Source: Candidatus Poribacteria bacterium (GTDB taxonomy: Bacteria > Poribacteria > WGA-4E > WGA-3G). Taken from it: DNA of 64,000 nucleotides. A program made the position numbers and the translations under genes. Shown in pieces: positions 1 through 64,000 of this stretch. The notes under the pieces were generated by a model. That model did not search any database. It was not told where the DNA came from and saw only the letters and a list, made by a program, of their open reading frames with translations. Numbering within the stretch: position 1 is the first letter of the stretch; each line of letters opens with the position of its first letter. The DNA is taken from positions 1 to 64,000 of the forward strand of contig JAJEET010000026.1 in assembly GCA_022820835.1 (NCBI GenBank). The letters run 5' to 3'.

Positions 1-468
1 TAATACGCACACCCCGATGTGTGATAACTTGAGCATATTTTCCAGATGGATAGAACTCAGCGGTGTCTCGCGCGGCACAAGAACAAGTTTACGTCGCTCC
101 TTAATACACACATCCGCGGCGCGTTGGATAAGGTTACGTGAGATACCACCAGCAATAGAAGCGATGCTCCCCATGCTACACGGCACCACAATCATCCCTT
201 CAGTCCGAAAAGAGCCGCTGGCAATCGGTGCGGCGATGTCCGATTCATGGTGATAAATAACCCGCGGTGAAGAAACGCCAATGAGCGACTCCAACTCGAA
301 ATTGTTGAGGTCAACTTCAATCTGAAGTTCTTCCGATAAGGCGCGCGCACCCGATGCCGAAATTGTTAAATGGACCTCTATAGCCTCATGTTCCGTAAGA
401 ACCTCAAGCAGGCGAACCGCATAGACACCTGCACTCGCGCCTGTTATTCCAACAATCAGTCGTTTCAA
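1..468 (-). CDS. ubiX: Flavin prenyltransferase UbiX-like (partial, 3' end outside window; TTG start)
   Basis: Reverse-strand translation LKRLIVGITGASAGVYAVRLLEVL...GSFRTEGMIVVPCSMGSIASIAGGISRNLIQRAADVCIKERRKLVLVPRETPLSSIHLENML matches UbiX/Pad1 motifs; runs off the left edge so absent from the ORF track. Confidence 0.9.
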   Translation of the reverse strand, partial: MKRLIVGITGASAGVYAVRLLEVLTEHEAIEVHLTISASGARALSEELQIEVDLNNFELESLIGVSSPRVIYHHESDIAAPIASGSFRTEGMIVVPCSMGSIASIAGGISRNLIQRAADVCIKERRKLVLVPRETPLSSIHLENMLKLSHIGVCVL

Positions 469-583
469 TGACTACATTCTCCTTCGCTTAAATTGCACAC
501 AACCGTTCGACGAGTAGATGTTCTCATAATCAACTCTATTATAGTTAGTTATGCGAAAATTACAAGGAAAACTTAACACTCCC

Positions 584-612
584 TTGACAGAAAAGCGTGC
601 AACAGGTAAATT
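584..612 (+). promoter_or_regulatory. Putative sigma-70 promoter, TTGACA-N17-TAAATT
   Basis: TTGACA at 584-589 and TAAATT at 607-612, 17-bp spacer, just upstream of the 637/670 CDS. Confidence 0.55.
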
Positions 613-669
613 ATGCGTAAGTCTATCTGATGTCATGTGTTGCTCGTAGACGCATATCGTGAGGAAATT

Positions 670-1713
670 ATGAACATAGATGCCTTAGACACGCCGACGC
701 TTGTTGCGGATCTGGATGTGCTTGAACAGAATATCAACGGGATGGCAGCGCATTGTCAGCAACTCGGTGTCCCGCTGCGTGTCCATACCAAAACGCATAA
801 AGTGCCAGAAATCGCTAAAATGCAGATCGCTGCCGGTTCGCGAGGTATCACCTGCCAGAAGTTAGGCGAGGCCGAGGTAATGGTAGATGCCGGAATTGAC
901 AACATACTGATCCCGTACAATATCGTTGGGAAACCGAAACTGAAACGGTTGACTGCGCTTATCCAACGCGCCCGAATTATCGTTGCCCTTGATTCCGAAG
1001 AGACCGCGACCGGCATCTCTCAACAGGCGATTGCTGACGGTTGTGTTGTGCCTGTAATTGTGGAACTCGATACCGGCAGTGGACGTTGTGGTGTGCAATC
1101 CCCGCAATCGGCACAACGCCTTGCACGACAAGTTATGAAAATGCAAGGCATTGATTTCCAAGGTATCATGACGTATCCGAGCAACGTGCGAGCGAAGCCG
1201 TTTATTGAAGAAACGCTTGATCTGCTCTCAAGCGACGGGATTCCTGTAAACATAATTAGTGGTGGCGGCACGGGTTCGGAAACCGCATCAAAGGAGATCG
1301 GCTGCACAGAGACCCGCAGCGGTTCTTATGTCTATGAAGGCATGACTCGCATCGGTAATTCGGAGATGCTAACACCTGAACGGTGTGTCTTACGCCTAAT
1401 CGTAACCGTCGTTAGTACGCCAGCACCTGACCGGATTATCATTGACGGTGGTCAAAAGACGTTTACGAGTTACCCGCCAACGCCTTATGGACATATTATT
1501 GAACAGCCAGACGCGAAGATTTACGGGATGTCGGTCGAACACGGGCATGTCAATGTCAGTGAATGTTCACACCAGTTTAAGGTCGGTGAACGGCTTTCGG
1601 TTATTCCACTCCATCAAGGGATGACGAGTAATCTGCACGACACACTCGTAGGTGTTCGCGGCGATGAAGTTGAGGTAACTTGGAAAATCGCAGGTAGAGG
1701 TAAAGTATTTTAA
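670..1713 (+). CDS. D-threonine aldolase / D-serine dehydratase-like PLP enzyme (alanine racemase N-terminal fold)
   Basis: MNIDALDTPTLVADLDVLEQNI...VHTKTHKVPEIAKMQ...GITCQKLGEAEVM; ORF opens at 637, internal ATG at 670 preferred. Confidence 0.85.
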   Translation: MNIDALDTPTLVADLDVLEQNINGMAAHCQQLGVPLRVHTKTHKVPEIAKMQIAAGSRGITCQKLGEAEVMVDAGIDNILIPYNIVGKPKLKRLTALIQRARIIVALDSEETATGISQQAIADGCVVPVIVELDTGSGRCGVQSPQSAQRLARQVMKMQGIDFQGIMTYPSNVRAKPFIEETLDLLSSDGIPVNIISGGGTGSETASKEIGCTETRSGSYVYEGMTRIGNSEMLTPERCVLRLIVTVVSTPAPDRIIIDGGQKTFTSYPPTPYGHIIEQPDAKIYGMSVEHGHVNVSECSHQFKVGERLSVIPLHQGMTSNLHDTLVGVRGDEVEVTWKIAGRGKVF

Positions 1714-1771
1714 TTTGGTGCGAAGCGTGCAAAAATAGTTTTTTATTCTAACACATCAAGAGGGGGAAATC

Positions 1772-2488
1772 ATGATTCTACCGACATCCGAACAGAAAAC
1801 ACAGTGGGAAGAAGAGGGGTATCTCGTTTTTGAAAACGCAATTCAAGGTGAAGATCTTAAGCGGCTCCAAAACGCTTTCGATTATTGGGCAGATGCGTGC
1901 AAAGAAGAATGGCTGGATAGAGTTGAAGCGGGGGATGCTGTCGCAACCTTCTATGACATCCCGAATCCGCTTGAAAAGGATCCGATTTTCATTGATATTA
2001 TTGACTATCCGAGTTATTACGGTGCGTTGATGGCGTTCACCGACCATGACCTAATTTTATTGGGTCCACAGGTTCGGACGGTGGCGCCGTGGCCTGTGAG
2101 TTACACAGGGTGGCATCCTGATGTCGGACAGAGTAACCCGCTCCATATCAAGGTGCAAATCTACGTCAATGATGTTGAACCGGGAGGTGGCGAATTCGGC
2201 TTTGTACCGGGCAGTCATAAACCGGGCGCGGGTCCCTATACGCGTCCGATGCGACAAGAGAGTATGACGGGACATAAGACGTTCCCGGGTAAAGCAGGTA
2301 CAGCGATTATGTTCAATTCCTGTGGATGGCACGTTTCGATGGACAATCATTCCGATACACCCCGTAAATCGATTATCCTGATCTACGAGAAACGAACACC
2401 CGGACGCATTGGACCAGAGCAGTTTGCTTCCATCTCAGAATATTGCCAGACCCCAGAACGTCGTAAATTGTTTAGCTTGGACGGTTAA
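1772..2488 (+). CDS. Phytanoyl-CoA dioxygenase (PhyH) family protein
   Basis: HxD motif in GWHPDVGQ, distal His in NSCGWHVSMDNHS, PGGGEFGFVPGSHKPG. Confidence 0.85.
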   Translation: MILPTSEQKTQWEEEGYLVFENAIQGEDLKRLQNAFDYWADACKEEWLDRVEAGDAVATFYDIPNPLEKDPIFIDIIDYPSYYGALMAFTDHDLILLGPQVRTVAPWPVSYTGWHPDVGQSNPLHIKVQIYVNDVEPGGGEFGFVPGSHKPGAGPYTRPMRQESMTGHKTFPGKAGTAIMFNSCGWHVSMDNHSDTPRKSIILIYEKRTPGRIGPEQFASISEYCQTPERRKLFSLDG

Positions 2489-2503
2489 TCAAAGGAGGGC
2501 ACT

Positions 2504-3397
2504 ATGCCACGCATTGACGCGCATCTGCACGTATTCACAAAAGCCTCCGCTGAGTTTCCGAGGGAGATATCGGACGTTTGGCCCGCTGAACGGGAAGAGC
2601 CTGTCGAAAAGTTGTTAGGCGAAATGGAGAAACACCAGATCGATCAGGCAGTTCTTGTCCAGATGGCTGGTGCGAGTATAGAAAACCATCGTTACCTGTT
2701 GCGATGCCTCAAAGAATATCCAAACCGATTTTTAGGGATTGGATTGGTTCCAGAGGGACATCCAAACCCTGTCGAACACATGGCAGCACTCACAGATGAT
2801 ACGGGGATTATCGGTTTTCGGTTCTCTACATTTGGGGGACCGCGTGATATTTTTGCGAAGATGGATGTCCGCGAGTTCGCGGCGTATCCGATCTGGGAGT
2901 GCGCTGCTGAACGCGATTATGTCTTGTGGCTTTATCCGAACGCTATCAATGCACATCTTCTGCCATACTTGATACAAGAATTCCCGCAGGTACGGATTGT
3001 GTTAAACCATCTCGCCGTGTGCCCGGGCGCAGGCAAATTCAGTTGGGATGAATTCGGGAGACCCCAGGTTCAGGTGACGGGTTACAACCTTTTTATGCAT
3101 ACGACCTATCGGCTCGCGCGCTTTGAAAATGTTAATGTGCATCTCTCTGGTCAGTACGCCTTTAGCAAGGAAGAATTTCCGTATAAAGATTTGGCAGGAT
3201 GGCACCATGGTCTTTTGGGTGGCTTTGGCGCGAAACGATTGATGTGGGCAACCGATTTTCCATGGATATTAGAAGAACCGGGGTATGGTAAACTTACCAC
3301 AGTTATAGAAGAATTACTACCCAATCTATCTGAAGCGGAGTTGGCGGATATTATGGGTGGGAATGCGAAACGGATTTTAAGGTTTCCTGACCTGTAG
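2504..3397 (+). CDS. Amidohydrolase family 2 (TIM-barrel metal-dependent hydrolase)
   Basis: N-terminal MPRIDAHLHVF, C-terminal RLMWATDFPWILEEPGYGK. Confidence 0.85.
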   Translation: MPRIDAHLHVFTKASAEFPREISDVWPAEREEPVEKLLGEMEKHQIDQAVLVQMAGASIENHRYLLRCLKEYPNRFLGIGLVPEGHPNPVEHMAALTDDTGIIGFRFSTFGGPRDIFAKMDVREFAAYPIWECAAERDYVLWLYPNAINAHLLPYLIQEFPQVRIVLNHLAVCPGAGKFSWDEFGRPQVQVTGYNLFMHTTYRLARFENVNVHLSGQYAFSKEEFPYKDLAGWHHGLLGGFGAKRLMWATDFPWILEEPGYGKLTTVIEELLPNLSEAELADIMGGNAKRILRFPDL

Positions 3398-3409
3398 AGA
3401 GGAGGCAGT

Positions 3410-3796
3410 TCAGAATCCGACGTTGGCTTGAAACGCGAAGGCGTTTTCAATCTGTTCCAGTTTTAGTAACTCTAACTGTGGAGATAAATGGATTGCGATA
3501 ACATCGAAACGGCAAGGTGCATCGAATCGGTTATGCGCCTGTAGATAGCCCATAGCGACTTTGGAAATCTGTCGTTGTTTCTGTGTCGTTACAGCTGCTT
3601 GTGGAGCCCCGAATTTGAGGCTACGTCGCGTTTTAACTTCCACAAAAACGATGCAATCACCATCTTGTGCGACAATATCTATTTCACCACGGACTGCTCG
3701 GTAATTCTGCGCGAGAATTTTATATCCGCGCGTTTTAAGATGCGTAGCCGCAAAGGACTCACCCGTTTTTGCGATGCTCAAGCGTGAATGATCCAT
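3410..3796 (-). CDS. yraN: YraN / UPF0102 family putative endonuclease
   Basis: TGESFAATHLKTRGYKILAQNYRAVRGEIDIVAQDGDCIVFVEVKTRRS; internal ATG at 3796 preferred because the longer ORF runs into a palindromic repeat. Confidence 0.9.
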   Translation of the reverse strand: MDHSRLSIAKTGESFAATHLKTRGYKILAQNYRAVRGEIDIVAQDGDCIVFVEVKTRRSLKFGAPQAAVTTQKQRQISKVAMGYLQAHNRFDAPCRFDVIAIHLSPQLELLKLEQIENAFAFQANVGF

Positions 3797-3877
3797 CCGT
3801 GTTTTCTCTTTTGCGAAATCCTGTATACGTGTGTCAGGTGGGGTTACATGAAGTTTAAGAAAATAAATCGGTAATTG

Positions 3878-3898
3878 GGCGAGGATACAATCCTCGCC
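3878..3898. repeat. REP-like palindrome GGCGAGGA-tacaa-TCCTCGCC
   Basis: Perfect 8-bp inverted repeat; related copies elsewhere in window. Confidence 0.7.
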
Positions 3899-3921
3899 TG
3901 CATGGAATTGTGTAAGTCCTA

Positions 3922-4515
3922 TCAATTATCGGGCAGTAGTTTGAAGGTCTGACGGTGAATATCCGATGCCCCGGACTGAGCGATTGCTTGCCGATGTTGG
4001 GATGTTGGGTATCCTTTGTGTTTTTGGAATCCGTAATTCGGATAGGTTCGATCGAATTCCATCATGATCCGATCTCGGGTGGTTTTGGCGATAATAGAGG
4101 CAGCCGCAATGGAATAACTTCGACTGTCGCCTTTTGGGATTGCTTCTGCTTGGATGTCTGTTGTCGGGAGATTTATACCGTCAATGAGGAGATAGTCTGG
4201 TTGAGGTGTGAGTTTTTCAATTGCCTTTTGCATCGCTAATAAAGTTGCTTTGAGAATGTTCAAACGGTCAATGACTCGGTTGTCCGCAGAACCGATCCCT
4301 ACGGACAGAGCGGTGTTATGGATTTCGTCAGCTAATCTGTCGCGTTGTTTTGGTGTTAGCTGCTTTGAATCTTTTAAGCCGTTGATGCTGCAATTGAGGG
4401 GTAAGATGACTGCGGCGGCAATGACGGGACCTGCCAATGCGCCTCGACCTGCCTCGTCAATGCCTGCAATCTGTTTGTAGCCGCTTTGTTGGCAAGCAAG
4501 CTCAAAAGCGTCCAT
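3922..4515 (-). CDS. rnhB: Ribonuclease HII
   Basis: IAGIDEAGRGALAGPVIAAAVIL, SIAAASIIAKTTRDRIM; ATG at 4515 lies just past the rplS stop. Confidence 0.95.
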   Translation of the reverse strand: MDAFELACQQSGYKQIAGIDEAGRGALAGPVIAAAVILPLNCSINGLKDSKQLTPKQRDRLADEIHNTALSVGIGSADNRVIDRLNILKATLLAMQKAIEKLTPQPDYLLIDGINLPTTDIQAEAIPKGDSRSYSIAAASIIAKTTRDRIMMEFDRTYPNYGFQKHKGYPTSQHRQAIAQSGASDIHRQTFKLLPDN

Positions 4516-4525
4516 CAGTATTGGG

Positions 4526-4870
4526 TTAGGTTCTGCGTTCTTTGACGCGTGCGGCTCTTCCAGTCCGGTTGCGCAAGTAATACAATTTCGCGCGTCGGAC
4601 AGCGCCGTAGCGGACGACTTGAATACTTTCAATGTTCGGTGAATGCAGCGGGAACGTCCGCTCACTGCCAGCACCGAAGGCGACGCGTCGGACTGTAAAG
4701 GTTGAACTCAGTCCGCCGTGTGCGCGACGGATAACAGTTCCTTCATAAGCTTGAATACGTTCCTTTTGCCCTTCACGGATGCGTGTATTCACCTTGACAA
4801 CATCACCCGGACCGAAATCGGGGATATCGCTCTTCATATATTGACTTTCGACGGATTCAATTAAATTCAT
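4526..4870 (-). CDS. rplS: 50S ribosomal protein L19
   Basis: [35 protein letters not shown]...[18 protein letters not shown]. Confidence 0.97.
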
Positions 4871-4936
4871 GGTTACTGCTCCTCTTGCGTAATATCTGCT
4901 TTAAGATTGCGTATGTAGGAAAGATTAATTTTCTGA

Positions 4937-5665
4937 TTATTCCGTTAATTCTGCCCCTTTGAGGATTGCGATATCCTCTTTGCTGAGTTCGAGCTTTTCG
5001 AGCAGATCGGGACGATATTTTGCCGTGCGTTTGAGTGCCTCAGCATATCTCCATTTTTCGATATTCTCGTGATGTCCGCTCAAGAGGACTTCAGGGACAT
5101 GCATTTCGGCGAACTTAGCGGGGCGTGTATAGTGTGGATGGTCAAGCAATTCCTGACTAAACGAATCGATGTGTGCAGATTCGTAGTCGCCGAGGGCGCC
5201 TGGAAGCACACGTCCGATAGCATCAATTAAAACGAGTGCTGCGATTTCGCCGCCACTCAAGACGTAATCCCCGATTGATACTTCAGTTGTTACCACTTTT
5301 TGACGTACGCGTTCATCCACGCCTTTGTAGCGTCCACAGAGAAGTATAAGATGCGACTCCAATGAGAGTGATTCTGCGAATCCTTGGGTTAGAGGTATCC
5401 CTTGAGGTGTTAGATAGACGACGTTTGCGGATTCCTCTGAATCCAACGCTTTGATGGCTGCGAAAATAGGTTCGGGTTTCAGGATCATCCCGGCACCGCC
5501 GCCGTACGGATAATCATCAACTGACTTGTGTTTATCGGTTGTCCAGTCTCGTAGGTTATGGAGATTGACGGCGAGTATATTAGCGTCATGAGCGCGTTTG
5601 AGTATCCCTGTCTTTAGTGCTGGAGCGATTATCTCTGGAAACAGGGCAATAACATCAATTTTCAT
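4937..5665 (-). CDS. trmD: tRNA (guanine37-N1)-methyltransferase
   Basis: [53 protein letters not shown]. Confidence 0.97.
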
Positions 5666-5693
5666 TTTTCTTGGCTTTCGGCTTTCGGCTATC

Positions 5694-5745
5694 AGCCGTC
5701 AGTTAAAGACGGACATAATAGTTCTAACGTCTTTTCTGACGGCTG
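5694..5745. repeat. Long inverted repeat (CAGCCGTCAGTTAAAGACG ... CGTCTTTTCTGACGGCTG)
   Basis: Arms near-perfectly complementary; fills the khpA-trmD gap. Confidence 0.7.
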
Positions 5746-5797
5746 GTTGCTGAAAGGAAAACCTGAGAGGTTTCCGTCCTGACTGCTATTCTCGAAT

Positions 5798-6049
5798 CTA
5801 TACATCCGACCTCGGTTCATCAATTAGCTCAAGAATTACCTTTTTATTTGCGCACAATCCAGCGGTATAGAGGACACTTCTAATTGCTTTCAGTGTCCGT
5901 CCGTATCTACCGATGATTTTTCCCAAATCCTCTTCTGTGACAGTCAATTCAATAATAACGACTGTTTCGCCAGTTACTTCTCGAACCACTACCTCATCGG
6001 GATAATCAACGAGAGATTTTACGATGTATTCAATTAAATCTTTGAACAT
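5798..6049 (-). CDS. khpA: KH-domain RNA-binding protein KhpA (YlqC/UPF0109)
   Basis: Small KH protein with VTEEDLGKIIGRYGRTLKAIRSVL between rpsP and trmD. Confidence 0.9.
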   Translation of the reverse strand: MFKDLIEYIVKSLVDYPDEVVVREVTGETVVIIELTVTEEDLGKIIGRYGRTLKAIRSVLYTAGLCANKKVILELIDEPRSDV

Positions 6050-6102
6050 GGTTCACTTTTGGATTTCAGTAGATGCGTCCGCCACCTGTGTTTTCGTTGG
6101 TG

Positions 6103-6513
6103 TTATTCTTCTTCCTCTGCGGATTCGTCTGGTGTTGCTTCAGTCAGCAATGCGCCAGTTTCGGATTCTGTTTCTTCTACGCCTGTGTGTTCGGTATTGT
6201 CCGTTTCCTCGACTGTTTGATCGGTTTCATCTTCTGGCATGGGTCTCCCCAATTTTTCGTATTCAAATTTCATGAGGATCCCACTTTTGGAAAGTAAACG
6301 CTTTGCTGTATCCGAAGGCTGTGCGCCGCGTCGTAACCATTTTAAAGCTTTCTCCTCATCGATGACCACATCTGCGGGGTCCGTTAGCGGGTCGTAATAA
6401 CCGAGGCGTTCTAAGAAGGCGCCATCTCTCTGTGCGCGCGCGTCAGCCGCAACGAGTCGATAGAACGGACGTTTTTTCCGACCGTGTCGTTGTAATCTAA
6501 TTCTAACTGCCAA
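6103..6513 (-). CDS. rpsP: 30S ribosomal protein S16 with acidic C-terminal extension
   Basis: [42 protein letters not shown]; long Glu/Asp/Thr-rich tail. Confidence 0.96.
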
Positions 6514-6588
6514 AAATTACCTCCCAGTGGTATTTGTGCCACTTTATCTAAAATTAAAGGTGTGATCCCGGGGCGGTTCGCCGAGGTG

Positions 6589-8001
6589 CTATCTACGGCG
6601 TTTTCGTTTTCGAGGCTTTCTTGCTTTCCGTTTTGGACGGGGCATTGCGCCGATCCTCTGCCCCATTTTTTTACCGGAGGATGCTCCCATCCCCGGCATT
6701 GCCATCGCCGTCTGCTGGTTTAACATCCGATTCATCATCTGGAGCTGTGAAACCAGCATGTTGATCTGATTGACCGTCGTTCCACTGCCTTTGGAAATAC
6801 GGAGTTTCCGACTTCTATCTAACAATCGAGGGTTCTTACGTTCCTCAAGCGTCATGGATTGGATGATCGCCTTGGTCCGGCTCAAATGGCTCTCATCGGG
6901 TGTAAGGTCTTTAATCGGCAACTGGTTCTTAAAGGGCATTAAATCCATCAATTGATCTAAGGGCCCCATATTTTTAAGTTGCTCTAACTGTGTCAAAAAG
7001 TCGTCGAAATCGAGACCTTTGTTTTCTATAAGTTTACGTTCAAGTTCTTTTGCTTGATCTTCGCTGAATACCTCTTCCGCTTTTTCGATGAGCGTTTGCA
7101 CATCACCTTGTCCAAGGATACGCGAAGACATTCGTTCTGGATGGAACTCTTCGAGTGAGGCTGCCTCAATTTTTTCACCGACACCGATGAATTTGATCGG
7201 TTTCTGTGTGATATGACGAATCGAGAGTGCTGCGCCACCGCGGGCATCGCCGTCCATTTTCGTGAGAATAACGCCGTCAATGTCTAAGTCATTATTGAAA
7301 TTTTCAGCGACGTTTACGGCATCTTGTCCGGTCATTGCATCGACAATGAGCAGGATTTCAGTGGGGTTAACGCTTGCTCGGATCTGCCGAAGTTCACCCA
7401 TTAATTCATCGTTAACGTGTAATCGTCCTGCGGTATCAATGATAACGTAATTATTTCCGTGTGCTAACGCTTCTTTGACAGAAGCTTCTGCGATCTTGAC
7501 GGGTGAAACGTCAGTTCCCATTGAGAACACCGGCGTTTCTGTCTGCTCACCGAGGATTTGTAGCTGCTTAATAGCAGCCGGACGGTAGACATCAGCTGCA
7601 ACGAGTAGCGGTTTCCGCCCGTCTTTGCGAAATCTAAGTGCCAATTTTGCTGCTACGGTTGTCTTACCGGCACCCTGTAAACCGACAAGCATTACGATTG
7701 TGGGACCGCTCGGTGCGATACGAATTTTTTCCGCCTCGTTGCCCATCAATTGTGTGAGTTCTTCACCAATAATTTGGGCAATCTGTAGTTCAGGCGTGAG
7801 GCTTCCGAGGACCTCTTGGCCGAGTGCGCGCGCTTTGATCCGATCTGTAAATTCACGTGTGACCTTATAGTTGACATCAGCTTCGAGGAAAGCACGCCGT
7901 ACCTCGCGCAAGGTATCAGAGATGTTATTTTCTGTGAGTTTTCCTTGACCTTTCAATTTCTTGAAGGTGTTTTGTAACCTATCGCTTAAACTTTCAAACA
8001 T
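6589..8001 (-). CDS. ffh: Signal recognition particle protein Ffh
   Basis: NG-domain GTPase motifs (GLQGAGKTT, DTAGR, TKMDGDARGG), Met-rich M domain, basic tail. Confidence 0.97.
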   Translation of the reverse strand: MFESLSDRLQNTFKKLKGQGKLTENNISDTLREVRRAFLEADVNYKVTREFTDRIKARALGQEVLGSLTPELQIAQIIGEELTQLMGNEAEKIRIAPSGPTIVMLVGLQGAGKTTVAAKLALRFRKDGRKPLLVAADVYRPAAIKQLQILGEQTETPVFSMGTDVSPVKIAEASVKEALAHGNNYVIIDTAGRLHVNDELMGELRQIRASVNPTEILLIVDAMTGQDAVNVAENFNNDLDIDGVILTKMDGDARGGAALSIRHITQKPIKFIGVGEKIEAASLEEFHPERMSSRILGQGDVQTLIEKAEEVFSEDQAKELERKLIENKGLDFDDFLTQLEQLKNMGPLDQLMDLMPFKNQLPIKDLTPDESHLSRTKAIIQSMTLEERKNPRLLDRSRKLRISKGSGTTVNQINMLVSQLQMMNRMLNQQTAMAMPGMGASSGKKMGQRIGAMPRPKRKARKPRKRKRRR

Positions 8002-8272
8002 GGTCTCTGTATCCTTTTTTATTGGCGCGAACTGTGATAACGAGCCACACTTTGTAGAAAAAAAAGCAGAAGTTATCCTATCTTTTGGTGTTTACCAAGA
8101 AGTGCTATGACAACAGGCAAAATCGTTCAGAGATATACTAACCCCTAATTATACAATTATAGCAAATTTTACCACTGATGTCAAACTTTTTTTCGTGAAG
8201 CCGTCATCCATCAAATGTTAGTGGTAACTTTTCCTGCTTGACACGGATCGTTATTTGTGTGAAAATATAACT

Positions 8273-9364
8273 ATGAAAACAGTTAATACTCAACAACAAC
8301 ATCAGAAAACCACACCTTATGCTGTGCTAATTTGCTTCATCTGTGTTCTGACAGGTTTCTACTGCGGGTGCCAAGGCGAAACTTCCAACTTGGATGTAGG
8401 GGGTGCCGGTTTTGAAATCTTAGAGAAATCAGGTGAACTGACAGAAAATGAGATATGGAATGGACGGGTCTATATTACCAACACTGTCACTATACCAGAG
8501 GGTGTCACGTTGACGATTCGGGCTGGAACTATCGTCGGTTTTGAACCGATGGAAACACCGAGCCTACTTATTGTGAAGGGTGAAGTTTACGCCGAAGGAT
8601 CACCAGATCGGATGATCGTCTTTGGATCCTTGGGCAAGCAACGGACACAGGAACAAGAACCAGCAGCGGAGGCAACCTCGTCTCCATTTGGCACTGACAC
8701 ATCTCTAAGGAATCAACGAAGGAGCGGCAGCGGAGCGGTCGCGAATACCGTAAAAGCGGATCCACCGAAATCGGGAGATTGGGGAGGTATCCTGATTGAA
8801 GCCACAAGTCCGAATTGCCGTCTGACCTACACTCGCATCCAGCACGCGAATGTCGGCATCAGGATCCGTACAGACGCAGTGCAAATTGAGAGATGTCTTT
8901 TTGGTGAGAATAGAACAGGCATAATTTGCGAAAACACGAATCCGACGATCAGCAGTAGCGAATTTAATAGAAATGGTATAGGTTCCAAATTCCAAGGGAG
9001 TGCGGCGCCAGATGTAGAATACAACGAGTTTACCGCCAACCAATACGGGGTTGTATGTGAAGATGACTCGCGCCCGCGTATCCAGTATAATATCCTCCGT
9101 GCGAATTACGAAAACGCGATTATTTGTTATTCTACTGCGTCCCCGGAAATTGTATCTAATAACATTACAAATAACGTCGGTTGGGCGGTCTACGATGGGG
9201 GGCGGCTCCGAGATAATTTTATTCAAGGGAATAAACAGGTTGGAGGTAATATCACGGAACTCGGCATCGGTACACAGAGCGATCAGTTTTTCGGTGTAGA
9301 CGAAGCGTTTGAACCGAGGAATTCTCCGGTAGCGGAAGCAGGCGTGCCGCGCGATAATTTTTAG
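8273..9364 (+). CDS. Secreted right-handed parallel beta-helix repeat protein (putative lipoprotein)
   Basis: Hydrophobic N-terminus ending FYCGC; GRVYITNTVTIPEGVTLTIRAGTIVGF; repeated short beta-helix coils. Confidence 0.75.
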   Translation: MKTVNTQQQHQKTTPYAVLICFICVLTGFYCGCQGETSNLDVGGAGFEILEKSGELTENEIWNGRVYITNTVTIPEGVTLTIRAGTIVGFEPMETPSLLIVKGEVYAEGSPDRMIVFGSLGKQRTQEQEPAAEATSSPFGTDTSLRNQRRSGSGAVANTVKADPPKSGDWGGILIEATSPNCRLTYTRIQHANVGIRIRTDAVQIERCLFGENRTGIICENTNPTISSSEFNRNGIGSKFQGSAAPDVEYNEFTANQYGVVCEDDSRPRIQYNILRANYENAIICYSTASPEIVSNNITNNVGWAVYDGGRLRDNFIQGNKQVGGNITELGIGTQSDQFFGVDEAFEPRNSPVAEAGVPRDNF

Positions 9365-9377
9365 TAGGAATTGAGAT

Positions 9378-10301
9378 ATGTCCCGCTTCAGAGCCTATCT
9401 TGACCTGGTTCGTTACCCACTCTTTGCGATTCCGATTGTCGCGACACTTCCAGGCGCGCTCATCGCGAGCCACGGACGGTTCACATGGCGCGTTGCAGTG
9501 GCACTGATAGTTGCACTGTTCGGCTATTTCGCTGGTATGATAAAAAATGACTACTTCCACCACGAAACAGATAAGCAAACGAACCCTGAACGTCCACTTC
9601 CATCCGAACGCCTCACTCCGAAGCAAGCAATTGTTCCGGCAAGCGTTATATACGGTTTTTGTGTCATCGGCGGTTTTTTGCTCAATCTTAAAACAGGCTT
9701 ATTGGTGATGGGGTTGGTGTCGATTTCGCATCTCTACAACGCCATTTTTAAGGCGAAAGGGATTTTAGGGAGTCTCACGTTACCACTCGGGATCGGCTTA
9801 CTGAGCGTCTTCGGTGCGTTGGCTGTTAGTGGAGCAGTACCGCGTCTGGTGTGGTACGCCTTCGCTGCGACAACGCTTTACGATTTAGGGACACACATCA
9901 CGACGACCTTCAAAGACATTTCACGCGACAAAGAACTCGGCATCTTAACGACACCTATTCAGATTGGTGTTCGTCCAGCACTTTTGGTCTCTGCGGTGGC
10001 AACGGTACTCGCTTTCGCTATTGCTCTTCTGCCATACTGGTTGGAACCAGACGTTCAGAAGACTTATATCGTTTGGGTGGTTTTAGGCATCATCGCCACT
10101 GTCGGTACGCGTATCTCGCTCTACCTACAACCGAATGAAAAGAACGGCTATTTTGCGCTGAAGGGTTCGATGGTGGGTTCTATTCTCTTTTTTCCGTGCC
10201 TTATCGGTGTGCAGGTGTCTATTGTTGTTTCTGCAGCAGTTATCCTGCCGTTGCTATTGATTACACTCTTTCTGCTAAAAACGACGCGCCAAGAGGTTTA
10301 A
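9378..10301 (+). CDS. UbiA-family prenyltransferase (membrane)
   Basis: Multi-TM; KNDYFHHETDKQTNPERPLPSERLTPKQA resembles the UbiA NDxxDxxxD region. Confidence 0.75.
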   Translation: MSRFRAYLDLVRYPLFAIPIVATLPGALIASHGRFTWRVAVALIVALFGYFAGMIKNDYFHHETDKQTNPERPLPSERLTPKQAIVPASVIYGFCVIGGFLLNLKTGLLVMGLVSISHLYNAIFKAKGILGSLTLPLGIGLLSVFGALAVSGAVPRLVWYAFAATTLYDLGTHITTTFKDISRDKELGILTTPIQIGVRPALLVSAVATVLAFAIALLPYWLEPDVQKTYIVWVVLGIIATVGTRISLYLQPNEKNGYFALKGSMVGSILFFPCLIGVQVSIVVSAAVILPLLLITLFLLKTTRQEV

Positions 10302-10306
10302 GTTCG

Positions 10307-10786
10307 ATGCAACACATTAACTCGCCCAATGTTTTAGTGATAATCGTCGTTTTCACGGTATCCCTGCTAACCGCGTGCGCCCCTCCAATTGGAGAGGTTC
10401 AGCCCCTTACCTTTGCTAACATTGCTAAGGACATAGAGGCAGCCCCGGAGAGATCAATAAGAAACTACGTAGGTAGGGTCGTAAAGATTAGAGCTAAGGC
10501 TGGAATTTTCGAGAGTTTAAAAGCACAATTAGTAAAAGATTCTTCAGCACACCTTAGGGGAAGCGGTCTCGTAGGTAGTCGTTTCGTAACGTTTTGGGTA
10601 AGATACCGGTTTTGGGTAAGAAATGAACCTTTTCGTCTGGATAAATTTTTTCACTCGGATGGAGGATCCGACGATTCATACCTTTTTAAAGTGCGTATAA
10701 AATCTATTGATCCAAACATGGAACCCCATTATTGGACGGTTTGGACAGAAATCCTTGAATATGAGACCCGCGTATTTCCCTGGTAG
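10307..10786 (+). CDS. Hypothetical lipoprotein
   Basis: MQHINSPNVLVIIVVFTVSLLTACAPP lipobox; ATG at 10307. Confidence 0.6.
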   Translation: MQHINSPNVLVIIVVFTVSLLTACAPPIGEVQPLTFANIAKDIEAAPERSIRNYVGRVVKIRAKAGIFESLKAQLVKDSSAHLRGSGLVGSRFVTFWVRYRFWVRNEPFRLDKFFHSDGGSDDSYLFKVRIKSIDPNMEPHYWTVWTEILEYETRVFPW

Positions 10787-10854
10787 GTGTGGTTTCCTAA
10801 GAAAACTGATGGTCGCCTAACAGGACAACCTTACGGAGGTTAATAACTAAAAAT

Positions 10855-12300
10855 ATGAAGAACATTGTTTTGCTTATTACCGATACTTTTCGGTATGACA
10901 ATTTAGGCGAACGCGCGAGGCGACCGATTCGCACGCCGATGCTCGATAAATTTGAGGCAGAGCGCGCAACTGCTATCGACAAATTTTATATGAGCAGTTT
11001 TCCGACGGTTCCACACCGAACAGATATCTTGACTGCATCGGTCGGGTGGCCCCACTATCCGTGGCAGCCCATTGATCAAAGTGGACGGACGATCATAGCG
11101 AGACTTCTGAGCCAGCAGGGATATGCAACGCAGTTGATATGTGACACCCCACACCTGTTCAACGTCCGTTTCCAGCACTGTTTTGAAGCCGCGTTCCAGC
11201 ATCGTGGTCAGGAAGGGGACAAGCCGCTTCTCCATCTCAATGACGAGATAAAAGTCGTTATGCCGAATGAGAAGACGCGACCGCATCCAGCGTTCCGTGG
11301 GCATACACTGCCGAACACACACCGTTGGACGAACCGGTACTACCAATATGAGTCGGAAACGTTCTCTGGTAGGACCTCCGAGACCACAATCCGATGGTTG
11401 GAAGAGAATCACAAATCGGGACCCTTCTTCCTCTGGGTAGATTTCTTCGATCCGCACGAACCGTGGGACCCACCCGAATACCTCGTCAAACGCTACGATC
11501 CGGACTACACCGGTCCACCGATGCTCCATCCGAACTACGGTCTGTCCTCCCTCTTCACGGATGCCGAGCTGCACAACCTATGGGCGCACTACGCCGGTGA
11601 GTCCGAGCTCGTTGATAGGCACATCGGACGGATTTTGCAGAAGGTGGAAGACTTAGAACTATGGGACGATACGCTCGTTGTTGTGCTGTCTGACCACGGG
11701 ATGTCTATTGGCGAACACAGTCGGACGGGTAAGTCTAACATCGATCCAAAAGATGAACGCTATTGGCCCACATACCCGGAAATTAACCACGAGATGTTCT
11801 TGATTGCTGGTGGAGATGTCCCGCAAGGGCAACGCCTTGATCTCATCGCGCAACCGATGGATATTATGCCGACGCTCTGCGAATTGGCTGGCGTTAGTTT
11901 GGATCCACCAAAACCGTTTGAGGGACGTTCCTTCGCGCAGTCGCTCCTTAGTGGCGATGCCCAACACAGAGAATATGCCGTTACCGGTTGCCATATCCGG
12001 GCACAAGGGGATAGTGTGCCACGCCGTGCGACAACGCCGTTCCTTGTCACTGAACGTTGGGGATACGCGCCTGTCGGTGAATACGGCAGACCGGAACTCT
12101 TCGATCTACCCGCAGACCCGATAGCAGAGAACAACATCGCTGCGGACAACATGGAACTCGTTAAGGAATTGCATGAACTGTTTATGTCGCATCTTGAGGA
12201 GCATAACGCACCTGAGAAATTCCTTGATCTCTGGAAAGAAGAACCGTCCGGTGATGGGAAGGGGAAATGGTCGATTGACTATCCAGAAGAGGATGAATAG
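10855..12300 (+). CDS. Sulfatase / alkaline-phosphatase superfamily hydrolase (Thr at nucleophile position)
   Basis: ITDTFRYDNL metal site, FLWVDFFDPHEPWDPP, VVVLSDHGMSIGEH; active-site motif reads TVPHR. Confidence 0.85.
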   Translation: MKNIVLLITDTFRYDNLGERARRPIRTPMLDKFEAERATAIDKFYMSSFPTVPHRTDILTASVGWPHYPWQPIDQSGRTIIARLLSQQGYATQLICDTPHLFNVRFQHCFEAAFQHRGQEGDKPLLHLNDEIKVVMPNEKTRPHPAFRGHTLPNTHRWTNRYYQYESETFSGRTSETTIRWLEENHKSGPFFLWVDFFDPHEPWDPPEYLVKRYDPDYTGPPMLHPNYGLSSLFTDAELHNLWAHYAGESELVDRHIGRILQKVEDLELWDDTLVVVLSDHGMSIGEHSRTGKSNIDPKDERYWPTYPEINHEMFLIAGGDVPQGQRLDLIAQPMDIMPTLCELAGVSLDPPKPFEGRSFAQSLLSGDAQHREYAVTGCHIRAQGDSVPRRATTPFLVTERWGYAPVGEYGRPELFDLPADPIAENNIAADNMELVKELHELFMSHLEEHNAPEKFLDLWKEEPSGDGKGKWSIDYPEEDE

Positions 12301-12319
12301 GACAGTCAGAGGTTGAAAT

Positions 12320-12358
12320 CAAAAAAGAGGCTTTAGGTACAGATTACCTAAAGCCTCT
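12320..12358 (-). terminator. Intrinsic terminator of the 12397-13569 gene
   Basis: Perfect 14-bp stem AGAGGCTTTAGGTA/TACCTAAAGCCTCT with 5-nt loop, followed on the minus strand by a T run. Confidence 0.85.
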
Positions 12359-12396
12359 CTGTATATAGTCAGGATTGGCGTAATTGAGACACACGC

Positions 12397-13569
12397 CTAC
12401 TCGAAAACCTCAAATTCGCCATCTTTGACAATTAAGACAATCGGATCGTAGACCGCATCCCCAACGTCGTTAAAAGAGAGCCGACCGAGAATCGTGTCAA
12501 AATCTCGAATCCCCGCGAGTGCAGCAGCAATCGCCTCTGGATCAGTTGATTGCGCATCTGCTATTCCTTTGGCGAGAATATGAATAGCGGCGTAAAATTG
12601 TGCCGCCCAAATAGTGGGTTCCATTCCGTATTTTGTACTGTAGTTCTGCACAAAGGCTTGATTGCCGGGTGTATCTGTTGTGCTATTCCAACTGGTAAAA
12701 GTGATTGTTCCTTCGGCGGCAGCCCCCGCAGCTTCTACTAAATCTCTCGACAGCGTGAGATTAACGATGAACGGAATATCAGAAGGAATACCGAGTGCAC
12801 GTCCTTGAACCAGAATATCGGAAATGTCTCCGACTGTACATGAAATAAAGATGGCATCCGGATTCGACGCTTTGATGCGCGTAAATTGGGCAGACAGGTC
12901 TGTTTCCGCGGTTTGGAAACTTTCTGTTGTGAGAATCTCAACCCCGTTATCCATAAGTGCCTTTCTCAATTCCGTGTCACTGGTCCGGGAAAAGAGATCC
13001 ACGTTATCAAATAGCGTAGCCACTTTTTGATATCCGAGTTTCTCCTGTGTTACCCTGACTCCGTTCGGAATAAGCACGTCTGTGGTGAGGTTGGTGCGGA
13101 AAATAAAATCACTAACGGTACTCAAGCCAGAGGCGGCTGAAGTGGGACTTATCGCTACGACCTGGTTCTGGTGCGCGATCGGAAAAGCCGCTTGTGCCTG
13201 ACTTGAGGATCCGGGACCGAGGATAATAGAAACTTTGTCTTGATGAATCAGTTTGTTGAAGGCTTCAACCGCGCCTTCTACAGTACTCCGACCGTCCTCT
13301 ATGATGAGTTTGATTTTCACATCGCTATGTTGTGAGTTGTTAATTTCTGCAACAGCGAGTTCAATACCGTATTCTACCGAAGAGCCTGCAAAACTGGAGT
13401 GCCCTGTGATCGGGTAGACAGCACCGATTAAAATCCCTTTACTCATCCGTTCCGGTAGTGGCACGGTAGGTTGGGCAATCTGCTGGACCCGTTCACAGCC
13501 GATAAAACTTGCAATTGAAACGGTAACAGCCAATACAAATGTGAAAACTACAGTTTTTCTGATGTTCAT
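12397..13569 (-). CDS. ABC transporter substrate-binding lipoprotein, branched-chain amino acid type
   Basis: Lipobox SIASFIGC; ILIGAVYPITGHSSFAGSSVEYGIELAVAEIN; VSIILGPGSSSQAQAAFPIAHQNQVVAISPTSAA. Confidence 0.88.
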   Translation of the reverse strand: MNIRKTVVFTFVLAVTVSIASFIGCERVQQIAQPTVPLPERMSKGILIGAVYPITGHSSFAGSSVEYGIELAVAEINNSQHSDVKIKLIIEDGRSTVEGAVEAFNKLIHQDKVSIILGPGSSSQAQAAFPIAHQNQVVAISPTSAASGLSTVSDFIFRTNLTTDVLIPNGVRVTQEKLGYQKVATLFDNVDLFSRTSDTELRKALMDNGVEILTTESFQTAETDLSAQFTRIKASNPDAIFISCTVGDISDILVQGRALGIPSDIPFIVNLTLSRDLVEAAGAAAEGTITFTSWNSTTDTPGNQAFVQNYSTKYGMEPTIWAAQFYAAIHILAKGIADAQSTDPEAIAAALAGIRDFDTILGRLSFNDVGDAVYDPIVLIVKDGEFEVFE

Positions 13570-13672
13570 ATCGAAATCCTTCGCTTTTCTCCTTTTCTGA
13601 TATAACAAAAATATTAGACTCTCTTATAAGTAGATGCACAATGTTGAATTTCTATCTGAAAAGTTGTAGGAG

Positions 13673-13686
13673 CGAGCTGTGCTCGC
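13673..13686. repeat. Short palindrome CGAGC-tgtg-CTCG type repeat
   Basis: GTAGGAGCGAGCTGTGCTCGCGATTGCAA dyad. Confidence 0.45.
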
Positions 13687-13699
13687 GATTGCAACCCAA

Positions 13700-13975
13700 A
13701 AAAACGGCACTCTTTCAAGTGAGAACTTGCCGCCATATTCAAGTTAAAGAAATTTCGCTTGAACGTACCGTTTGGTTTGAAGAGATCAAAACCAAAATCA
13801 ATTTGGATAATCGCGTGTTGTGTTTCCAAAAACCTTGCATGAAAGATACGATTGAGATTGTCCTTTACAAACAACTTCACCGGCCAAGGAAACTGCTTAT
13901 TCAACGGTTCTATAAGTTCTCGGATAACCTCTCAGTATCTCTTATGATTTCGTTTCAACTTAATTTTCGCTGAAA
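13700..13975 (-). pseudogene. Degenerate gene fragment (VIRELIEPLNKQFPWPVKLFVKDNLNRIFHARFLETQHAIIQIDFGFDLFKPNGTFKRNFFNLNMAASSHLKECR)
   Basis: Protein-like reading frame interrupted upstream by an in-frame stop, no convincing start; abuts a palindromic repeat. Confidence 0.45.
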
Positions 13976-14117
13976 ATTAGCGTTATTGGGCAAAAGGAAT
14001 GCATGCACGCTTTCCGAACGCTTTGAAGTTCTCTAATTCTAATAACTGAAGCATTAGAATTCTCCTAACCGGAAACTTTTGTCCCTCAATGTTCCTTATT
14101 TTTAAGCAGGGTCTGTA

Positions 14118-14495
14118 CTAATTTTCACCATGGCTATGTGCTTCTGTCTGTTTACGCTTCTCAGGTGGCACATAATACGAAACAACTTTCATGCCCTTCC
14201 GTTTACACTCTTCTTGAACCTGTCGCAAATGCGCGGAGAGTTCTTCGACAGAGTTGAATTGAGCGGCGAACTCCTCTTTCATTCGATAGCACTCTTCAAG
14301 CATGGGATCTGTATAGTCAATCACAGGATCCGTGTCGGTTTTAGGATCTTCTTTCATGTGAAACTCCATCCAAAACTGCCGAGTTATCTGTTGCCAAGAG
14401 GCTAATGTTGCATCGCTGCTGGGTCTGCCTACCAGATAACTGATAACAGTCGTTTCAAGGTAGACTCGCGGTCTTATATCTCTGTAGTGTATCAT
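14118..14495 (-). CDS. PIN-domain (VapC-like) N-terminus fused to antitoxin-like C-terminal segment
   Basis: RPRVYLETTVISYLVGRPSSDATLASWQQITRQFW is PIN N-terminal; remainder (DPMLEECYRMKEEFAAQFNSVEELSAHLRQVQEE) looks like a small antitoxin. Confidence 0.6.
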   Translation of the reverse strand: MIHYRDIRPRVYLETTVISYLVGRPSSDATLASWQQITRQFWMEFHMKEDPKTDTDPVIDYTDPMLEECYRMKEEFAAQFNSVEELSAHLRQVQEECKRKGMKVVSYYVPPEKRKQTEAHSHGEN

Positions 14496-14531
14496 GAAAT
14501 GCTGTCGGTTTCAAGGAATAATTGGTGCAAT

Positions 14532-15821
14532 TTAGGCAGTCTCCGGCGCATTAAGCACTGCATCCAACTGATCCATCACCTTGTGGAAAGCTTCGACATA
14601 ATAGGACATCAACTCGAAATCGTTGGGAGGGTTAACATCAAAAATGTAACAGTGTGAATCAATGAACTCAACGGCTTTCGGATAGTCCTCAGTCTTGTAT
14701 TCCACTGTCGAATTATTGCATCGCCACGGGCAGCCTGTACCGTAACCGATTCGGTTCTGGAAAATCTCTTGAGATGGCACAGGTAACCGTTGCCACTGTC
14801 CCGTCGGGACACCTTCAGCGCGCAGTGCCTCCTGCACCTTCTCACGTAAGGTGCGAGCAGGAATGTCTAATCCCAATGCCTCTGGATTGAAACCGACGAC
14901 GTAGTTGTAATAGACCGGTTCACACGCTTCCGGTGTGAAAGGTGTTTCGATGCCGTCAATCTGGCTGAGATGCTTAGTGAGATAGTTGCAATTTTCGATA
15001 CGCAGCGCGTTATTCGCGTCGAGTCGTTTGAGTTGACTGCGGATGAACGCTTGACTGAACATGTCGCCGCGATACATCCATCCGAGTCCATACGCGTTAT
15101 ATTCTTGCTCCTCACGCTCACGTCCGGGAACGACGATCTCGCCGAAATACTGTAACAACGCCGCGCGTTTGTGAATCTCCTCATCATCCGTTGTGAACAA
15201 GCCACCTTGACAACCACTGCTCAACGTTTTCGATGCTTGTGTGCTATAGCCTGCCGCATCGCCGAACGCACCGCAGCGTTTACCTTTATAGCGTGCGCCG
15301 TGCGCCTGCGCGACATCCTCAATGACTTTCAGGTTGTGTTTCTTCGCTATCGCGAGGATAGCGTCCATATCAGCAGGCATGCCGTGGATGTGAACGGGCA
15401 TAATCGCACGCGTCCGTTCGGTGATTTTTGCCTCAATAGCGTTGGGGTCAATACAATAGGTTACGGGATCGATATCGACGAAGACGGGGATAGCGTTGTG
15501 GTGGAGGACCGCTGCCGCGGTTGCCCAAAAGGTAAAGGCAGGAATAATAACTTCGTCCCCCGGTTCAATACCGACACCCGCGACACAGAGGTGCAGCGCA
15601 GCCGTGCCGCTGTTAACAGGGATACAATACCGAACACCCATGTATTCAGCCCATTCGCTCGCCAGACCTTCGGACTGAATCCGTTGTTGTTCGGTAATTC
15701 TTTCGGAAGCGATGACTTCGGCAATCGCGTCTCTATCGGCATCCGTAACCTCTGGCCACGGTTTAATGATGCCGTTGGGAACACTCCGTTTACCACCGTG
15801 TATAGCGAGTTTTGCTGACAT
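14532..15821 (-). CDS. DegT/DnrJ/EryC1/StrS family PLP aminotransferase
   Basis: CIPVNSGTAALHLCVAGVGIEPGDEVIIPAFTFWATAAAVLHHNAIPVFVDIDP; VIEDVAQAHGARYKGKRCG; QASKTLSSG. Confidence 0.93.
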   Translation of the reverse strand: MSAKLAIHGGKRSVPNGIIKPWPEVTDADRDAIAEVIASERITEQQRIQSEGLASEWAEYMGVRYCIPVNSGTAALHLCVAGVGIEPGDEVIIPAFTFWATAAAVLHHNAIPVFVDIDPVTYCIDPNAIEAKITERTRAIMPVHIHGMPADMDAILAIAKKHNLKVIEDVAQAHGARYKGKRCGAFGDAAGYSTQASKTLSSGCQGGLFTTDDEEIHKRAALLQYFGEIVVPGREREEQEYNAYGLGWMYRGDMFSQAFIRSQLKRLDANNALRIENCNYLTKHLSQIDGIETPFTPEACEPVYYNYVVGFNPEALGLDIPARTLREKVQEALRAEGVPTGQWQRLPVPSQEIFQNRIGYGTGCPWRCNNSTVEYKTEDYPKAVEFIDSHCYIFDVNPPNDFELMSYYVEAFHKVMDQLDAVLNAPETA

Positions 15822-15873
15822 AAGGGTCCTCCTTGCGGGGGTTTCCGCTGGCTGAGTTGATGAAGATTAAGAA

Positions 15874-15997
15874 TAGGACTTACGCATGCTGCTCTTTTGT
15901 AGCATAAACTGTTAGTTTGTGCCATCAGAACGCTCGGTTTTCCGAAAATTCCTATCTAACAGAACGGGAAACCACATTCAAAATTGCGTAAGTCCTA
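15874..15997. mobile_element. MITE-like element, family B (perfect 13-bp terminal inverted repeats TAGGACTTACGCA)
   Basis: TIRs at 15874-15886 and 15985-15997, TA at both ends, no ORF inside. Confidence 0.65.
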
Positions 15998-16015
15998 AAT
16001 TTATCGTAAAAAACT

Positions 16016-16330
16016 CTAAATTTCTGTGAGTCTCGGAACGTATTCATCCTCATAAGTCTTAATAAGCGTACCAACAAAATGCAGCAAGGGGGCCAAGGGA
16101 TGGTTTTCCTCACCTACTATATCAAGCAAATCGTCTAACCGTGCTGCAAGTTCTTCATATTCGATTTTGGTCAATACGATAGGAATATAAGTTTCGCTTT
16201 GGCTTACAATGTCAATTAAGTCGCATAACGCCTTGACAGACAGTTGCAATTTACTTTCGCCCTGCGGTTGAAAGGCAATAGGTGCGTCAATTGCAGATAC
16301 AGTCGGCGTATTTTCTGTTTTGGGAACCAT
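16016..16330 (-). CDS. Hypothetical small protein
   Basis: 104-aa ORF between DegT and gltX, same strand. Confidence 0.5.
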   Translation of the reverse strand: MVPKTENTPTVSAIDAPIAFQPQGESKLQLSVKALCDLIDIVSQSETYIPIVLTKIEYEELAARLDDLLDIVGEENHPLAPLLHFVGTLIKTYEDEYVPRLTEI

Positions 16331-16354
16331 AGTTTACTCCGATTCTGCAGTGCC

Positions 16355-17857
16355 TTATAGATATGCTATCGCTCTGGGGATCCGCTTTAAGACCTCGTCT
16401 CTGCCGAGCAGTGTAACAATATCAAAGAGACTCGGTCCGAACGATGTCCCTGTCAATGCGATCCGCAATGCTTGCATCGCTGCGACGCGTTTGATATCGT
16501 TCTCGTCCGTGTATTTCCAAATTTCTGTTTCAACCGTTTCTACGTCAAACGAAGGGACTTCTTCCAAAATCTGTAATAGGTTCGTTAGAATCTCAGCGGT
16601 TTTCTCTCTCTTCTCTTCGGAACCACCCCACCACTTCTTGACCGCTTTCGTTTCATATTCAAAGTCGTCTGTGAAGAAATAACGCGTTTGTGGAACGATG
16701 TCCTGAAGTGTTGTGAGGCGCTCACCGACAGCTTCAACGATGTTTATCAGCCAATCGCGGTCCTCGGTCTGATTGAATAGACCTTCCGCTTGCCAGAATG
16801 GGATTACTGCATCTGTCCGTGCTGAGACATCGAGTTGGTTTATGTAGTGAGAATTGAGCCATTCGAGTTTCTTAATATCGAAGACACTTCCACTTTTACC
16901 GACGCGTGTGAGATCGAATTTCTCTATGAGTTCATTAACAGAGAATATTTCCTGTTTGTCGTCGTAGGACCATCCGAGTCTTGCGACGAAGTTCAGCATC
17001 GCTTCACGGAGGTACCCCTGTTCACGGTATCGGTTAACTGCTACGAGATCACCGTGGTGACGTTTGCTCAACTTTCTCCCGCCACTATCTAACACCAACG
17101 GGATATGTGCAAATTTCGGAATCTCTAATCCGAGGGCATTTGCGATTGCGATCTGTGTCGGCGTATTGTTGAGATGTTCTGTGCCGCGAATCACGTGTGT
17201 TATACGCATTTCTGCATCGTCAATAATTGAGGTCAGATTGTAGTTTGGCATCCCGTTAGAACGGACAATCACCTCATCTTCCAGCGTAGCGGGATCAATA
17301 TTTCGCGAACCGAGAATGAGATCGTCAACACGAATCGGTGTGTCCGGCATTTTTATCCGTATGGTTGGCTTCCTACCTTCTGCAATAAAGCGTTTCACGG
17401 CTTCTGATGACAAGTTTCGGCTCCGTCCATCATAAGAGCGGGGCAGTTTGTTTGCCCGCGCCTGTGCGCGGATTTCTTCAAGTTCTTCAGGTGTGCAGTA
17501 GCAGTGGTATGCGTTGCCACTCTCAAGCAACTGTGTAACATGAGCGTCGTATATAGATTTACGTTCCGACTGCAGGTATGGCGCATACGGTCCGCCTTTG
17601 TTGCCGCCCTCATCCCATTCGAGTCCTAACCATTCCAGCGCAGTATAGATCTCTTGCATGGATTCATCTGTGGAGCGCGCCATATCTGTATCGTCAATTC
17701 GGAGGATGAACTTGCCGTTGTAATGTTTGGCAAACAGCCAATTAAATAGTGCCGTACGCGCGCCGCCGATATGTAAGAAACCGGTCGGCGAAGGTGCCAT
17801 CCGAACCCGCACTTCATCTGTTTCTGCGACACTTAAACCGTTTGGTGTTTCGTTCAT
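16355..17857 (-). CDS. gltX: Glutamyl-tRNA synthetase
   Basis: [42 protein letters not shown] overlaps the glnS TGA. Confidence 0.96.
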
Positions 17858-19569
17858 TTTTGACCTTTCTGGATCTTTGCCCAAGAATCTCTTAATGGGA
17901 CTGTACGATTGAAAACTATTTTCTCTGATGTTGTATCCGGATCAACGCAGAAATAACCCATCCGCAAGAATTGATACCGGCTTTCGGTGGGTGCGTCAAC
18001 GAGACTCGGTTCAACTTTGCAATTATTTAGGATCTCTAAAGAGTCCTGATTGAGGAATTGTATCCAGTCTTCGCCATCTGCTGCGCTTTCGGGTTCGCGT
18101 TCTGTAAAGAGGGAGTCGTAGAGCCGTACCTCCGCGTCAACAGCGTGTTCAGCGGAGACCCAATGCAACGTGCCTCTAACTCTGCGTCCGTCGTCGGACC
18201 AGCCGCCGCGTGTTTCTGGGTCGTAGCTGCAGTGTATCTCAACGATTTCGCCGGTGTCTTCATCTTTAACAACCGACTCACATTGGATATAATAGGCGTG
18301 TTTAAGTCGTACTTCTTGTCCGGGTGCTAACCTGAAGAACTTCCGAGGCGGATCCTCCATGAAATCTTCGCGTTCGATATAAATTTCACGCGAAAACGGG
18401 ATCTTCCGTGTGCCGGCGTTCTCATCTTCTGGATTGTTTTCAGCGTCCAACATCTCGACTTGTCCTTCTGGGTAGTTGTTGATAACGACCTTCACAGGAT
18501 TGAGGACTGCCATGACGCGCGGCGCACGGCGATTCAAGTCATCTCGGATGGAGTATTCAAGTTGTCCTATCTCAATAAGGTTATCAGCCTTTGAGACCCC
18601 GATACGGTTGCAAAAATCTCGGATAGATTCAGGCGTATAACCACGCCGACGCATGCCAGCGAGTGTCGGCATTCTCGGATCGTCCCAACCGCTAACGTGT
18701 CCGCCTTGTATCAACAGTCGAAGTTTCCGCTTACCGAGCACGGTATAAGTAAGGTTCAGACGTGCGAATTCAATTTGACGAGGTTGATAGATTTCTAATT
18801 CTTCTAAGAACCAGTCGTAGAGTGGGCGGTGGTCTTCAAACTGGACATCACATAACGAATGTGTTATCCCTTCAATCGAATCGGATTGCCCGTGTGTGAA
18901 ATCGTAGGTCGGGTAAATACACCATGTGTCGCCGTGGCGGTAGTGGTGTGCGCGCAAGACGCGATACATCACCGGATCCCGCATGTTCAGGTTCGGACTT
19001 GACATATCAATTTTTGCGCGAAGTGTACGTGAACCGTCTGGGAACTCGCCGTTGCGCATTCCTTGAAACAGCGTTAGGTTTTCCTCAACTGACCGATCAC
19101 GATAAGGACTATTTGTTCCGGGTTGAATCAAGGTGCCGCGATACGTGCGCATTTCGTCTGGAGTCAGGTCACAGACGTACGCCTTCCCTTTTTTTATGAG
19201 TTTGACTGCATATCCGTAGAGCGTCTCGAAATAGTCAGAGGCGTGATATTCACGGTCTTTCCAATCGAATCCGAGCCAGCGAACATCGCGTTTGATTGCT
19301 TCTACGTACTCGCTCTCTTCTGTGAGCGGATTGCTATCATCAAATCGCAAATTGTAGAGACCCTTGTAATCTTCAGCGATGCCGAAGCTGATACAGATCG
19401 CCTTGGCGTGTCCGATATGGAGGTAACCGCTCGGTTCTGGTGGAAATCGGGTATGGACTCTACCGTCGTATCTGTTCGCCTCGAGGTCTTTCTCAACCTC
19501 TTGACGGATAAAATTTGTGTCAGAGGCAGTGTTAGCGTTTTCTTTTCCATTAGGATCTGAATGTTTCAT
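17854..19569 (-). CDS. glnS: Glutaminyl-tRNA synthetase
   Basis: [48 protein letters not shown]-terminal GlnRS beta-barrel region. Confidence 0.95.
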
Positions 19570-19977
19570 ATCTTAAACCGTGTCCTGTTTTGGGTATATA
19601 ATGGAGACCTCCATTTTTGAAAAGCGGTAGGTCTGTTGAGGTAGGAAAATTACAGTTACGTATATTATACCCGCAAAATACGCTAAAGTCAAAGATTTCA
19701 TTTGATTGCTGAAATGCCTGAAAATGTGGCACAATTATTACTAAATATCGGACAATTTCTGCGGATTGGCGATAAAAAAGACATTGCGAACGGATCCGGC
19801 AGTCGTTTTATGAGGCTGGGTAAATGTGGAAAACCCCTCTGAAATGTGTAGTTCCTGCTTGTGATTTAGTCGTATCTGTAGCAGTTTCAGCGCGTGCGTT
19901 AAATTTTTTAGAATATTGGCACACAACTTGCTACTAAAGATTATAGTGTCGTTTTAGCAGTGATATTTTTTGATAAT

Positions 19978-20094
19978 TATAGTGACCTGTAAAAATAATA
20001 GGACACCTTTTGAAAGACGGACGAGGGGACCTCGCCCCTACGAACCGTTTTTTGCTAAACGGAAAGTGTCTCTTTAATTGTTGGTTTCACTATA
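19978..20094. mobile_element. MITE-like element, family A copy 1
   Basis: 117 bp, TATAGTGA...TTCACTATA termini, internal palindrome CGAGG-gga-CCTCG; second copy of the same length at 27048. Confidence 0.75.
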
Positions 20095-20137
20095 AATAAA
20101 GTGTAACCATTTTTCCAAAATATTCGTTTGTTACGTT

Positions 20138-20395
20138 GTGTTGGTCAATGTATTAATTTATTATCTGTTTTTCAAATTATTTCAAGAAAGGGGTAGAGCC
20201 GTGAAAATCAAAGAATTACGCAAGAATCGTCCATGTTTATATGAAACAGCTTTGTGTCTCGCTATAGCAAAAGCGCGTCAAGACGAATTCCGCTGGGAAC
20301 GTTTTATTGATAATTTGTCCCAGATATGTGATACGTTTGCCCACCAAATTGCTTCTGAAGACGCAACCCCTCCTAAGTCGGAGGATCAGGATTAG
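20138..20395 (+). CDS. Hypothetical small protein (true start probably KIKELRKNRPCLYETALCLAIAKARQDEFRWERFID)
   Basis: ORF with plausible composition, convergent with yvcK. Confidence 0.45.
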   Translation: MLVNVLIYYLFFKLFQERGRAVKIKELRKNRPCLYETALCLAIAKARQDEFRWERFIDNLSQICDTFAHQIASEDATPPKSEDQD

Positions 20396-20408
20396 TTTCT
20401 GTCCGCGA

Positions 20409-21638
20409 TTAGAGTGATTCTTGGAGTTTTGGATGATTTTTAAAGATTTTAACGAGAGAGCGGACTAATTTTTCGGGATCGTGGCGGATAACGTTCATTT
20501 CTACGCCGCCCTCGGTTACGACCATCCCGCAGATGAGGTCCGCTTCGACGACGTTCATACCTTCCTCTTCAAGCGATTCCCCTTCACGATTATAGGATAC
20601 TTGGACCTTTGCCTCATCCGCAACCTGCATCGTTTCCGCTGACAGTAATGATATATGTTTTGCAAGGTTGAGGACATCCATCGGATGTGCCGTATTCCCA
20701 TGCAACATCGAGAGTGCTTCTTCCGAAAGCGAACGAATTCGGGTTAACTGTGCTACCAATTCTTGGCGCACATATTCGTGGATAATCTCTGTCGGTGCGG
20801 GTTGGTTATTGACCAAAACGTAGTCGAGTGAGATCTTGGCGTGGTCAAGTACAGCGTTGACGTGATCACTCACTGCATAGCCATCGGTTTCTCCGGGCTG
20901 CGTCATCACGTTGCAGACGTAGATTTTCATGGCAGTGGACTGTTGTATCGCCTCTACAATCCCTTTAATAACAAGATTCGGCATGATACTGGTATATAGG
21001 CTGCCGGGTCCGATGATGATGACATCGGCATTAAGGAGTGCGTCTGTTGCACCTTTATGTGCTTGGCATTCGTAGGAGCCGTCGGTAGGGTGGTGGTGTG
21101 TTTTTCCGTTCTCACGGGGTTCAAAAAAGACGCGTTTGATAGGTTCGCGATTCTCTCTTAGAGGGATTGTCGATTCACCGCGAACGATTTCACCATCAGC
21201 GAGTTCTGCACATAGTACGGTGTAGTCTAAGGTAACAGGGATGATTCTACCTCGGACGGAGAGTAGACGAGAAGCGGCTTGAATCGCTTTCGGAAAGTTG
21301 CCCTTCAGTTCTGTCAACGCCGTTAACAAGATGTTGCCGACGGTGTGTCCGCCGAGTTCGCCATTGCTTGAAAAACGATATTCAAAAAGACCCGCAAGTT
21401 CATCTGCATCGGAAAGTGTAAACAAAAGCCTACGGATGTCGCCAGGCGGTAGCATATCGAATTCTTCAACGAGTCGTCCTGAGCTCCCACCATCATCCGA
21501 AACGGTAACGATCGCTGCCAAACTATCCAAATCAATAATGTTGTCTTTGCCTATTTCCAGGTCAGCGTAACGCTTAACTCCGCTGAGCAAGGCAGATAAG
21601 CCACTTCCGCCTCCGATGCAGGCAAGTTTCAAAGTCAT
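20409..21638 (-). CDS. yvcK: YvcK/GlmR-like (CofD-like) gluconeogenesis/UDP-GlcNAc-linked factor
   Basis: ACIGGGSGLSALLSGVKRY, TVSDDGGSSGRLVEEFDMLPPGDIRRLL, IIGPGSLYTSIMPNL, TQPGETDGY. Confidence 0.93.
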   Translation of the reverse strand: MTLKLACIGGGSGLSALLSGVKRYADLEIGKDNIIDLDSLAAIVTVSDDGGSSGRLVEEFDMLPPGDIRRLLFTLSDADELAGLFEYRFSSNGELGGHTVGNILLTALTELKGNFPKAIQAASRLLSVRGRIIPVTLDYTVLCAELADGEIVRGESTIPLRENREPIKRVFFEPRENGKTHHHPTDGSYECQAHKGATDALLNADVIIIGPGSLYTSIMPNLVIKGIVEAIQQSTAMKIYVCNVMTQPGETDGYAVSDHVNAVLDHAKISLDYVLVNNQPAPTEIIHEYVRQELVAQLTRIRSLSEEALSMLHGNTAHPMDVLNLAKHISLLSAETMQVADEAKVQVSYNREGESLEEEGMNVVEADLICGMVVTEGGVEMNVIRHDPEKLVRSLVKIFKNHPKLQESL

Positions 21639-21832
21639 AATTTCTCCAAATTTTTTAAACTATTGACTCTGCTCATCGTTCCACTTCGTTTCACGACGGT
21701 TTCTGGTTAATTTCAGGTGATACGCCAGCGGCAATGGAAATTAACTAAAACCGCAGTGTCGTAAAAAGAAACGGTGCCCAGAGTTAATAGTAAGAAAAAA
21801 GGCTGGACAACGCAACATAGTAGATAACGTAA

Positions 21833-23233
21833 TCAGCACGAGATTTGTTTCATTAACTTCGTCAGTGTTTCGAGTGTCTCGTCGCATAGTTGCTCCGCTT
21901 CTTCGGAAGTTGGTGCCTCGCTAAAGACGCGAATCACAGGCTCTGTTCCAGATTTTCGGATGTTCACCCACCGATCGCGCCAGACGCGTTTCACACCGTC
22001 TGTTAGCTCAAGAGACGGTTCCGATTCAACTTCGCACGTCTCTTTATAAAGTTGTAGAGCCAAATCGACAATCTGCGTCGCGACTTCTTGTGAGGGAATC
22101 TCCAGTTTCTTTCGACACATCTCATAGTGCGGCATGTTTTCCACAAGCTGCGTTACAGTGCCGCCGGATTCAGCCAAGTATTGCGTAATCGCAGCGATAG
22201 AGGCGATGCCGTCTGTCGTGTAGTGCACATCAGGATAGATAATGCCGCCAGTGCCTTCGCCGCCGATGATAGCACCGACTTCCCGCATCTTTTCAACGAC
22301 CCAACCGACACCGACTTTCGTGCGATGAAGTGTAACACCGTGGTTTGTCACAATATCGTCTAACATTCTGCTGGTTGATACCGTCGCGACGATGTCGCCT
22401 TTCGTTTTGCTGAGGATAAAATCGGCGACGAAGGCGAGTGTTGATTCGCCGCTTAACGGAACACCGCGCTCCGTGACGACCACAAGTCGGTCGGCATCAC
22501 CGTCGTGCGCAAAGCCGATATCTGCTCCAGATGTACGAACGGTCTCACAAAGTTCACCTAACGCATCAGGTGTCGGTTCTGCAGCACGGCGGAAGTGTCC
22601 ATCTGCGACACAATTGAGTTCAACAATCCGACATCCGAGTTCCCGTAAAAGCGTTGGACTTATGACGCTACCGGCACCGTTGCCGGCATCAATGGCGACT
22701 TTCATATCGGCTTCTCGAACCGTGTCAGCATCAAACCAAGAGGCACATAGAATTTGATTAAGATGATGTGTTGTTGCATCTTCGTAGATTTCGAGTATTC
22801 CCTGCTCGTTCCACGGTGCAAGTGTGAAACTCTCGGTTTCGTAGATTCGCATCAATTCGTTGCGTTCCGCTTCGGTTAATAGGTTCCCGGATGCAGCGGC
22901 AAATTCGATTCCGTTCCATTCGACCGGATTATGGCTGGCTGTGATTGTGATGCTTCCGTATGCGTGGAGTGTCTTTGCCATTAACAGTATTGTTGGTGTC
23001 GGGCAGAGGCCGACATCAATGACGTGACAACCGGTAGCGAAAAGACCAGCGAGTACCGCGTGTCTGAGCGTTGGGCTTGAGGTGCGAGAATCTCTACCGA
23101 TGACGACTGTTCTACCACCGACGAAGGTACCGAATGCCATCGCGAATTGCGTGATACCTCGAACATCAAGCGAAACACCAATCTCGCCACGAACGCCTGA
23201 AACGCTGATAATCGGTTTTTCTGGTTTGCGCAT
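21833..23233 (-). CDS. glmM: Phosphoglucosamine mutase (phosphohexomutase family)
   Basis: SVSGVRGEIG; TASHNPVEWNGIEF; FAHDGDADRLVVV; GGEGTGGIIYPDVHYTTDG; WVNIRKSGTEPVIRVFSEA. Confidence 0.85.
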   Translation of the reverse strand: MRKPEKPIISVSGVRGEIGVSLDVRGITQFAMAFGTFVGGRTVVIGRDSRTSSPTLRHAVLAGLFATGCHVIDVGLCPTPTILLMAKTLHAYGSITITASHNPVEWNGIEFAAASGNLLTEAERNELMRIYETESFTLAPWNEQGILEIYEDATTHHLNQILCASWFDADTVREADMKVAIDAGNGAGSVISPTLLRELGCRIVELNCVADGHFRRAAEPTPDALGELCETVRTSGADIGFAHDGDADRLVVVTERGVPLSGESTLAFVADFILSKTKGDIVATVSTSRMLDDIVTNHGVTLHRTKVGVGWVVEKMREVGAIIGGEGTGGIIYPDVHYTTDGIASIAAITQYLAESGGTVTQLVENMPHYEMCRKKLEIPSQEVATQIVDLALQLYKETCEVESEPSLELTDGVKRVWRDRWVNIRKSGTEPVIRVFSEAPTSEEAEQLCDETLETLTKLMKQISC

Positions 23234-23252
23234 GTAATCCTCTGTGTTGTCC

Positions 23253-24041
23253 TTATGTGTTGTAACTACGAGATCTACACATCCACCAAGTCCCTAAAAA
23301 ACAGCATCCGCCGATTACTAACTGCCATACTCCGGCAAGGTACCACGGGTTTGGATACTGGTAAAGGTACGAAGTAACCGGTGTGAGTTCATAAAGCACA
23401 GGGTTTCTAAAAATGTCCAATCCTTCAAAGATACCGTACACAACAATTAGCGGGTTGAGGTGCAAGATCAACGGGATGAAGGGTTGCGGATCGTCTACGT
23501 AGCGTTGTAATGGGTTGAGTAGAAGCGCGCCCGCGATCAAAACACACCATAAGAGCGTCGCACATTCTGTCCCGAAGAGCGTATCCCGAAAAACCCGCGC
23601 ACACAAAATTCCAACGGCTCCCGCTGTCAGGCTATAGATCACCAAGATAACGAATATTTCTAACGCCGCTGTGACTTGGATATCTGTAATAAGCAGCACA
23701 ACGCCAGTTGATAAAAACACCCAACATAGCACAGGGCCTTGGCTCAGCGCAAGTTGCCGTAACAACCAGCGTCCAGTAGCGATAGGGCTGAGTGCAAGCA
23801 GGTGTGCTGTAGAAGGTCTAACGGATGCGTTGAAACGTCCGCTAAAAAGTCCGGTATGAACGGTATAGGCGGCAAGGTATGTCGCTGTTAGAAGCAGGAC
23901 ACAGACTTGCGCCATAAAACAGCACTCCGCCGGTGAACCGAGTTCCAGATGTCTCAATACGCGATAGGCTATCCACAACAGAAAACTCGCAATTACGCAA
24001 GTTAAAAACACTTTTAGGATATGGCTTCGAGTGTTTATCAT
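23253..24041 (-). CDS. Multi-TM membrane protein, ABC-2 permease-like
   Basis: About six hydrophobic segments; same strand as glmM. Confidence 0.5.
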   Translation of the reverse strand: MINTRSHILKVFLTCVIASFLLWIAYRVLRHLELGSPAECCFMAQVCVLLLTATYLAAYTVHTGLFSGRFNASVRPSTAHLLALSPIATGRWLLRQLALSQGPVLCWVFLSTGVVLLITDIQVTAALEIFVILVIYSLTAGAVGILCARVFRDTLFGTECATLLWCVLIAGALLLNPLQRYVDDPQPFIPLILHLNPLIVVYGIFEGLDIFRNPVLYELTPVTSYLYQYPNPWYLAGVWQLVIGGCCFLGTWWMCRSRSYNT

Positions 24042-24055
24042 GTCAAAAACCGTTT

Positions 24056-24709
24056 TTATTGATTTTTCGTGAGGTTGCGTAACCGTAGGATTGTCTCAGC
24101 GATGGAGATAAGATTCGGATTGATTTTCAACGCCTGCTTGTAAGCCTCTATGGCTTCATCAATTTTACCGAGTCTTAAATAGGCGTGCCCCATTCCAGCG
24201 AATGCGCCGAAGTGATCTGAATTCAGTGAGAGCGTCTGCTTACAATCGCGAACGGCTTTACTCCATTCCTCAAGCATAAAGTGTACGATCGCGCGTTGGT
24301 TATAGCCTTCGGCGAAATTCGGAGCCGCTTCAATGACCGAGGTGAACTGTTCGAGTGCTTCTTGATATGCTTCGTCTTTGAGAAATTTCTTTCCATTTTC
24401 AAGCATCGCGTCAACGGTATCGTCGCCGGATTGAGACCAAATTGCCCAGAGCGCATACTCAGCATTGTAGCGTATACCGCGGTCTTTATTTTTAAGTGCT
24501 TGCACCAACGCAGGAATCACTTTTGGCGTGCCAATTAATCGAAGCGCAAAGCCTGCTGCGCGTCCGAGTAACGGGTCTTTGCTATGAAGATAGGTTTCCA
24601 AACTGTCTTCTGAGTAGTTATCCATCAGAAGTTGCTTCAATTTTTCATCGTTTCCTGAATTCTTGAACATCAGTTTCGCTAATTCGGCAGTTCCATTTCG
24701 CCTATACAT
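24056..24709 (-). CDS. HEAT-repeat plus TPR protein
   Basis: DPLLGRAAGFALRLIGTPKVIPALVQALKNKDRGIRYNAEYALWAI then tandem TPRs. Confidence 0.85.
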   Translation of the reverse strand: MYRRNGTAELAKLMFKNSGNDEKLKQLLMDNYSEDSLETYLHSKDPLLGRAAGFALRLIGTPKVIPALVQALKNKDRGIRYNAEYALWAIWSQSGDDTVDAMLENGKKFLKDEAYQEALEQFTSVIEAAPNFAEGYNQRAIVHFMLEEWSKAVRDCKQTLSLNSDHFGAFAGMGHAYLRLGKIDEAIEAYKQALKINPNLISIAETILRLRNLTKNQ

Positions 24710-24835
24710 AGTCGGACCTCGCTATTTTCCTGATTTCTATTGTTTACAGTAATTATAGCAGATTTTTACCGTAAAAACAACCGTAGGTGTCAATTTAGCG
24801 ATTTTCCGCAACATTTTCTTGCTATTTTCTATAGA

Positions 24836-24859
24836 GGTTTCCGCCCCTGTGCGGAAACC
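24836..24859. repeat. Hairpin GGTTTCCGC-ccctgt-GCGGAAACC
   Basis: Perfect 9-bp inverted repeat in the intergenic region upstream of hsp20. Confidence 0.6.
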
Positions 24860-25103
24860 GAAGACTCCAAAGCCAAATTGACATACCCAAAGTGCCACAG
24901 TGGCAAGGGTCGTGCCAATTTGACGAACTTCTTTCTCTCCATATCCAGCGAATCCTACTATGCAAATATCACCTCAACCCGTTTTTATGCCGATTGACCG
25001 TAGCACCTTAGGCTATAAAAACGACACCTATCGGCATCCCCAGCACGGCTACCACAACCTCTCTGATCTCTATCCCTCAGTACAGCAGCAGGTAACAGAA
25101 CGT

Positions 25104-25120
25104 TTGGCACGCAATTTGCT
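25104..25120 (+). promoter_or_regulatory. Putative sigma-54 (-24/-12) promoter P1: TTGGCACGCAATTTGCT
   Basis: TGGCAC-N5-TTGC consensus, GG to GC spacing 10 nt. Confidence 0.8.
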
Positions 25121-25166
25121 TATATCTCAAACAGAAGCAAACAGTCTTCTGTTGCCTCTAAAAAGT

Positions 25167-25183
25167 TTGGCACGGAACTTGCA
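25167..25183 (+). promoter_or_regulatory. Putative sigma-54 promoter P2: TTGGCACGGAACTTGCA
   Basis: Consensus TTGGCACG-N4-TTGCA. Confidence 0.85.
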
Positions 25184-25238
25184 TAGGTTGCATAGTACAA
25201 AATCAAGAGGCAACATCTTGGAAACGCCTCAGAAAAGA

Positions 25239-25255
25239 TTGGCACGGAACTTGCA
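25239..25255 (+). promoter_or_regulatory. Putative sigma-54 promoter P3: TTGGCACGGAACTTGCA
   Basis: Identical 17-mer to P2; about 40 bp upstream of the hsp20 start. Confidence 0.88.
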
Positions 25256-25296
25256 CATAACATTTACAGAAACAAAATTCAAAAAAGGAGAAAAAA

Positions 25297-25749
25297 ATGA
25301 ATTATCTAACGACACGCAGACCGATGCGAAATCTGTTCGGACTCCACAACGAAATGGGACGCATCTTTGGTGACCTGTTGGGTTCGGACGAAAATGGAAC
25401 GGATACGGAGAATACTCCTTGGATGCCTACGGCAGATATTTGTGAAACCGAAAACGGATTTGAAATTCGGGCTGAACTCCCCGGCGTTTCAGAAAGTGAT
25501 GTCAACGTCTCCGTAAGCGATAACCTGCTTACCATCAAAGGTGACAAGCACCAAGAGGAAGCGACTGAAGGGAAGAGCTACCACCGCGTTGAAAGACGGT
25601 ACGGCAGCTTCCAGCGGAGTTTTACACTCCCGAGACATGTTGAGACCGACGGTATCAAAGCGAAGTTCGCGGATGGCGTTCTGACCCTCGAAATTCCGAA
25701 GGCTGAAGTCGCAAAGCCGACCGAAATCCCGATCACAGCAAACTCGTAA
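25297..25749 (+). CDS. Hsp20/alpha-crystallin small heat shock protein
   Basis: ADICETENGFEIRAELPGVSESDVNVSVSDNLLTIKGDK...RSFTLPRHVETDGIKAKFADGVLTLEIPK. Confidence 0.95.
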   Translation: MNYLTTRRPMRNLFGLHNEMGRIFGDLLGSDENGTDTENTPWMPTADICETENGFEIRAELPGVSESDVNVSVSDNLLTIKGDKHQEEATEGKSYHRVERRYGSFQRSFTLPRHVETDGIKAKFADGVLTLEIPKAEVAKPTEIPITANS

Positions 25750-25761
25750 TCTAACGGCTCA

Positions 25762-25803
25762 GGTATGCTCCGTCCACGGGATAACAACTCCCCGGGGCAT
25801 ACC
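25762..25803. repeat. Inverted repeat between the two hsp20 genes (GGTATGCTCCG ... CGGGGCATACC)
   Basis: 11-bp arms with one mismatch. Confidence 0.6.
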
Positions 25804-25846
25804 ACCAACAACACAATGGCTAACGAAACACAAAAGGAGAACGAAA

Positions 25847-26278
25847 ATGACTTATTTGACGCTTCGCAAACCCACAAGAAACCCATTCAGATTTTACAGC
25901 CCGTTCTTCGCGCCGACGCGTGTGAGAACCGATGCAGACACATACAACTGGACACCTTCAGTCGATATTTCCGAAACAGACAACGGCTTTGAAGTTCGCG
26001 CTGAACTCCCCGGGGTCGCAAAGGATGATCTCTCTGTTTCTGTCAAAGATAACCTCTTGACACTCAGCGGGGAAAAACGGCAGGAAAACAGTGAAGATAC
26101 GCAAAATTTCCGTCGTGTTGAACGCCATTACGGGAACTTCCAACGGCGATTTACACTCCCATCAGATGTGGTGGCAGACGACATCAAAGCCGATTACACC
26201 GACGGTGTGCTAACGCTGTCCATTCCGAAACCGGAAGCCGCCCAACCGACTGAAGTCCCGATTACAACCGCATCTTAA
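25847..26278 (+). CDS. Hsp20/alpha-crystallin small heat shock protein (tandem paralogue)
   Basis: VDISETDNGFEVRAELPGVAKDDLSVSVKDNLLTLSGEK...FTLPSDVVADDIKADYTDGVLTLSIPK. Confidence 0.95.
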   Translation: MTYLTLRKPTRNPFRFYSPFFAPTRVRTDADTYNWTPSVDISETDNGFEVRAELPGVAKDDLSVSVKDNLLTLSGEKRQENSEDTQNFRRVERHYGNFQRRFTLPSDVVADDIKADYTDGVLTLSIPKPEAAQPTEVPITTAS

Positions 26279-26286
26279 AGACAGAA

Positions 26287-26307
26287 GGCGAGGTTGCAAA
26301 CCCCGCC
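26287..26307. repeat. REP-like palindrome GGCGAGGTT-gca-AACCCCGCC
   Basis: One-mismatch inverted repeat, same family as other GGCGAGG repeats. Confidence 0.6.
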
Positions 26308-26329
26308 TGCAGTGTGTATTATGTTGGAA

Positions 26330-26357
26330 AAGGCTGGCGCGTAAACGTGCCAGCCTT
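26330..26357. terminator. Bidirectional terminator-like hairpin AAGGCTGGC ... GCCAGCCTT
   Basis: 9-bp stem between convergent hsp20 and aquaporin genes. Confidence 0.65.
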
Positions 26358-26382
26358 CTCTTATTGTCTATGATTAAGTCTG

Positions 26383-27030
26383 TTATGCTTCGCCTTTGTC
26401 TTTCAATATACCGATATAGAGAAGCGCAGCGAGGATTGCCCCAATGAACGGTCCCACGAAATAGAGCCAGAGATCCGCATAATTCCCACTGACGATAGCA
26501 GGTCCCAAAGTCCGTGCCGGATTAAGCGAAGCCCGCGTCAAAGGACCGCCCATTAGGATGGCAAAGACCAACGTGAGCCCAATGGCAAGTCCAGTGAAGT
26601 TTCCTGCTTTCCCGCTCACAGCGGTGTTAAAAATAGTATTGACCAGAAAGAAAGTGAGCACGATTTCAATAACAAGTCCTTGAACCGGCGTAACACCTTC
26701 AGCTAGAATTGTTACACCGAGATCGCCTGGATCCGGGAGTAGAATATTAAGCAGGAGCGCACCCAGAATCCCGCCAAGAAATTGCACAACCCAATATCCG
26801 ATAGCTGCCACGAATTCAATCTCGCCTGCTATCAGTAAACCCAGTGTCACAGCCGGATTAATATGCGTACCGGAGATATGCCCATAAGCATAAATAAACA
26901 CTACAATGACTAAACCGTGAGCGAGTGCAACGCCTACTAAATTCGCTGAACCGATCGCCAACGCGCCAGCACCAATAAAAATCAGAGCGAAGGTGCCGAT
27001 AAATTCGGCAACTAAGTTCTTCGTATTCAT
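26383..27030 (-). CDS. MIP family channel (aquaporin / glycerol facilitator-like)
   Basis: AEFIGTFALIFIGAGA; two NPA motifs (HINPAVTLG, SLNPARTLG). Confidence 0.93.
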   Translation of the reverse strand: MNTKNLVAEFIGTFALIFIGAGALAIGSANLVGVALAHGLVIVVFIYAYGHISGTHINPAVTLGLLIAGEIEFVAAIGYWVVQFLGGILGALLLNILLPDPGDLGVTILAEGVTPVQGLVIEIVLTFFLVNTIFNTAVSGKAGNFTGLAIGLTLVFAILMGGPLTRASLNPARTLGPAIVSGNYADLWLYFVGPFIGAILAALLYIGILKDKGEA

Positions 27031-27047
27031 GAAATCCTCCTTGCGTT

Positions 27048-27164
27048 TATAGTGGCCTGAAAAAATAATGAGACACACTTTGAAAGACGGGCGAGGGGAC
27101 CTCGCCCCTACGAACTGTCTTCTGTTAAAGGAAAAGTGTCTGATTAATTGCTGGTTTTACTATA
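27048..27164. mobile_element. MITE-like element, family A copy 2
   Basis: 117 bp, strongly similar to 19978-20094, TATAGTGG...TTTACTATA termini. Confidence 0.75.
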
Positions 27165-27263
27165 AAATTGAACTATCAGATGGTTTGTTACATTAGTGAA
27201 AACGATAATTTCAAAGTCCTAACGAAAAGCAGTATACCAAAGTTTTAATTTTGCGTCAACCAC

Positions 27264-27292
27264 TTGACAACCTTCAAGGAATATGCTAAATT
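27264..27292 (+). promoter_or_regulatory. Putative sigma-70 promoter TTGACA-N17-TAAATT
   Basis: Hexamers at 27264-27269 and 27287-27292, upstream of the WD40 gene. Confidence 0.45.
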
Positions 27293-27473
27293 GAGGTGAG
27301 TTTGACTAAAAAACATTGGTTTGATTTAAACATTCCAGATGCGTTTCAGGGAACTCTATTTTGCGTCCTAAAGGTGTCCATTGTAGCGCAACTGTTAGTT
27401 AATGGGAGATTGCAGACAAACTAACAATGGACGTTTATTACCCTTACGTTAAATATTCAAAAGAGGAAATCTT

Positions 27474-29543
27474 ATGAAATTGAGACATTATGCCATCTTA
27501 ATGCTCTCTACGTGCATGGTATTTCTGTTTATAGCACAAGTTACCGCACAAGATTACACAACATGGAGTTTACCGCAAGGTGCCAAAGCACGATTCGGTA
27601 AAGGGCGTGTAAAAGGCATGCAGTATTCTCCAGACGGCACGCAACTTGCTGTCGCAACCGATATCGGAGTTTGGATATACGACGCAAACAGTGGCGGATT
27701 ACTTCAGCTCCTCACAGGACATAGAGACAGAGTTAATTCCGTGGTGTATTCACCAGATGGGAACACCATTGCCAGTAACAGTTGGAGTGAAATCCATTTG
27801 TGGGATGCTGCTACTGGTAAACACATAACTACACTTAAGACGAACGGTAATGGTGCTATAGCATACTCTCCGGATGGAAAAACAATCGCTAGTACAAGCC
27901 ACGAAGGCACAATCTATTTGTGGGATGTCGGCACAGGCGAACTCAAAACTACGATCCGAAGACACACGACCATGGTCTTCTCAATAGCATATTCACCGGA
28001 TGGAAAAACAATCGCTGCTGCAAGTCGGGATAAGACAGTGAGCCTATCAGATGCCGCCACAGGTGAACTTATCAACACATTAACAGGCCACACAGATGTG
28101 GTATCTTCCGTTGCATATTCACCCGATGGCAGCACAATTATCAGTGCAAGTACGGACGATACAGTCCAACTGTGGGATGCTGCTACCGGAGAACACAAAA
28201 CTACGCTCAGAGGACATAATCACTATGTTAGCTCTGCAGTCTATTCACCCGATGGAAATATGATCGCCAGTCAAGGCTGGGATGGCGTGTTTTTTTGGGA
28301 TCTGACGCTCGGAGAAGCCAAAGCAGCAATCAAAAAGTCTGTGCGGAGTACCGCTGCTCTGGCGTATTCACCCGATGGAAATATAATTGCTATTGCCAAT
28401 GTTGATGGCACAGTCGATGTGTGGGATGCTGGGGACGCACAAAACAACGGTATACCCCAACAGAAATACAACTTGAGATCCTTTATTATAGGGCATAAGA
28501 AATGGGCTGATCAATTAGCGTATTCACCCGATGGTAAGACTATCGTCTGTGCGAATTCGAGCGGCATACATTTATGGAACGCTGTAACCGGTAAACACGT
28601 AGCAACATTCAAAGGACATACAGATAACATAAATTCCGTTGCGTATTCACCTGATGGGAAAACTATCTTAGGGGGGACTTGGGATGGTCGGGTACATCTG
28701 TGGGATGCTGAAACAGGACGTTATACAGGTTTTCCGCGTGAGAATAGATTAAGACCCTCCGACGGACCAGACCCTACTACCGGTCATATTTATCGTAGGG
28801 ACCATGTCACCTCAGCAATTTATTCACCGGATGGGAAAACTATCGTCAGTGCAATTGACGACGATACCGTTCATTTGTGGGATGCTGAAGCAGGAAAACA
28901 GAAAAATATGCTTATTGGGCATCAGGATCTCATTCATTCTCTCGCGTATTCGCCCGATGGAAATACGATCGCCAGTGCAAGTAAGGATAAAACTGTACGT
29001 TTGTGGGACACTGAAACAGGAAAACAGAAAAATACACTTATTGGGCATAACGACCTCGTTTACTCCGTTGCGTATTCGCCCGATGGGAAAACTATCGCCA
29101 GCGGATCGGCTTACATTGATAACTCAGTGCGTTTATGGAATGCTGAAACAGGAAAACAGAAAAATATACTTAGAGCCACGGGTATAGTCTATTCCATAGT
29201 ATTTTCGCCAGATGGAAAAACTATCGCTGCTGGAACTTCAGGCGGCATATATTTGTGGGATGCTGAAACAACAAGACAGAAAACGAGGCTCACTGGATAT
29301 AAAAGTTCAGTTGAAGACATTGCCTACTCGCCTGATGGTAAGACTCTTGCAAGTGTGGGTTCGGACGGTACAATGATCCTGTGGGATCTCGCTGGAGAAC
29401 GCAAAGGAGAACCCATACAGCTTGTCGCGGATTTCAATAGCGACGGTGTTGTCAATTTATTGGATGCCATACCCGTTTTTTTAGATTTTATCACAGATAT
29501 TATTTTAATTATAAAAAAGTTAGGGCAGGCAATGCCTGCATAG
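27474..29543 (+). CDS. Secreted WD40-repeat protein with dockerin-like C-terminal fragment
   Basis: Signal peptide, repeated (A/V)YSPDGKTIAS...VxLWDAxTGK units, C-terminal ADFNSDGVVNLLDAI. Confidence 0.93.
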   Translation: MKLRHYAILMLSTCMVFLFIAQVTAQDYTTWSLPQGAKARFGKGRVKGMQYSPDGTQLAVATDIGVWIYDANSGGLLQLLTGHRDRVNSVVYSPDGNTIASNSWSEIHLWDAATGKHITTLKTNGNGAIAYSPDGKTIASTSHEGTIYLWDVGTGELKTTIRRHTTMVFSIAYSPDGKTIAAASRDKTVSLSDAATGELINTLTGHTDVVSSVAYSPDGSTIISASTDDTVQLWDAATGEHKTTLRGHNHYVSSAVYSPDGNMIASQGWDGVFFWDLTLGEAKAAIKKSVRSTAALAYSPDGNIIAIANVDGTVDVWDAGDAQNNGIPQQKYNLRSFIIGHKKWADQLAYSPDGKTIVCANSSGIHLWNAVTGKHVATFKGHTDNINSVAYSPDGKTILGGTWDGRVHLWDAETGRYTGFPRENRLRPSDGPDPTTGHIYRRDHVTSAIYSPDGKTIVSAIDDDTVHLWDAEAGKQKNMLIGHQDLIHSLAYSPDGNTIASASKDKTVRLWDTETGKQKNTLIGHNDLVYSVAYSPDGKTIASGSAYIDNSVRLWNAETGKQKNILRATGIVYSIVFSPDGKTIAAGTSGGIYLWDAETTRQKTRLTGYKSSVEDIAYSPDGKTLASVGSDGTMILWDLAGERKGEPIQLVADFNSDGVVNLLDAIPVFLDFITDIILIIKKLGQAMPA

Positions 29544-29576
29544 TTATAGAAAGCAACTTCAAAACGGAGGACCCTC

Positions 29577-29882
29577 ATGAAAAAAGAAATTAGTACCGAT
29601 GTTAAAGGCATTAATCGCTTTGTTTTTGAAGCGGGCGCAGATAGAAATCAACTTCATCTTCATATCTCGGAAGTCGGTCCAGGGCAACGCGCGCACCCGC
29701 CGCATACACATGATGGACAGGAAATTTTCTATGTATTTTCTGGGAAAGGGGAAGTCTTGTTTGGTGAAGAGACACACCGGGTTAGCGACAACGAAGCCGT
29801 TCATGTCGATTGTCAAGTGTTGCACGGGATACGCAACGTCGGGGAGATACCACTTCGCTATGCCGTGATTATCGCGAAGTGA
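29577..29882 (+). CDS. Cupin-domain protein
   Basis: HPPHTHDGQEIFYVFSGKGEVLFGEETHRVSDNEAVHV. Confidence 0.85.
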   Translation: MKKEISTDVKGINRFVFEAGADRNQLHLHISEVGPGQRAHPPHTHDGQEIFYVFSGKGEVLFGEETHRVSDNEAVHVDCQVLHGIRNVGEIPLRYAVIIAK

Positions 29883-29932
29883 CCCGTTCCATGAAGGACA
29901 GAATTCGTATAGAAAATGCTCAGAGCGTTTTT

Positions 29933-30370
29933 TTATTCTAACGGATCATCCGATAATTGACCGGCACATAGGTGATAAATACCGTAAAGTCCTGCTGCGA
30001 TCAGGACGATCCCGATGCATGCCAATCCGCGTCGGACCCAAATCGGTTGTAAAAAGACTGGGAGACCAATTGTGAACCATCGTGGTTGCAGTAGATTCGA
30101 CAGGGCAATGCTGAAATAGAGTAAGCCGTAAGCAATGAGACCAATATCGCTCGCGAATTCTTGCTTCAGTGGCGTGACAGGCAACTTGAACGGATTGAGA
30201 AGATAGTCACCAGAAAAGATTAAGGTAATCCCGACAGTTAGAAAGCAAATCAGGATGACATTTGAATAGCCTGAATGCCGTAGCATGACCAATAAGACGA
30301 TACTGATGCATCCCAATAGTAGGCTCATCACGCCTTGCATAATTTGATAACTTCTATTTTGTGAAATCAT
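29933..30370 (-). CDS. Hypothetical integral membrane protein
   Basis: Four hydrophobic segments, downstream of the permease gene. Confidence 0.55.
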   Translation of the reverse strand: MISQNRSYQIMQGVMSLLLGCISIVLLVMLRHSGYSNVILICFLTVGITLIFSGDYLLNPFKLPVTPLKQEFASDIGLIAYGLLYFSIALSNLLQPRWFTIGLPVFLQPIWVRRGLACIGIVLIAAGLYGIYHLCAGQLSDDPLE

Positions 30371-30382
30371 TCTTTGACTTTC

Positions 30383-31363
30383 TTATCCGAATCGGATGCG
30401 CGGATCGACGAGGGTATAACTAATATCGGTTAACAACAAGCCGACAATATACAGGACAGAGCCGAGATAGACCATGCTCCGCACAATGGCGAAATCCTGT
30501 GCCTGAATTGCTTCGATCGTAAAACTCCCTAATCCGGGAATGGCGAAAAACGCCTCCATCACCAAGCTGCCGAGAAAGAGTAACGGGATTGCCAATACAA
30601 CATTCGTCAGGATCGGGATCATTGCGTTCTTGAGTGCATGTTTAAAGAGAACTGCGGCTTCGCTTACGCCTTTCGCACGTGCCGTCCGCACATAGTCGCG
30701 ATTTACCTCCTCAAGGAATATCGTTCGGTAGAAACGAATACCGCTACCGATACCGCTGATGATACCGATAACCACAGGTAGAATTACGAACTTCAACATG
30801 TTTACACCCGAATCGTAGCCTGAGATCGGAAACAGACGCAACATCTTTCCAAACAACCACTGCCCGCCAATGATATAAAAGAGGGAGGAGATAGACATAA
30901 CGGTCACCGCAACGATTGTACCCCAGAAATCGACGTAAGTTGCCCGATAGTAAGCCACAATCATTGAAATGGTAATATTCACCAGAAGCCCAAGTATAAA
31001 CGTCGGCAAAGCAATAGCCAAGCTTGCCCACATCCGTTGTGAAATCTGCGCCGTTATGTCAATGTTGTTTGTATCAGATGTCCCGAAATCAAAAACGAAA
31101 AGTTTCGCGGCTTTCTGAAAGAAGATAGTCTCCGTAAAGTACCCACCGTCAGATGCCTCAGGATTAAAAAAGAGAGGTAAGTGGTATCCGTTCTGTTTTT
31201 TCCAATTGTCAACATCTTCCTGTGTAATATTCTTCTCACCGAGAATCTTCCGTGCCATCTGGTCAGGCGAGTTAACAACGAAAAAGAGGAAGAAAACGAT
31301 GAGGTTCACACCTATCAGGATAGGGATTGCGTAAAGAATTCGCCGGACGATATAAGTAAACAT
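30383..31363 (-). CDS. Peptide/nickel-type ABC transporter permease (DppB/OppB family)
   Basis: MFTYIVRRILYAIPILIGVNLIVFFLFF; RTIFLEEVNRDYVRTARAKGVSEAAVLFKHALKNAMIPILTN. Confidence 0.93.
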   Translation of the reverse strand: MFTYIVRRILYAIPILIGVNLIVFFLFFVVNSPDQMARKILGEKNITQEDVDNWKKQNGYHLPLFFNPEASDGGYFTETIFFQKAAKLFVFDFGTSDTNNIDITAQISQRMWASLAIALPTFILGLLVNITISMIVAYYRATYVDFWGTIVAVTVMSISSLFYIIGGQWLFGKMLRLFPISGYDSGVNMLKFVILPVVIGIISGIGSGIRFYRTIFLEEVNRDYVRTARAKGVSEAAVLFKHALKNAMIPILTNVVLAIPLLFLGSLVMEAFFAIPGLGSFTIEAIQAQDFAIVRSMVYLGSVLYIVGLLLTDISYTLVDPRIRFG

Positions 31364-31369
31364 TTCTGT

Positions 31370-33493
31370 CTATTGTGTTCCTCTTTCTCGCTTCCAAATT
31401 GTGATAGCAGCAGGAATTGTCCCTAAAATTAGCAGTCCGAGACACAACCAAAGGGGCCAGACGATGGGTTTATTCCATGCTTGACGGTTTTCTGTGCGCT
31501 GACCGGCATCGATGCGAAGATACTTCAAATTGCCACGTCCCAAAGAACTCGGTTTATTGTTCTTCAACCACTGGTGCGATAGACCGAAAGTGACAGGATG
31601 ATAGACGAAAACCCAAGGCGCATCACGTTGTAACAAACGGTTCATCTCACGGATACGTGCTAATCGTTCCGGTGAGTTCTCCATATTTTTCATCTCTTCA
31701 AAAAGGCGATTGTATTCAGGATTATCGTAGTTCGCAGCGTTTTCACCATCGTGTAAGGTTTTACTATTCGGACCGTAGAGGAGGAACAAGAAATTTTCGG
31801 CGTCAGGATAATCGGCATGCCATCCCCAATAGATGATCTGAAAATTCCCATTTTTCACTTTGTCGCGAAACCGATTGTAATCCGTGGTTCGGCTCTCCAT
31901 TGTGATACCGATCTGTTCTAATTTATTTCGCATCCATGTCAATTGGGACGTGGCACCCGCCGAATTCCATGTATTGTCAAAAGAGACGATCAGTGGGTTT
32001 CCCTTACGATCCTGTCCGCCCGGGTAACCGGCTTCCGCGAGAAGTTGGCGTGCTTCTTCGATGGATTTTCGGATGGGACGATTCGTGCTCGCATCCCAGT
32101 TATAAAGATAAGGGTTAATGCCCGCTTCACCCGATTCATACCCAAAGATACCGGGGGGCAGCGGACTGTGTGATACAACACCGCGTCCGTTGCGGAAAAT
32201 CTCAATATATTCTTCGTAATTCAAGGCAATCGAAATCGCCTGCCGAAGTTTCTGTTTCTCTGGTGTGTACCCGCCAACGGTATCATCTAACATATTGAAA
32301 GCAAGATAAATAGTCGTCGGTTCCACACTGGTGCGTAAGACGATATGTTTCGTTTTCAATTCCTCACTTGTGCTCGGATCCCCCGTTTCGTCGAAAGCGA
32401 TGGCACTATCAAACGTATCTGAGGAGATACCCGAATTATCGTAATACCCCTGCAAAAACTTATTCCATCGCGGAATATATTCCTTCTCTAATTTATAAAC
32501 AACTTTCGGTATAAATGGAACAACCTCCCACGCGTCGTCCAAAAGTCCGGCTTCCCTATCCCCGGGTTCACCACTTGAGGGATAGCGTTCCACCCGAAAA
32601 TTCTCGTTCTTGACGAGCACGATCTCCTTGTGTGCGAGGAGCGTCTCTATGCGATAGGCGCCCGTTCCCACAGGAAACCGATCAATCGTGATGTTCCGTT
32701 CCTTCATAACAGGTTGATTGTAAAAATCGATCGCCTCTTTAGGCATCGGAGAAAAGAACGGCATCGCCAACCAATAGACGAACTGCGGATACTTCGCTTT
32801 GAGAATAACCCTATAAGTATACCGGTCTACGACTTCTACACCCGGAAACGGCGCATCGGCTTGTCCATTCGCAACGGCAGCTGAATACGCGTCCATACCC
32901 AGAATATAATCCGCCAATGTACTGAGAATAGGGCAAGAGAGACGCGGATCAGCCATCCGTTTAATCTGGTGAACATAATCGTCAGCGATAAGTTCACGCG
33001 TCCCTGTCATCGGAAAATCCTTGATCTCGGCAAATCGCGACACATCTGCTTCTTTTAAGTCATGGTATCGCAGTGCTCCGCTTTCAGTTTTGGCGAAGCA
33101 GGGGTGCGGTTGGTACATAATACCGGGACGTATCCGAATTTCATAGACCGCACGCGCGACAGACGCTGCAGGGGCATTTGATGCCAGCTGCCTTCCGCGA
33201 GCATCGTAATAACGCGGTCGCGGGACAGTCTCTGCTGTCAATGGAATCAATGTATAAGGTCGCTTCAGGTAGTGGTATCGCAAAGGCGGCTCATAAATCT
33301 GCTGAATAAACCTATATTCATCCGAACTGTAGGAGATCGCTGGATCAAAGTGTTTCGGTTCTTCGGTAAATGTACTGTAGTAGATTTCCTCGTTGCGTTC
33401 AGATTTCGGATACGGATTGTTCGGCACACCACAACTGATCAAGAAAACCAGTGCCATGAGTGCTATGCAACACCTGCTTGTATACGATGTCAT
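31370..33493 (-). CDS. ABC transporter substrate-binding protein family 5 (OppA-like) lipoprotein with C-terminal TM segment
   Basis: Lipobox ALVFLISCG; SBP_bac_5 features; C-terminal WPLWLCLGLLILGTIPAAITIWKRERG. Confidence 0.9.
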   Translation of the reverse strand: MTSYTSRCCIALMALVFLISCGVPNNPYPKSERNEEIYYSTFTEEPKHFDPAISYSSDEYRFIQQIYEPPLRYHYLKRPYTLIPLTAETVPRPRYYDARGRQLASNAPAASVARAVYEIRIRPGIMYQPHPCFAKTESGALRYHDLKEADVSRFAEIKDFPMTGTRELIADDYVHQIKRMADPRLSCPILSTLADYILGMDAYSAAVANGQADAPFPGVEVVDRYTYRVILKAKYPQFVYWLAMPFFSPMPKEAIDFYNQPVMKERNITIDRFPVGTGAYRIETLLAHKEIVLVKNENFRVERYPSSGEPGDREAGLLDDAWEVVPFIPKVVYKLEKEYIPRWNKFLQGYYDNSGISSDTFDSAIAFDETGDPSTSEELKTKHIVLRTSVEPTTIYLAFNMLDDTVGGYTPEKQKLRQAISIALNYEEYIEIFRNGRGVVSHSPLPPGIFGYESGEAGINPYLYNWDASTNRPIRKSIEEARQLLAEAGYPGGQDRKGNPLIVSFDNTWNSAGATSQLTWMRNKLEQIGITMESRTTDYNRFRDKVKNGNFQIIYWGWHADYPDAENFLFLLYGPNSKTLHDGENAANYDNPEYNRLFEEMKNMENSPERLARIREMNRLLQRDAPWVFVYHPVTFGLSHQWLKNNKPSSLGRGNLKYLRIDAGQRTENRQAWNKPIVWPLWLCLGLLILGTIPAAITIWKRERGTQ

Positions 33494-33564
33494 AAACCTA
33501 ATTACTTGCCTTGTGGAGTGGTGTTTTGATAGTCTCATAATTTTTCGCTTACGAAAATGGTTTC

Positions 33565-34644
33565 TTAAAGTCCGTAAAGAAGTGTTAATGATATCAAAGG
33601 ACCGAATTCAAATGCGTCGCTCTCCTCGTACACACCACCCCATAAGGAATCAGTATCGTCATAGAGCGTCTCTTGGTGTAAAGGGAGCATTACTGCCAAG
33701 GACAACGGGAGATCATAAGGCGTTACAACGGATACCCCAAACGATGCCATGCTGAATCGGAGTCCGGTATTGATGTCGCGTTTGCCTGCCCATTGCGCGT
33801 AGGATTGATAAAAACCGAGGTACCCAGCTTGGAACGTAAGCCAATCACTGACACGATAACTTAAACCGCCTGTGTAGGTAACCTCTCTGGACCCGCGATA
33901 GGTCTTGCTATTCTCATAGAACGGCAATTTCCCACGGATACTGGCACTTGCATTTAGCCCTTTGTAGATGGGCAAACTATAATACAAATCGACAAGCGGG
34001 TTGAACGTCCCCGTTCCAAACTGGATATGGAGATGTTCAAGTCCGGCATTCCCAAGTTTCCAAGGGTCCTCTTCGGTTTTACCAAGAGGAATCGTCGTTC
34101 CGACACGTGCCATCAAAAGATCGTTCTCTCTAAGGAGTCCTGGCATCCGATAGCCTAACAACAGATCCACATCGGCAAATCCGATGTAAGTCTCATTTCT
34201 ATGATGATTATCGCGGCTACGTATAATCGCTTCCCAATCCGCGGGCGTAACCGGATCAATCTTTTCAAGTGTTGCCTCCTGCGTTTTCGTCTCGTATGGT
34301 ATATTGGCTTCCAGCACCCATTGGGAAGAGAGTTGATACTTCAATCCGACATCAACCCGAAAGATATTCAGATTGACATGGTGTCGGTGCAACGGGACCT
34401 CTATTACTTTTCCATCTGGCGAAATCCCTTTGGTTTCTAAGTGTCCGCCTTGTGCGTCCAACCAGCGCATCATACTGAAAGTACTCTGAAACTTACGCGT
34501 TTCTCCTGAAGTCAAACTGACTTCACCGATCCCGCCACGTGGAATCGCGGGGTTGCTTCAGGCGCCTCAGCTCTCTTGGGCAAAACCGAGGGGCAGAAAA
34601 ACAAACTGGAAGCAGAACAATAGAGCAAGAATCCGAACCATCAT
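33565..34644 (-). pseudogene. Putative outer-membrane beta-barrel-like protein, ORF interrupted by two in-frame TGA codons after the signal peptide
   Basis: Same frame reads MMVRILALLFCFQFVFLPLGFAQES*GA*SNPAIPRGGIGEVSLTSGETRKFQST...; uninterrupted part 33565-34515. Confidence 0.6.
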
Positions 34645-35591
34645 AGGGGATTACCATCCGTTTCTAAGTTGAGCCACGCCACTTCAGCCTCGGAAAGTAC
34701 AAGTGTTCTTGCGCCGAGCGAAGAATCCAATTCAGCTAAAGTTACGGGTCCGATGACAGGAAAAACCGGGAACGGAATATTCAAACAGTATGCCAGGGAG
34801 ACCTGAATCGCGGAATATCCATATTTTTCACCTAACATCTTTGCACGTGCAAGTCTTTCAAAGTTATCATCATTATAATAGACACGTACCATATCTCTGT
34901 TTTCACGGTTTTCCGGTGTAAAAGCACCACTAAAGAAACCGCGTGCTTGCGAAGACCACGGCATCAAGGGAAACTGGCTCTCTTTATGCCACGCGCGTGC
35001 GGCATCGTCCACGCAGACGCAGCCGCCCCACATCGGTTCCATTGGTACAGCGAGACTAATATTGTTACTGCAAGAGACGAACCCCGCGAGTCCATTTTCC
35101 TCGGCATACGTGTTCGCCTCAACAATGCGCTGCGGTTCCCAGTTAGAAGCAGCGATGGCTCTGATACGTCCTGCACCGATTTCCGTGTTCAAGTAATCAA
35201 TAATTGTGCTGACCGGAATCACAGGATCATCGCGATGGAGCATGTAGAGGTCAATATAGTCGGTACGGAGTCGTGCAATGCTTTCGTCAAGATCGGCTTT
35301 GAGTTCTTCAGGTGAGAGACGCGGGCGTGGCACGCTACCTTGCGGGTGCCCGCCTTTACCAATCAGGTACACCTCATCCCGATTTCCGCGTTGTCGCATC
35401 CAGAGACCGATTAGCATCTCGCTATCGCCGCCGCCGTAGATGTGTGCGGTATCGAGAGCATTTCCACCTACCTCGAAAAATGCGTCGAGCATTTCAGTGC
35501 TATCATCGAATTTGACAGGTGAGAGCAACATAGTCCCCAAAATTAGCTGCGATATGTCTTTGCTGACTCCTGGAATTTTTATACGCTTCAT
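34641..35591 (-). CDS. Aldo/keto reductase
   Basis: ALDTAHIYGGGDSEMLIG; IDLYMLHRDDPVIPV. Confidence 0.92.
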   Translation of the reverse strand: MKRIKIPGVSKDISQLILGTMLLSPVKFDDSTEMLDAFFEVGGNALDTAHIYGGGDSEMLIGLWMRQRGNRDEVYLIGKGGHPQGSVPRPRLSPEELKADLDESIARLRTDYIDLYMLHRDDPVIPVSTIIDYLNTEIGAGRIRAIAASNWEPQRIVEANTYAEENGLAGFVSCSNNISLAVPMEPMWGGCVCVDDAARAWHKESQFPLMPWSSQARGFFSGAFTPENRENRDMVRVYYNDDNFERLARAKMLGEKYGYSAIQVSLAYCLNIPFPVFPVIGPVTLAELDSSLGARTLVLSEAEVAWLNLETDGNPL

Positions 35592-35887
35592 TTACAAACA
35601 AATATCCTTTTCTTTAACGGGCAAACAAGTCGCGCCCTTTAGAATATATAGATACACCATAGCATACAAAGAAATTATAGCAGATCCCAGGCTTTAAAAT
35701 CCACAGGAAAATGTTACCTGGTAACTGAAAGGTTTTCGCAGAAAACCGTACTGACAACTGACAACTATTAACAGAAATGCATTGCGAATATTTCAGAATT
35801 GTGATAGAATAGAAATTGATATTTTGGCGATGTAGACTGAACAAATTACACTTATCAAGCAGCTGAGGATAGAACAGACACAACACT

Positions 35888-36655
35888 ATGAGCATTTCCT
35901 ACCTAAGTTATCTACGAACAGCACAAGACATTTTGGAACGGATTCAAGCCACACAAACCGATGCGATTGCGCAAGCCTCTGATATCTGCGCCGAGACGAT
36001 AGCAGAAGACGGTCTCGTTTATCTGTTTGGTTCCGGGCATTCCCGCATGGCGGTTGAAGAGATGTTCCCCCGCTACGGAAGTTTTCCGGGGTTCTTTCCG
36101 ATAGTGGAATTGGCGGTTACCTATCACAATCAGGTTGTCGGTTGTAACGGACAGCGTCAGGCACTTTTTCTGGAAAACATCTCAGGGTACGCAGACGTTA
36201 TTTTACGTAACTTCACCTTTGGTCCCCACGATGCTATGATGGTATTCTCAAATTCTGGCACCAACATCCTACCTATAGAGATGGCGATGGGTGCCAAAAA
36301 ACAGGGGGTGCCTGTCATTGCAGTGAGTTCCATCGCACACAGCCGTTCATCTACCTCAAAACACACCTCTGGCAAACGGCTCTTTGAGATCGCTGACTTA
36401 ACAATTGACAACTGTAATCCGCCGGGTGATGCAGTCGTAGATATCCCGAATTTAGCATACCCTGTAGGACCTACGTCCAGCATCGGTACCCTGTCAATTG
36501 TCAATGCGATTAAATGCCGTGTTGCCGAATTGCTAACAGAACGTGGGAAACCTCCTGTCGTGTTGACAGGTTCACATTTTCTTGGTTCCGAAGAATCGGC
36601 AAAACAGATTGAGCGTACCTACGACGATTATAGGGCGCGCGTCCACGGACGTTAG
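35888..36655 (+). CDS. SIS-domain (phosphosugar isomerase-like) protein
   Basis: EDGLVYLFGSGHSRMAVEEMFPRYGS; MMVFSNSGTNILPIEMAMGAKKQGVPVIAVSSI. Confidence 0.88.
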   Translation: MSISYLSYLRTAQDILERIQATQTDAIAQASDICAETIAEDGLVYLFGSGHSRMAVEEMFPRYGSFPGFFPIVELAVTYHNQVVGCNGQRQALFLENISGYADVILRNFTFGPHDAMMVFSNSGTNILPIEMAMGAKKQGVPVIAVSSIAHSRSSTSKHTSGKRLFEIADLTIDNCNPPGDAVVDIPNLAYPVGPTSSIGTLSIVNAIKCRVAELLTERGKPPVVLTGSHFLGSEESAKQIERTYDDYRARVHGR

Positions 36656-36673
36656 CACACCCCGATTTTTCTC

Positions 36674-36702
36674 TTGACTTTTCTCGCGGAAACCGTTATA
36701 CT
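36674..36702 (+). promoter_or_regulatory. Putative sigma-70 promoter TTGACT-N17-TATACT for the nadD operon
   Basis: Hexamers at 36674-36679 and 36697-36702. Confidence 0.6.
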
Positions 36703-36772
36703 ATGAAACTGCACAGACGGATATTAGGTATACGCCATTGAGTTCACATCCACTGGACACTCCGATATTCTG

Positions 36773-37372
36773 ATGCTGAAAACAAACCAAAGAATTGCTG
36801 TGATGGGCGGAACATTCAACCCAATCCATTATGCCCACCTACTGAGTGCCGAACAGGTTCGCGTCGGATTGGGTTACGATAAAATATTGTTTATCCCTTC
36901 CGCGAGACCGCCACACAAAGTTGCAGATGCCGATATTATCGAACCGGAGCATCGGTATCAGATGGCACTCTTAGCGATTATTGGGAATCCGGACTTTGAG
37001 GTGTCTCGGATAGAATTGGAGCGCGCCGGACCCTCTTATACCGTTGAGACGCTAAAAGCATTGCAGAAACTTTATGGAAAAACAACCGAACTTGCATGGA
37101 TTATCGGGGCGGATTCACTCATCGAGTATGAAGTCTGGAGGGATTTTGATGAGGTCTTAGCGCGGTGTATTATGATCGCGACGACGCGTCCGACTTATGA
37201 TCTCAACCGCGTACCGCTGGAAGTCCGAAAACGGGTCACGACCTTCACAGTAACCGGTGCGGATATATCAGCGACGGCGATTCGTGAACGCGTTCGGAAC
37301 AAGCTTTCCATCCGGTATCTCGTTCCAGAAGCGGTCGAAAATTATATCCATCGGCATCGATTGTATCAATAG
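36773..37372 (+). CDS. nadD: Nicotinate-nucleotide adenylyltransferase
   Basis: IAVMGGTFNPIHYAHLLSAEQV; IPSARPPHK; ISATAIRERV. Confidence 0.95.
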   Translation: MLKTNQRIAVMGGTFNPIHYAHLLSAEQVRVGLGYDKILFIPSARPPHKVADADIIEPEHRYQMALLAIIGNPDFEVSRIELERAGPSYTVETLKALQKLYGKTTELAWIIGADSLIEYEVWRDFDEVLARCIMIATTRPTYDLNRVPLEVRKRVTTFTVTGADISATAIRERVRNKLSIRYLVPEAVENYIHRHRLYQ

Positions 37373-37380
37373 TTGAAAAA

Positions 37381-37662
37381 TTGAAAATTCCGAAATCCGA
37401 AAATAAGGGCGTGAATATCGTGGAACACAGATGCAGTATGTGCGAAACAGTTTATGATTTTGTATGGGAAGAAGGTACACCGCTACCGAAAAATTTTCCG
37501 TTCTGTAGTGCGCGCTGCAAAGCAAAAGACCTTTCAAAATGGATTAATGAGGAATACGCTATTCGCGCGGTGTTACCGGACACAATTTTATCTGAAACCG
37601 AACGGGAACTCCTTGCGGAATTGGCAAAATTAGGGGTTGAGATTGACGATGAAAGAGAATAA
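37381..37662 (+). CDS. yacG: YacG-like zinc-binding protein (DNA gyrase inhibitor family)
   Basis: CSMCETVYDF...NFPFCSARCKAKDLSKWINEEYAI (CxxC...CxxxC). Confidence 0.85.
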   Translation: MKIPKSENKGVNIVEHRCSMCETVYDFVWEEGTPLPKNFPFCSARCKAKDLSKWINEEYAIRAVLPDTILSETERELLAELAKLGVEIDDERE

Positions 37663-37681
37663 AAAACAATACTGAAATCCG

Positions 37682-38284
37682 ATGGACACTACAATCGAAG
37701 AACTCAGGGCTCACCCGAAGTCAATTGAAATTCAGCGGTATCTGTCAGACAAGCTGAGTACGAAACGTTTACAACATGTGCTCTCCGTACAAGAGATGGC
37801 AGTTGATTTAGCTTATACTCACAAAGCAGACGCTTGGCAGGCAAGCCTCGCTGCACTGTTACATGACAGTGCCAAATGGATGAATGCTAAAGAGTTATAT
37901 AACGCAGTACACTGCTATGAAATTCGCTTGGATCCGATTGAAAAGGTAAATCCGTCGCTCCTGCATCCACTCGTGGGTGTAAAGTTGGCTGTCGAGATGT
38001 TCGCAGTAACCGAGTTGGAGATACTCGAAGCGATTCGGAACCATACAACTGGGCATCCGTCTATGGGTGTTATTTCACAAATTTTATATGTAGCGGACTT
38101 CGCAGAACCCGGACGAAATCACAAGTCAGTTGATTTAGTACGGAAATTCGCATACACGGATTTGATGCGTTCGGTACATCACGTTGCTCATGCGAAGATT
38201 GAGCATCTCCTCGAAAAAGGTGTGATGATTCATCCAAATACACTTCATACCTACAACAGTTCGTTGGCGTATGTTGAGAACTAA
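37682..38284 (+). CDS. yqeK: YqeK-like HD-domain hydrolase
   Basis: RLQHVLSVQEMAVDLA...AALLHDSAKWM; HTTGHPSMGVISQILYVADFAEPGR; between nadD and rsfS. Confidence 0.9.
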   Translation: MDTTIEELRAHPKSIEIQRYLSDKLSTKRLQHVLSVQEMAVDLAYTHKADAWQASLAALLHDSAKWMNAKELYNAVHCYEIRLDPIEKVNPSLLHPLVGVKLAVEMFAVTELEILEAIRNHTTGHPSMGVISQILYVADFAEPGRNHKSVDLVRKFAYTDLMRSVHHVAHAKIEHLLEKGVMIHPNTLHTYNSSLAYVEN

Positions 38285-38296
38285 AGGAATTATATT

Positions 38297-38755
38297 ATGG
38301 GAACAGAAAAGAATACATTAGATATGGTAAAAGCGGCCGCTTCGGCAGCGATGAGCCGTCGCGCCCAAGACGGCGTTATTCTCGATTTACGTAAACTTCA
38401 TGGCTTCACAGACTTTTTTGCGATCTTCAGTGGTACCTCCGACATTCAGGTAGAAGGTATCTCACAAGCCGTACTCGAAGAACTTGAAAACAACTGGTCC
38501 CAGAAACCGTGGCATCAGGAGGGAGAACGTAAGGCGGATTGGATATTGTTAGACTACGTCGATTTTGTCGTCCACATCTTTCTTTCTGAGAGACGCGCGT
38601 ATTATAACCTTGAACGCTTATGGGCTGAAGCCGCACAGGTCGAACTGCCAGAACTTACAATGCCGGCACATATAGAAGCACTCGAAGAAGCGGAATTAGA
38701 CCCGGATAGTACCTTGGTCTTTGGAGAACAGACAGAGGGTGAGTCGGATATGTAG
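38297..38755 (+). CDS. rsfS: Ribosomal silencing factor RsfS
   Basis: DGVILDLRKLHGFTDFFAIFSGTSDIQVEGISQAV...EGERKADWILLDYVDFVVHIFLSERRAYYNLERLWAEA. Confidence 0.95.
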   Translation: MGTEKNTLDMVKAAASAAMSRRAQDGVILDLRKLHGFTDFFAIFSGTSDIQVEGISQAVLEELENNWSQKPWHQEGERKADWILLDYVDFVVHIFLSERRAYYNLERLWAEAAQVELPELTMPAHIEALEEAELDPDSTLVFGEQTEGESDM

Positions 38756-38825
38756 TGTGTACCGCGGCGTGTAAGTCTGCGGAGGAAATTTGGCAAGCTG
38801 CATCAAAAAAACAGGCGAAAGCAGA

Positions 38826-39560
38826 TTAATCGACAGCAACGAGTAAGACAGTAACGTTATCGGTGCCACCGTATTCGAGTGCTTTGTTAACGAGGTTCTC
38901 AGACGCTTCTTCGAGGTCTGATGCCGCTAATATAATATCTGCGATCTCGGTATCATCAATGATTAGGTCGTGTAAACCGTCGGTACAAGCGAGGACAATA
39001 TCTCCTGGCACAAGCGGGTATGCGTCTGCACTGACAGTGACTTTCGGTTTCAAACCGATCGCCTGTGTGATAATGTTCCGTTTTTCATGGACACGTCCTT
39101 CTTCAGGTGTTATTTCACCGTCCTTGACCATTTTTTCAACGAAGGAGTCGTCTGTCGTTATCTGTGTCAGTTTATCATCGCGTAGGACATAGAGTCTACT
39201 ATCACCGACATGAACGTAGGCGAGGTAACTAAAAGTAATAAAACCTGCAGTTAGGGTGGTCCCCATTCTGCGACCTTTATTTTCGCTCTCAATGGAGGAA
39301 TAGATCCGCTGATTTGCTTCCACTGCAAGATCGCGTAGAACGTTTAGCCTTTTCATGGGTCCTAAGTCGATCTGTGGAGATGCTTCAGTTTCTACCCACT
39401 CCTGAATAACTTCAAGAGCAATGCGACTTGCGATATCACCGTGTTCATGCCCGCCCATACCATCAGCGATCGCAAACAACTGGAGCTGCGAATCGAAATA
39501 GTATAGGTCTTCGTTCCTATCGCGGATCTTACCGGTATCCGTTTTAACTGCAAATTGCAT
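38826..39560 (-). CDS. PP2C-family serine/threonine protein phosphatase
   Basis: MQFAVKTDTGKIRDRNEDLYYFD; IADGMGGHEHGDIAS; VHVGDSRLYVLRDDKL; LACTDGLHDLI. Confidence 0.93.
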   Translation of the reverse strand: MQFAVKTDTGKIRDRNEDLYYFDSQLQLFAIADGMGGHEHGDIASRIALEVIQEWVETEASPQIDLGPMKRLNVLRDLAVEANQRIYSSIESENKGRRMGTTLTAGFITFSYLAYVHVGDSRLYVLRDDKLTQITTDDSFVEKMVKDGEITPEEGRVHEKRNIITQAIGLKPKVTVSADAYPLVPGDIVLACTDGLHDLIIDDTEIADIILAASDLEEASENLVNKALEYGGTDNVTVLLVAVD

Positions 39561-39794
39561 TTTTTTGTATCGCCCGAGCTGCTTGTAGTTAAGAAAGTAA
39601 GAAGGTTTATTGCGCGCTATATTCTGGAAGGTACAAAATTTCATACAGGAAAACTACTCGCTTCTTTTGGATATCAACTACATCTGAAAACGATATAAAT
39701 CAGATTTCGGTTTCAAAATTTGCCGAAAAAATATCGTAGCAATCGGTTATGACTGGTATAACTGAACGAACGATTCAACCCTAATAGATTAAGT

Positions 39795-40877
39795 ATGAGG
39801 ACTATGGAACAGAAAAACACAGAGAAACAACCAGATAAGCGGATCTTAGAATTGCATAAGCAGGCACTCGTGATTGATTCACATAACGATGCAATTGTGG
39901 CACACATTCGTCGAGGCAACGTCAGTCTTGCTGACGAAAACGTCCAAAGCCCGATGGACCCCGTTGGTACCATCGCCTATCTCCGGGGGCGTGTGCCACC
40001 TGAAGAGAAAGCGATTGGTATTCAACTCAACATCCCGAAGATGCGACAAGGCGGAATTGATGCTGCTTTTTTCGCTGTCGATGTCACACGCGCATGGAAA
40101 AACCATCTCGCTTATGCGTTGGACGCTTTTGGTTGGTTTAACGAAGAGGTGGTGACGAACGCTGACGACTTATGCATCGCTCGGAAGGCAAGTGATATTC
40201 GCGAAGCGAAAGCAGCCGGTAAACTCGCGGCGGTCCTTGTTATTGAAAATAGCGAAGCCGTTGAACGGAGCCTGAATATTCTACGTTCGCTCTATTTACT
40301 CGGTGTCCGATCCATCGGTTTGACCCATAACCTGAACACATGGGCATCAACAGGGAACGACGAAGAGGATATGGGCGGCGGTTTGACTCGCTTCGGTATG
40401 GCGTTAGTCAAAGAGATGAACCGTCTTGGAATGTTAGTGGATGTCTCACATATCAGCGAGCGTGGGTTTTGGGATGTTTTGGAGTTATCGGACGCTCCAG
40501 TCATCGCCTCTCACAGCAATTGCAAGACTTTGTGTCGGCACTCACGGAACCTGAGTAATGAACAACTGAAAGCCTTATCGGTTAACGGCGGTGTTGTCGG
40601 GATTACTTTCGTGCCTGGGTTTCTCACCATAGACGGTTGGCAGAAAATGCCGCCGTTTGCGCAGTTACTCAACCACATCGCTTACGCCATTGACATCGCT
40701 GGCATCGACCATGTCGGTATCGGCTCAGACTTTGATGGCGGCGGAGATTTACTTAAAGATGCCAGTGAGTTCATCAAAATCTCGGAAGGGTTAAGCGAAC
40801 GCGGCTACTCCGATGACGATATACGGAAGGTCCTCGGTGAGAACCATCTACGCGTCTTCGAGTCAGCATGCGGGTAA
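39795..40877 (+). CDS. Membrane dipeptidase (peptidase M19)
   Basis: VIDSHNDAI; SIGLTHNLNTWAS; VDVSHISERGFWDVLELSDAPVIASHSN; HVGIGSDFDGG. Confidence 0.93.
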   Translation: MRTMEQKNTEKQPDKRILELHKQALVIDSHNDAIVAHIRRGNVSLADENVQSPMDPVGTIAYLRGRVPPEEKAIGIQLNIPKMRQGGIDAAFFAVDVTRAWKNHLAYALDAFGWFNEEVVTNADDLCIARKASDIREAKAAGKLAAVLVIENSEAVERSLNILRSLYLLGVRSIGLTHNLNTWASTGNDEEDMGGGLTRFGMALVKEMNRLGMLVDVSHISERGFWDVLELSDAPVIASHSNCKTLCRHSRNLSNEQLKALSVNGGVVGITFVPGFLTIDGWQKMPPFAQLLNHIAYAIDIAGIDHVGIGSDFDGGGDLLKDASEFIKISEGLSERGYSDDDIRKVLGENHLRVFESACG

Positions 40878-40896
40878 AGGATCCGTTTGGTACGCA

Positions 40897-41718
40897 TTAC
40901 CTACCGTGGATGGCTCGTAGGTCCAATCTTGCCTCGGCATTGTCCGAAACAGCGTTTGTCCAATCCACATCGTCAATATTTTGCAGACTCATTAGGGCGA
41001 CGTTTACCATCGGATTTGAGAGCGAGTAGTTCAGTAAGAAACTGTCTACATCAACGTCCGCCATTTCATTGGGAAAGCAGTGCTTCATGAGGTTTTGGAA
41101 TGCGTTGCTGGTGGTAGAACGCATCAGCACAATCCCCATCTCTTGTGAGACAGCATCAGGAATGATGCCACGCCTGCCGAAAGCGTCACAGGTGCTCTGA
41201 TACATCAAGTTATAGTGGGTCTGTATCATATCGAATTCGCCTGTGGCAATCAGATTTTCGGCACCACCAGAGGGGCCATCCGCAGAAAATCCGATGAATC
41301 GAACGGTTCCTTCCGCTTTTAGTCTTAGATATGTTTCTAACCCACCCCGATTCAGGATCTGATCTGTCTCTTCAGTATAGAACCATCCACCGTGGAATTG
41401 AAGGACATCAATGTAGTCTGTGCCGAGTCGTTGGAGGCTGCCCTCTACATCTTCACGGATACCGTCGGGGTCGTAGGCTTCCGTCTTCGTCGCGACAATG
41501 CACGACGCTCTACGGTCAGCGATCGCTTTACCGATAACGGTTTCGCTATACCCACTACCGTAATTCGGAGCCGTGTCAAGAAAGTTAAGACCACAATCCA
41601 TTGCATAGTGAAGCATCTTAACAAGCGATGCTGCGTCGTGTTCTGGGCGGACTCTACCGCCGCCGTACCCGACTTCTGACACGCTGAGACCTGTTTTACC
41701 GAGTGTCCGGTACTGCAT
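40897..41718 (-). CDS. Aldo/keto reductase
   Basis: MQYRTLGKTGLSVSEVGYGGG; FLDTAPNYGSGYSETVIGKAI. Confidence 0.93.
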   Translation of the reverse strand: MQYRTLGKTGLSVSEVGYGGGRVRPEHDAASLVKMLHYAMDCGLNFLDTAPNYGSGYSETVIGKAIADRRASCIVATKTEAYDPDGIREDVEGSLQRLGTDYIDVLQFHGGWFYTEETDQILNRGGLETYLRLKAEGTVRFIGFSADGPSGGAENLIATGEFDMIQTHYNLMYQSTCDAFGRRGIIPDAVSQEMGIVLMRSTTSNAFQNLMKHCFPNEMADVDVDSFLLNYSLSNPMVNVALMSLQNIDDVDWTNAVSDNAEARLDLRAIHGR

Positions 41719-41779
41719 AATAAGCGAATCTCCTTCTATCAATGTGGTGAGTGTTTTTGCGAAACGTCTCTACCGCACT

Positions 41780-44700
41780 TTACACAAAGCCTATTTGCGA
41801 GGCGTTTTTCTTATTCGATCGTATGGTGCGGTTGCTCAGTTTAACAGAATTTTCACCAAATAATTTCTCGACCTGTTCAGTAACTGATGGTTCGTGCGTG
41901 ATACTATATTTCTGAGCACATTTCGCGATAACCTCACCGTAACGAGGACTCATGAGGCGTAAAACCAGATCCAGTTCACCTTTGTTCGCGCTGGCTATTC
42001 GTTGAAGTGCCTCTAATTTCTCAGTGTTTTCGAGATCGGATTCTTGGATTGTCACCTCAAGCGAAGTCGTCTGATCCCTGCTAACAGACGCTATATCTAC
42101 GATCTGTTCCGCTTGGATTTGGCGTTCTTCTTTCTGCGGCTCGTCATCAGATCTCCGATTTCTTCCATTCTGCTTGACGTTGACTTTACCACGAATCCAG
42201 ACGGCTCTACCTTCGACGAGTTCACCTGCCTTTTTGTATGTATTCGGAAAAACGACGACCTCTACTGTGCCTTCCAGATCCTCGAACCCAATGACCGCCA
42301 TAGCGTCTCCTTTTTTCGTGGTAATATCTTTGACCTCTGTTACCATACCTGCCACGAAAACCTCGGAATCAATACGGTGTGCCTCCAAGGTTCGGGTACT
42401 TGCGGTTGTATAGTTTTCGATGATGTCGCTGTACTCTTCAAGTGGATGCCCGGAAACATAGAATCCGAGTTGATCCTTTTCCTGCATAAGTCGCTCTAAT
42501 GGAGCGAATTCCGGTATATCAGGAAGTGCTATCGTCATCGCGGGTACCTCTTCAACATCACCAAAGAGATTCATCTGTCCGCGATCTCGATCCGCCTGTG
42601 CACTTTGTGCTACTTTTATGACACTATCCAAACTCTGGAGAAGCTGCGCCCGGTGTCCTTCAAGTGAATCGAAGGCACCACTCATAATGAGGCTCTCAAT
42701 CGCGCGCTTATTCACCTGTTTGATGTCCACGCGTTCACAGAAGTCTTGCAAAGATGTGAATGAACCGCCTTGCTCCCGTGCTTCTATGATTGCGTCTATA
42801 GCACCGTCGCCGACACCTTTTACAGCGACGAGTCCAAAGCAGATGTTGTTACCATCTACGGTGAATTCGTTTATACTGCTATTAACGTCCGGCGGTAATA
42901 GATTAATCTCCACATCCAGAAAACTGGCAAGTTTCTTGCATTCGGAGCGATAACGGGTGATTTTATCTGAATGGCCAGCTCCAGCTTCGCCCGTCATCAT
43001 TGCTGCCATAAATTCGTGTGGATAATGCGTTTTCAAGTATGCCATACGATATGCCAACATCGAATAGGCAACGGTGTGCGACTTGTTGAAAGCGTACCCC
43101 GCGAAAGGCTCCAACTGCTTAAACACGCGCTCTGCTTCCTGTTTAGCGATGCCTTTTTCGATTGCGCCCTCAACGAATTTCTCACGTTGCGCTTTGAGCA
43201 ATTCGGGGTTCTTCTTTCCCATAGCAGAGCGGAGAATATCCGCTTCACCGAGGGTAAAACCTGCCATATCCCGCGCAATCTGCATCACCTGCTCTTGGTA
43301 AATACAGACACCGTAGGTATTTTTCAGGGCGTCTTCAAGTGACGGATGGATATACGACACCGGCTTCAACTTATTTTTCCGATCAATGAATTCCTGCATC
43401 GTACCGCTTTCGATTGGACCTGGACGGTAGAGGGCAGGAATCGCCGAAAACTCCTCAAAGTTATCGGGCTTGAGTTGCGTCACAACCCGATACATACCAC
43501 CAGAGGCTTCCAGCTGGAATAATCCGTCAATCAAGCCTTGGCTCAGGAGTGCGTAAGTCTCTTTATCGTCAAATGGTATTTCGTCTATCTTGATCTCTTC
43601 GCCCTGATTTGTCTTAATCATCTGAAGGCAATCGTAAATCTCGGTGAGACTTCGTAAACCGAGCGAATCAAATTTAACGATCCCGACATCTTCGACGGTT
43701 TTACCTTCAAATTGTGAGGCGACTTGATCGTGTTTATCCTTGAATAGCGGGACATAATCTGTCAATGGACCGTTTGAGACAACGATTGCAGAAGCGTGAC
43801 ACGAAACGTGCCGTTTCGTTCCCTCAATGGCTTTGCTGAGATCTATGAGTTCGCGATATTCAGGACTATTCGCGAGTTTTTGGAAATCAGGCACCTCTTC
43901 TAAGGCATCATCAATTGTTATTCCGGGTGTCGATGGAATGAGTTCAGTTAACCGAACAACATCATCGAGAGGCGTTTCAAGGGCGCGCCCGACATCTTTG
44001 ATGGCAGCTTTTGCCCCTAACGTCGCGAAGGTTGCTACCTTACCGACGGAAGCTTCGCCATATTTTTTGACAAGATAATCGATGACGTGTTCACGGGCAC
44101 GATCGGCGAAGTCAATATCAATATCCGGTGGACTGATACGTTCAAGGTTCAGGAACCTTTCAAAGAGGCAGTCGTAGTCCATTGGATTGAAGGCAATTAC
44201 GTTAAGCGCATATAGGACGAGACTACTCGCAGCAGAACCGCGCGCGGAGAGCGGGTAGCCTTGTTGGTGTGCGTATTTCACGTAGTCCCACACGATAAGG
44301 AAGTACCCCGAATAACCGGTCTGGCTGATGATATCGAGTTCGTAGTCGAGACGTTTCCGAATTTCATCCGACAAATCGCCGTACTTTTCGCGTAAACCTT
44401 TATAGCACAGTTCCTTAAGATAACTGTCGTTTGTGTGTCCTTCGGGCACCTCGTATTTCGGCATCAGGTTCTCGCCGTAGTCGAGTTCAAGGTTGCACCG
44501 ATTGGCTATCTCAAGTGTGTTGCTGATGGCTTCTGCCGGGTAGCCCTTCAGTGCTTCACGCATTTCGTCAACACTTTTAAAGTAGAAATGATTGTCAAAA
44601 CGCATCCGATGCTGATCGTTGACAGTCTTCTTCATCTGGATACACAGCAGAACATCGTGCATTTCGTGATCGGATTTTCGGAGGTAGTGGCAATCGTTGG

Positions 44701-45310
44701 TCCCGACGATCGGAAGGTTGAACTCTTTCGCCAATTCTACCATAATCGGATACGCTTCAAGTTCCTTGTCAATATAATGGTTCTGGACTTCAACATAGAG
44801 GTTGCGTTTCCCCATGATCTCCATGAGCGTTTTGAAATTCTGGATACCCTCTTCTCGTTTACTTGAACAGAGGAGTTGCGGCACCTGTCCTTGGATACAT
44901 CCGGTGAGTGCGATAATTCCGTGATGGTGTTCGCGTAGGATTTCCATATCAATGCGCGGTTTACTGTAGAAACCTTCTGTGTATCCGAGTGATACCAGTT
45001 TAAGGAGATTCTGGTAACCGGTTGCGTCCTCTGCAAGCAGTGTCAGGTGATAGGGACCTCCCTGCCCCTTGCCGCGCGTTCGTCGGTCGCCGGGTGCAAC
45101 ATATACCTCACAACCGACAATAGGGTTGATCCCCCCCTTTTTCGCTTTATCGTAGAGTTCCCACGCGCCGAACATATTGCCGTGGTCGGTGAGTGCTACA
45201 GCCGGCACACTGTTCTCAACAGCCCAATTGACCATATCTTGAATACGGCACGCGCCGTCGAGCATGCTGTATTCGCTGTGATTGTGTAGATGCACAAATC
45301 CGCTTGCCAT
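41780..45310 (-). CDS. dnaE: DNA polymerase III subunit alpha
   Basis: PHP domain FVHLHNHSEYSMLDGACR; PDIDIDFADRARE; YQEQVMQIARDMAGFTLGEADILRSAMGKK; C-terminal OB domain. Confidence 0.97.
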   Translation of the reverse strand: MASGFVHLHNHSEYSMLDGACRIQDMVNWAVENSVPAVALTDHGNMFGAWELYDKAKKGGINPIVGCEVYVAPGDRRTRGKGQGGPYHLTLLAEDATGYQNLLKLVSLGYTEGFYSKPRIDMEILREHHHGIIALTGCIQGQVPQLLCSSKREEGIQNFKTLMEIMGKRNLYVEVQNHYIDKELEAYPIMVELAKEFNLPIVGTNDCHYLRKSDHEMHDVLLCIQMKKTVNDQHRMRFDNHFYFKSVDEMREALKGYPAEAISNTLEIANRCNLELDYGENLMPKYEVPEGHTNDSYLKELCYKGLREKYGDLSDEIRKRLDYELDIISQTGYSGYFLIVWDYVKYAHQQGYPLSARGSAASSLVLYALNVIAFNPMDYDCLFERFLNLERISPPDIDIDFADRAREHVIDYLVKKYGEASVGKVATFATLGAKAAIKDVGRALETPLDDVVRLTELIPSTPGITIDDALEEVPDFQKLANSPEYRELIDLSKAIEGTKRHVSCHASAIVVSNGPLTDYVPLFKDKHDQVASQFEGKTVEDVGIVKFDSLGLRSLTEIYDCLQMIKTNQGEEIKIDEIPFDDKETYALLSQGLIDGLFQLEASGGMYRVVTQLKPDNFEEFSAIPALYRPGPIESGTMQEFIDRKNKLKPVSYIHPSLEDALKNTYGVCIYQEQVMQIARDMAGFTLGEADILRSAMGKKNPELLKAQREKFVEGAIEKGIAKQEAERVFKQLEPFAGYAFNKSHTVAYSMLAYRMAYLKTHYPHEFMAAMMTGEAGAGHSDKITRYRSECKKLASFLDVEINLLPPDVNSSINEFTVDGNNICFGLVAVKGVGDGAIDAIIEAREQGGSFTSLQDFCERVDIKQVNKRAIESLIMSGAFDSLEGHRAQLLQSLDSVIKVAQSAQADRDRGQMNLFGDVEEVPAMTIALPDIPEFAPLERLMQEKDQLGFYVSGHPLEEYSDIIENYTTASTRTLEAHRIDSEVFVAGMVTEVKDITTKKGDAMAVIGFEDLEGTVEVVVFPNTYKKAGELVEGRAVWIRGKVNVKQNGRNRRSDDEPQKEERQIQAEQIVDIASVSRDQTTSLEVTIQESDLENTEKLEALQRIASANKGELDLVLRLMSPRYGEVIAKCAQKYSITHEPSVTEQVEKLFGENSVKLSNRTIRSNKKNASQIGFV

Positions 45311-45552
45311 CTTTCCTCCAATGTTTAATTTCAATTAAGAATGAATTAAGAACTATAAAACCATTTTTATAATACCAAAAATCTGCGAAAATTTCCATAA
45401 TAAATTTCGCCATGTGGGTACCTTTGATTGTACCTTTCGACGAAAAAACGCTGCCATTATTTTAGAACAAGTTTTCTGATTAACGGGACTTTTTCTTAAG
45501 GCGCACCTCATTAAAACTAACAACTGACAGCTGAACGCTATCGCGTTTTTGG

Positions 45553-45582
45553 TTGATACACTTCCCTAAAATCTGTTATAAT
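45553..45582 (+). promoter_or_regulatory. Putative sigma-70 promoter TTGATA-N18-TATAAT
   Basis: Hexamers upstream of the MFS gene. Confidence 0.5.
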
Positions 45583-45692
45583 AATCGGTATTATATTCTT
45601 AGTATCGCTCCTTAGTCTGACTAATAACAGACAATCCACTTGGAGCGGAAAAGGTGTGGACTCATCACCGCGGGTTTCCGCGTTCATTTTAG

Positions 45693-46877
45693 ATGGATAA
45701 ATCAAAACTTCTCCTGCTGTTCTTAACCCTCTTTTTCGTGATGCTTGGGTTTGGCATCATCATTCCGAACCTCGCCTATTACGCCAAAGAAACTGGGGCA
45801 ACCACCACTGAAATCGCGATATTGATGTCTATCTATTCCGGGATGCAACTGCTGTTTGCACCGATCTGGGGTAGGTTATCAGACAAATACGGCAGAAAAC
45901 CGGCGATTCTACTCGGATTGCTCGGTAATGCTGCCGCATTAATTGGCTTTGGACTCGCAAAGGATTATCTGTGGCTTTTTAGCGCACGCAGTGCTGCGGG
46001 TATCGCTTCCGCTGCAGTCCTACCGAGCGTCATGGCTTATGTTGCCGATATAACAACATCAGAGGAACGCGGCAGAGGCATGGGATTAATGGGGGCAGCG
46101 ATGGGACTCGGTTTCATCCTGGGCCCTGCCATCGGCGGGATTATGGGTAGCCACAATATGCCGTTTTTTGTCGCAGGCGGCTTGTCCCTACTTACCTTCC
46201 TCTTTGCACTTATTTTACTGCCAGAATCGCTCCAGAAAGGTCTCAAAAGCGAGGAACTCGAAGACCGGCATGAGTGGGTTTCACCACGCGAAATTTTTCG
46301 TCAGACGACTTTGAAATCGCCGCTCACGCCTCTCTTTCTTGTCGCTTTTTTCACAACCTTCAGTTTTGCAGGATTGGAGATGACGTTTCCACTGTTCATC
46401 GAAGATAAGTGGAACTACGGAGAGAGAGAGATGGGGTGGATGTTCATGATTATGGGTGCGATTGTCGTGCCATTACAAGGTGGGTTGCTCGGTAAACTCA
46501 TCAACAAGTTCGGGGAACGGCGCATTGTTCTCACCGGTTTGCTGCTCAACGCTGTCGGTATGGCGTTACTGCTCAAAGCCTACTCTTTTGCGACACTCAC
46601 AGTGTATCTCGCGATTGCTGGTATTGGGAATCAATTGATCCGTCCAACGAATACCTCGTGGATTTCCAAACAGACCCAGATCGGTCAAGGTGCCGCTATC
46701 GGTATTATGGATGCCTTTCTAAGTTTAGGGCGGATCTTGGGACCGCTGCTCGGTGGTTGGCTTTACGCAAACGAGGCTTATCCTTACGCAGTGCTGGCGG
46801 GTATCTTGGTCATAGCGACGCTCTGTCTGTATATTCCGTTGCGGCGAATCGGTGATGAAGCCGCACATACTTCATAA
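45693..46877 (+). CDS. MFS transporter (DHA/TetA-like)
   Basis: GIIIPNLAYYAKETGAT; GRLSDKYGRKPAILLGLLG; GFILGPAIGGIMG. Confidence 0.93.
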   Translation: MDKSKLLLLFLTLFFVMLGFGIIIPNLAYYAKETGATTTEIAILMSIYSGMQLLFAPIWGRLSDKYGRKPAILLGLLGNAAALIGFGLAKDYLWLFSARSAAGIASAAVLPSVMAYVADITTSEERGRGMGLMGAAMGLGFILGPAIGGIMGSHNMPFFVAGGLSLLTFLFALILLPESLQKGLKSEELEDRHEWVSPREIFRQTTLKSPLTPLFLVAFFTTFSFAGLEMTFPLFIEDKWNYGEREMGWMFMIMGAIVVPLQGGLLGKLINKFGERRIVLTGLLLNAVGMALLLKAYSFATLTVYLAIAGIGNQLIRPTNTSWISKQTQIGQGAAIGIMDAFLSLGRILGPLLGGWLYANEAYPYAVLAGILVIATLCLYIPLRRIGDEAAHTS

Positions 46878-46905
46878 TCGTCGGCATCCATAGGCATACA
46901 AGTTT

Positions 46906-48999
46906 TTAGGGTAGGATATTCCAAAGAAAGATTACGCCATCCTCACTGCCGCTTGCGAGGGTTTTACCGTCCGGCGAAAATGTGAGTGCTTTAATCCAGT
47001 TGTCATGCCCTTTGAGTGTCGTTAGTTTAGTGCCAGTAGCGAGATCCCATGTGAGAATAGTTCCGTCATGACTCCCACTTGCGAGGATTTTGCTATCTGC
47101 AGAGAATGCTAAGGCATGGCAGATACCGATATTACCTTTAAGGGTCATCAATTCTTCACCAGTGTTAATATCCCATAGCTTGATACGTTTATCGTCGTAT
47201 ATGCTTGCGAGGGTTTTGCTATCAGGCGAGAAAGCCAAGGCAGTATTCATATCAGCGGAAAAACTTGCGGTCTGGTCTCCTGTGGTTGTATTCCATAATC
47301 GAATTGTTCCATCTTTACTTCCGCTTGCGAGCGTTTTACCATCCGGCGCGAATCTTAGTGCTTTAATTTTACCCTCATGTCCCTTAAATGTAAATTGCAA
47401 CTGCTGAGAGGGAATGTCCCATAATAATATGGAAAATCGATTATTTCCAGTAGCCAGCGATGAATTTTGTGCAACAGCGAGCATAGCACCATCTTGCGAA
47501 AATGCGGCTGTCCCGTGAATCTGAAGTTTGACATGCTTTTTAATACCGTTTGCCGTTTTCACATCCATTATGAACGTATAACCCATTGCTCGAGAGGACG
47601 ATGAACCGGCTCTCTGTCCTGGTAGCACTGGAGCCTCCCCTTTGTGCGATTCAATAGGAAAGACAGCTCGGTTGTGTCCAGTGGACGCGTCCCATACACT
47701 CAACTCGCCTGTCACACTTTCCTTCCTGAATTCGTCGCGTTTTTGTCTTGTGAATGTGAAATCTCCTGCACTGGTTACTGTACGACCATCAGGTGAAAAT
47801 GCCAGCGTGATGAGTTTGTCTGTGGATTCTATAGCATCCGCGCGGGGTGTGAAAGTATTCATGTCCCACAACTGGAGCATTTTAGAATACCCGCCCGCCA
47901 AAGTATTGCCGTCGGGTGAGAATACCAAGGCGTTGACACCCTGTGTATGTCCTGTAGTAAGGACAGATAACTCGGCACCCGTATCTGCATCCCAGAACCG
48001 GATACTGCCATCTGAACTCCCACCTACAAACGCCTTGGCATCTGGAGAGAATGTCAATACGTTTATTTCCGGTTTATCTTTACCAAGTGTGGCGCGTAGC
48101 GTTCCGGTAGCAACATCCCACAGCTCAATCCCGTGAAATGAAGTCTGATAAATAAAGGTCTTACCGTCTTTAGAGAACTCGAATTTTCCACCGAGCGATA
48201 CACTTTCGCCCAAGGTTTTGAGTTGACGACCGGTAGCGATGTCCCACAAACTAAGAGGTGCGTTAAAAATATCGACAGCAAGCAGAGAACCGTCTGGTGA
48301 AATTGCCAACTGATTGACATAATCTTTATGCCCTCTGAGCGTTTTCAGGTGTTTCCCGGTAGTCGCATCCTTCAACTGAATGACACCTTTCCTATATCCG
48401 AGTGCCAAGATGCCGTTTTCGTTAATTTTATCAAGGTGGATGTGCCGTGAGGTAGCGTCCTGCCCAATCAGTGCGTAGAAAAACTTGATAATACCAAGCG
48501 AAGGTGTTACCTGGAAAACTCTTTTTTCCTGACCGGTAGTTATATCCCGAAATCGGACTGAACCGTCCGTACTGAGACTGATAAGCGTTTTGCCGTCATC
48601 AGGAAACACGACTGCGACCCGTCCCTTGTGTCCTTTGAAAGATTTCAGGGTTTTGCCGGTCTCAACATCCCACAATAAAATTTCGCCATATCCGCCGCTT
48701 GCAAGGGTTTTGCTGTCCGGCGAGAATGCCACAGAACCCACGCCGCCTTCATGTCCAGCGAGCAGCGCGAGTTCAGCGCCGGTGTGAGCATCATAAATCC
48801 AGATACCTGCAGAACTTGCTGCTGCAATTCGGGTTCCATCTGGTGAAAAACTGATACTTTGTATCCAACCTTTGCCGAACCGTGCTTTCGCGCCTTCCGG
48901 TAATTTCCATTGTGTACTGTCTTGGGCAATCACACCGCGGAGAAATAGCGCGTGGATTGAAAACAAAATAGTGATGGCTAATACGTGCTTCATCTTCAT
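46906..48999 (-). CDS. Secreted WD40-repeat protein
   Basis: Signal peptide HVLAITILFSIHALFLRGVIAQ; multiple FSPDGKTLASGS...LWD units; start at 48999 or 48993. Confidence 0.93.
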   Translation of the reverse strand: MKMKHVLAITILFSIHALFLRGVIAQDSTQWKLPEGAKARFGKGWIQSISFSPDGTRIAAASSAGIWIYDAHTGAELALLAGHEGGVGSVAFSPDSKTLASGGYGEILLWDVETGKTLKSFKGHKGRVAVVFPDDGKTLISLSTDGSVRFRDITTGQEKRVFQVTPSLGIIKFFYALIGQDATSRHIHLDKINENGILALGYRKGVIQLKDATTGKHLKTLRGHKDYVNQLAISPDGSLLAVDIFNAPLSLWDIATGRQLKTLGESVSLGGKFEFSKDGKTFIYQTSFHGIELWDVATGTLRATLGKDKPEINVLTFSPDAKAFVGGSSDGSIRFWDADTGAELSVLTTGHTQGVNALVFSPDGNTLAGGYSKMLQLWDMNTFTPRADAIESTDKLITLAFSPDGRTVTSAGDFTFTRQKRDEFRKESVTGELSVWDASTGHNRAVFPIESHKGEAPVLPGQRAGSSSSRAMGYTFIMDVKTANGIKKHVKLQIHGTAAFSQDGAMLAVAQNSSLATGNNRFSILLWDIPSQQLQFTFKGHEGKIKALRFAPDGKTLASGSKDGTIRLWNTTTGDQTASFSADMNTALAFSPDSKTLASIYDDKRIKLWDINTGEELMTLKGNIGICHALAFSADSKILASGSHDGTILTWDLATGTKLTTLKGHDNWIKALTFSPDGKTLASGSEDGVIFLWNILP

Positions 49000-49003
49000 G
49001 GTT

Positions 49004-52000
49004 TCAGTCCTGTGTCGGTAATGGTGGTAAACGGTGCTCCACGCGTCGGGTATTATATTTGAGTTGATACCGGCGATGCGCTTCGTCATCTGGATAATGT
49101 TCGGTATTCGGATACGGATAGGCGGACATGCCGTGAAACGGCAGCGGTTCAACCGTCTGCGAGGTGAGGGTGTTGATGTCGCCGTCTTTGTCCCAACCGT
49201 CGCTATAAAGGATAAAATCTCGCACCCAACCGGGTTTCAATGCTGGCAGGCGTGCGGCATCAAATTCCACTGTGATTTCATCCCCCGCATTGAGGATAAC
49301 GTACATATCGTCAACCTCCTGTAACAAGGGGTTGACATCTCCGTAGCGGGTGTAATACCCCGCAAGGTCGCGCCATTGTGCATCTGTTGTTACTTTTTGG
49401 TAGTCGAACAGGTGCGGTGCATGCGGGGTCGGACGATACATTTCGGAGAAGCCGCGGTAGTGCAGATCCGCGCTATCCGGGTTCAACGTCGTCAGCTCTA
49501 TCGGTACGTCTTGTGTGCCGACAGTGAAAAACGCTGCATCCCAATAAATCTGCATATCGGTTTCAATCCGAACCTGTCGGTCGTTCGATAGAAATTTGCC
49601 CGTTAGATCGACGGTAATCGTCTTGTTTTTTCCCGCTGGCAGTCCAATCATATCAATCACAGTCTTCCATTTTCCGGTTCCATCCTTCACAGCAACCGAT
49701 GGGAAACGGGGACTAATTTCGGGGTTTTGGAACAGCGCAACGTTGATACTGGTATCGGTCGGGAAAATCCAACCGCTGAGAAATAGCGTCACAGGTGCGT
49801 CATTGGGTGCATCACCGAGGTCAAGGACTATCGCGTGCGGTTCAACAACGCCTTGGTAGGGACCGGGTGTGTGTTCAACGGCGTAGTGGTAATCAAACGT
49901 TCTTAAAGCATCGGATACATCTTTACCGCGATGGTTGAACGCAGACTTCGGGTGCAATTTCTCCTTAACACCGTAAACCTTGAATTCGGCAAACGGTGGT
50001 GGAACATACTGCTCATTTACGAAGATGTCGGTGCCTGCTGGGTGGTCCACTGCGATGAGTTTCACCTCGTCAAAATAGGCGGTTTCCCATAATTCTTCCG
50101 TAATTTGAATGGAATACTTTCCATCTTTTAGTTGCATCTGTGTCCCCGAAATCTTCACGAAATCTTTTGTCTCATCAGGTGCGACGAACCCCATTGAAGT
50201 GACGAGTCCCAACGGCGCACGCCAGAGCAGGTCGGTGACGAATTCGTATTTCTCACCGTTATAGACGTATAGGAATGGACAGGAGCCTTTGAGTATCTGT
50301 TTCTCCAGAATCCGTTGTCTTGACTGCGGTTCAATGACGTTCTGCGGTACACCGTTTGTCCAGACAACACGCACGACATCCGCGGCATCAAACGCACCTA
50401 ACCCGAAATGGGAGACCTGTTCGGATACATACTGCAGTTGATACAGATCACCGATTTTCACCTCCAGTTTCGAGCCGATACCGTCTCTATTCACCTTATT
50501 ATTGCCGGTAGTGATACCTTCCAATCGGACCTGTATCCAGTTATTTTCGTTGCCGCCGTTATTTTGCAAGGCGCGGAGTTCTCCTTCGCCGTTGATGAAA
50601 AAAAGGTCGAGATCGCCATCATTGTCGTAATCACCCACAGCACCGGCAGTCGCATTCTGGAGGGTCGCACCCTCTGCAGTAACGTTTTCTATCAGTGGAT
50701 AAGGTTCCATAAACTGCCCGGTCCCATCATTTCGGAACAGAAACATCCCCTCTTTACCACTCACCCAGAGGTCAATAAATCCGTCGTTATCGTAATCTAT
50801 GTTTTTCAATAGGAAAGGAGACAGGTCACGTACACCTGCTTCTAAGCGCGGATCCTCCATAAAACTTCCGTCTCCGCTATTGAGGTAGAGGTGGATTCGA
50901 TCTGCTGTCGATAAGAAAATATCAATATCTCCGTCGTTGTCATAATCACCGATAGCAGCTGCGGTGTAATGGACATCCTGAGAAATTCCGGTCTCGTCGG
51001 AAACCGCGCGGAGCTTCCCTTGGCGGAGGTTATCGTAGAGGGTGCATCCCATTTCGCGGTGTATGGTAAAAATATCTATATCGCCATCGTCATCAAAATC
51101 AGCAGAGAATGCCTCGGCGGGCGCAAGTTGTTGCACTGGATTTACAAAGGTCTGTTCTGTGACATCGGTGAAAGTCTCATCGCCGTTATTCCGATACATC
51201 GTGGCACCGGTTGTAAAGAGGTCCAGATCACCATCGTGATCATAATCGACAGGATGAAGGGTACCTATCTCAGTTCTGGGATTTTCATGTATGATGAGGT
51301 CAGATGCCCCCTCATTCCCTTCCGTATCTTTCCATATATGCACGATTCCATTGACACTCTCAAATAGATAATCTTGTATACCATCTTTATTCAAGTCTGC
51401 GACAACTATATGGGTGTCTTGGTCTGCTACGTATGTGCTAATAGGATCAAATTGTTCTCCTATATTCTGATACAGCATGAAACCGTTCGCGACTGCATGC
51501 AGATCCAGATTTCCATCATTATCGTGGTCCATAAGGATAACAGCAACGGGGGGCTTGAAATTTGAAGGCGGATTCACATTGGCAAGTCCGAGTTGTTCAG
51601 TGACGTCCACAAATTCCACTTCAATCGGTAGACTCTGTTTAGCGATGATTCGCGCGCGAAACCCCGCACTGAACGTCTCTATCGGATGCCCGAGGATGTC
51701 GGTCACCAATTCACCGATACCTTGCTGATAACGCGGACTTGCCCGGTGTAAGTTCTCAAAAATTCGGACATTTCGGATGGCGAGTTTTAAATCTTTCTGC
51801 TCTATTGCTTCTATCCCTTGGGTGAGGTATGCGAGTTTTTCGGCATCCGTATCACCTAAAAGGAGCATTAGGTCTTGACAGAGGTCCCCAGCAGCTTCGA
51901 GGTCCTCCTGCGCTAACAATCCGAGTGTCAACTTCATCAGCACAACGATATTCACCGGTGATCGCGAGTGAAGTTCCTGAAGATGCCGAACAGCCTCCTG

Positions 52001-52495
52001 CTGTGCTTCCAGATCGTTTCGTTGTCCAAGATAGTGGCGGACCAGTTTATAACGAAACTCCAATTCATCGGGATCCAAGCGCACGGCTTCCTGCATCGCC
52101 TCCACTGCCAGATTGCTTTTCCCTTGCAACTGATAGACTTCGGATAAGATAAAGTGTAACTGGCTATCCATTGGTGCGGCAGCGATACCGCGCTTCACCC
52201 ATTCCTCGGCAGCGGCTGCCTGCTGTAAGCGCAAGTGTGCGACAGCGAGGTTCCCGTAACCGATCGCTTCATCTGGAAGCAGCTCAACAAGTGCCGTAAA
52301 CGCCTCAACAGCCTTAGAAGGCTGCGACTCTTCAAGGTATGCCAACCCTAAATTCTGGTGCCGGATCGCTGCTTCAATGATCTGGGTGCTGTTCATCTCT
52401 TGCGCGTCTGTTGTTGAGACGACAAAGCCCGTTACGAATAGCATCGCACACATCAAATATTTTCCTATATTAGAAGACGTAGATCTCTGTATCAT
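49004..52495 (-). CDS. Large secreted TPR + FG-GAP/VCBS repeat + ASPIC/UnbV protein
   Basis: Signal peptide, N-terminal TPRs, repeated DYDNDGDIDIF/DLDLF units, NWIQVRLEGITTGNNKVNRDGIGSKLEVKIGDLYQLQYVS (ASPIC). Confidence 0.92.
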   Translation of the reverse strand: MIQRSTSSNIGKYLMCAMLFVTGFVVSTTDAQEMNSTQIIEAAIRHQNLGLAYLEESQPSKAVEAFTALVELLPDEAIGYGNLAVAHLRLQQAAAAEEWVKRGIAAAPMDSQLHFILSEVYQLQGKSNLAVEAMQEAVRLDPDELEFRYKLVRHYLGQRNDLEAQQEAVRHLQELHSRSPVNIVVLMKLTLGLLAQEDLEAAGDLCQDLMLLLGDTDAEKLAYLTQGIEAIEQKDLKLAIRNVRIFENLHRASPRYQQGIGELVTDILGHPIETFSAGFRARIIAKQSLPIEVEFVDVTEQLGLANVNPPSNFKPPVAVILMDHDNDGNLDLHAVANGFMLYQNIGEQFDPISTYVADQDTHIVVADLNKDGIQDYLFESVNGIVHIWKDTEGNEGASDLIIHENPRTEIGTLHPVDYDHDGDLDLFTTGATMYRNNGDETFTDVTEQTFVNPVQQLAPAEAFSADFDDDGDIDIFTIHREMGCTLYDNLRQGKLRAVSDETGISQDVHYTAAAIGDYDNDGDIDIFLSTADRIHLYLNSGDGSFMEDPRLEAGVRDLSPFLLKNIDYDNDGFIDLWVSGKEGMFLFRNDGTGQFMEPYPLIENVTAEGATLQNATAGAVGDYDNDGDLDLFFINGEGELRALQNNGGNENNWIQVRLEGITTGNNKVNRDGIGSKLEVKIGDLYQLQYVSEQVSHFGLGAFDAADVVRVVWTNGVPQNVIEPQSRQRILEKQILKGSCPFLYVYNGEKYEFVTDLLWRAPLGLVTSMGFVAPDETKDFVKISGTQMQLKDGKYSIQITEELWETAYFDEVKLIAVDHPAGTDIFVNEQYVPPPFAEFKVYGVKEKLHPKSAFNHRGKDVSDALRTFDYHYAVEHTPGPYQGVVEPHAIVLDLGDAPNDAPVTLFLSGWIFPTDTSINVALFQNPEISPRFPSVAVKDGTGKWKTVIDMIGLPAGKNKTITVDLTGKFLSNDRQVRIETDMQIYWDAAFFTVGTQDVPIELTTLNPDSADLHYRGFSEMYRPTPHAPHLFDYQKVTTDAQWRDLAGYYTRYGDVNPLLQEVDDMYVILNAGDEITVEFDAARLPALKPGWVRDFILYSDGWDKDGDINTLTSQTVEPLPFHGMSAYPYPNTEHYPDDEAHRRYQLKYNTRRVEHRLPPLPTQD

Positions 52496-52800
52496 GCATT
52501 TTCCTCTTTCTGAAAATCTTCTGCGGTATCCACGACTGCCTGTCGTAGGGTCCTCCGTCTCAGTGCGAGTGAATCTTCGAGTTGTTTAAGGTGAAGCAGC
52601 CATGACTCTTTAGAGTCGCCTTCTTCCGTGCCGAATCCGTCCGTTATAGAGAGCCGAATATATTTCAGACGTTCTGACTGCAAGACCTTCATTTGTGAGT
52701 CATAGTCTTCAACGCCGGATTCCAGTAGGGTAATCAGTTCGCGTATTTTTTCCAATGTGTATCTCCTTTTAGATCGTGATTTGGTAGTTTGCGCCATCAA
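52492..52800 (-). CDS. Small predicted coiled-coil protein, overlaps downstream gene by ATGA
   Basis: RYTLEKIRELITLLESGVEDYDSQMKVLQSERLKYIR; stop TGA overlaps ATG of 49004-52495. Confidence 0.65.
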   Translation of the reverse strand: MMAQTTKSRSKRRYTLEKIRELITLLESGVEDYDSQMKVLQSERLKYIRLSITDGFGTEEGDSKESWLLHLKQLEDSLALRRRTLRQAVVDTAEDFQKEENA

Positions 52801-52990
52801 GGTGAGGTGTAAAATAGTGTATCTTATTTTATGTTTTTAATCAAATGAAAATTGCCCCCTTTCTCTTGCACTCTTTTAGCACACATTGTATAATATTGTA
52901 AAAACCCTAACCGCCTGGACTTTCGGTGGCGAGGACGCAAACTTCGCCAGCAGTGGAATTTATGACCACGAACCGCAAAGGAGAACACCG

Positions 52991-53676
52991 ATGGAAACTT
53001 CCCCAAACGTGCGTCGTCCGCCTTATGCACCCACAGAAATGGAAGAAGAACTCTACCCGGAATCGGATGGTAAACCCATGGCTGACACAGACCTCCACCT
53101 TTATTGGATAAAGCGTGTGCAGGATATGCTCGAAACTTATCTTTCGCAGGACCCAGGGATCTACATCTCTGGGAATATTATGATGTATGACATAAAGGGC
53201 CCGATGCGAACCGCTGTCTCGCCCGATATTCTTGTCGCTTTCGGGCTCGGACAGAAGTTCCGCCGCACCTATAAGGTATGGGAAGAAGGAAAACCCCAGA
53301 TTTCGTGATGGAGTTTTCCAGTAAGAGGACCTATCGAAATGATTTAGATGAGAAGATGGCACTCTATGCGCGTATGAACATTCCAGAGTATTTCCGCTAT
53401 GATTCAGATAGAAGATATCTACCCTCGCCGCTACTCGGGTTTCGGCTTGTTGAAGGTAAGTATGTTGAGATTGCGCCAGACGTTGATGCAGCGATACATT
53501 CAGAGATATTGGCTCTGAATTTCCATTTAACGGAAGAGGGTCTCACGCTTTACGATCCCCAATCAGAACGGTGGCTACAAACCCTTGCAGAACAAGAAGC
53601 GGCAGCCCGACAGAAGGCTGAAGCAGAAGTCGCGCGACTCCAAGCAGAACTTGAACGCTTGAAGGAACGCGGGTAA
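52991..53676 (+). pseudogene. Uma2 family (DUF820) endonuclease-like gene with a single -1 frameshift
   Basis: ORFs 52991-53308 and 53278-53676 join as RTYKVWEEGKP|PDFVMEFSSKRTYRNDLDEKMALYARMNIPEYFRYD at AAAACCCC (53290-53297). Confidence 0.85.
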
Positions 53677-53830
53677 TACCATATCTACATGTAGCATAAC
53701 CTGTTAGGTTGTGCAATGTCTGAAGGCACGTCGTATTTGGGCGAGTACGCCGCAGAATTGCCCTACTACGAACTGAATTTGCTTTTAATCTGAAAATGGA
53801 CAACCCATTGTACCCCCTTGGAGGATAGCA

Positions 53831-55009
53831 ATGAATCAACGGAAAATAAAAAGGGGGCAGCAAGCTTTGGATTCAAACTGCTTTGAATTTAGCGAGATAG
53901 ACCCGTTTAACCCCCAAAACCACGTTGAAGGACAGATCAGTTTCAGTAAAGATAGACGCTACGGCGCGCTACAGATAAAAAAGATCAATGGTGAGCCTAT
54001 TGATCAGCCTTTAATCCTCGGCACGCCGAAAATTGCTTACCCTTTTGGATTAGGACATAATTACCGGTTTCCGAGTGCAGAGCGGATTTACCGTTTCCGC
54101 AAATACGACGGCACCAACATTTTTATGTACCGCTACGCATATAACGGACTAAAATACATCACATTTAAGGTGCGCTTGTTTCCGTTTTTGCGAGGTCGCT
54201 ATATAACAATGTGGCAGCATATCCGCCGAAAATACCCACAGATTACAGAACTGTTCAAATTGAATCCCGATGTTACAGGTTTCAGTTTTGAACTCTATGG
54301 GTCGGATAACCCGCATACGATTCAATACGAAGATGTCAAGTTGGATATTGTGTTATTGTTCGGACTGCGCGGGCGGCAGGGACAAATCGTGCTGAATACC
54401 GAACTTGAGGCAGGCGACATCCCGAAAGCAGAACACCTCGGCACCGTTGAGAAAGACTATGTATGGCACTACGAGCAGGAACAACAAGACCTTGATAGGC
54501 GATTGGAGTTCATCGGCTTGAATGAGAACCAAGCCCCCATATTTAAAGGTGAGGAAGGCAGCATCTGGTATGTGAAAACAAAGGGGACGCATGAAATCCG
54601 GCCGTATAAGTGCAAACCGCATCGAATTGAACAAGTGCATTGGACACAAGGACTGACGCAGCTGAGTGCGACTGTAATTTGGGCTACTATTCTGAAGGCT
54701 TTTGAAAATTGGGAAAATCCCGAACTTGACGAGATTATTGCGATATTAAACGAAGATTACCCCATCCATCAAATCATGATCTCAATGGAACAGATCAAAC
54801 AGATGTTTAAGACTGCTAAAAATACTGCGGACACCGAAAGGGAAATTTGGGAACTCATGGTAATGCATGCCTTCGATGGTAACACCGACACAGCAACAGT
54901 ATTCCACAAAATCGCAAACCGATTTGATCAGGACAAGAGACTCGTCTATAAAGCGATTAAGAACGTCCAAAAAATGATGAAGATCGAAATGAACGAATAT
55001 GCGTCGTAA
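53831..55009 (+). CDS. Putative ATP-dependent RNA ligase-like nucleotidyltransferase
   Basis: Motif I K91-YDGTN, motif III FSFELYG, IIIa-like KLDIVLLFGL, motif IV EEGSIWYVK, motif V YKCK in correct order. Confidence 0.7.
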   Translation: MNQRKIKRGQQALDSNCFEFSEIDPFNPQNHVEGQISFSKDRRYGALQIKKINGEPIDQPLILGTPKIAYPFGLGHNYRFPSAERIYRFRKYDGTNIFMYRYAYNGLKYITFKVRLFPFLRGRYITMWQHIRRKYPQITELFKLNPDVTGFSFELYGSDNPHTIQYEDVKLDIVLLFGLRGRQGQIVLNTELEAGDIPKAEHLGTVEKDYVWHYEQEQQDLDRRLEFIGLNENQAPIFKGEEGSIWYVKTKGTHEIRPYKCKPHRIEQVHWTQGLTQLSATVIWATILKAFENWENPELDEIIAILNEDYPIHQIMISMEQIKQMFKTAKNTADTEREIWELMVMHAFDGNTDTATVFHKIANRFDQDKRLVYKAIKNVQKMMKIEMNEYAS

Positions 55010-55850
55010 TTATCAACTCTTTGTTCTCCTCTTTCCGATTGTTTTTTGGCTGGTCTGTTTCTTTCTGCTGCCGTTGCTCTCGGTGTTTATCTATAGCTTC
55101 TTAGAACGCGGAACTTACGGCGGCGTACGCTGGATCTTCACAACGGAAAATTATGGACGCTTGTTTGATGGACTCTATCTCGGTATCCTCTGGCGTTCAG
55201 TGTCTACTGCATTGGTCTGTACAGCCGTCTGTCTGCTGCTCGGCTACCCCTTCGCTTACTACCTCGCACGCTACAGACCGAAACACCGAAATATTTTACT
55301 GCTGCTCGTCGTCGTACCGTTCTGGACGAACTTCCTCATCCGGACGTATGCGTGGATACTCATCTTACGCACTGAAGGTTTACTGAACAGTCTCTTAGGA
55401 TCCGTGTTCCCGAACTGGAGTCCGTTAGAGTTACTGAACACACCACTCGCGGTGCAGATAGGTCTCGTCTACGGCTACCTTCCGTTTATGATACTCCCAC
55501 TCTATGCCGCATTGGAACAATTGGATATGTCGCTGTTGGAAGCGGCACAGGATTTAGGAGCGTCGCCACGCCGTGCGTTTTGGCACGTGACAGTGCCGCT
55601 CAGTCTTCCCGGTATTCTCGCGGGATCCATGCTGGTTTTTATTCCGACGGTGGGTGCGTTTCTGACACCAGACCTGCTCGGTGGCGGGAAGGTGAGTTAT
55701 ATCGGCAATGTGATAGAACGGCAGTTCAAGACTGCACGGGATTGGCCCTTCGGCTCTGCGCTCTCGTTTATGCTGATGGGTATAGTACTCGTCGGGACTA
55801 TCCTGTATTTTCGTGCTTTACAAGGGCGTGAAGATTCACAGGCACCCTAA
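54999..55850 (+). CDS. ABC transporter permease, spermidine/putrescine type (PotB-like)
   Basis: LLLVVVPFWTNFLIRTYAWILILRTEGLLN; LLEAAQDLGASPRRAFWHVTVPLSLPGI. Confidence 0.92.
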   Translation: MRRNYQLFVLLFPIVFWLVCFFLLPLLSVFIYSFLERGTYGGVRWIFTTENYGRLFDGLYLGILWRSVSTALVCTAVCLLLGYPFAYYLARYRPKHRNILLLLVVVPFWTNFLIRTYAWILILRTEGLLNSLLGSVFPNWSPLELLNTPLAVQIGLVYGYLPFMILPLYAALEQLDMSLLEAAQDLGASPRRAFWHVTVPLSLPGILAGSMLVFIPTVGAFLTPDLLGGGKVSYIGNVIERQFKTARDWPFGSALSFMLMGIVLVGTILYFRALQGREDSQAP

Positions 55851-55951
55851 GTTATTAGGCGAGGTTACAAACATCGCCTACAGAGGGCTGACCTACAAAA
55901 AATCAGTGTGGTTATAGGCGAGGTTACAAACCTCTCCTACAGAGGGCTGAC
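55851..55951. repeat. Tandem pair of about 42-bp palindromic repeats (TAGGCGAGGTTACAAACMTCKCCTACAGAGGGCTGAC)
   Basis: Copies at 55851-55892 and 55911-55951. Confidence 0.85.
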
Positions 55952-55991
55952 TCAGACAACCTGACAACTTCCATTAGGGCAAAATTAAAAA

Positions 55992-56777
55992 ATGAAACGG
56001 ATTCTTGAAGCCAATTTAGGGTTGGTATTTTTCTTTCTCTACGTTCCGATTTTAGCCGTTGTGGTGTTCTCGTTCAACAGTGGTGAGCAGATCTCTGTTT
56101 GGGAAGGCTTCACGTTGGGTTGGTATGCAAAACTTTTTGAGGATGCGGCGTTGTGGCGTGCTTGCCGAAATAGTCTGATCGTGGCAGGGGTTGCGACGGC
56201 TGTCTCTACATTTATCGGAACGACGGCTGCGTTGGCGATAGAACGGTATCGGTTCCGTCTCCGAACAGTGCTCACCCGCTGCCTCTACCTACCGATTATT
56301 ATCCCAGACATCGTGCTGGCGATTGCGTTGTTAACCTTCTATGTGCAAACGCCTATCCCGCTCGGGTTGGCTTCCGTGATTATCGCGCACTGTGTTTTCA
56401 ATGTGGCGTATGTCACGATTGTCGTCCGTGCGCGTTTACAAGGCTACGATAGCACTTTAGAAGAAGCCGCCCGAGACCTCGGTGCTAACGAATGGCAGAC
56501 CTTTTGGCGGATAACCTTTCCGTTGATCGCTCCCGGAATTATTGGCGGTGCCTTGCTCGCTTTCACGCTCTCTATAGACGATTTCGTGGTCACATTCTTC
56601 ACTGCCGGTGTCGGTTATACGACGCTCTCTGTTCATATCTATTCGCAGCTGAAATTCGGGATCACACCGAAACTCAACGCCATCTCAACGATGTTGTTAG
56701 CGAATTCTATTGTGTTTATTCTGCTGTTTCTGTGGTTCCAAGGGGGTGCTACCGACTCACGAAGGGGGGATGCATGA
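55992..56777 (+). CDS. ABC transporter permease, spermidine/putrescine type (PotC-like)
   Basis: GLVFFFLYVPILAVVVFSFNSG; LEEAARDLGANEWQTFWRITFPLIAPGI; SIDDFVVTFFTAG. Confidence 0.92.
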   Translation: MKRILEANLGLVFFFLYVPILAVVVFSFNSGEQISVWEGFTLGWYAKLFEDAALWRACRNSLIVAGVATAVSTFIGTTAALAIERYRFRLRTVLTRCLYLPIIIPDIVLAIALLTFYVQTPIPLGLASVIIAHCVFNVAYVTIVVRARLQGYDSTLEEAARDLGANEWQTFWRITFPLIAPGIIGGALLAFTLSIDDFVVTFFTAGVGYTTLSVHIYSQLKFGITPKLNAISTMLLANSIVFILLFLWFQGGATDSRRGDA

Positions 56778-56857
56778 TTGTCGGCGTCCGAAAAGTTTCG
56801 CAAATTTGGATGGGTTGTGCTATAATGTTCTTATCGGTAAAACACGGATAAAAAGAC

Positions 56858-57967
56858 ATGGATAACTACCGAACGCACGTAGAAATTGATCTCGGTGCAA
56901 TCCGACGGAACGCCGAGACGATCAAAGCGTCCACCCGAAAACGTTTGATCGCTGTCGTGAAAGCGAATGCTTATGGACACGGCGTGGTCCCTGTAACAAA
57001 AGCGTTACAAGGCATCGCGGATATGTTCGCTGTTGCAACGGTTGAAGAAGGTGTAGAACTCCGTCAGGCAGGTGTTCAGGAGCCGATCCTCGTGCTTTTT
57101 AGTTCGCTGCCTGAACAGGCATCGCTTATCGTTGAACCCGGATTAGTGCCAACGATAAGCGATTGGAAATTTGCGAATCGACTGAACGCTATCGCATCAG
57201 ACAAGATAAGTGCTCATGTCAATGTCAACACAGGCATGAACCGGTACGGTGTTCACTGGACAGAGGCAGCGCAGTTTCTAAACAGACTCAAAACGTTGGA
57301 TCGGCTCGCAGTAAAAGGGTTATTCACACATCTTGCGACAGCAGACGAAACGGATAAAAGTTACGTTTTCGTTCAAATAGAACGGTTTGCGTCCGTACTT
57401 GAAGAACTCCGTAATGGCGGCGAGTTGGTTCACGCGGCAAACAGTGCGGCGACACTCGCGGTACCGGAATCGCATTTCGATGCGGTCCGTCCTGGATTGG
57501 TACTCTACGGTGTCTATCCAGTAGCCGAAAGACCGATTAAATTAGAACCGGCACTTACGTGGAAAGCACGCATCGGCTGGGTCGGGTCTCTTTCGGAAGG
57601 TGAAGGCGTGAGCTACGGACTGACCTACAAGGCACCGCATCAAACCCGTGTCGCGATGGTGCAGATTGGCTACGGCGACGGCTATCCGCGTGCGCTTTCT
57701 AATGCCGGTGAGGTGTTAATCGGTGGTGCGCGCCGTCCGATTGTCGGAAGAGTTTGCATGGATGTGAGTATTGTCCGTTTGGAATCGATGGATAATGTAT
57801 CTGTCGGCGATGAGGTCGTATTGATCGGCAAACAGAAGGATTCAGAAATCACGGTTGATGCGTTTGCACACCGCGCTGGCACCATCTCTTATGAAATCCT
57901 TACACAAATAGGGACACGCGTGCCGAGAATTTTCAAACATGCGTACTCCAATCGCAAAACTCGATGA
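56858..57967 (+). CDS. alr: Alanine racemase
   Basis: VEIDLGAIRRNAETIK; AVVKANAYGHG; VSYGLTYKAPHQTRVAMVQIGYGDGYPRALSN; GRVCMD. Confidence 0.95.
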   Translation: MDNYRTHVEIDLGAIRRNAETIKASTRKRLIAVVKANAYGHGVVPVTKALQGIADMFAVATVEEGVELRQAGVQEPILVLFSSLPEQASLIVEPGLVPTISDWKFANRLNAIASDKISAHVNVNTGMNRYGVHWTEAAQFLNRLKTLDRLAVKGLFTHLATADETDKSYVFVQIERFASVLEELRNGGELVHAANSAATLAVPESHFDAVRPGLVLYGVYPVAERPIKLEPALTWKARIGWVGSLSEGEGVSYGLTYKAPHQTRVAMVQIGYGDGYPRALSNAGEVLIGGARRPIVGRVCMDVSIVRLESMDNVSVGDEVVLIGKQKDSEITVDAFAHRAGTISYEILTQIGTRVPRIFKHAYSNRKTR

Positions 57968-57983
57968 GGTGTTATAGTCAAAG

Positions 57984-58904
57984 ATGCTAATAGAACTCAA
58001 AAACGTATCACTCTTTTACGGTGCGAACGCTGCATTAGATAACCTTTCAATCGAAGTGCAAGGCGGCGCGGTCGGTCTGCTCGGACCGAACGGTGCCGGG
58101 AAAAGCACTTTACTCAAGACACTCCTCGGTTTTGTCGAACCCAGTCAAGGCACAGCCACTGTATTTGGTTTAGATGTGAAGACAGACCCGTTGGAAATCC
58201 GAAGGCAGGTCGGGTACATGCCGGAAGATGAATGTTTAATACCTGGTATGAACGCGATCCAACTCGTCTCTTATGCGGGGGAACTTTGTGGGATGCCGAG
58301 CCGGGACGCTATGCAACGCGCACACGAAGTCCTCTATTACGTCGGACTGGATGAAGAGCGATACCGACCTATAGATGGATACTCGGTGGGAATGAAACAG
58401 CGAGTGAAGTTGGCGCAAGCACTAATACACGATCCCAAATTGCTGCTCCTTGATGAACCGACAAACGGAATGGATACAAGCGGTAGGAATGAGATGCTTG
58501 AACTCGTCAAAGACATCGCGATTGACAAAGGCATCAACGTGATTTTATCCTCACATTTGCTCCCAGATGTAGAGTTCGCATGCAGTGAGATCATCGCCTT
58601 GTCGCACGGCAGCGTCGTCATCCAAGGACAGATAGATACCCTGAAAAAAGACAGGGGCCAAGCGTTTGATTTGCGGGTTGTCGGTGACAACGAGGCGTAC
58701 ATCGCCGCTTTAGAACGTCACAACTATCGGACTGAAGTACGTCCCGATAAACATCTTCGGGTTACGTCTGGCAGTCAGGAACAAACAGATACAAAGTTCT
58801 TTTTTCAACTCGCTTACGATACCGGCGTACAACTCCGGCAGATGCGTGAAGTGAGACACTCGTTAGAGGATGTTTTCGCTGAAGTCATGAGTGTGGATGC
58901 CTAA
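57984..58904 (+). CDS. ABC transporter ATP-binding protein (ABC-2 type)
   Basis: Walker A GLLGPNGAGKST, signature YSVGMKQRVKLAQAL, Walker B LLLLDEPTNGMD. Confidence 0.93.
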   Translation: MLIELKNVSLFYGANAALDNLSIEVQGGAVGLLGPNGAGKSTLLKTLLGFVEPSQGTATVFGLDVKTDPLEIRRQVGYMPEDECLIPGMNAIQLVSYAGELCGMPSRDAMQRAHEVLYYVGLDEERYRPIDGYSVGMKQRVKLAQALIHDPKLLLLDEPTNGMDTSGRNEMLELVKDIAIDKGINVILSSHLLPDVEFACSEIIALSHGSVVIQGQIDTLKKDRGQAFDLRVVGDNEAYIAALERHNYRTEVRPDKHLRVTSGSQEQTDTKFFFQLAYDTGVQLRQMREVRHSLEDVFAEVMSVDA

Positions 58905-58979
58905 TGGTGTCAGATACCAGCACCCGATCACTTTTTCGTGCTTGGTTTTAACCGATCTAAACCGACGGAGGGAACTTGC

Positions 58980-60308
58980 ATGGCAGGTAATAATGGTATT
59001 ATTCAGATTGGGGTTGCGGAAGTCGATATTACGCCGGATTACCCGATTCGGCTCAGTGGTTATGGAAGCCGCCGGACGGAATCCGACGGTATTATCCAGC
59101 GGATATGGGCAAAAGCGCTCGCGATCGGCAGCGACGCAGATGGCCCCGTTGTCCTTGTGACGGTCGAAAACTGCGGTTTGCCGGACGAGTTGACAGAAGA
59201 AATATCGCACCGCATCAGAGAAAAAACTGGCATTTCGCGTGCAAATTTCGTGGCGTGTTTCTCGCATACACACAGTGCGCCGTGTCTCACAAACGCTGCA
59301 CCGTTCCTGTTTAGCTCAGATATACCGTCCGCCCAACAGGAGACAATAGACCGATACACGCGTCAATTTAAAGACTGGATGGAAGCCGTCGCGCTGGAGG
59401 CACTCGCAAATCGCGAACCATCGAGGTTAGCATGGAGCATTGGTGAACTCGATTTCGCCAAAAATCGGAGGACAGAAGGGGGGCCCGTAGACCACTCACT
59501 GCCGTGTGTACAGGTCAGAAATTTAGACGGACATTTGCGTGCTGTCTGGGCAAGTTATGCCTGTCACTGTACAACATTGGCAGGTACGGATAACCATATC
59601 TGTGGGGACTGGGCAGGCTACGCCCAAGAAGCGATCCAAAACGCACTTCCTGATGTAACGGCTTTAATCACTATCGGATGTGGTGCCGATGCCAATCCTG
59701 AATCTCGGATGATGCCGATGCCTGATGGACAAGAGGAGGTTTTCAATACCCGTCTGGCGTATGCGAAAGCACACGGTGAGGCACTTTCAGAAGAAATCCA
59801 GCGTCTGCTGGTAAACGATACAACGCCGCTTTTAAATGTTCCAACAGGTGCGTTTGAACGGGTTAATCTACCGTTTGATACGCTACCAACGCGTGAGGAG
59901 TGGGAGGCACGTGTCGCTGAAGGCGGTTCCCAAGCCTATCACGCTGGCAAACATCTTGAAACCCTGCAGCGCGGAGAGGCGATACAAACGGAACTCTCCT
60001 ATCCCGTACAGACGTGGACGTTCGGTGATGAATTAGCGGTGGTTTTCCTTGCGAGTGAGGTCGTTGTTGATTACTCGCTGCGTCTGAAGCGAGAATTAGA
60101 TGTAGAACGGTTGTGGGTAGGTGCTTATGCAAACGCGTTTCCAGGCTATATTCCGTCCGAACGCGTGTTAGCGGAGGGTGGCTATGAAGGTGGCGGTGCG
60201 ATGCTCTATTTCGGACCACCGACTCGGTTCGCGCCGGGTGTCGAGCAATTGGTGATTGACACAGTGCATCGATTGGTGCCGGACGAATTTTTAGCAGAAT
60301 CGCAGTAA
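58980..60308 (+). CDS. Neutral/alkaline ceramidase N-terminal domain-like hydrolase
   Basis: IGVAEVDITPDYPIRLSGYGSR; NFVACFSHTHSAPCL; YACHCTTLAGTDNHICGDWAGYAQEAI. Confidence 0.8.
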   Translation: MAGNNGIIQIGVAEVDITPDYPIRLSGYGSRRTESDGIIQRIWAKALAIGSDADGPVVLVTVENCGLPDELTEEISHRIREKTGISRANFVACFSHTHSAPCLTNAAPFLFSSDIPSAQQETIDRYTRQFKDWMEAVALEALANREPSRLAWSIGELDFAKNRRTEGGPVDHSLPCVQVRNLDGHLRAVWASYACHCTTLAGTDNHICGDWAGYAQEAIQNALPDVTALITIGCGADANPESRMMPMPDGQEEVFNTRLAYAKAHGEALSEEIQRLLVNDTTPLLNVPTGAFERVNLPFDTLPTREEWEARVAEGGSQAYHAGKHLETLQRGEAIQTELSYPVQTWTFGDELAVVFLASEVVVDYSLRLKRELDVERLWVGAYANAFPGYIPSERVLAEGGYEGGGAMLYFGPPTRFAPGVEQLVIDTVHRLVPDEFLAESQ

Positions 60309-60318
60309 ATGACGTTTT

Positions 60319-60951
60319 TCATAGCAGTGTCAATTTTGGCACTGCTATCTCTATGAACGTTCGCGTCCCCGTTCCTACGATCCAACCGACGCTTCCTACA
60401 ATAATAGCAAATGCAACAAAAGCAAGGGCATGCCTGAAAGTGCGGGATTCAGTGGCTTCTTCACTGAGTTGACTGCTGACACGATCGTTTTCCAAATATA
60501 AAATAGGGACAAAAACAATTACGAAAAATACTAAAGGTGTGATCAACTTGTATGTTATTATTCCACCGATCCAAGCGAAGAATACAGGAAGCATAGCGAG
60601 TCCAGCTAACCCAATGCCTCCGATATAACAGAGAATACAGAAGTGTCCATCGCTGAGTTGGTTGGTTAAACGCCTATTTTCCACATACAGTGCAGGAACA
60701 GTAATAGCCAGCACTGCGGATAGGATTATCGTCAATCCGAACTGCCACTCCATGAAAGTTCTACCAGCATAAAACGCCAGATAATACGCGAAGAACCCGA
60801 TAACAGTGAGCAAAGCACGCTCTAAAGTCGGCAGGCTCCACGGTTTCTGAGTTTCGGTTACAACGCCCTCAGCAGTACCGAGTGTATCTGTCTGATCAGA
60901 ATTTATAGGATCCTGTGTGTGGTTCGTAGGGTTATCAAGCATTTTGATCAT
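60319..60951 (-). CDS. Hypothetical membrane protein
   Basis: Several TM segments in two similar halves. Confidence 0.55.
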   Translation of the reverse strand: MIKMLDNPTNHTQDPINSDQTDTLGTAEGVVTETQKPWSLPTLERALLTVIGFFAYYLAFYAGRTFMEWQFGLTIILSAVLAITVPALYVENRRLTNQLSDGHFCILCYIGGIGLAGLAMLPVFFAWIGGIITYKLITPLVFFVIVFVPILYLENDRVSSQLSEEATESRTFRHALAFVAFAIIVGSVGWIVGTGTRTFIEIAVPKLTLL

Positions 60952-60981
60952 TTTCCATTATTTTCTTAGACCCTCAAACTA

Positions 60982-61443
60982 TTATTCAATAAAGTTTGTT
61001 TCAAGGATCGCCATGCTCCAAAGTTTCCATTTGCCATCTTCTTTTTTAAAAATGTGAAATGTATCAAGGATGTTATCACTAAACTCCGGTCCAGCAACCT
61101 TCTCCGTGGAAAACTCCAACCTGGCGATCGCGTACGGGTCATCCTGTCCAATATAGCGGAATAGTCACATCTGATATTTTAGGTCATAAGTTTCGGATAG
61201 AGAAATAAGAATTTCCTTGGTGTTTGAATAGGTGGGAGATTGCGTATGCATTGTATCCAATACTGCCTCAATATCCTCAGCCTCAGTTGCTCTCAGATTT
61301 TCTATTGTTAACGCCTTGATTTCTGCCGCTACATCCTCGTCGGTCTCTGCTGCAACATTCTCGCTTTTAGGAGAGAGTACCACCCAACAGAAAGAAAAAA
61401 TTAGTGTAATTGATATAGTGGTGTAAACCATTTTCATAATCAT
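60982..61443 (-). pseudogene. SnoaL/NTF2-like secreted protein interrupted by one in-frame TGA
   Basis: Frame reads ...SETYDLKYQM*LFRYIGQDDPYAIARLEFSTEKVAGPEFSDNILDTFHIFKKEDGKWKLWSMAILETNFIE*; TGA at 61165-61167. Confidence 0.65.
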
Positions 61444-61491
61444 CTACGCCTCCAATCTTAGTCGGACTTATTCATGAACCTCTGCATAATG

Positions 61492-61514
61492 CAGGCAGGG
61501 TTTCACCCCGCCTG
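61492..61514. repeat. REP-like palindrome CAGGCAGGG-tttca-CCCCGCCTG
   Basis: Inverted repeat with one mismatch. Confidence 0.6.
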
Positions 61515-61548
61515 TATTCTAATACTCTATTTTAGGAAGGTAATTGAA

Positions 61549-62424
61549 TTAAATTAATCCAGATTCTGAAACGATATTGCGTAGGGTATCAAGGTTCGCA
61601 GGGGCCATCGGTGCGAGAGGTAAGCGCAATTTGCCGTTGAGTTTGCCCATGAGTTGGAGTGCGGTTTTTGCTGGAATTGGATTCGTTTCGATAAAGAGGT
61701 TCACCGCCAGTGGTAACGTTTTATAATGGAGTTTACGTGCAAGTTCAAAGTTCCCTGCATGGAAAGCGTTGCACATCTCCGCGACATCCGTCGGCGAGAC
61801 GTTCGCGACGACCGAGATAACGCCTTTACCACCGACAGCGAGGATCGGCAGCGTGTTAACATCATCACCAGAAAGGACAACGAAATCGTCCGGACAGAGA
61901 CTGACGACTTCACTGGCGCGTTTGAGTTCACCCGTCGCTTCCTTGAGTGCGACGATGTTTGGGTGTTCGGCAAGCCGCGCAATCGTCGGTGACAGGATGT
62001 CCGTACCGCAACGTCCCGGAACGTTATAAACAACGATCGGGATGTCCACAGTATCAGCGATTTTCATGTAGTGCGCGTACAGTCCGTCTTGAGTCGGTTT
62101 ATTGTAGTAAGGCGTAACGATCAGTGCAGCGTCAGCACCGGCGGCTTTGGCGTGCTGCGTTGCACGCAACGTCCGCGTTGTTGAGTTGGAACCCGTACCC
62201 GCAATAACTGGCACCTTTCCATTGACAGTCTCAACCGTAATTTCTATGACGCTATCGTGTTCAGCCTCGGACAGCGCGGGCGATTCGCCGGTTGTGCCAC
62301 ACGGGACGATGCCGTGCGTGCCGCCGTCAAGCTGAAATTGAATCAGTTCCTTGAGTTTCGCTTCGTCAAGCGATTCATCGTCCTTAAACGGTGTGACAAG
62401 TGCTACATAAGAACCTTGAAACAT
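61549..62424 (-). CDS. dapA: 4-hydroxy-tetrahydrodipicolinate synthase
   Basis: GSYVALVTPFKDD; GIVPCGTTGESPALSEAEH; VYNVPGRCGTDI; IVALKEATGELKRASEV. Confidence 0.96.
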   Translation of the reverse strand: MFQGSYVALVTPFKDDESLDEAKLKELIQFQLDGGTHGIVPCGTTGESPALSEAEHDSVIEITVETVNGKVPVIAGTGSNSTTRTLRATQHAKAAGADAALIVTPYYNKPTQDGLYAHYMKIADTVDIPIVVYNVPGRCGTDILSPTIARLAEHPNIVALKEATGELKRASEVVSLCPDDFVVLSGDDVNTLPILAVGGKGVISVVANVSPTDVAEMCNAFHAGNFELARKLHYKTLPLAVNLFIETNPIPAKTALQLMGKLNGKLRLPLAPMAPANLDTLRNIVSESGLI

Positions 62425-62445
62425 GTAAGCCTCCATGATAACTGT

Positions 62446-62470
62446 GGAAACCCAACGGCGTGGGTTTTCC
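62446..62470. repeat. Inverted repeat in the dapF-dapA gap (GGAAACCCA-acggcg-TGGGTTTTCC)
   Basis: 9-10 bp arms with one bulge. Confidence 0.5.
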
Positions 62471-62478
62471 TGTTCCTT

Positions 62479-63303
62479 CTAATAATTCCAAGCATCCGCT
62501 GTGAGTTCACCGACGTAGATAACACGCGCATCGCCTTCGAGGTAAACGTTTTTCGCTTCGCCGTTCTCCACTTCAAAATGGATTCTCAAGACGACACCAC
62601 TCGCTGTTTTAACCGAGACAGGCGATGCCACTTTGCCCAACGATGCTGCGATGATCGCAGAAGCGATCGAACCGGTGCCGCACGCGAGCGTCTCACCTTC
62701 AACCCCACGTTCGTACGTCCGAATATCGATTAACCCTTCCGACTGGACACGAATAAAGTTGGCGTTGGTACCGGCAGGCTCAAAATCGTCGTGATAGCGC
62801 GTCTGCTGTCCAAGATTAAAGACATCTGTACCTTCTAAGTCGTCTACAAAGAAAACGACATGCGGTACGCCACTATTTGCGAAGCCGACGGTGTGCATCC
62901 CATCATCTAACTGGAGCGGAACATTCAACCGAATATCCGTCGGGTCGCTCATACGGACTTTAACGTTTTCACCGACGATTTCGGATTCATAAATTCCGGC
63001 GTTCGTTAGGAATCGCATCTGTTCGGACGCGATGCCGTTCAGATAGGCGAATTTGGAGATACAACGCGCGCCGTTACCACAGGTTTCTACCTCTCCGCCG
63101 TCGGCGTTGAAGTAGCGCATCCGAAAATCAACATCGTCTGCCTTTTCGACGAGGAGAACGCCGTCAGCACCAACGGACATCCGACGTTGGCAGAGTTTTT
63201 TAACAAAGTTTGTATCGGTGCTATCAACGATTTCCGCCAAGTTATTGATGATGACGAAATCGTTGCCTGCACCGCTGAGTTTCATAAAAGGTATTTTGTC
63301 CAT
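62479..63303 (-). CDS. dapF: Diaminopimelate epimerase
   Basis: MKLSGAGNDFVII; VETCGNGARCISKFAYL; ERGVEGETLACGTGSIASA. Confidence 0.96.
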   Translation of the reverse strand: MDKIPFMKLSGAGNDFVIINNLAEIVDSTDTNFVKKLCQRRMSVGADGVLLVEKADDVDFRMRYFNADGGEVETCGNGARCISKFAYLNGIASEQMRFLTNAGIYESEIVGENVKVRMSDPTDIRLNVPLQLDDGMHTVGFANSGVPHVVFFVDDLEGTDVFNLGQQTRYHDDFEPAGTNANFIRVQSEGLIDIRTYERGVEGETLACGTGSIASAIIAASLGKVASPVSVKTASGVVLRIHFEVENGEAKNVYLEGDARVIYVGELTADAWNY

Positions 63304-63341
63304 TGTGTGTCCTTTACTGAGAAGGTGCGATTTTGTGATAT

Positions 63342-63432
63342 TAGAACTTACAAACCCATTGCAGGCAGGGTTTGTAACCCCGCCCAGTTCTTTTTAGCAT
63401 GTAAGGATTCACGAAAAGATGCGTAAGTTCTA
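63342..63432. mobile_element. MITE-like element, family B short copy (TAGAACTTACA ... TGCGTAAGTTCTA)
   Basis: Imperfect TIRs related to 15874-15997, embedding a REP-like palindrome. Confidence 0.55.
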
Positions 63433-63470
63433 AATATGATAGAATTGTTTGGGTTTCAAGTCAAGTTATT

Positions 63471-64000
63471 TTATGCGGCGCAAGTCGGTTGTGAGTCGGT
63501 ATACATCAGTGCGTGTGCGCGGAGTTCATCCACGATTGCTAAGACACCATCGTAGCTATCGCATGTGACGAGACGGTAGCGGAACGGTTTGACGTGTGGA
63601 ATCCCTTTGAAATAGTTACTATAGTGCCGACGCATCTCTAAGAGCCCGCGTCTTAAGCCTTTCCACTTAATAGAGAAATCGAGATGCTTTCTAAAAGCAG
63701 CAATGCGTTCGTCTATTGAAGGGAGGGGCAGTAATTCACGGGTCGCAAAATAGTGTTTGATCTCGTTGAAAATCCAAGGGTAGCCGATCGCTGCGCGCCC
63801 GATCATAATCCCGTCAACGCCGTATTGCTGGCGCATCTGTAGTGCTTTCTGAGGACTATCGACATCGCCGTTCCCGAAGACAGGGATCCTCATGCGCGGG
63901 TTGTCTTTAATTTGACCGATGAGGGTCCAATCCGCCTCGCCTTTATACATCTGACGACGCGTTCTGCCGTGAATGGCGATGGCTTGGATACCGACATCCT
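63471..64000 (-). CDS. dus: tRNA-dihydrouridine synthase (partial, 5' end outside window)
   Basis: AIAIHGRTRRQMYKGEADWTLIGQIK; VFGNGDVDSPQKA; GVDGIMIGRAAIGYPWIF; frame open to window edge. Confidence 0.95.
   Translation of the reverse strand, partial: DVGIQAIAIHGRTRRQMYKGEADWTLIGQIKDNPRMRIPVFGNGDVDSPQKALQMRQQYGVDGIMIGRAAIGYPWIFNEIKHYFATRELLPLPSIDERIAAFRKHLDFSIKWKGLRRGLLEMRRHYSNYFKGIPHVKPFRYRLVTCDSYDGVLAIVDELRAHALMYTDSQPTCAA

Follow-up and report, generated by a model that had tools for sequence, protein, structure and literature searches.

Here we report that the gene at positions 53831–55009 (+) of a 64-kb window (the whole stretch of DNA analysed, part of contig C155 in a 5.4-Mb Candidatus Poribacteria assembly) encodes, with high confidence, an RNA ligase. 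The product represents a previously unnamed branch of the T4 RNA ligase 1 (Rnl1) type, a finding of moderate novelty about a known kind of enzyme. The protein is almost certainly an ATP-dependent RNA-joining enzyme. Our preferred reading of the whole, which we consider reasonably probable, is that it is an Rnl1-like ligase of phage origin that joins 5′-phosphate and 3′-hydroxyl RNA ends, most likely sealing tRNAs broken by nucleases. The Rnl1-type assignment draws on the motifs, the predicted fold and a profile match, with an intein in motif V and the gene context in phage carriers also counted. Phage RNA ligases serve as laboratory tools and as evidence of RNAs cut in infected bacteria, and the present family, carried chiefly by large phages that have not been cultivated and retained in the chromosomes of some Poribacteria, was encountered nowhere else in this analysis.

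The gene begins with ATG and follows a ribosome-binding site recognized from the sequence (GGAGG, 53821–53825, +), which ends about 5 nt 5′ of the start. Its product (hereafter referred to as P0001) consists of 392 residues, and all of its features lie on the forward strand. The N-terminal domain (residues 1 to 82; 53831–54076) contains the invariant pairs P66-K67 and Y70-P71 and is followed by motif I, KYDGTN (54101–54118), in which K91 is the predicted adenylylated lysine and K91, D93 and G94 are invariant in 26 of 26 aligned family members. Downstream lie a motif Ia-like segment, K113-V-R115-L116 (54167–54178; K113, R115 and L116 invariant in all 26), motif III, FSFELYG (54281–54301; E154 and G157 likewise), a motif IIIa-like segment, KLDIVLLFGL (residues 170 to 179; 54338–54367; L176 and F177 invariant), motif IV, EEGSIWYVK (54551–54577; E242 and G243 invariant in all 26), and motif V, YKCKP (54605–54619; K260 and K262 invariant). 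The all-helical C-terminal domain (residues 264 to 392; 54620–55006) contains the invariant residues H270, E292, L306 and E308, and Y166, Y247 and P263 are invariant in the same alignment, which spans identities down to about 27%. The earlier note had described a 392-residue frame with the K91 codon at 54101, FSFELYG near 54281, EEGSIWYVK at 54551–54577 and YKCK at 54605–54616, and all of these positions are right.

The ORF is a real gene and not a chance reading frame, because it has orthologues, low dN/dS ratios (about 0.09–0.16, pairwise between intact chromosomal copies) and invariant catalytic residues. Searched alone, P0001 had no PHROGs, NCBIfam or PDB sequence match and no Pfam match above the cut-off, and single-sequence searches of viral contigs, phages and plasmids returned nothing significant. 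A weak Pfam match to Lipid_DES, covering about 14 residues and below the cut-off, was dismissed as chance. Downstream, an ABC-transporter permease gene (PF00528; 54999–55850, +) shares 11 bp with the ligase gene and lies outside the system; a joint role of the two was rejected, as in some relatives 0.2–3 kb of other DNA separates them. Just upstream, positions 53278–53676 (+) hold a short Uma2-type nuclease fragment that matches only the end of the profile; the ORF before it, which has no family match, may be the other half. There are no tRNA genes within the 64-kb window.

The protein had been described as an orphan, a label that does not stand, as both large uncultivated phages and Poribacteria carry relatives of it. 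Family matches occur in 19 of the 85 genomes of the Poribacteria phylum, and the ligase is present at least partly in 14 of the 38 genomes of the host genus: nine, including the host, have an unbroken, near-full-length copy (78–92% protein identity for the eight from other species), in one the copy is split across the ends of two contigs, and four have fragments only. Remoter copies were found in G029 (46% identity), G028 (about 42%) and G005 (about 32%). Used as the query, an alignment of divergent copies retrieved 11 virus loci, and an alignment of those retrieved 24, the two sets largely overlapping; the viral carriers comprise about 24 uncultivated phage contigs in records of 6 to 545 kb, several of them large. 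A tblastn search of 50,697 GenBank phage records with nine family members as queries gave no match within the limits used. The copy in G028 is part of a contig of 144 kb that we assign to a phage because it matches terminase, portal, major head protein and head maturation protease. This contig (G028:C1, 143,886 bases; L040, L041 and L143–L148) also holds, as judged by eye, QueE-like, GTP cyclohydrolase-like and TGT/DpdA-like genes of queuosine type, together with ribonucleotide reductase, thymidylate synthase, a tmRNA and two RNA ligases, and its DnaE resembles that of the host, with about 67% identity along 2.3 kb of DNA. In G034 (L031/L010/L023), a second, degenerate C-terminal ligase fragment lies near the main copy, and a similar fragment occurs alone in G032 (L019).

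The motifs of the nucleotidyltransferase superfamily (K-x-D-G in motif I, E in motif III, EG in motif IV and K-x-K in motif V) are conserved in all 26 members, and an AlphaFold model of P0001 built with 26 sequences (pLDDT 88.7, pTM 0.79) predicts a nucleotidyltransferase fold. An earlier model, built with 12 close homologues, was of inadequate quality (pLDDT 65.8), and we discarded the ranking obtained with it, in which Rnl3 enzymes came first. A Foldseek search of the PDB placed T4 Rnl1 first (2C5U; E 3.8e-10, 419 alignment columns), followed by archaeal RNA ligases (5D1O and 2VUG), T4 Rnl2, a Candida (fungal) tRNA ligase domain and a Naegleria RNA ligase. Apart from that Candida domain and an Aquifex protein labelled ‘putative DNA ligase’, whose rank falls amid the archaeal RNA ligases, the best 36 matches are RNA or tRNA ligases; true DNA ligases begin at an E value of about 5e-3. 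Significance was reached by RNA-ligase structures only. Among viral predicted structures, most of the named top matches are RNA ligases, including RnlA proteins. The predicted fold and the invariance of K91, K260 and K262 bear out the earlier proposal of a covalent nucleotidyltransferase, and the structural matches bear out that of an RNA ligase rather than a DNA ligase. As motifs I–V are common to the whole class, a function in RNA capping or protein adenylylation, by a covalent nucleotidyltransferase other than a polynucleotide ligase, might be considered; we regard it as highly improbable, given that the motif set and the fold match RNA ligases and that no capping enzyme appears among the 50 structural matches listed. 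The overall TM-scores are modest (0.45–0.48), indicating that the domains are either placed differently from those of T4 Rnl1 or mis-modelled, and we therefore limit the structural claim to the class of fold and to which relative is nearest, with no close match.

The kinship with T4 Rnl1 is also detectable at the profile level. We gathered 33 loci of T4 Rnl1 relatives and aligned 18 of them with the T4 protein; comparison of our family with the resulting 19-sequence profile gave an E value of 8e-6 (84% probability), and the catalytic core alone gave 3e-6 (hhalign), as compared with 0.25–0.3 for reversed full-length control profiles. The profile was needed, as hhalign against the lone T4 Rnl1 sequence was not significant. 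Motifs I, III, IV and V are in register with those of the T4 Rnl1 relatives, and H270 lies eight residues past K262, as does the invariant H250 of T4 Rnl1 relative to K242. Taken alone, neither the N-terminal domain (E 0.5) nor the C-terminal domain (E 0.084) reaches significance by sequence. The full-length profile alignment continues through the C-terminal domain, and position and fold suggest that both domains are homologous to those of T4 Rnl1. The C-terminal domain had been called helical and uncharacterised: its helical nature is retained in our model, but it is not without parallel, because T4 Rnl1 also has an all-helical domain right after motif V. Divergent family members match PHROG 562 (RNA ligase 1; 3e-11), PF09511 (5.5e-6) and PF09414 (3.8e-5), the matches to PHROG 562 and PF09511 coming from divergent phage members only and not from P0001 itself.

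In one phage homologue (L055, a 181-kb virus record; 7959–10157), an in-frame LAGLIDADG intein splits motif V of the ligase between C and K. Such a position, within a working active site, is usual for inteins. Elsewhere, in a genome of the Poribacteria class (G005:C528; L043:2102–3662), an intein-like sequence apparently interrupts motif I of a PF09414 RNA ligase. In a further locus (L065, about 83–8199), five HNH-type proteins that are related to one another lie dispersed about the ligase gene, which suggests a family of mobile endonucleases.

Within the genus, the ligase gene occupies a single chromosomal site, upstream of the ABC permease gene, and it is decayed or absent in many species. 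Ten sampled genus genomes that lack it keep the downstream permease gene with no detectable remnant of the ligase, and G076 shows a near-precise empty site, with the two flanks nearly meeting. In the tree, the G028 phage copy groups with the copies from this family of bacteria in one clade (100/100), with G005 apart; the phage copy is sister to the chromosomal copies, and the rest of the family is otherwise viral. A phage origin of the chromosomal ligase is the simplest reading, although we infer the direction of transfer from an unrooted tree. The patchy distribution, with four of the 14 carriers in the genus holding fragments only, and the clean absences would also fit a phage-derived relic that arrived in a single event, has been drifting out and is now functionless in Poribacteria. 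We consider this very unlikely, as the intact copies, at the dN/dS ratios given above, are under purifying selection, or were until recently, and their active-site residues are invariant. In our preferred reading of a retained phage enzyme, an ancestor of the genus would have gained the ligase at one locus, and selection still maintains the gene in roughly one species in four. The locus offers a fair case of a bacterium retaining a phage RNA-repair enzyme under selection, to its presumed benefit.

Phage carriers of the ligase frequently encode further RNA-repair genes. tRNA genes lie near it in 7 of 20 virus loci, and in one (L053) it sits inside a tRNA array; 8 of 18 virus records, as well as the G028 phage contig, also encode a second ligase of the PF09414 type that scores above the cut-off. 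RlaP is found in 8 of 20 virus records, equivalent to 8 of the 10 above 60 kb, but we rejected this co-occurrence as family-specific support, as 13 of 17 T4-like phages also have RlaP above the cut-off. No neighbouring gene was found to be conserved among the 20 virus loci. A survey of jumbo phages reads such RNA-repair sets as mending tRNAs cut by host defence (PMC7824862). In the 545-kb virus record that contains L048, a PF09414 match (G087:C1:322883–323353) lies inside an extraordinarily long open frame of 14,712 residues.

In the mechanism that we infer from the chemistry of the enzyme family, K91 would take AMP from ATP and pass it to the 5′-phosphate of a broken RNA, whereupon a 3′-hydroxyl partner would close the bond. 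The helical C-terminal domain would probably pick the RNA, like its counterpart in T4 Rnl1, which confers tRNA specificity according to a title in the reference list of PMC11494293. The selected RNA would most likely be a tRNA cut in the anticodon loop, and in large phages the ligase may repair host tRNAs cut by defence nucleases.

The carriers of the family differ from T4 in their end-healing genes. As the earlier note had stated, no end-healing partner was found close to the gene; its report of no RtcB nearby likewise holds at the locus, yet RtcB is present elsewhere in the host genome. The T4-type Pnkp phosphatase (HAD_PNKP) was found in none of 18 virus records, some of them fragmentary, and in none of the 85 Poribacteria genomes, whereas the same search detected it in 15 of 17 T4-like records as a positive control. 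P-loop kinase (AAA_33) matches occur in a few carriers. The missing phosphatase implies that other enzymes prepare the ends or that the breaks already carry 5′-phosphate and 3′-hydroxyl groups, and the breaks on which the family acts may be of another kind. A more far-reaching proposal, which we hold as possible but doubtful, is that these stand-alone RNA-repair ligases form a family of their own next to Rnl1 to Rnl5. Their particular N- and C-terminal domains would then recognize another type of RNA break, T4-type Pnkp would not be needed, and bacteria would have acquired the enzymes from phages and retained them, possibly for protection from defence nucleases or from toxins that cut RNA.

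A ligase of the same class might instead seal or circularize single-stranded RNA, such as rRNA fragments or small RNAs, as archaeal Rnl3-type enzymes do; the Thermococcus enzyme acts on C/D box sRNA (PMC9014305). The carriers without T4-type Pnkp would suit such a substrate, and the Rnl3 structures (Pab1020, 2VUG; MthRnl, 5D1O; Palaeococcus, 8UCE) rank just behind T4 Rnl1, and first with the poorer model. Like P0001, they have an N-terminal domain, a catalytic lysine at about residue 91–97 and a helical C-terminal part, and their Foldseek match is near full length; no sequence match to the Rnl3 PDB chains was found. However, in the P. abyssi enzyme, a separate β-containing dimerization domain follows motif V and precedes the helices of the C-terminal part (PMC4606414), whereas the P0001 model has only helices and no strands after residue 261. 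The predicted architecture therefore favours Rnl1 over Rnl3, and as the phage carriers moreover suggest repair during conflict, we consider a non-tRNA substrate rather unlikely and retain broken tRNA as the preferred one.

T4 Rnl2/Rnl5-type enzymes (PF09414) share the catalytic fold and motifs, and some family members match PF09414 weakly (below the cut-off, with none above 27 bits in the members scanned), but their T4_Rnl2_C (PF18043) or OB-fold domain is missing here. PF18043 is absent from the family members scanned and present in the separate Rnl2 of the virus carrying L053; the PF09414 enzyme of these phages is a second ligase, encoded separately. Most phage ligases are Rnl1 or Rnl2, and divergent versions, with named actinophage examples, are rare (PMC7824862); these, known here by description only, resemble our family in their large-phage home and their place outside both main families. 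T4 Rnl1 (RnlA; PF09511, PHROG 562) differs in its low identity (about 11% in the structural alignment), in having RPMEKFF before motif I where our family has TPK-x2-YPF, in a motif III of FEFVA rather than FELYG, and in the Pnkp phosphatase that carriers of our family lack. It nevertheless shares the order and spacing of motifs I–V, a motif III region of the FE-x5-N-x-I-x2-Y type, a helical C-terminal domain that the model places immediately after motif V, a similar length (374 residues, as compared with 392) and a phage home, and it is the best structural match.
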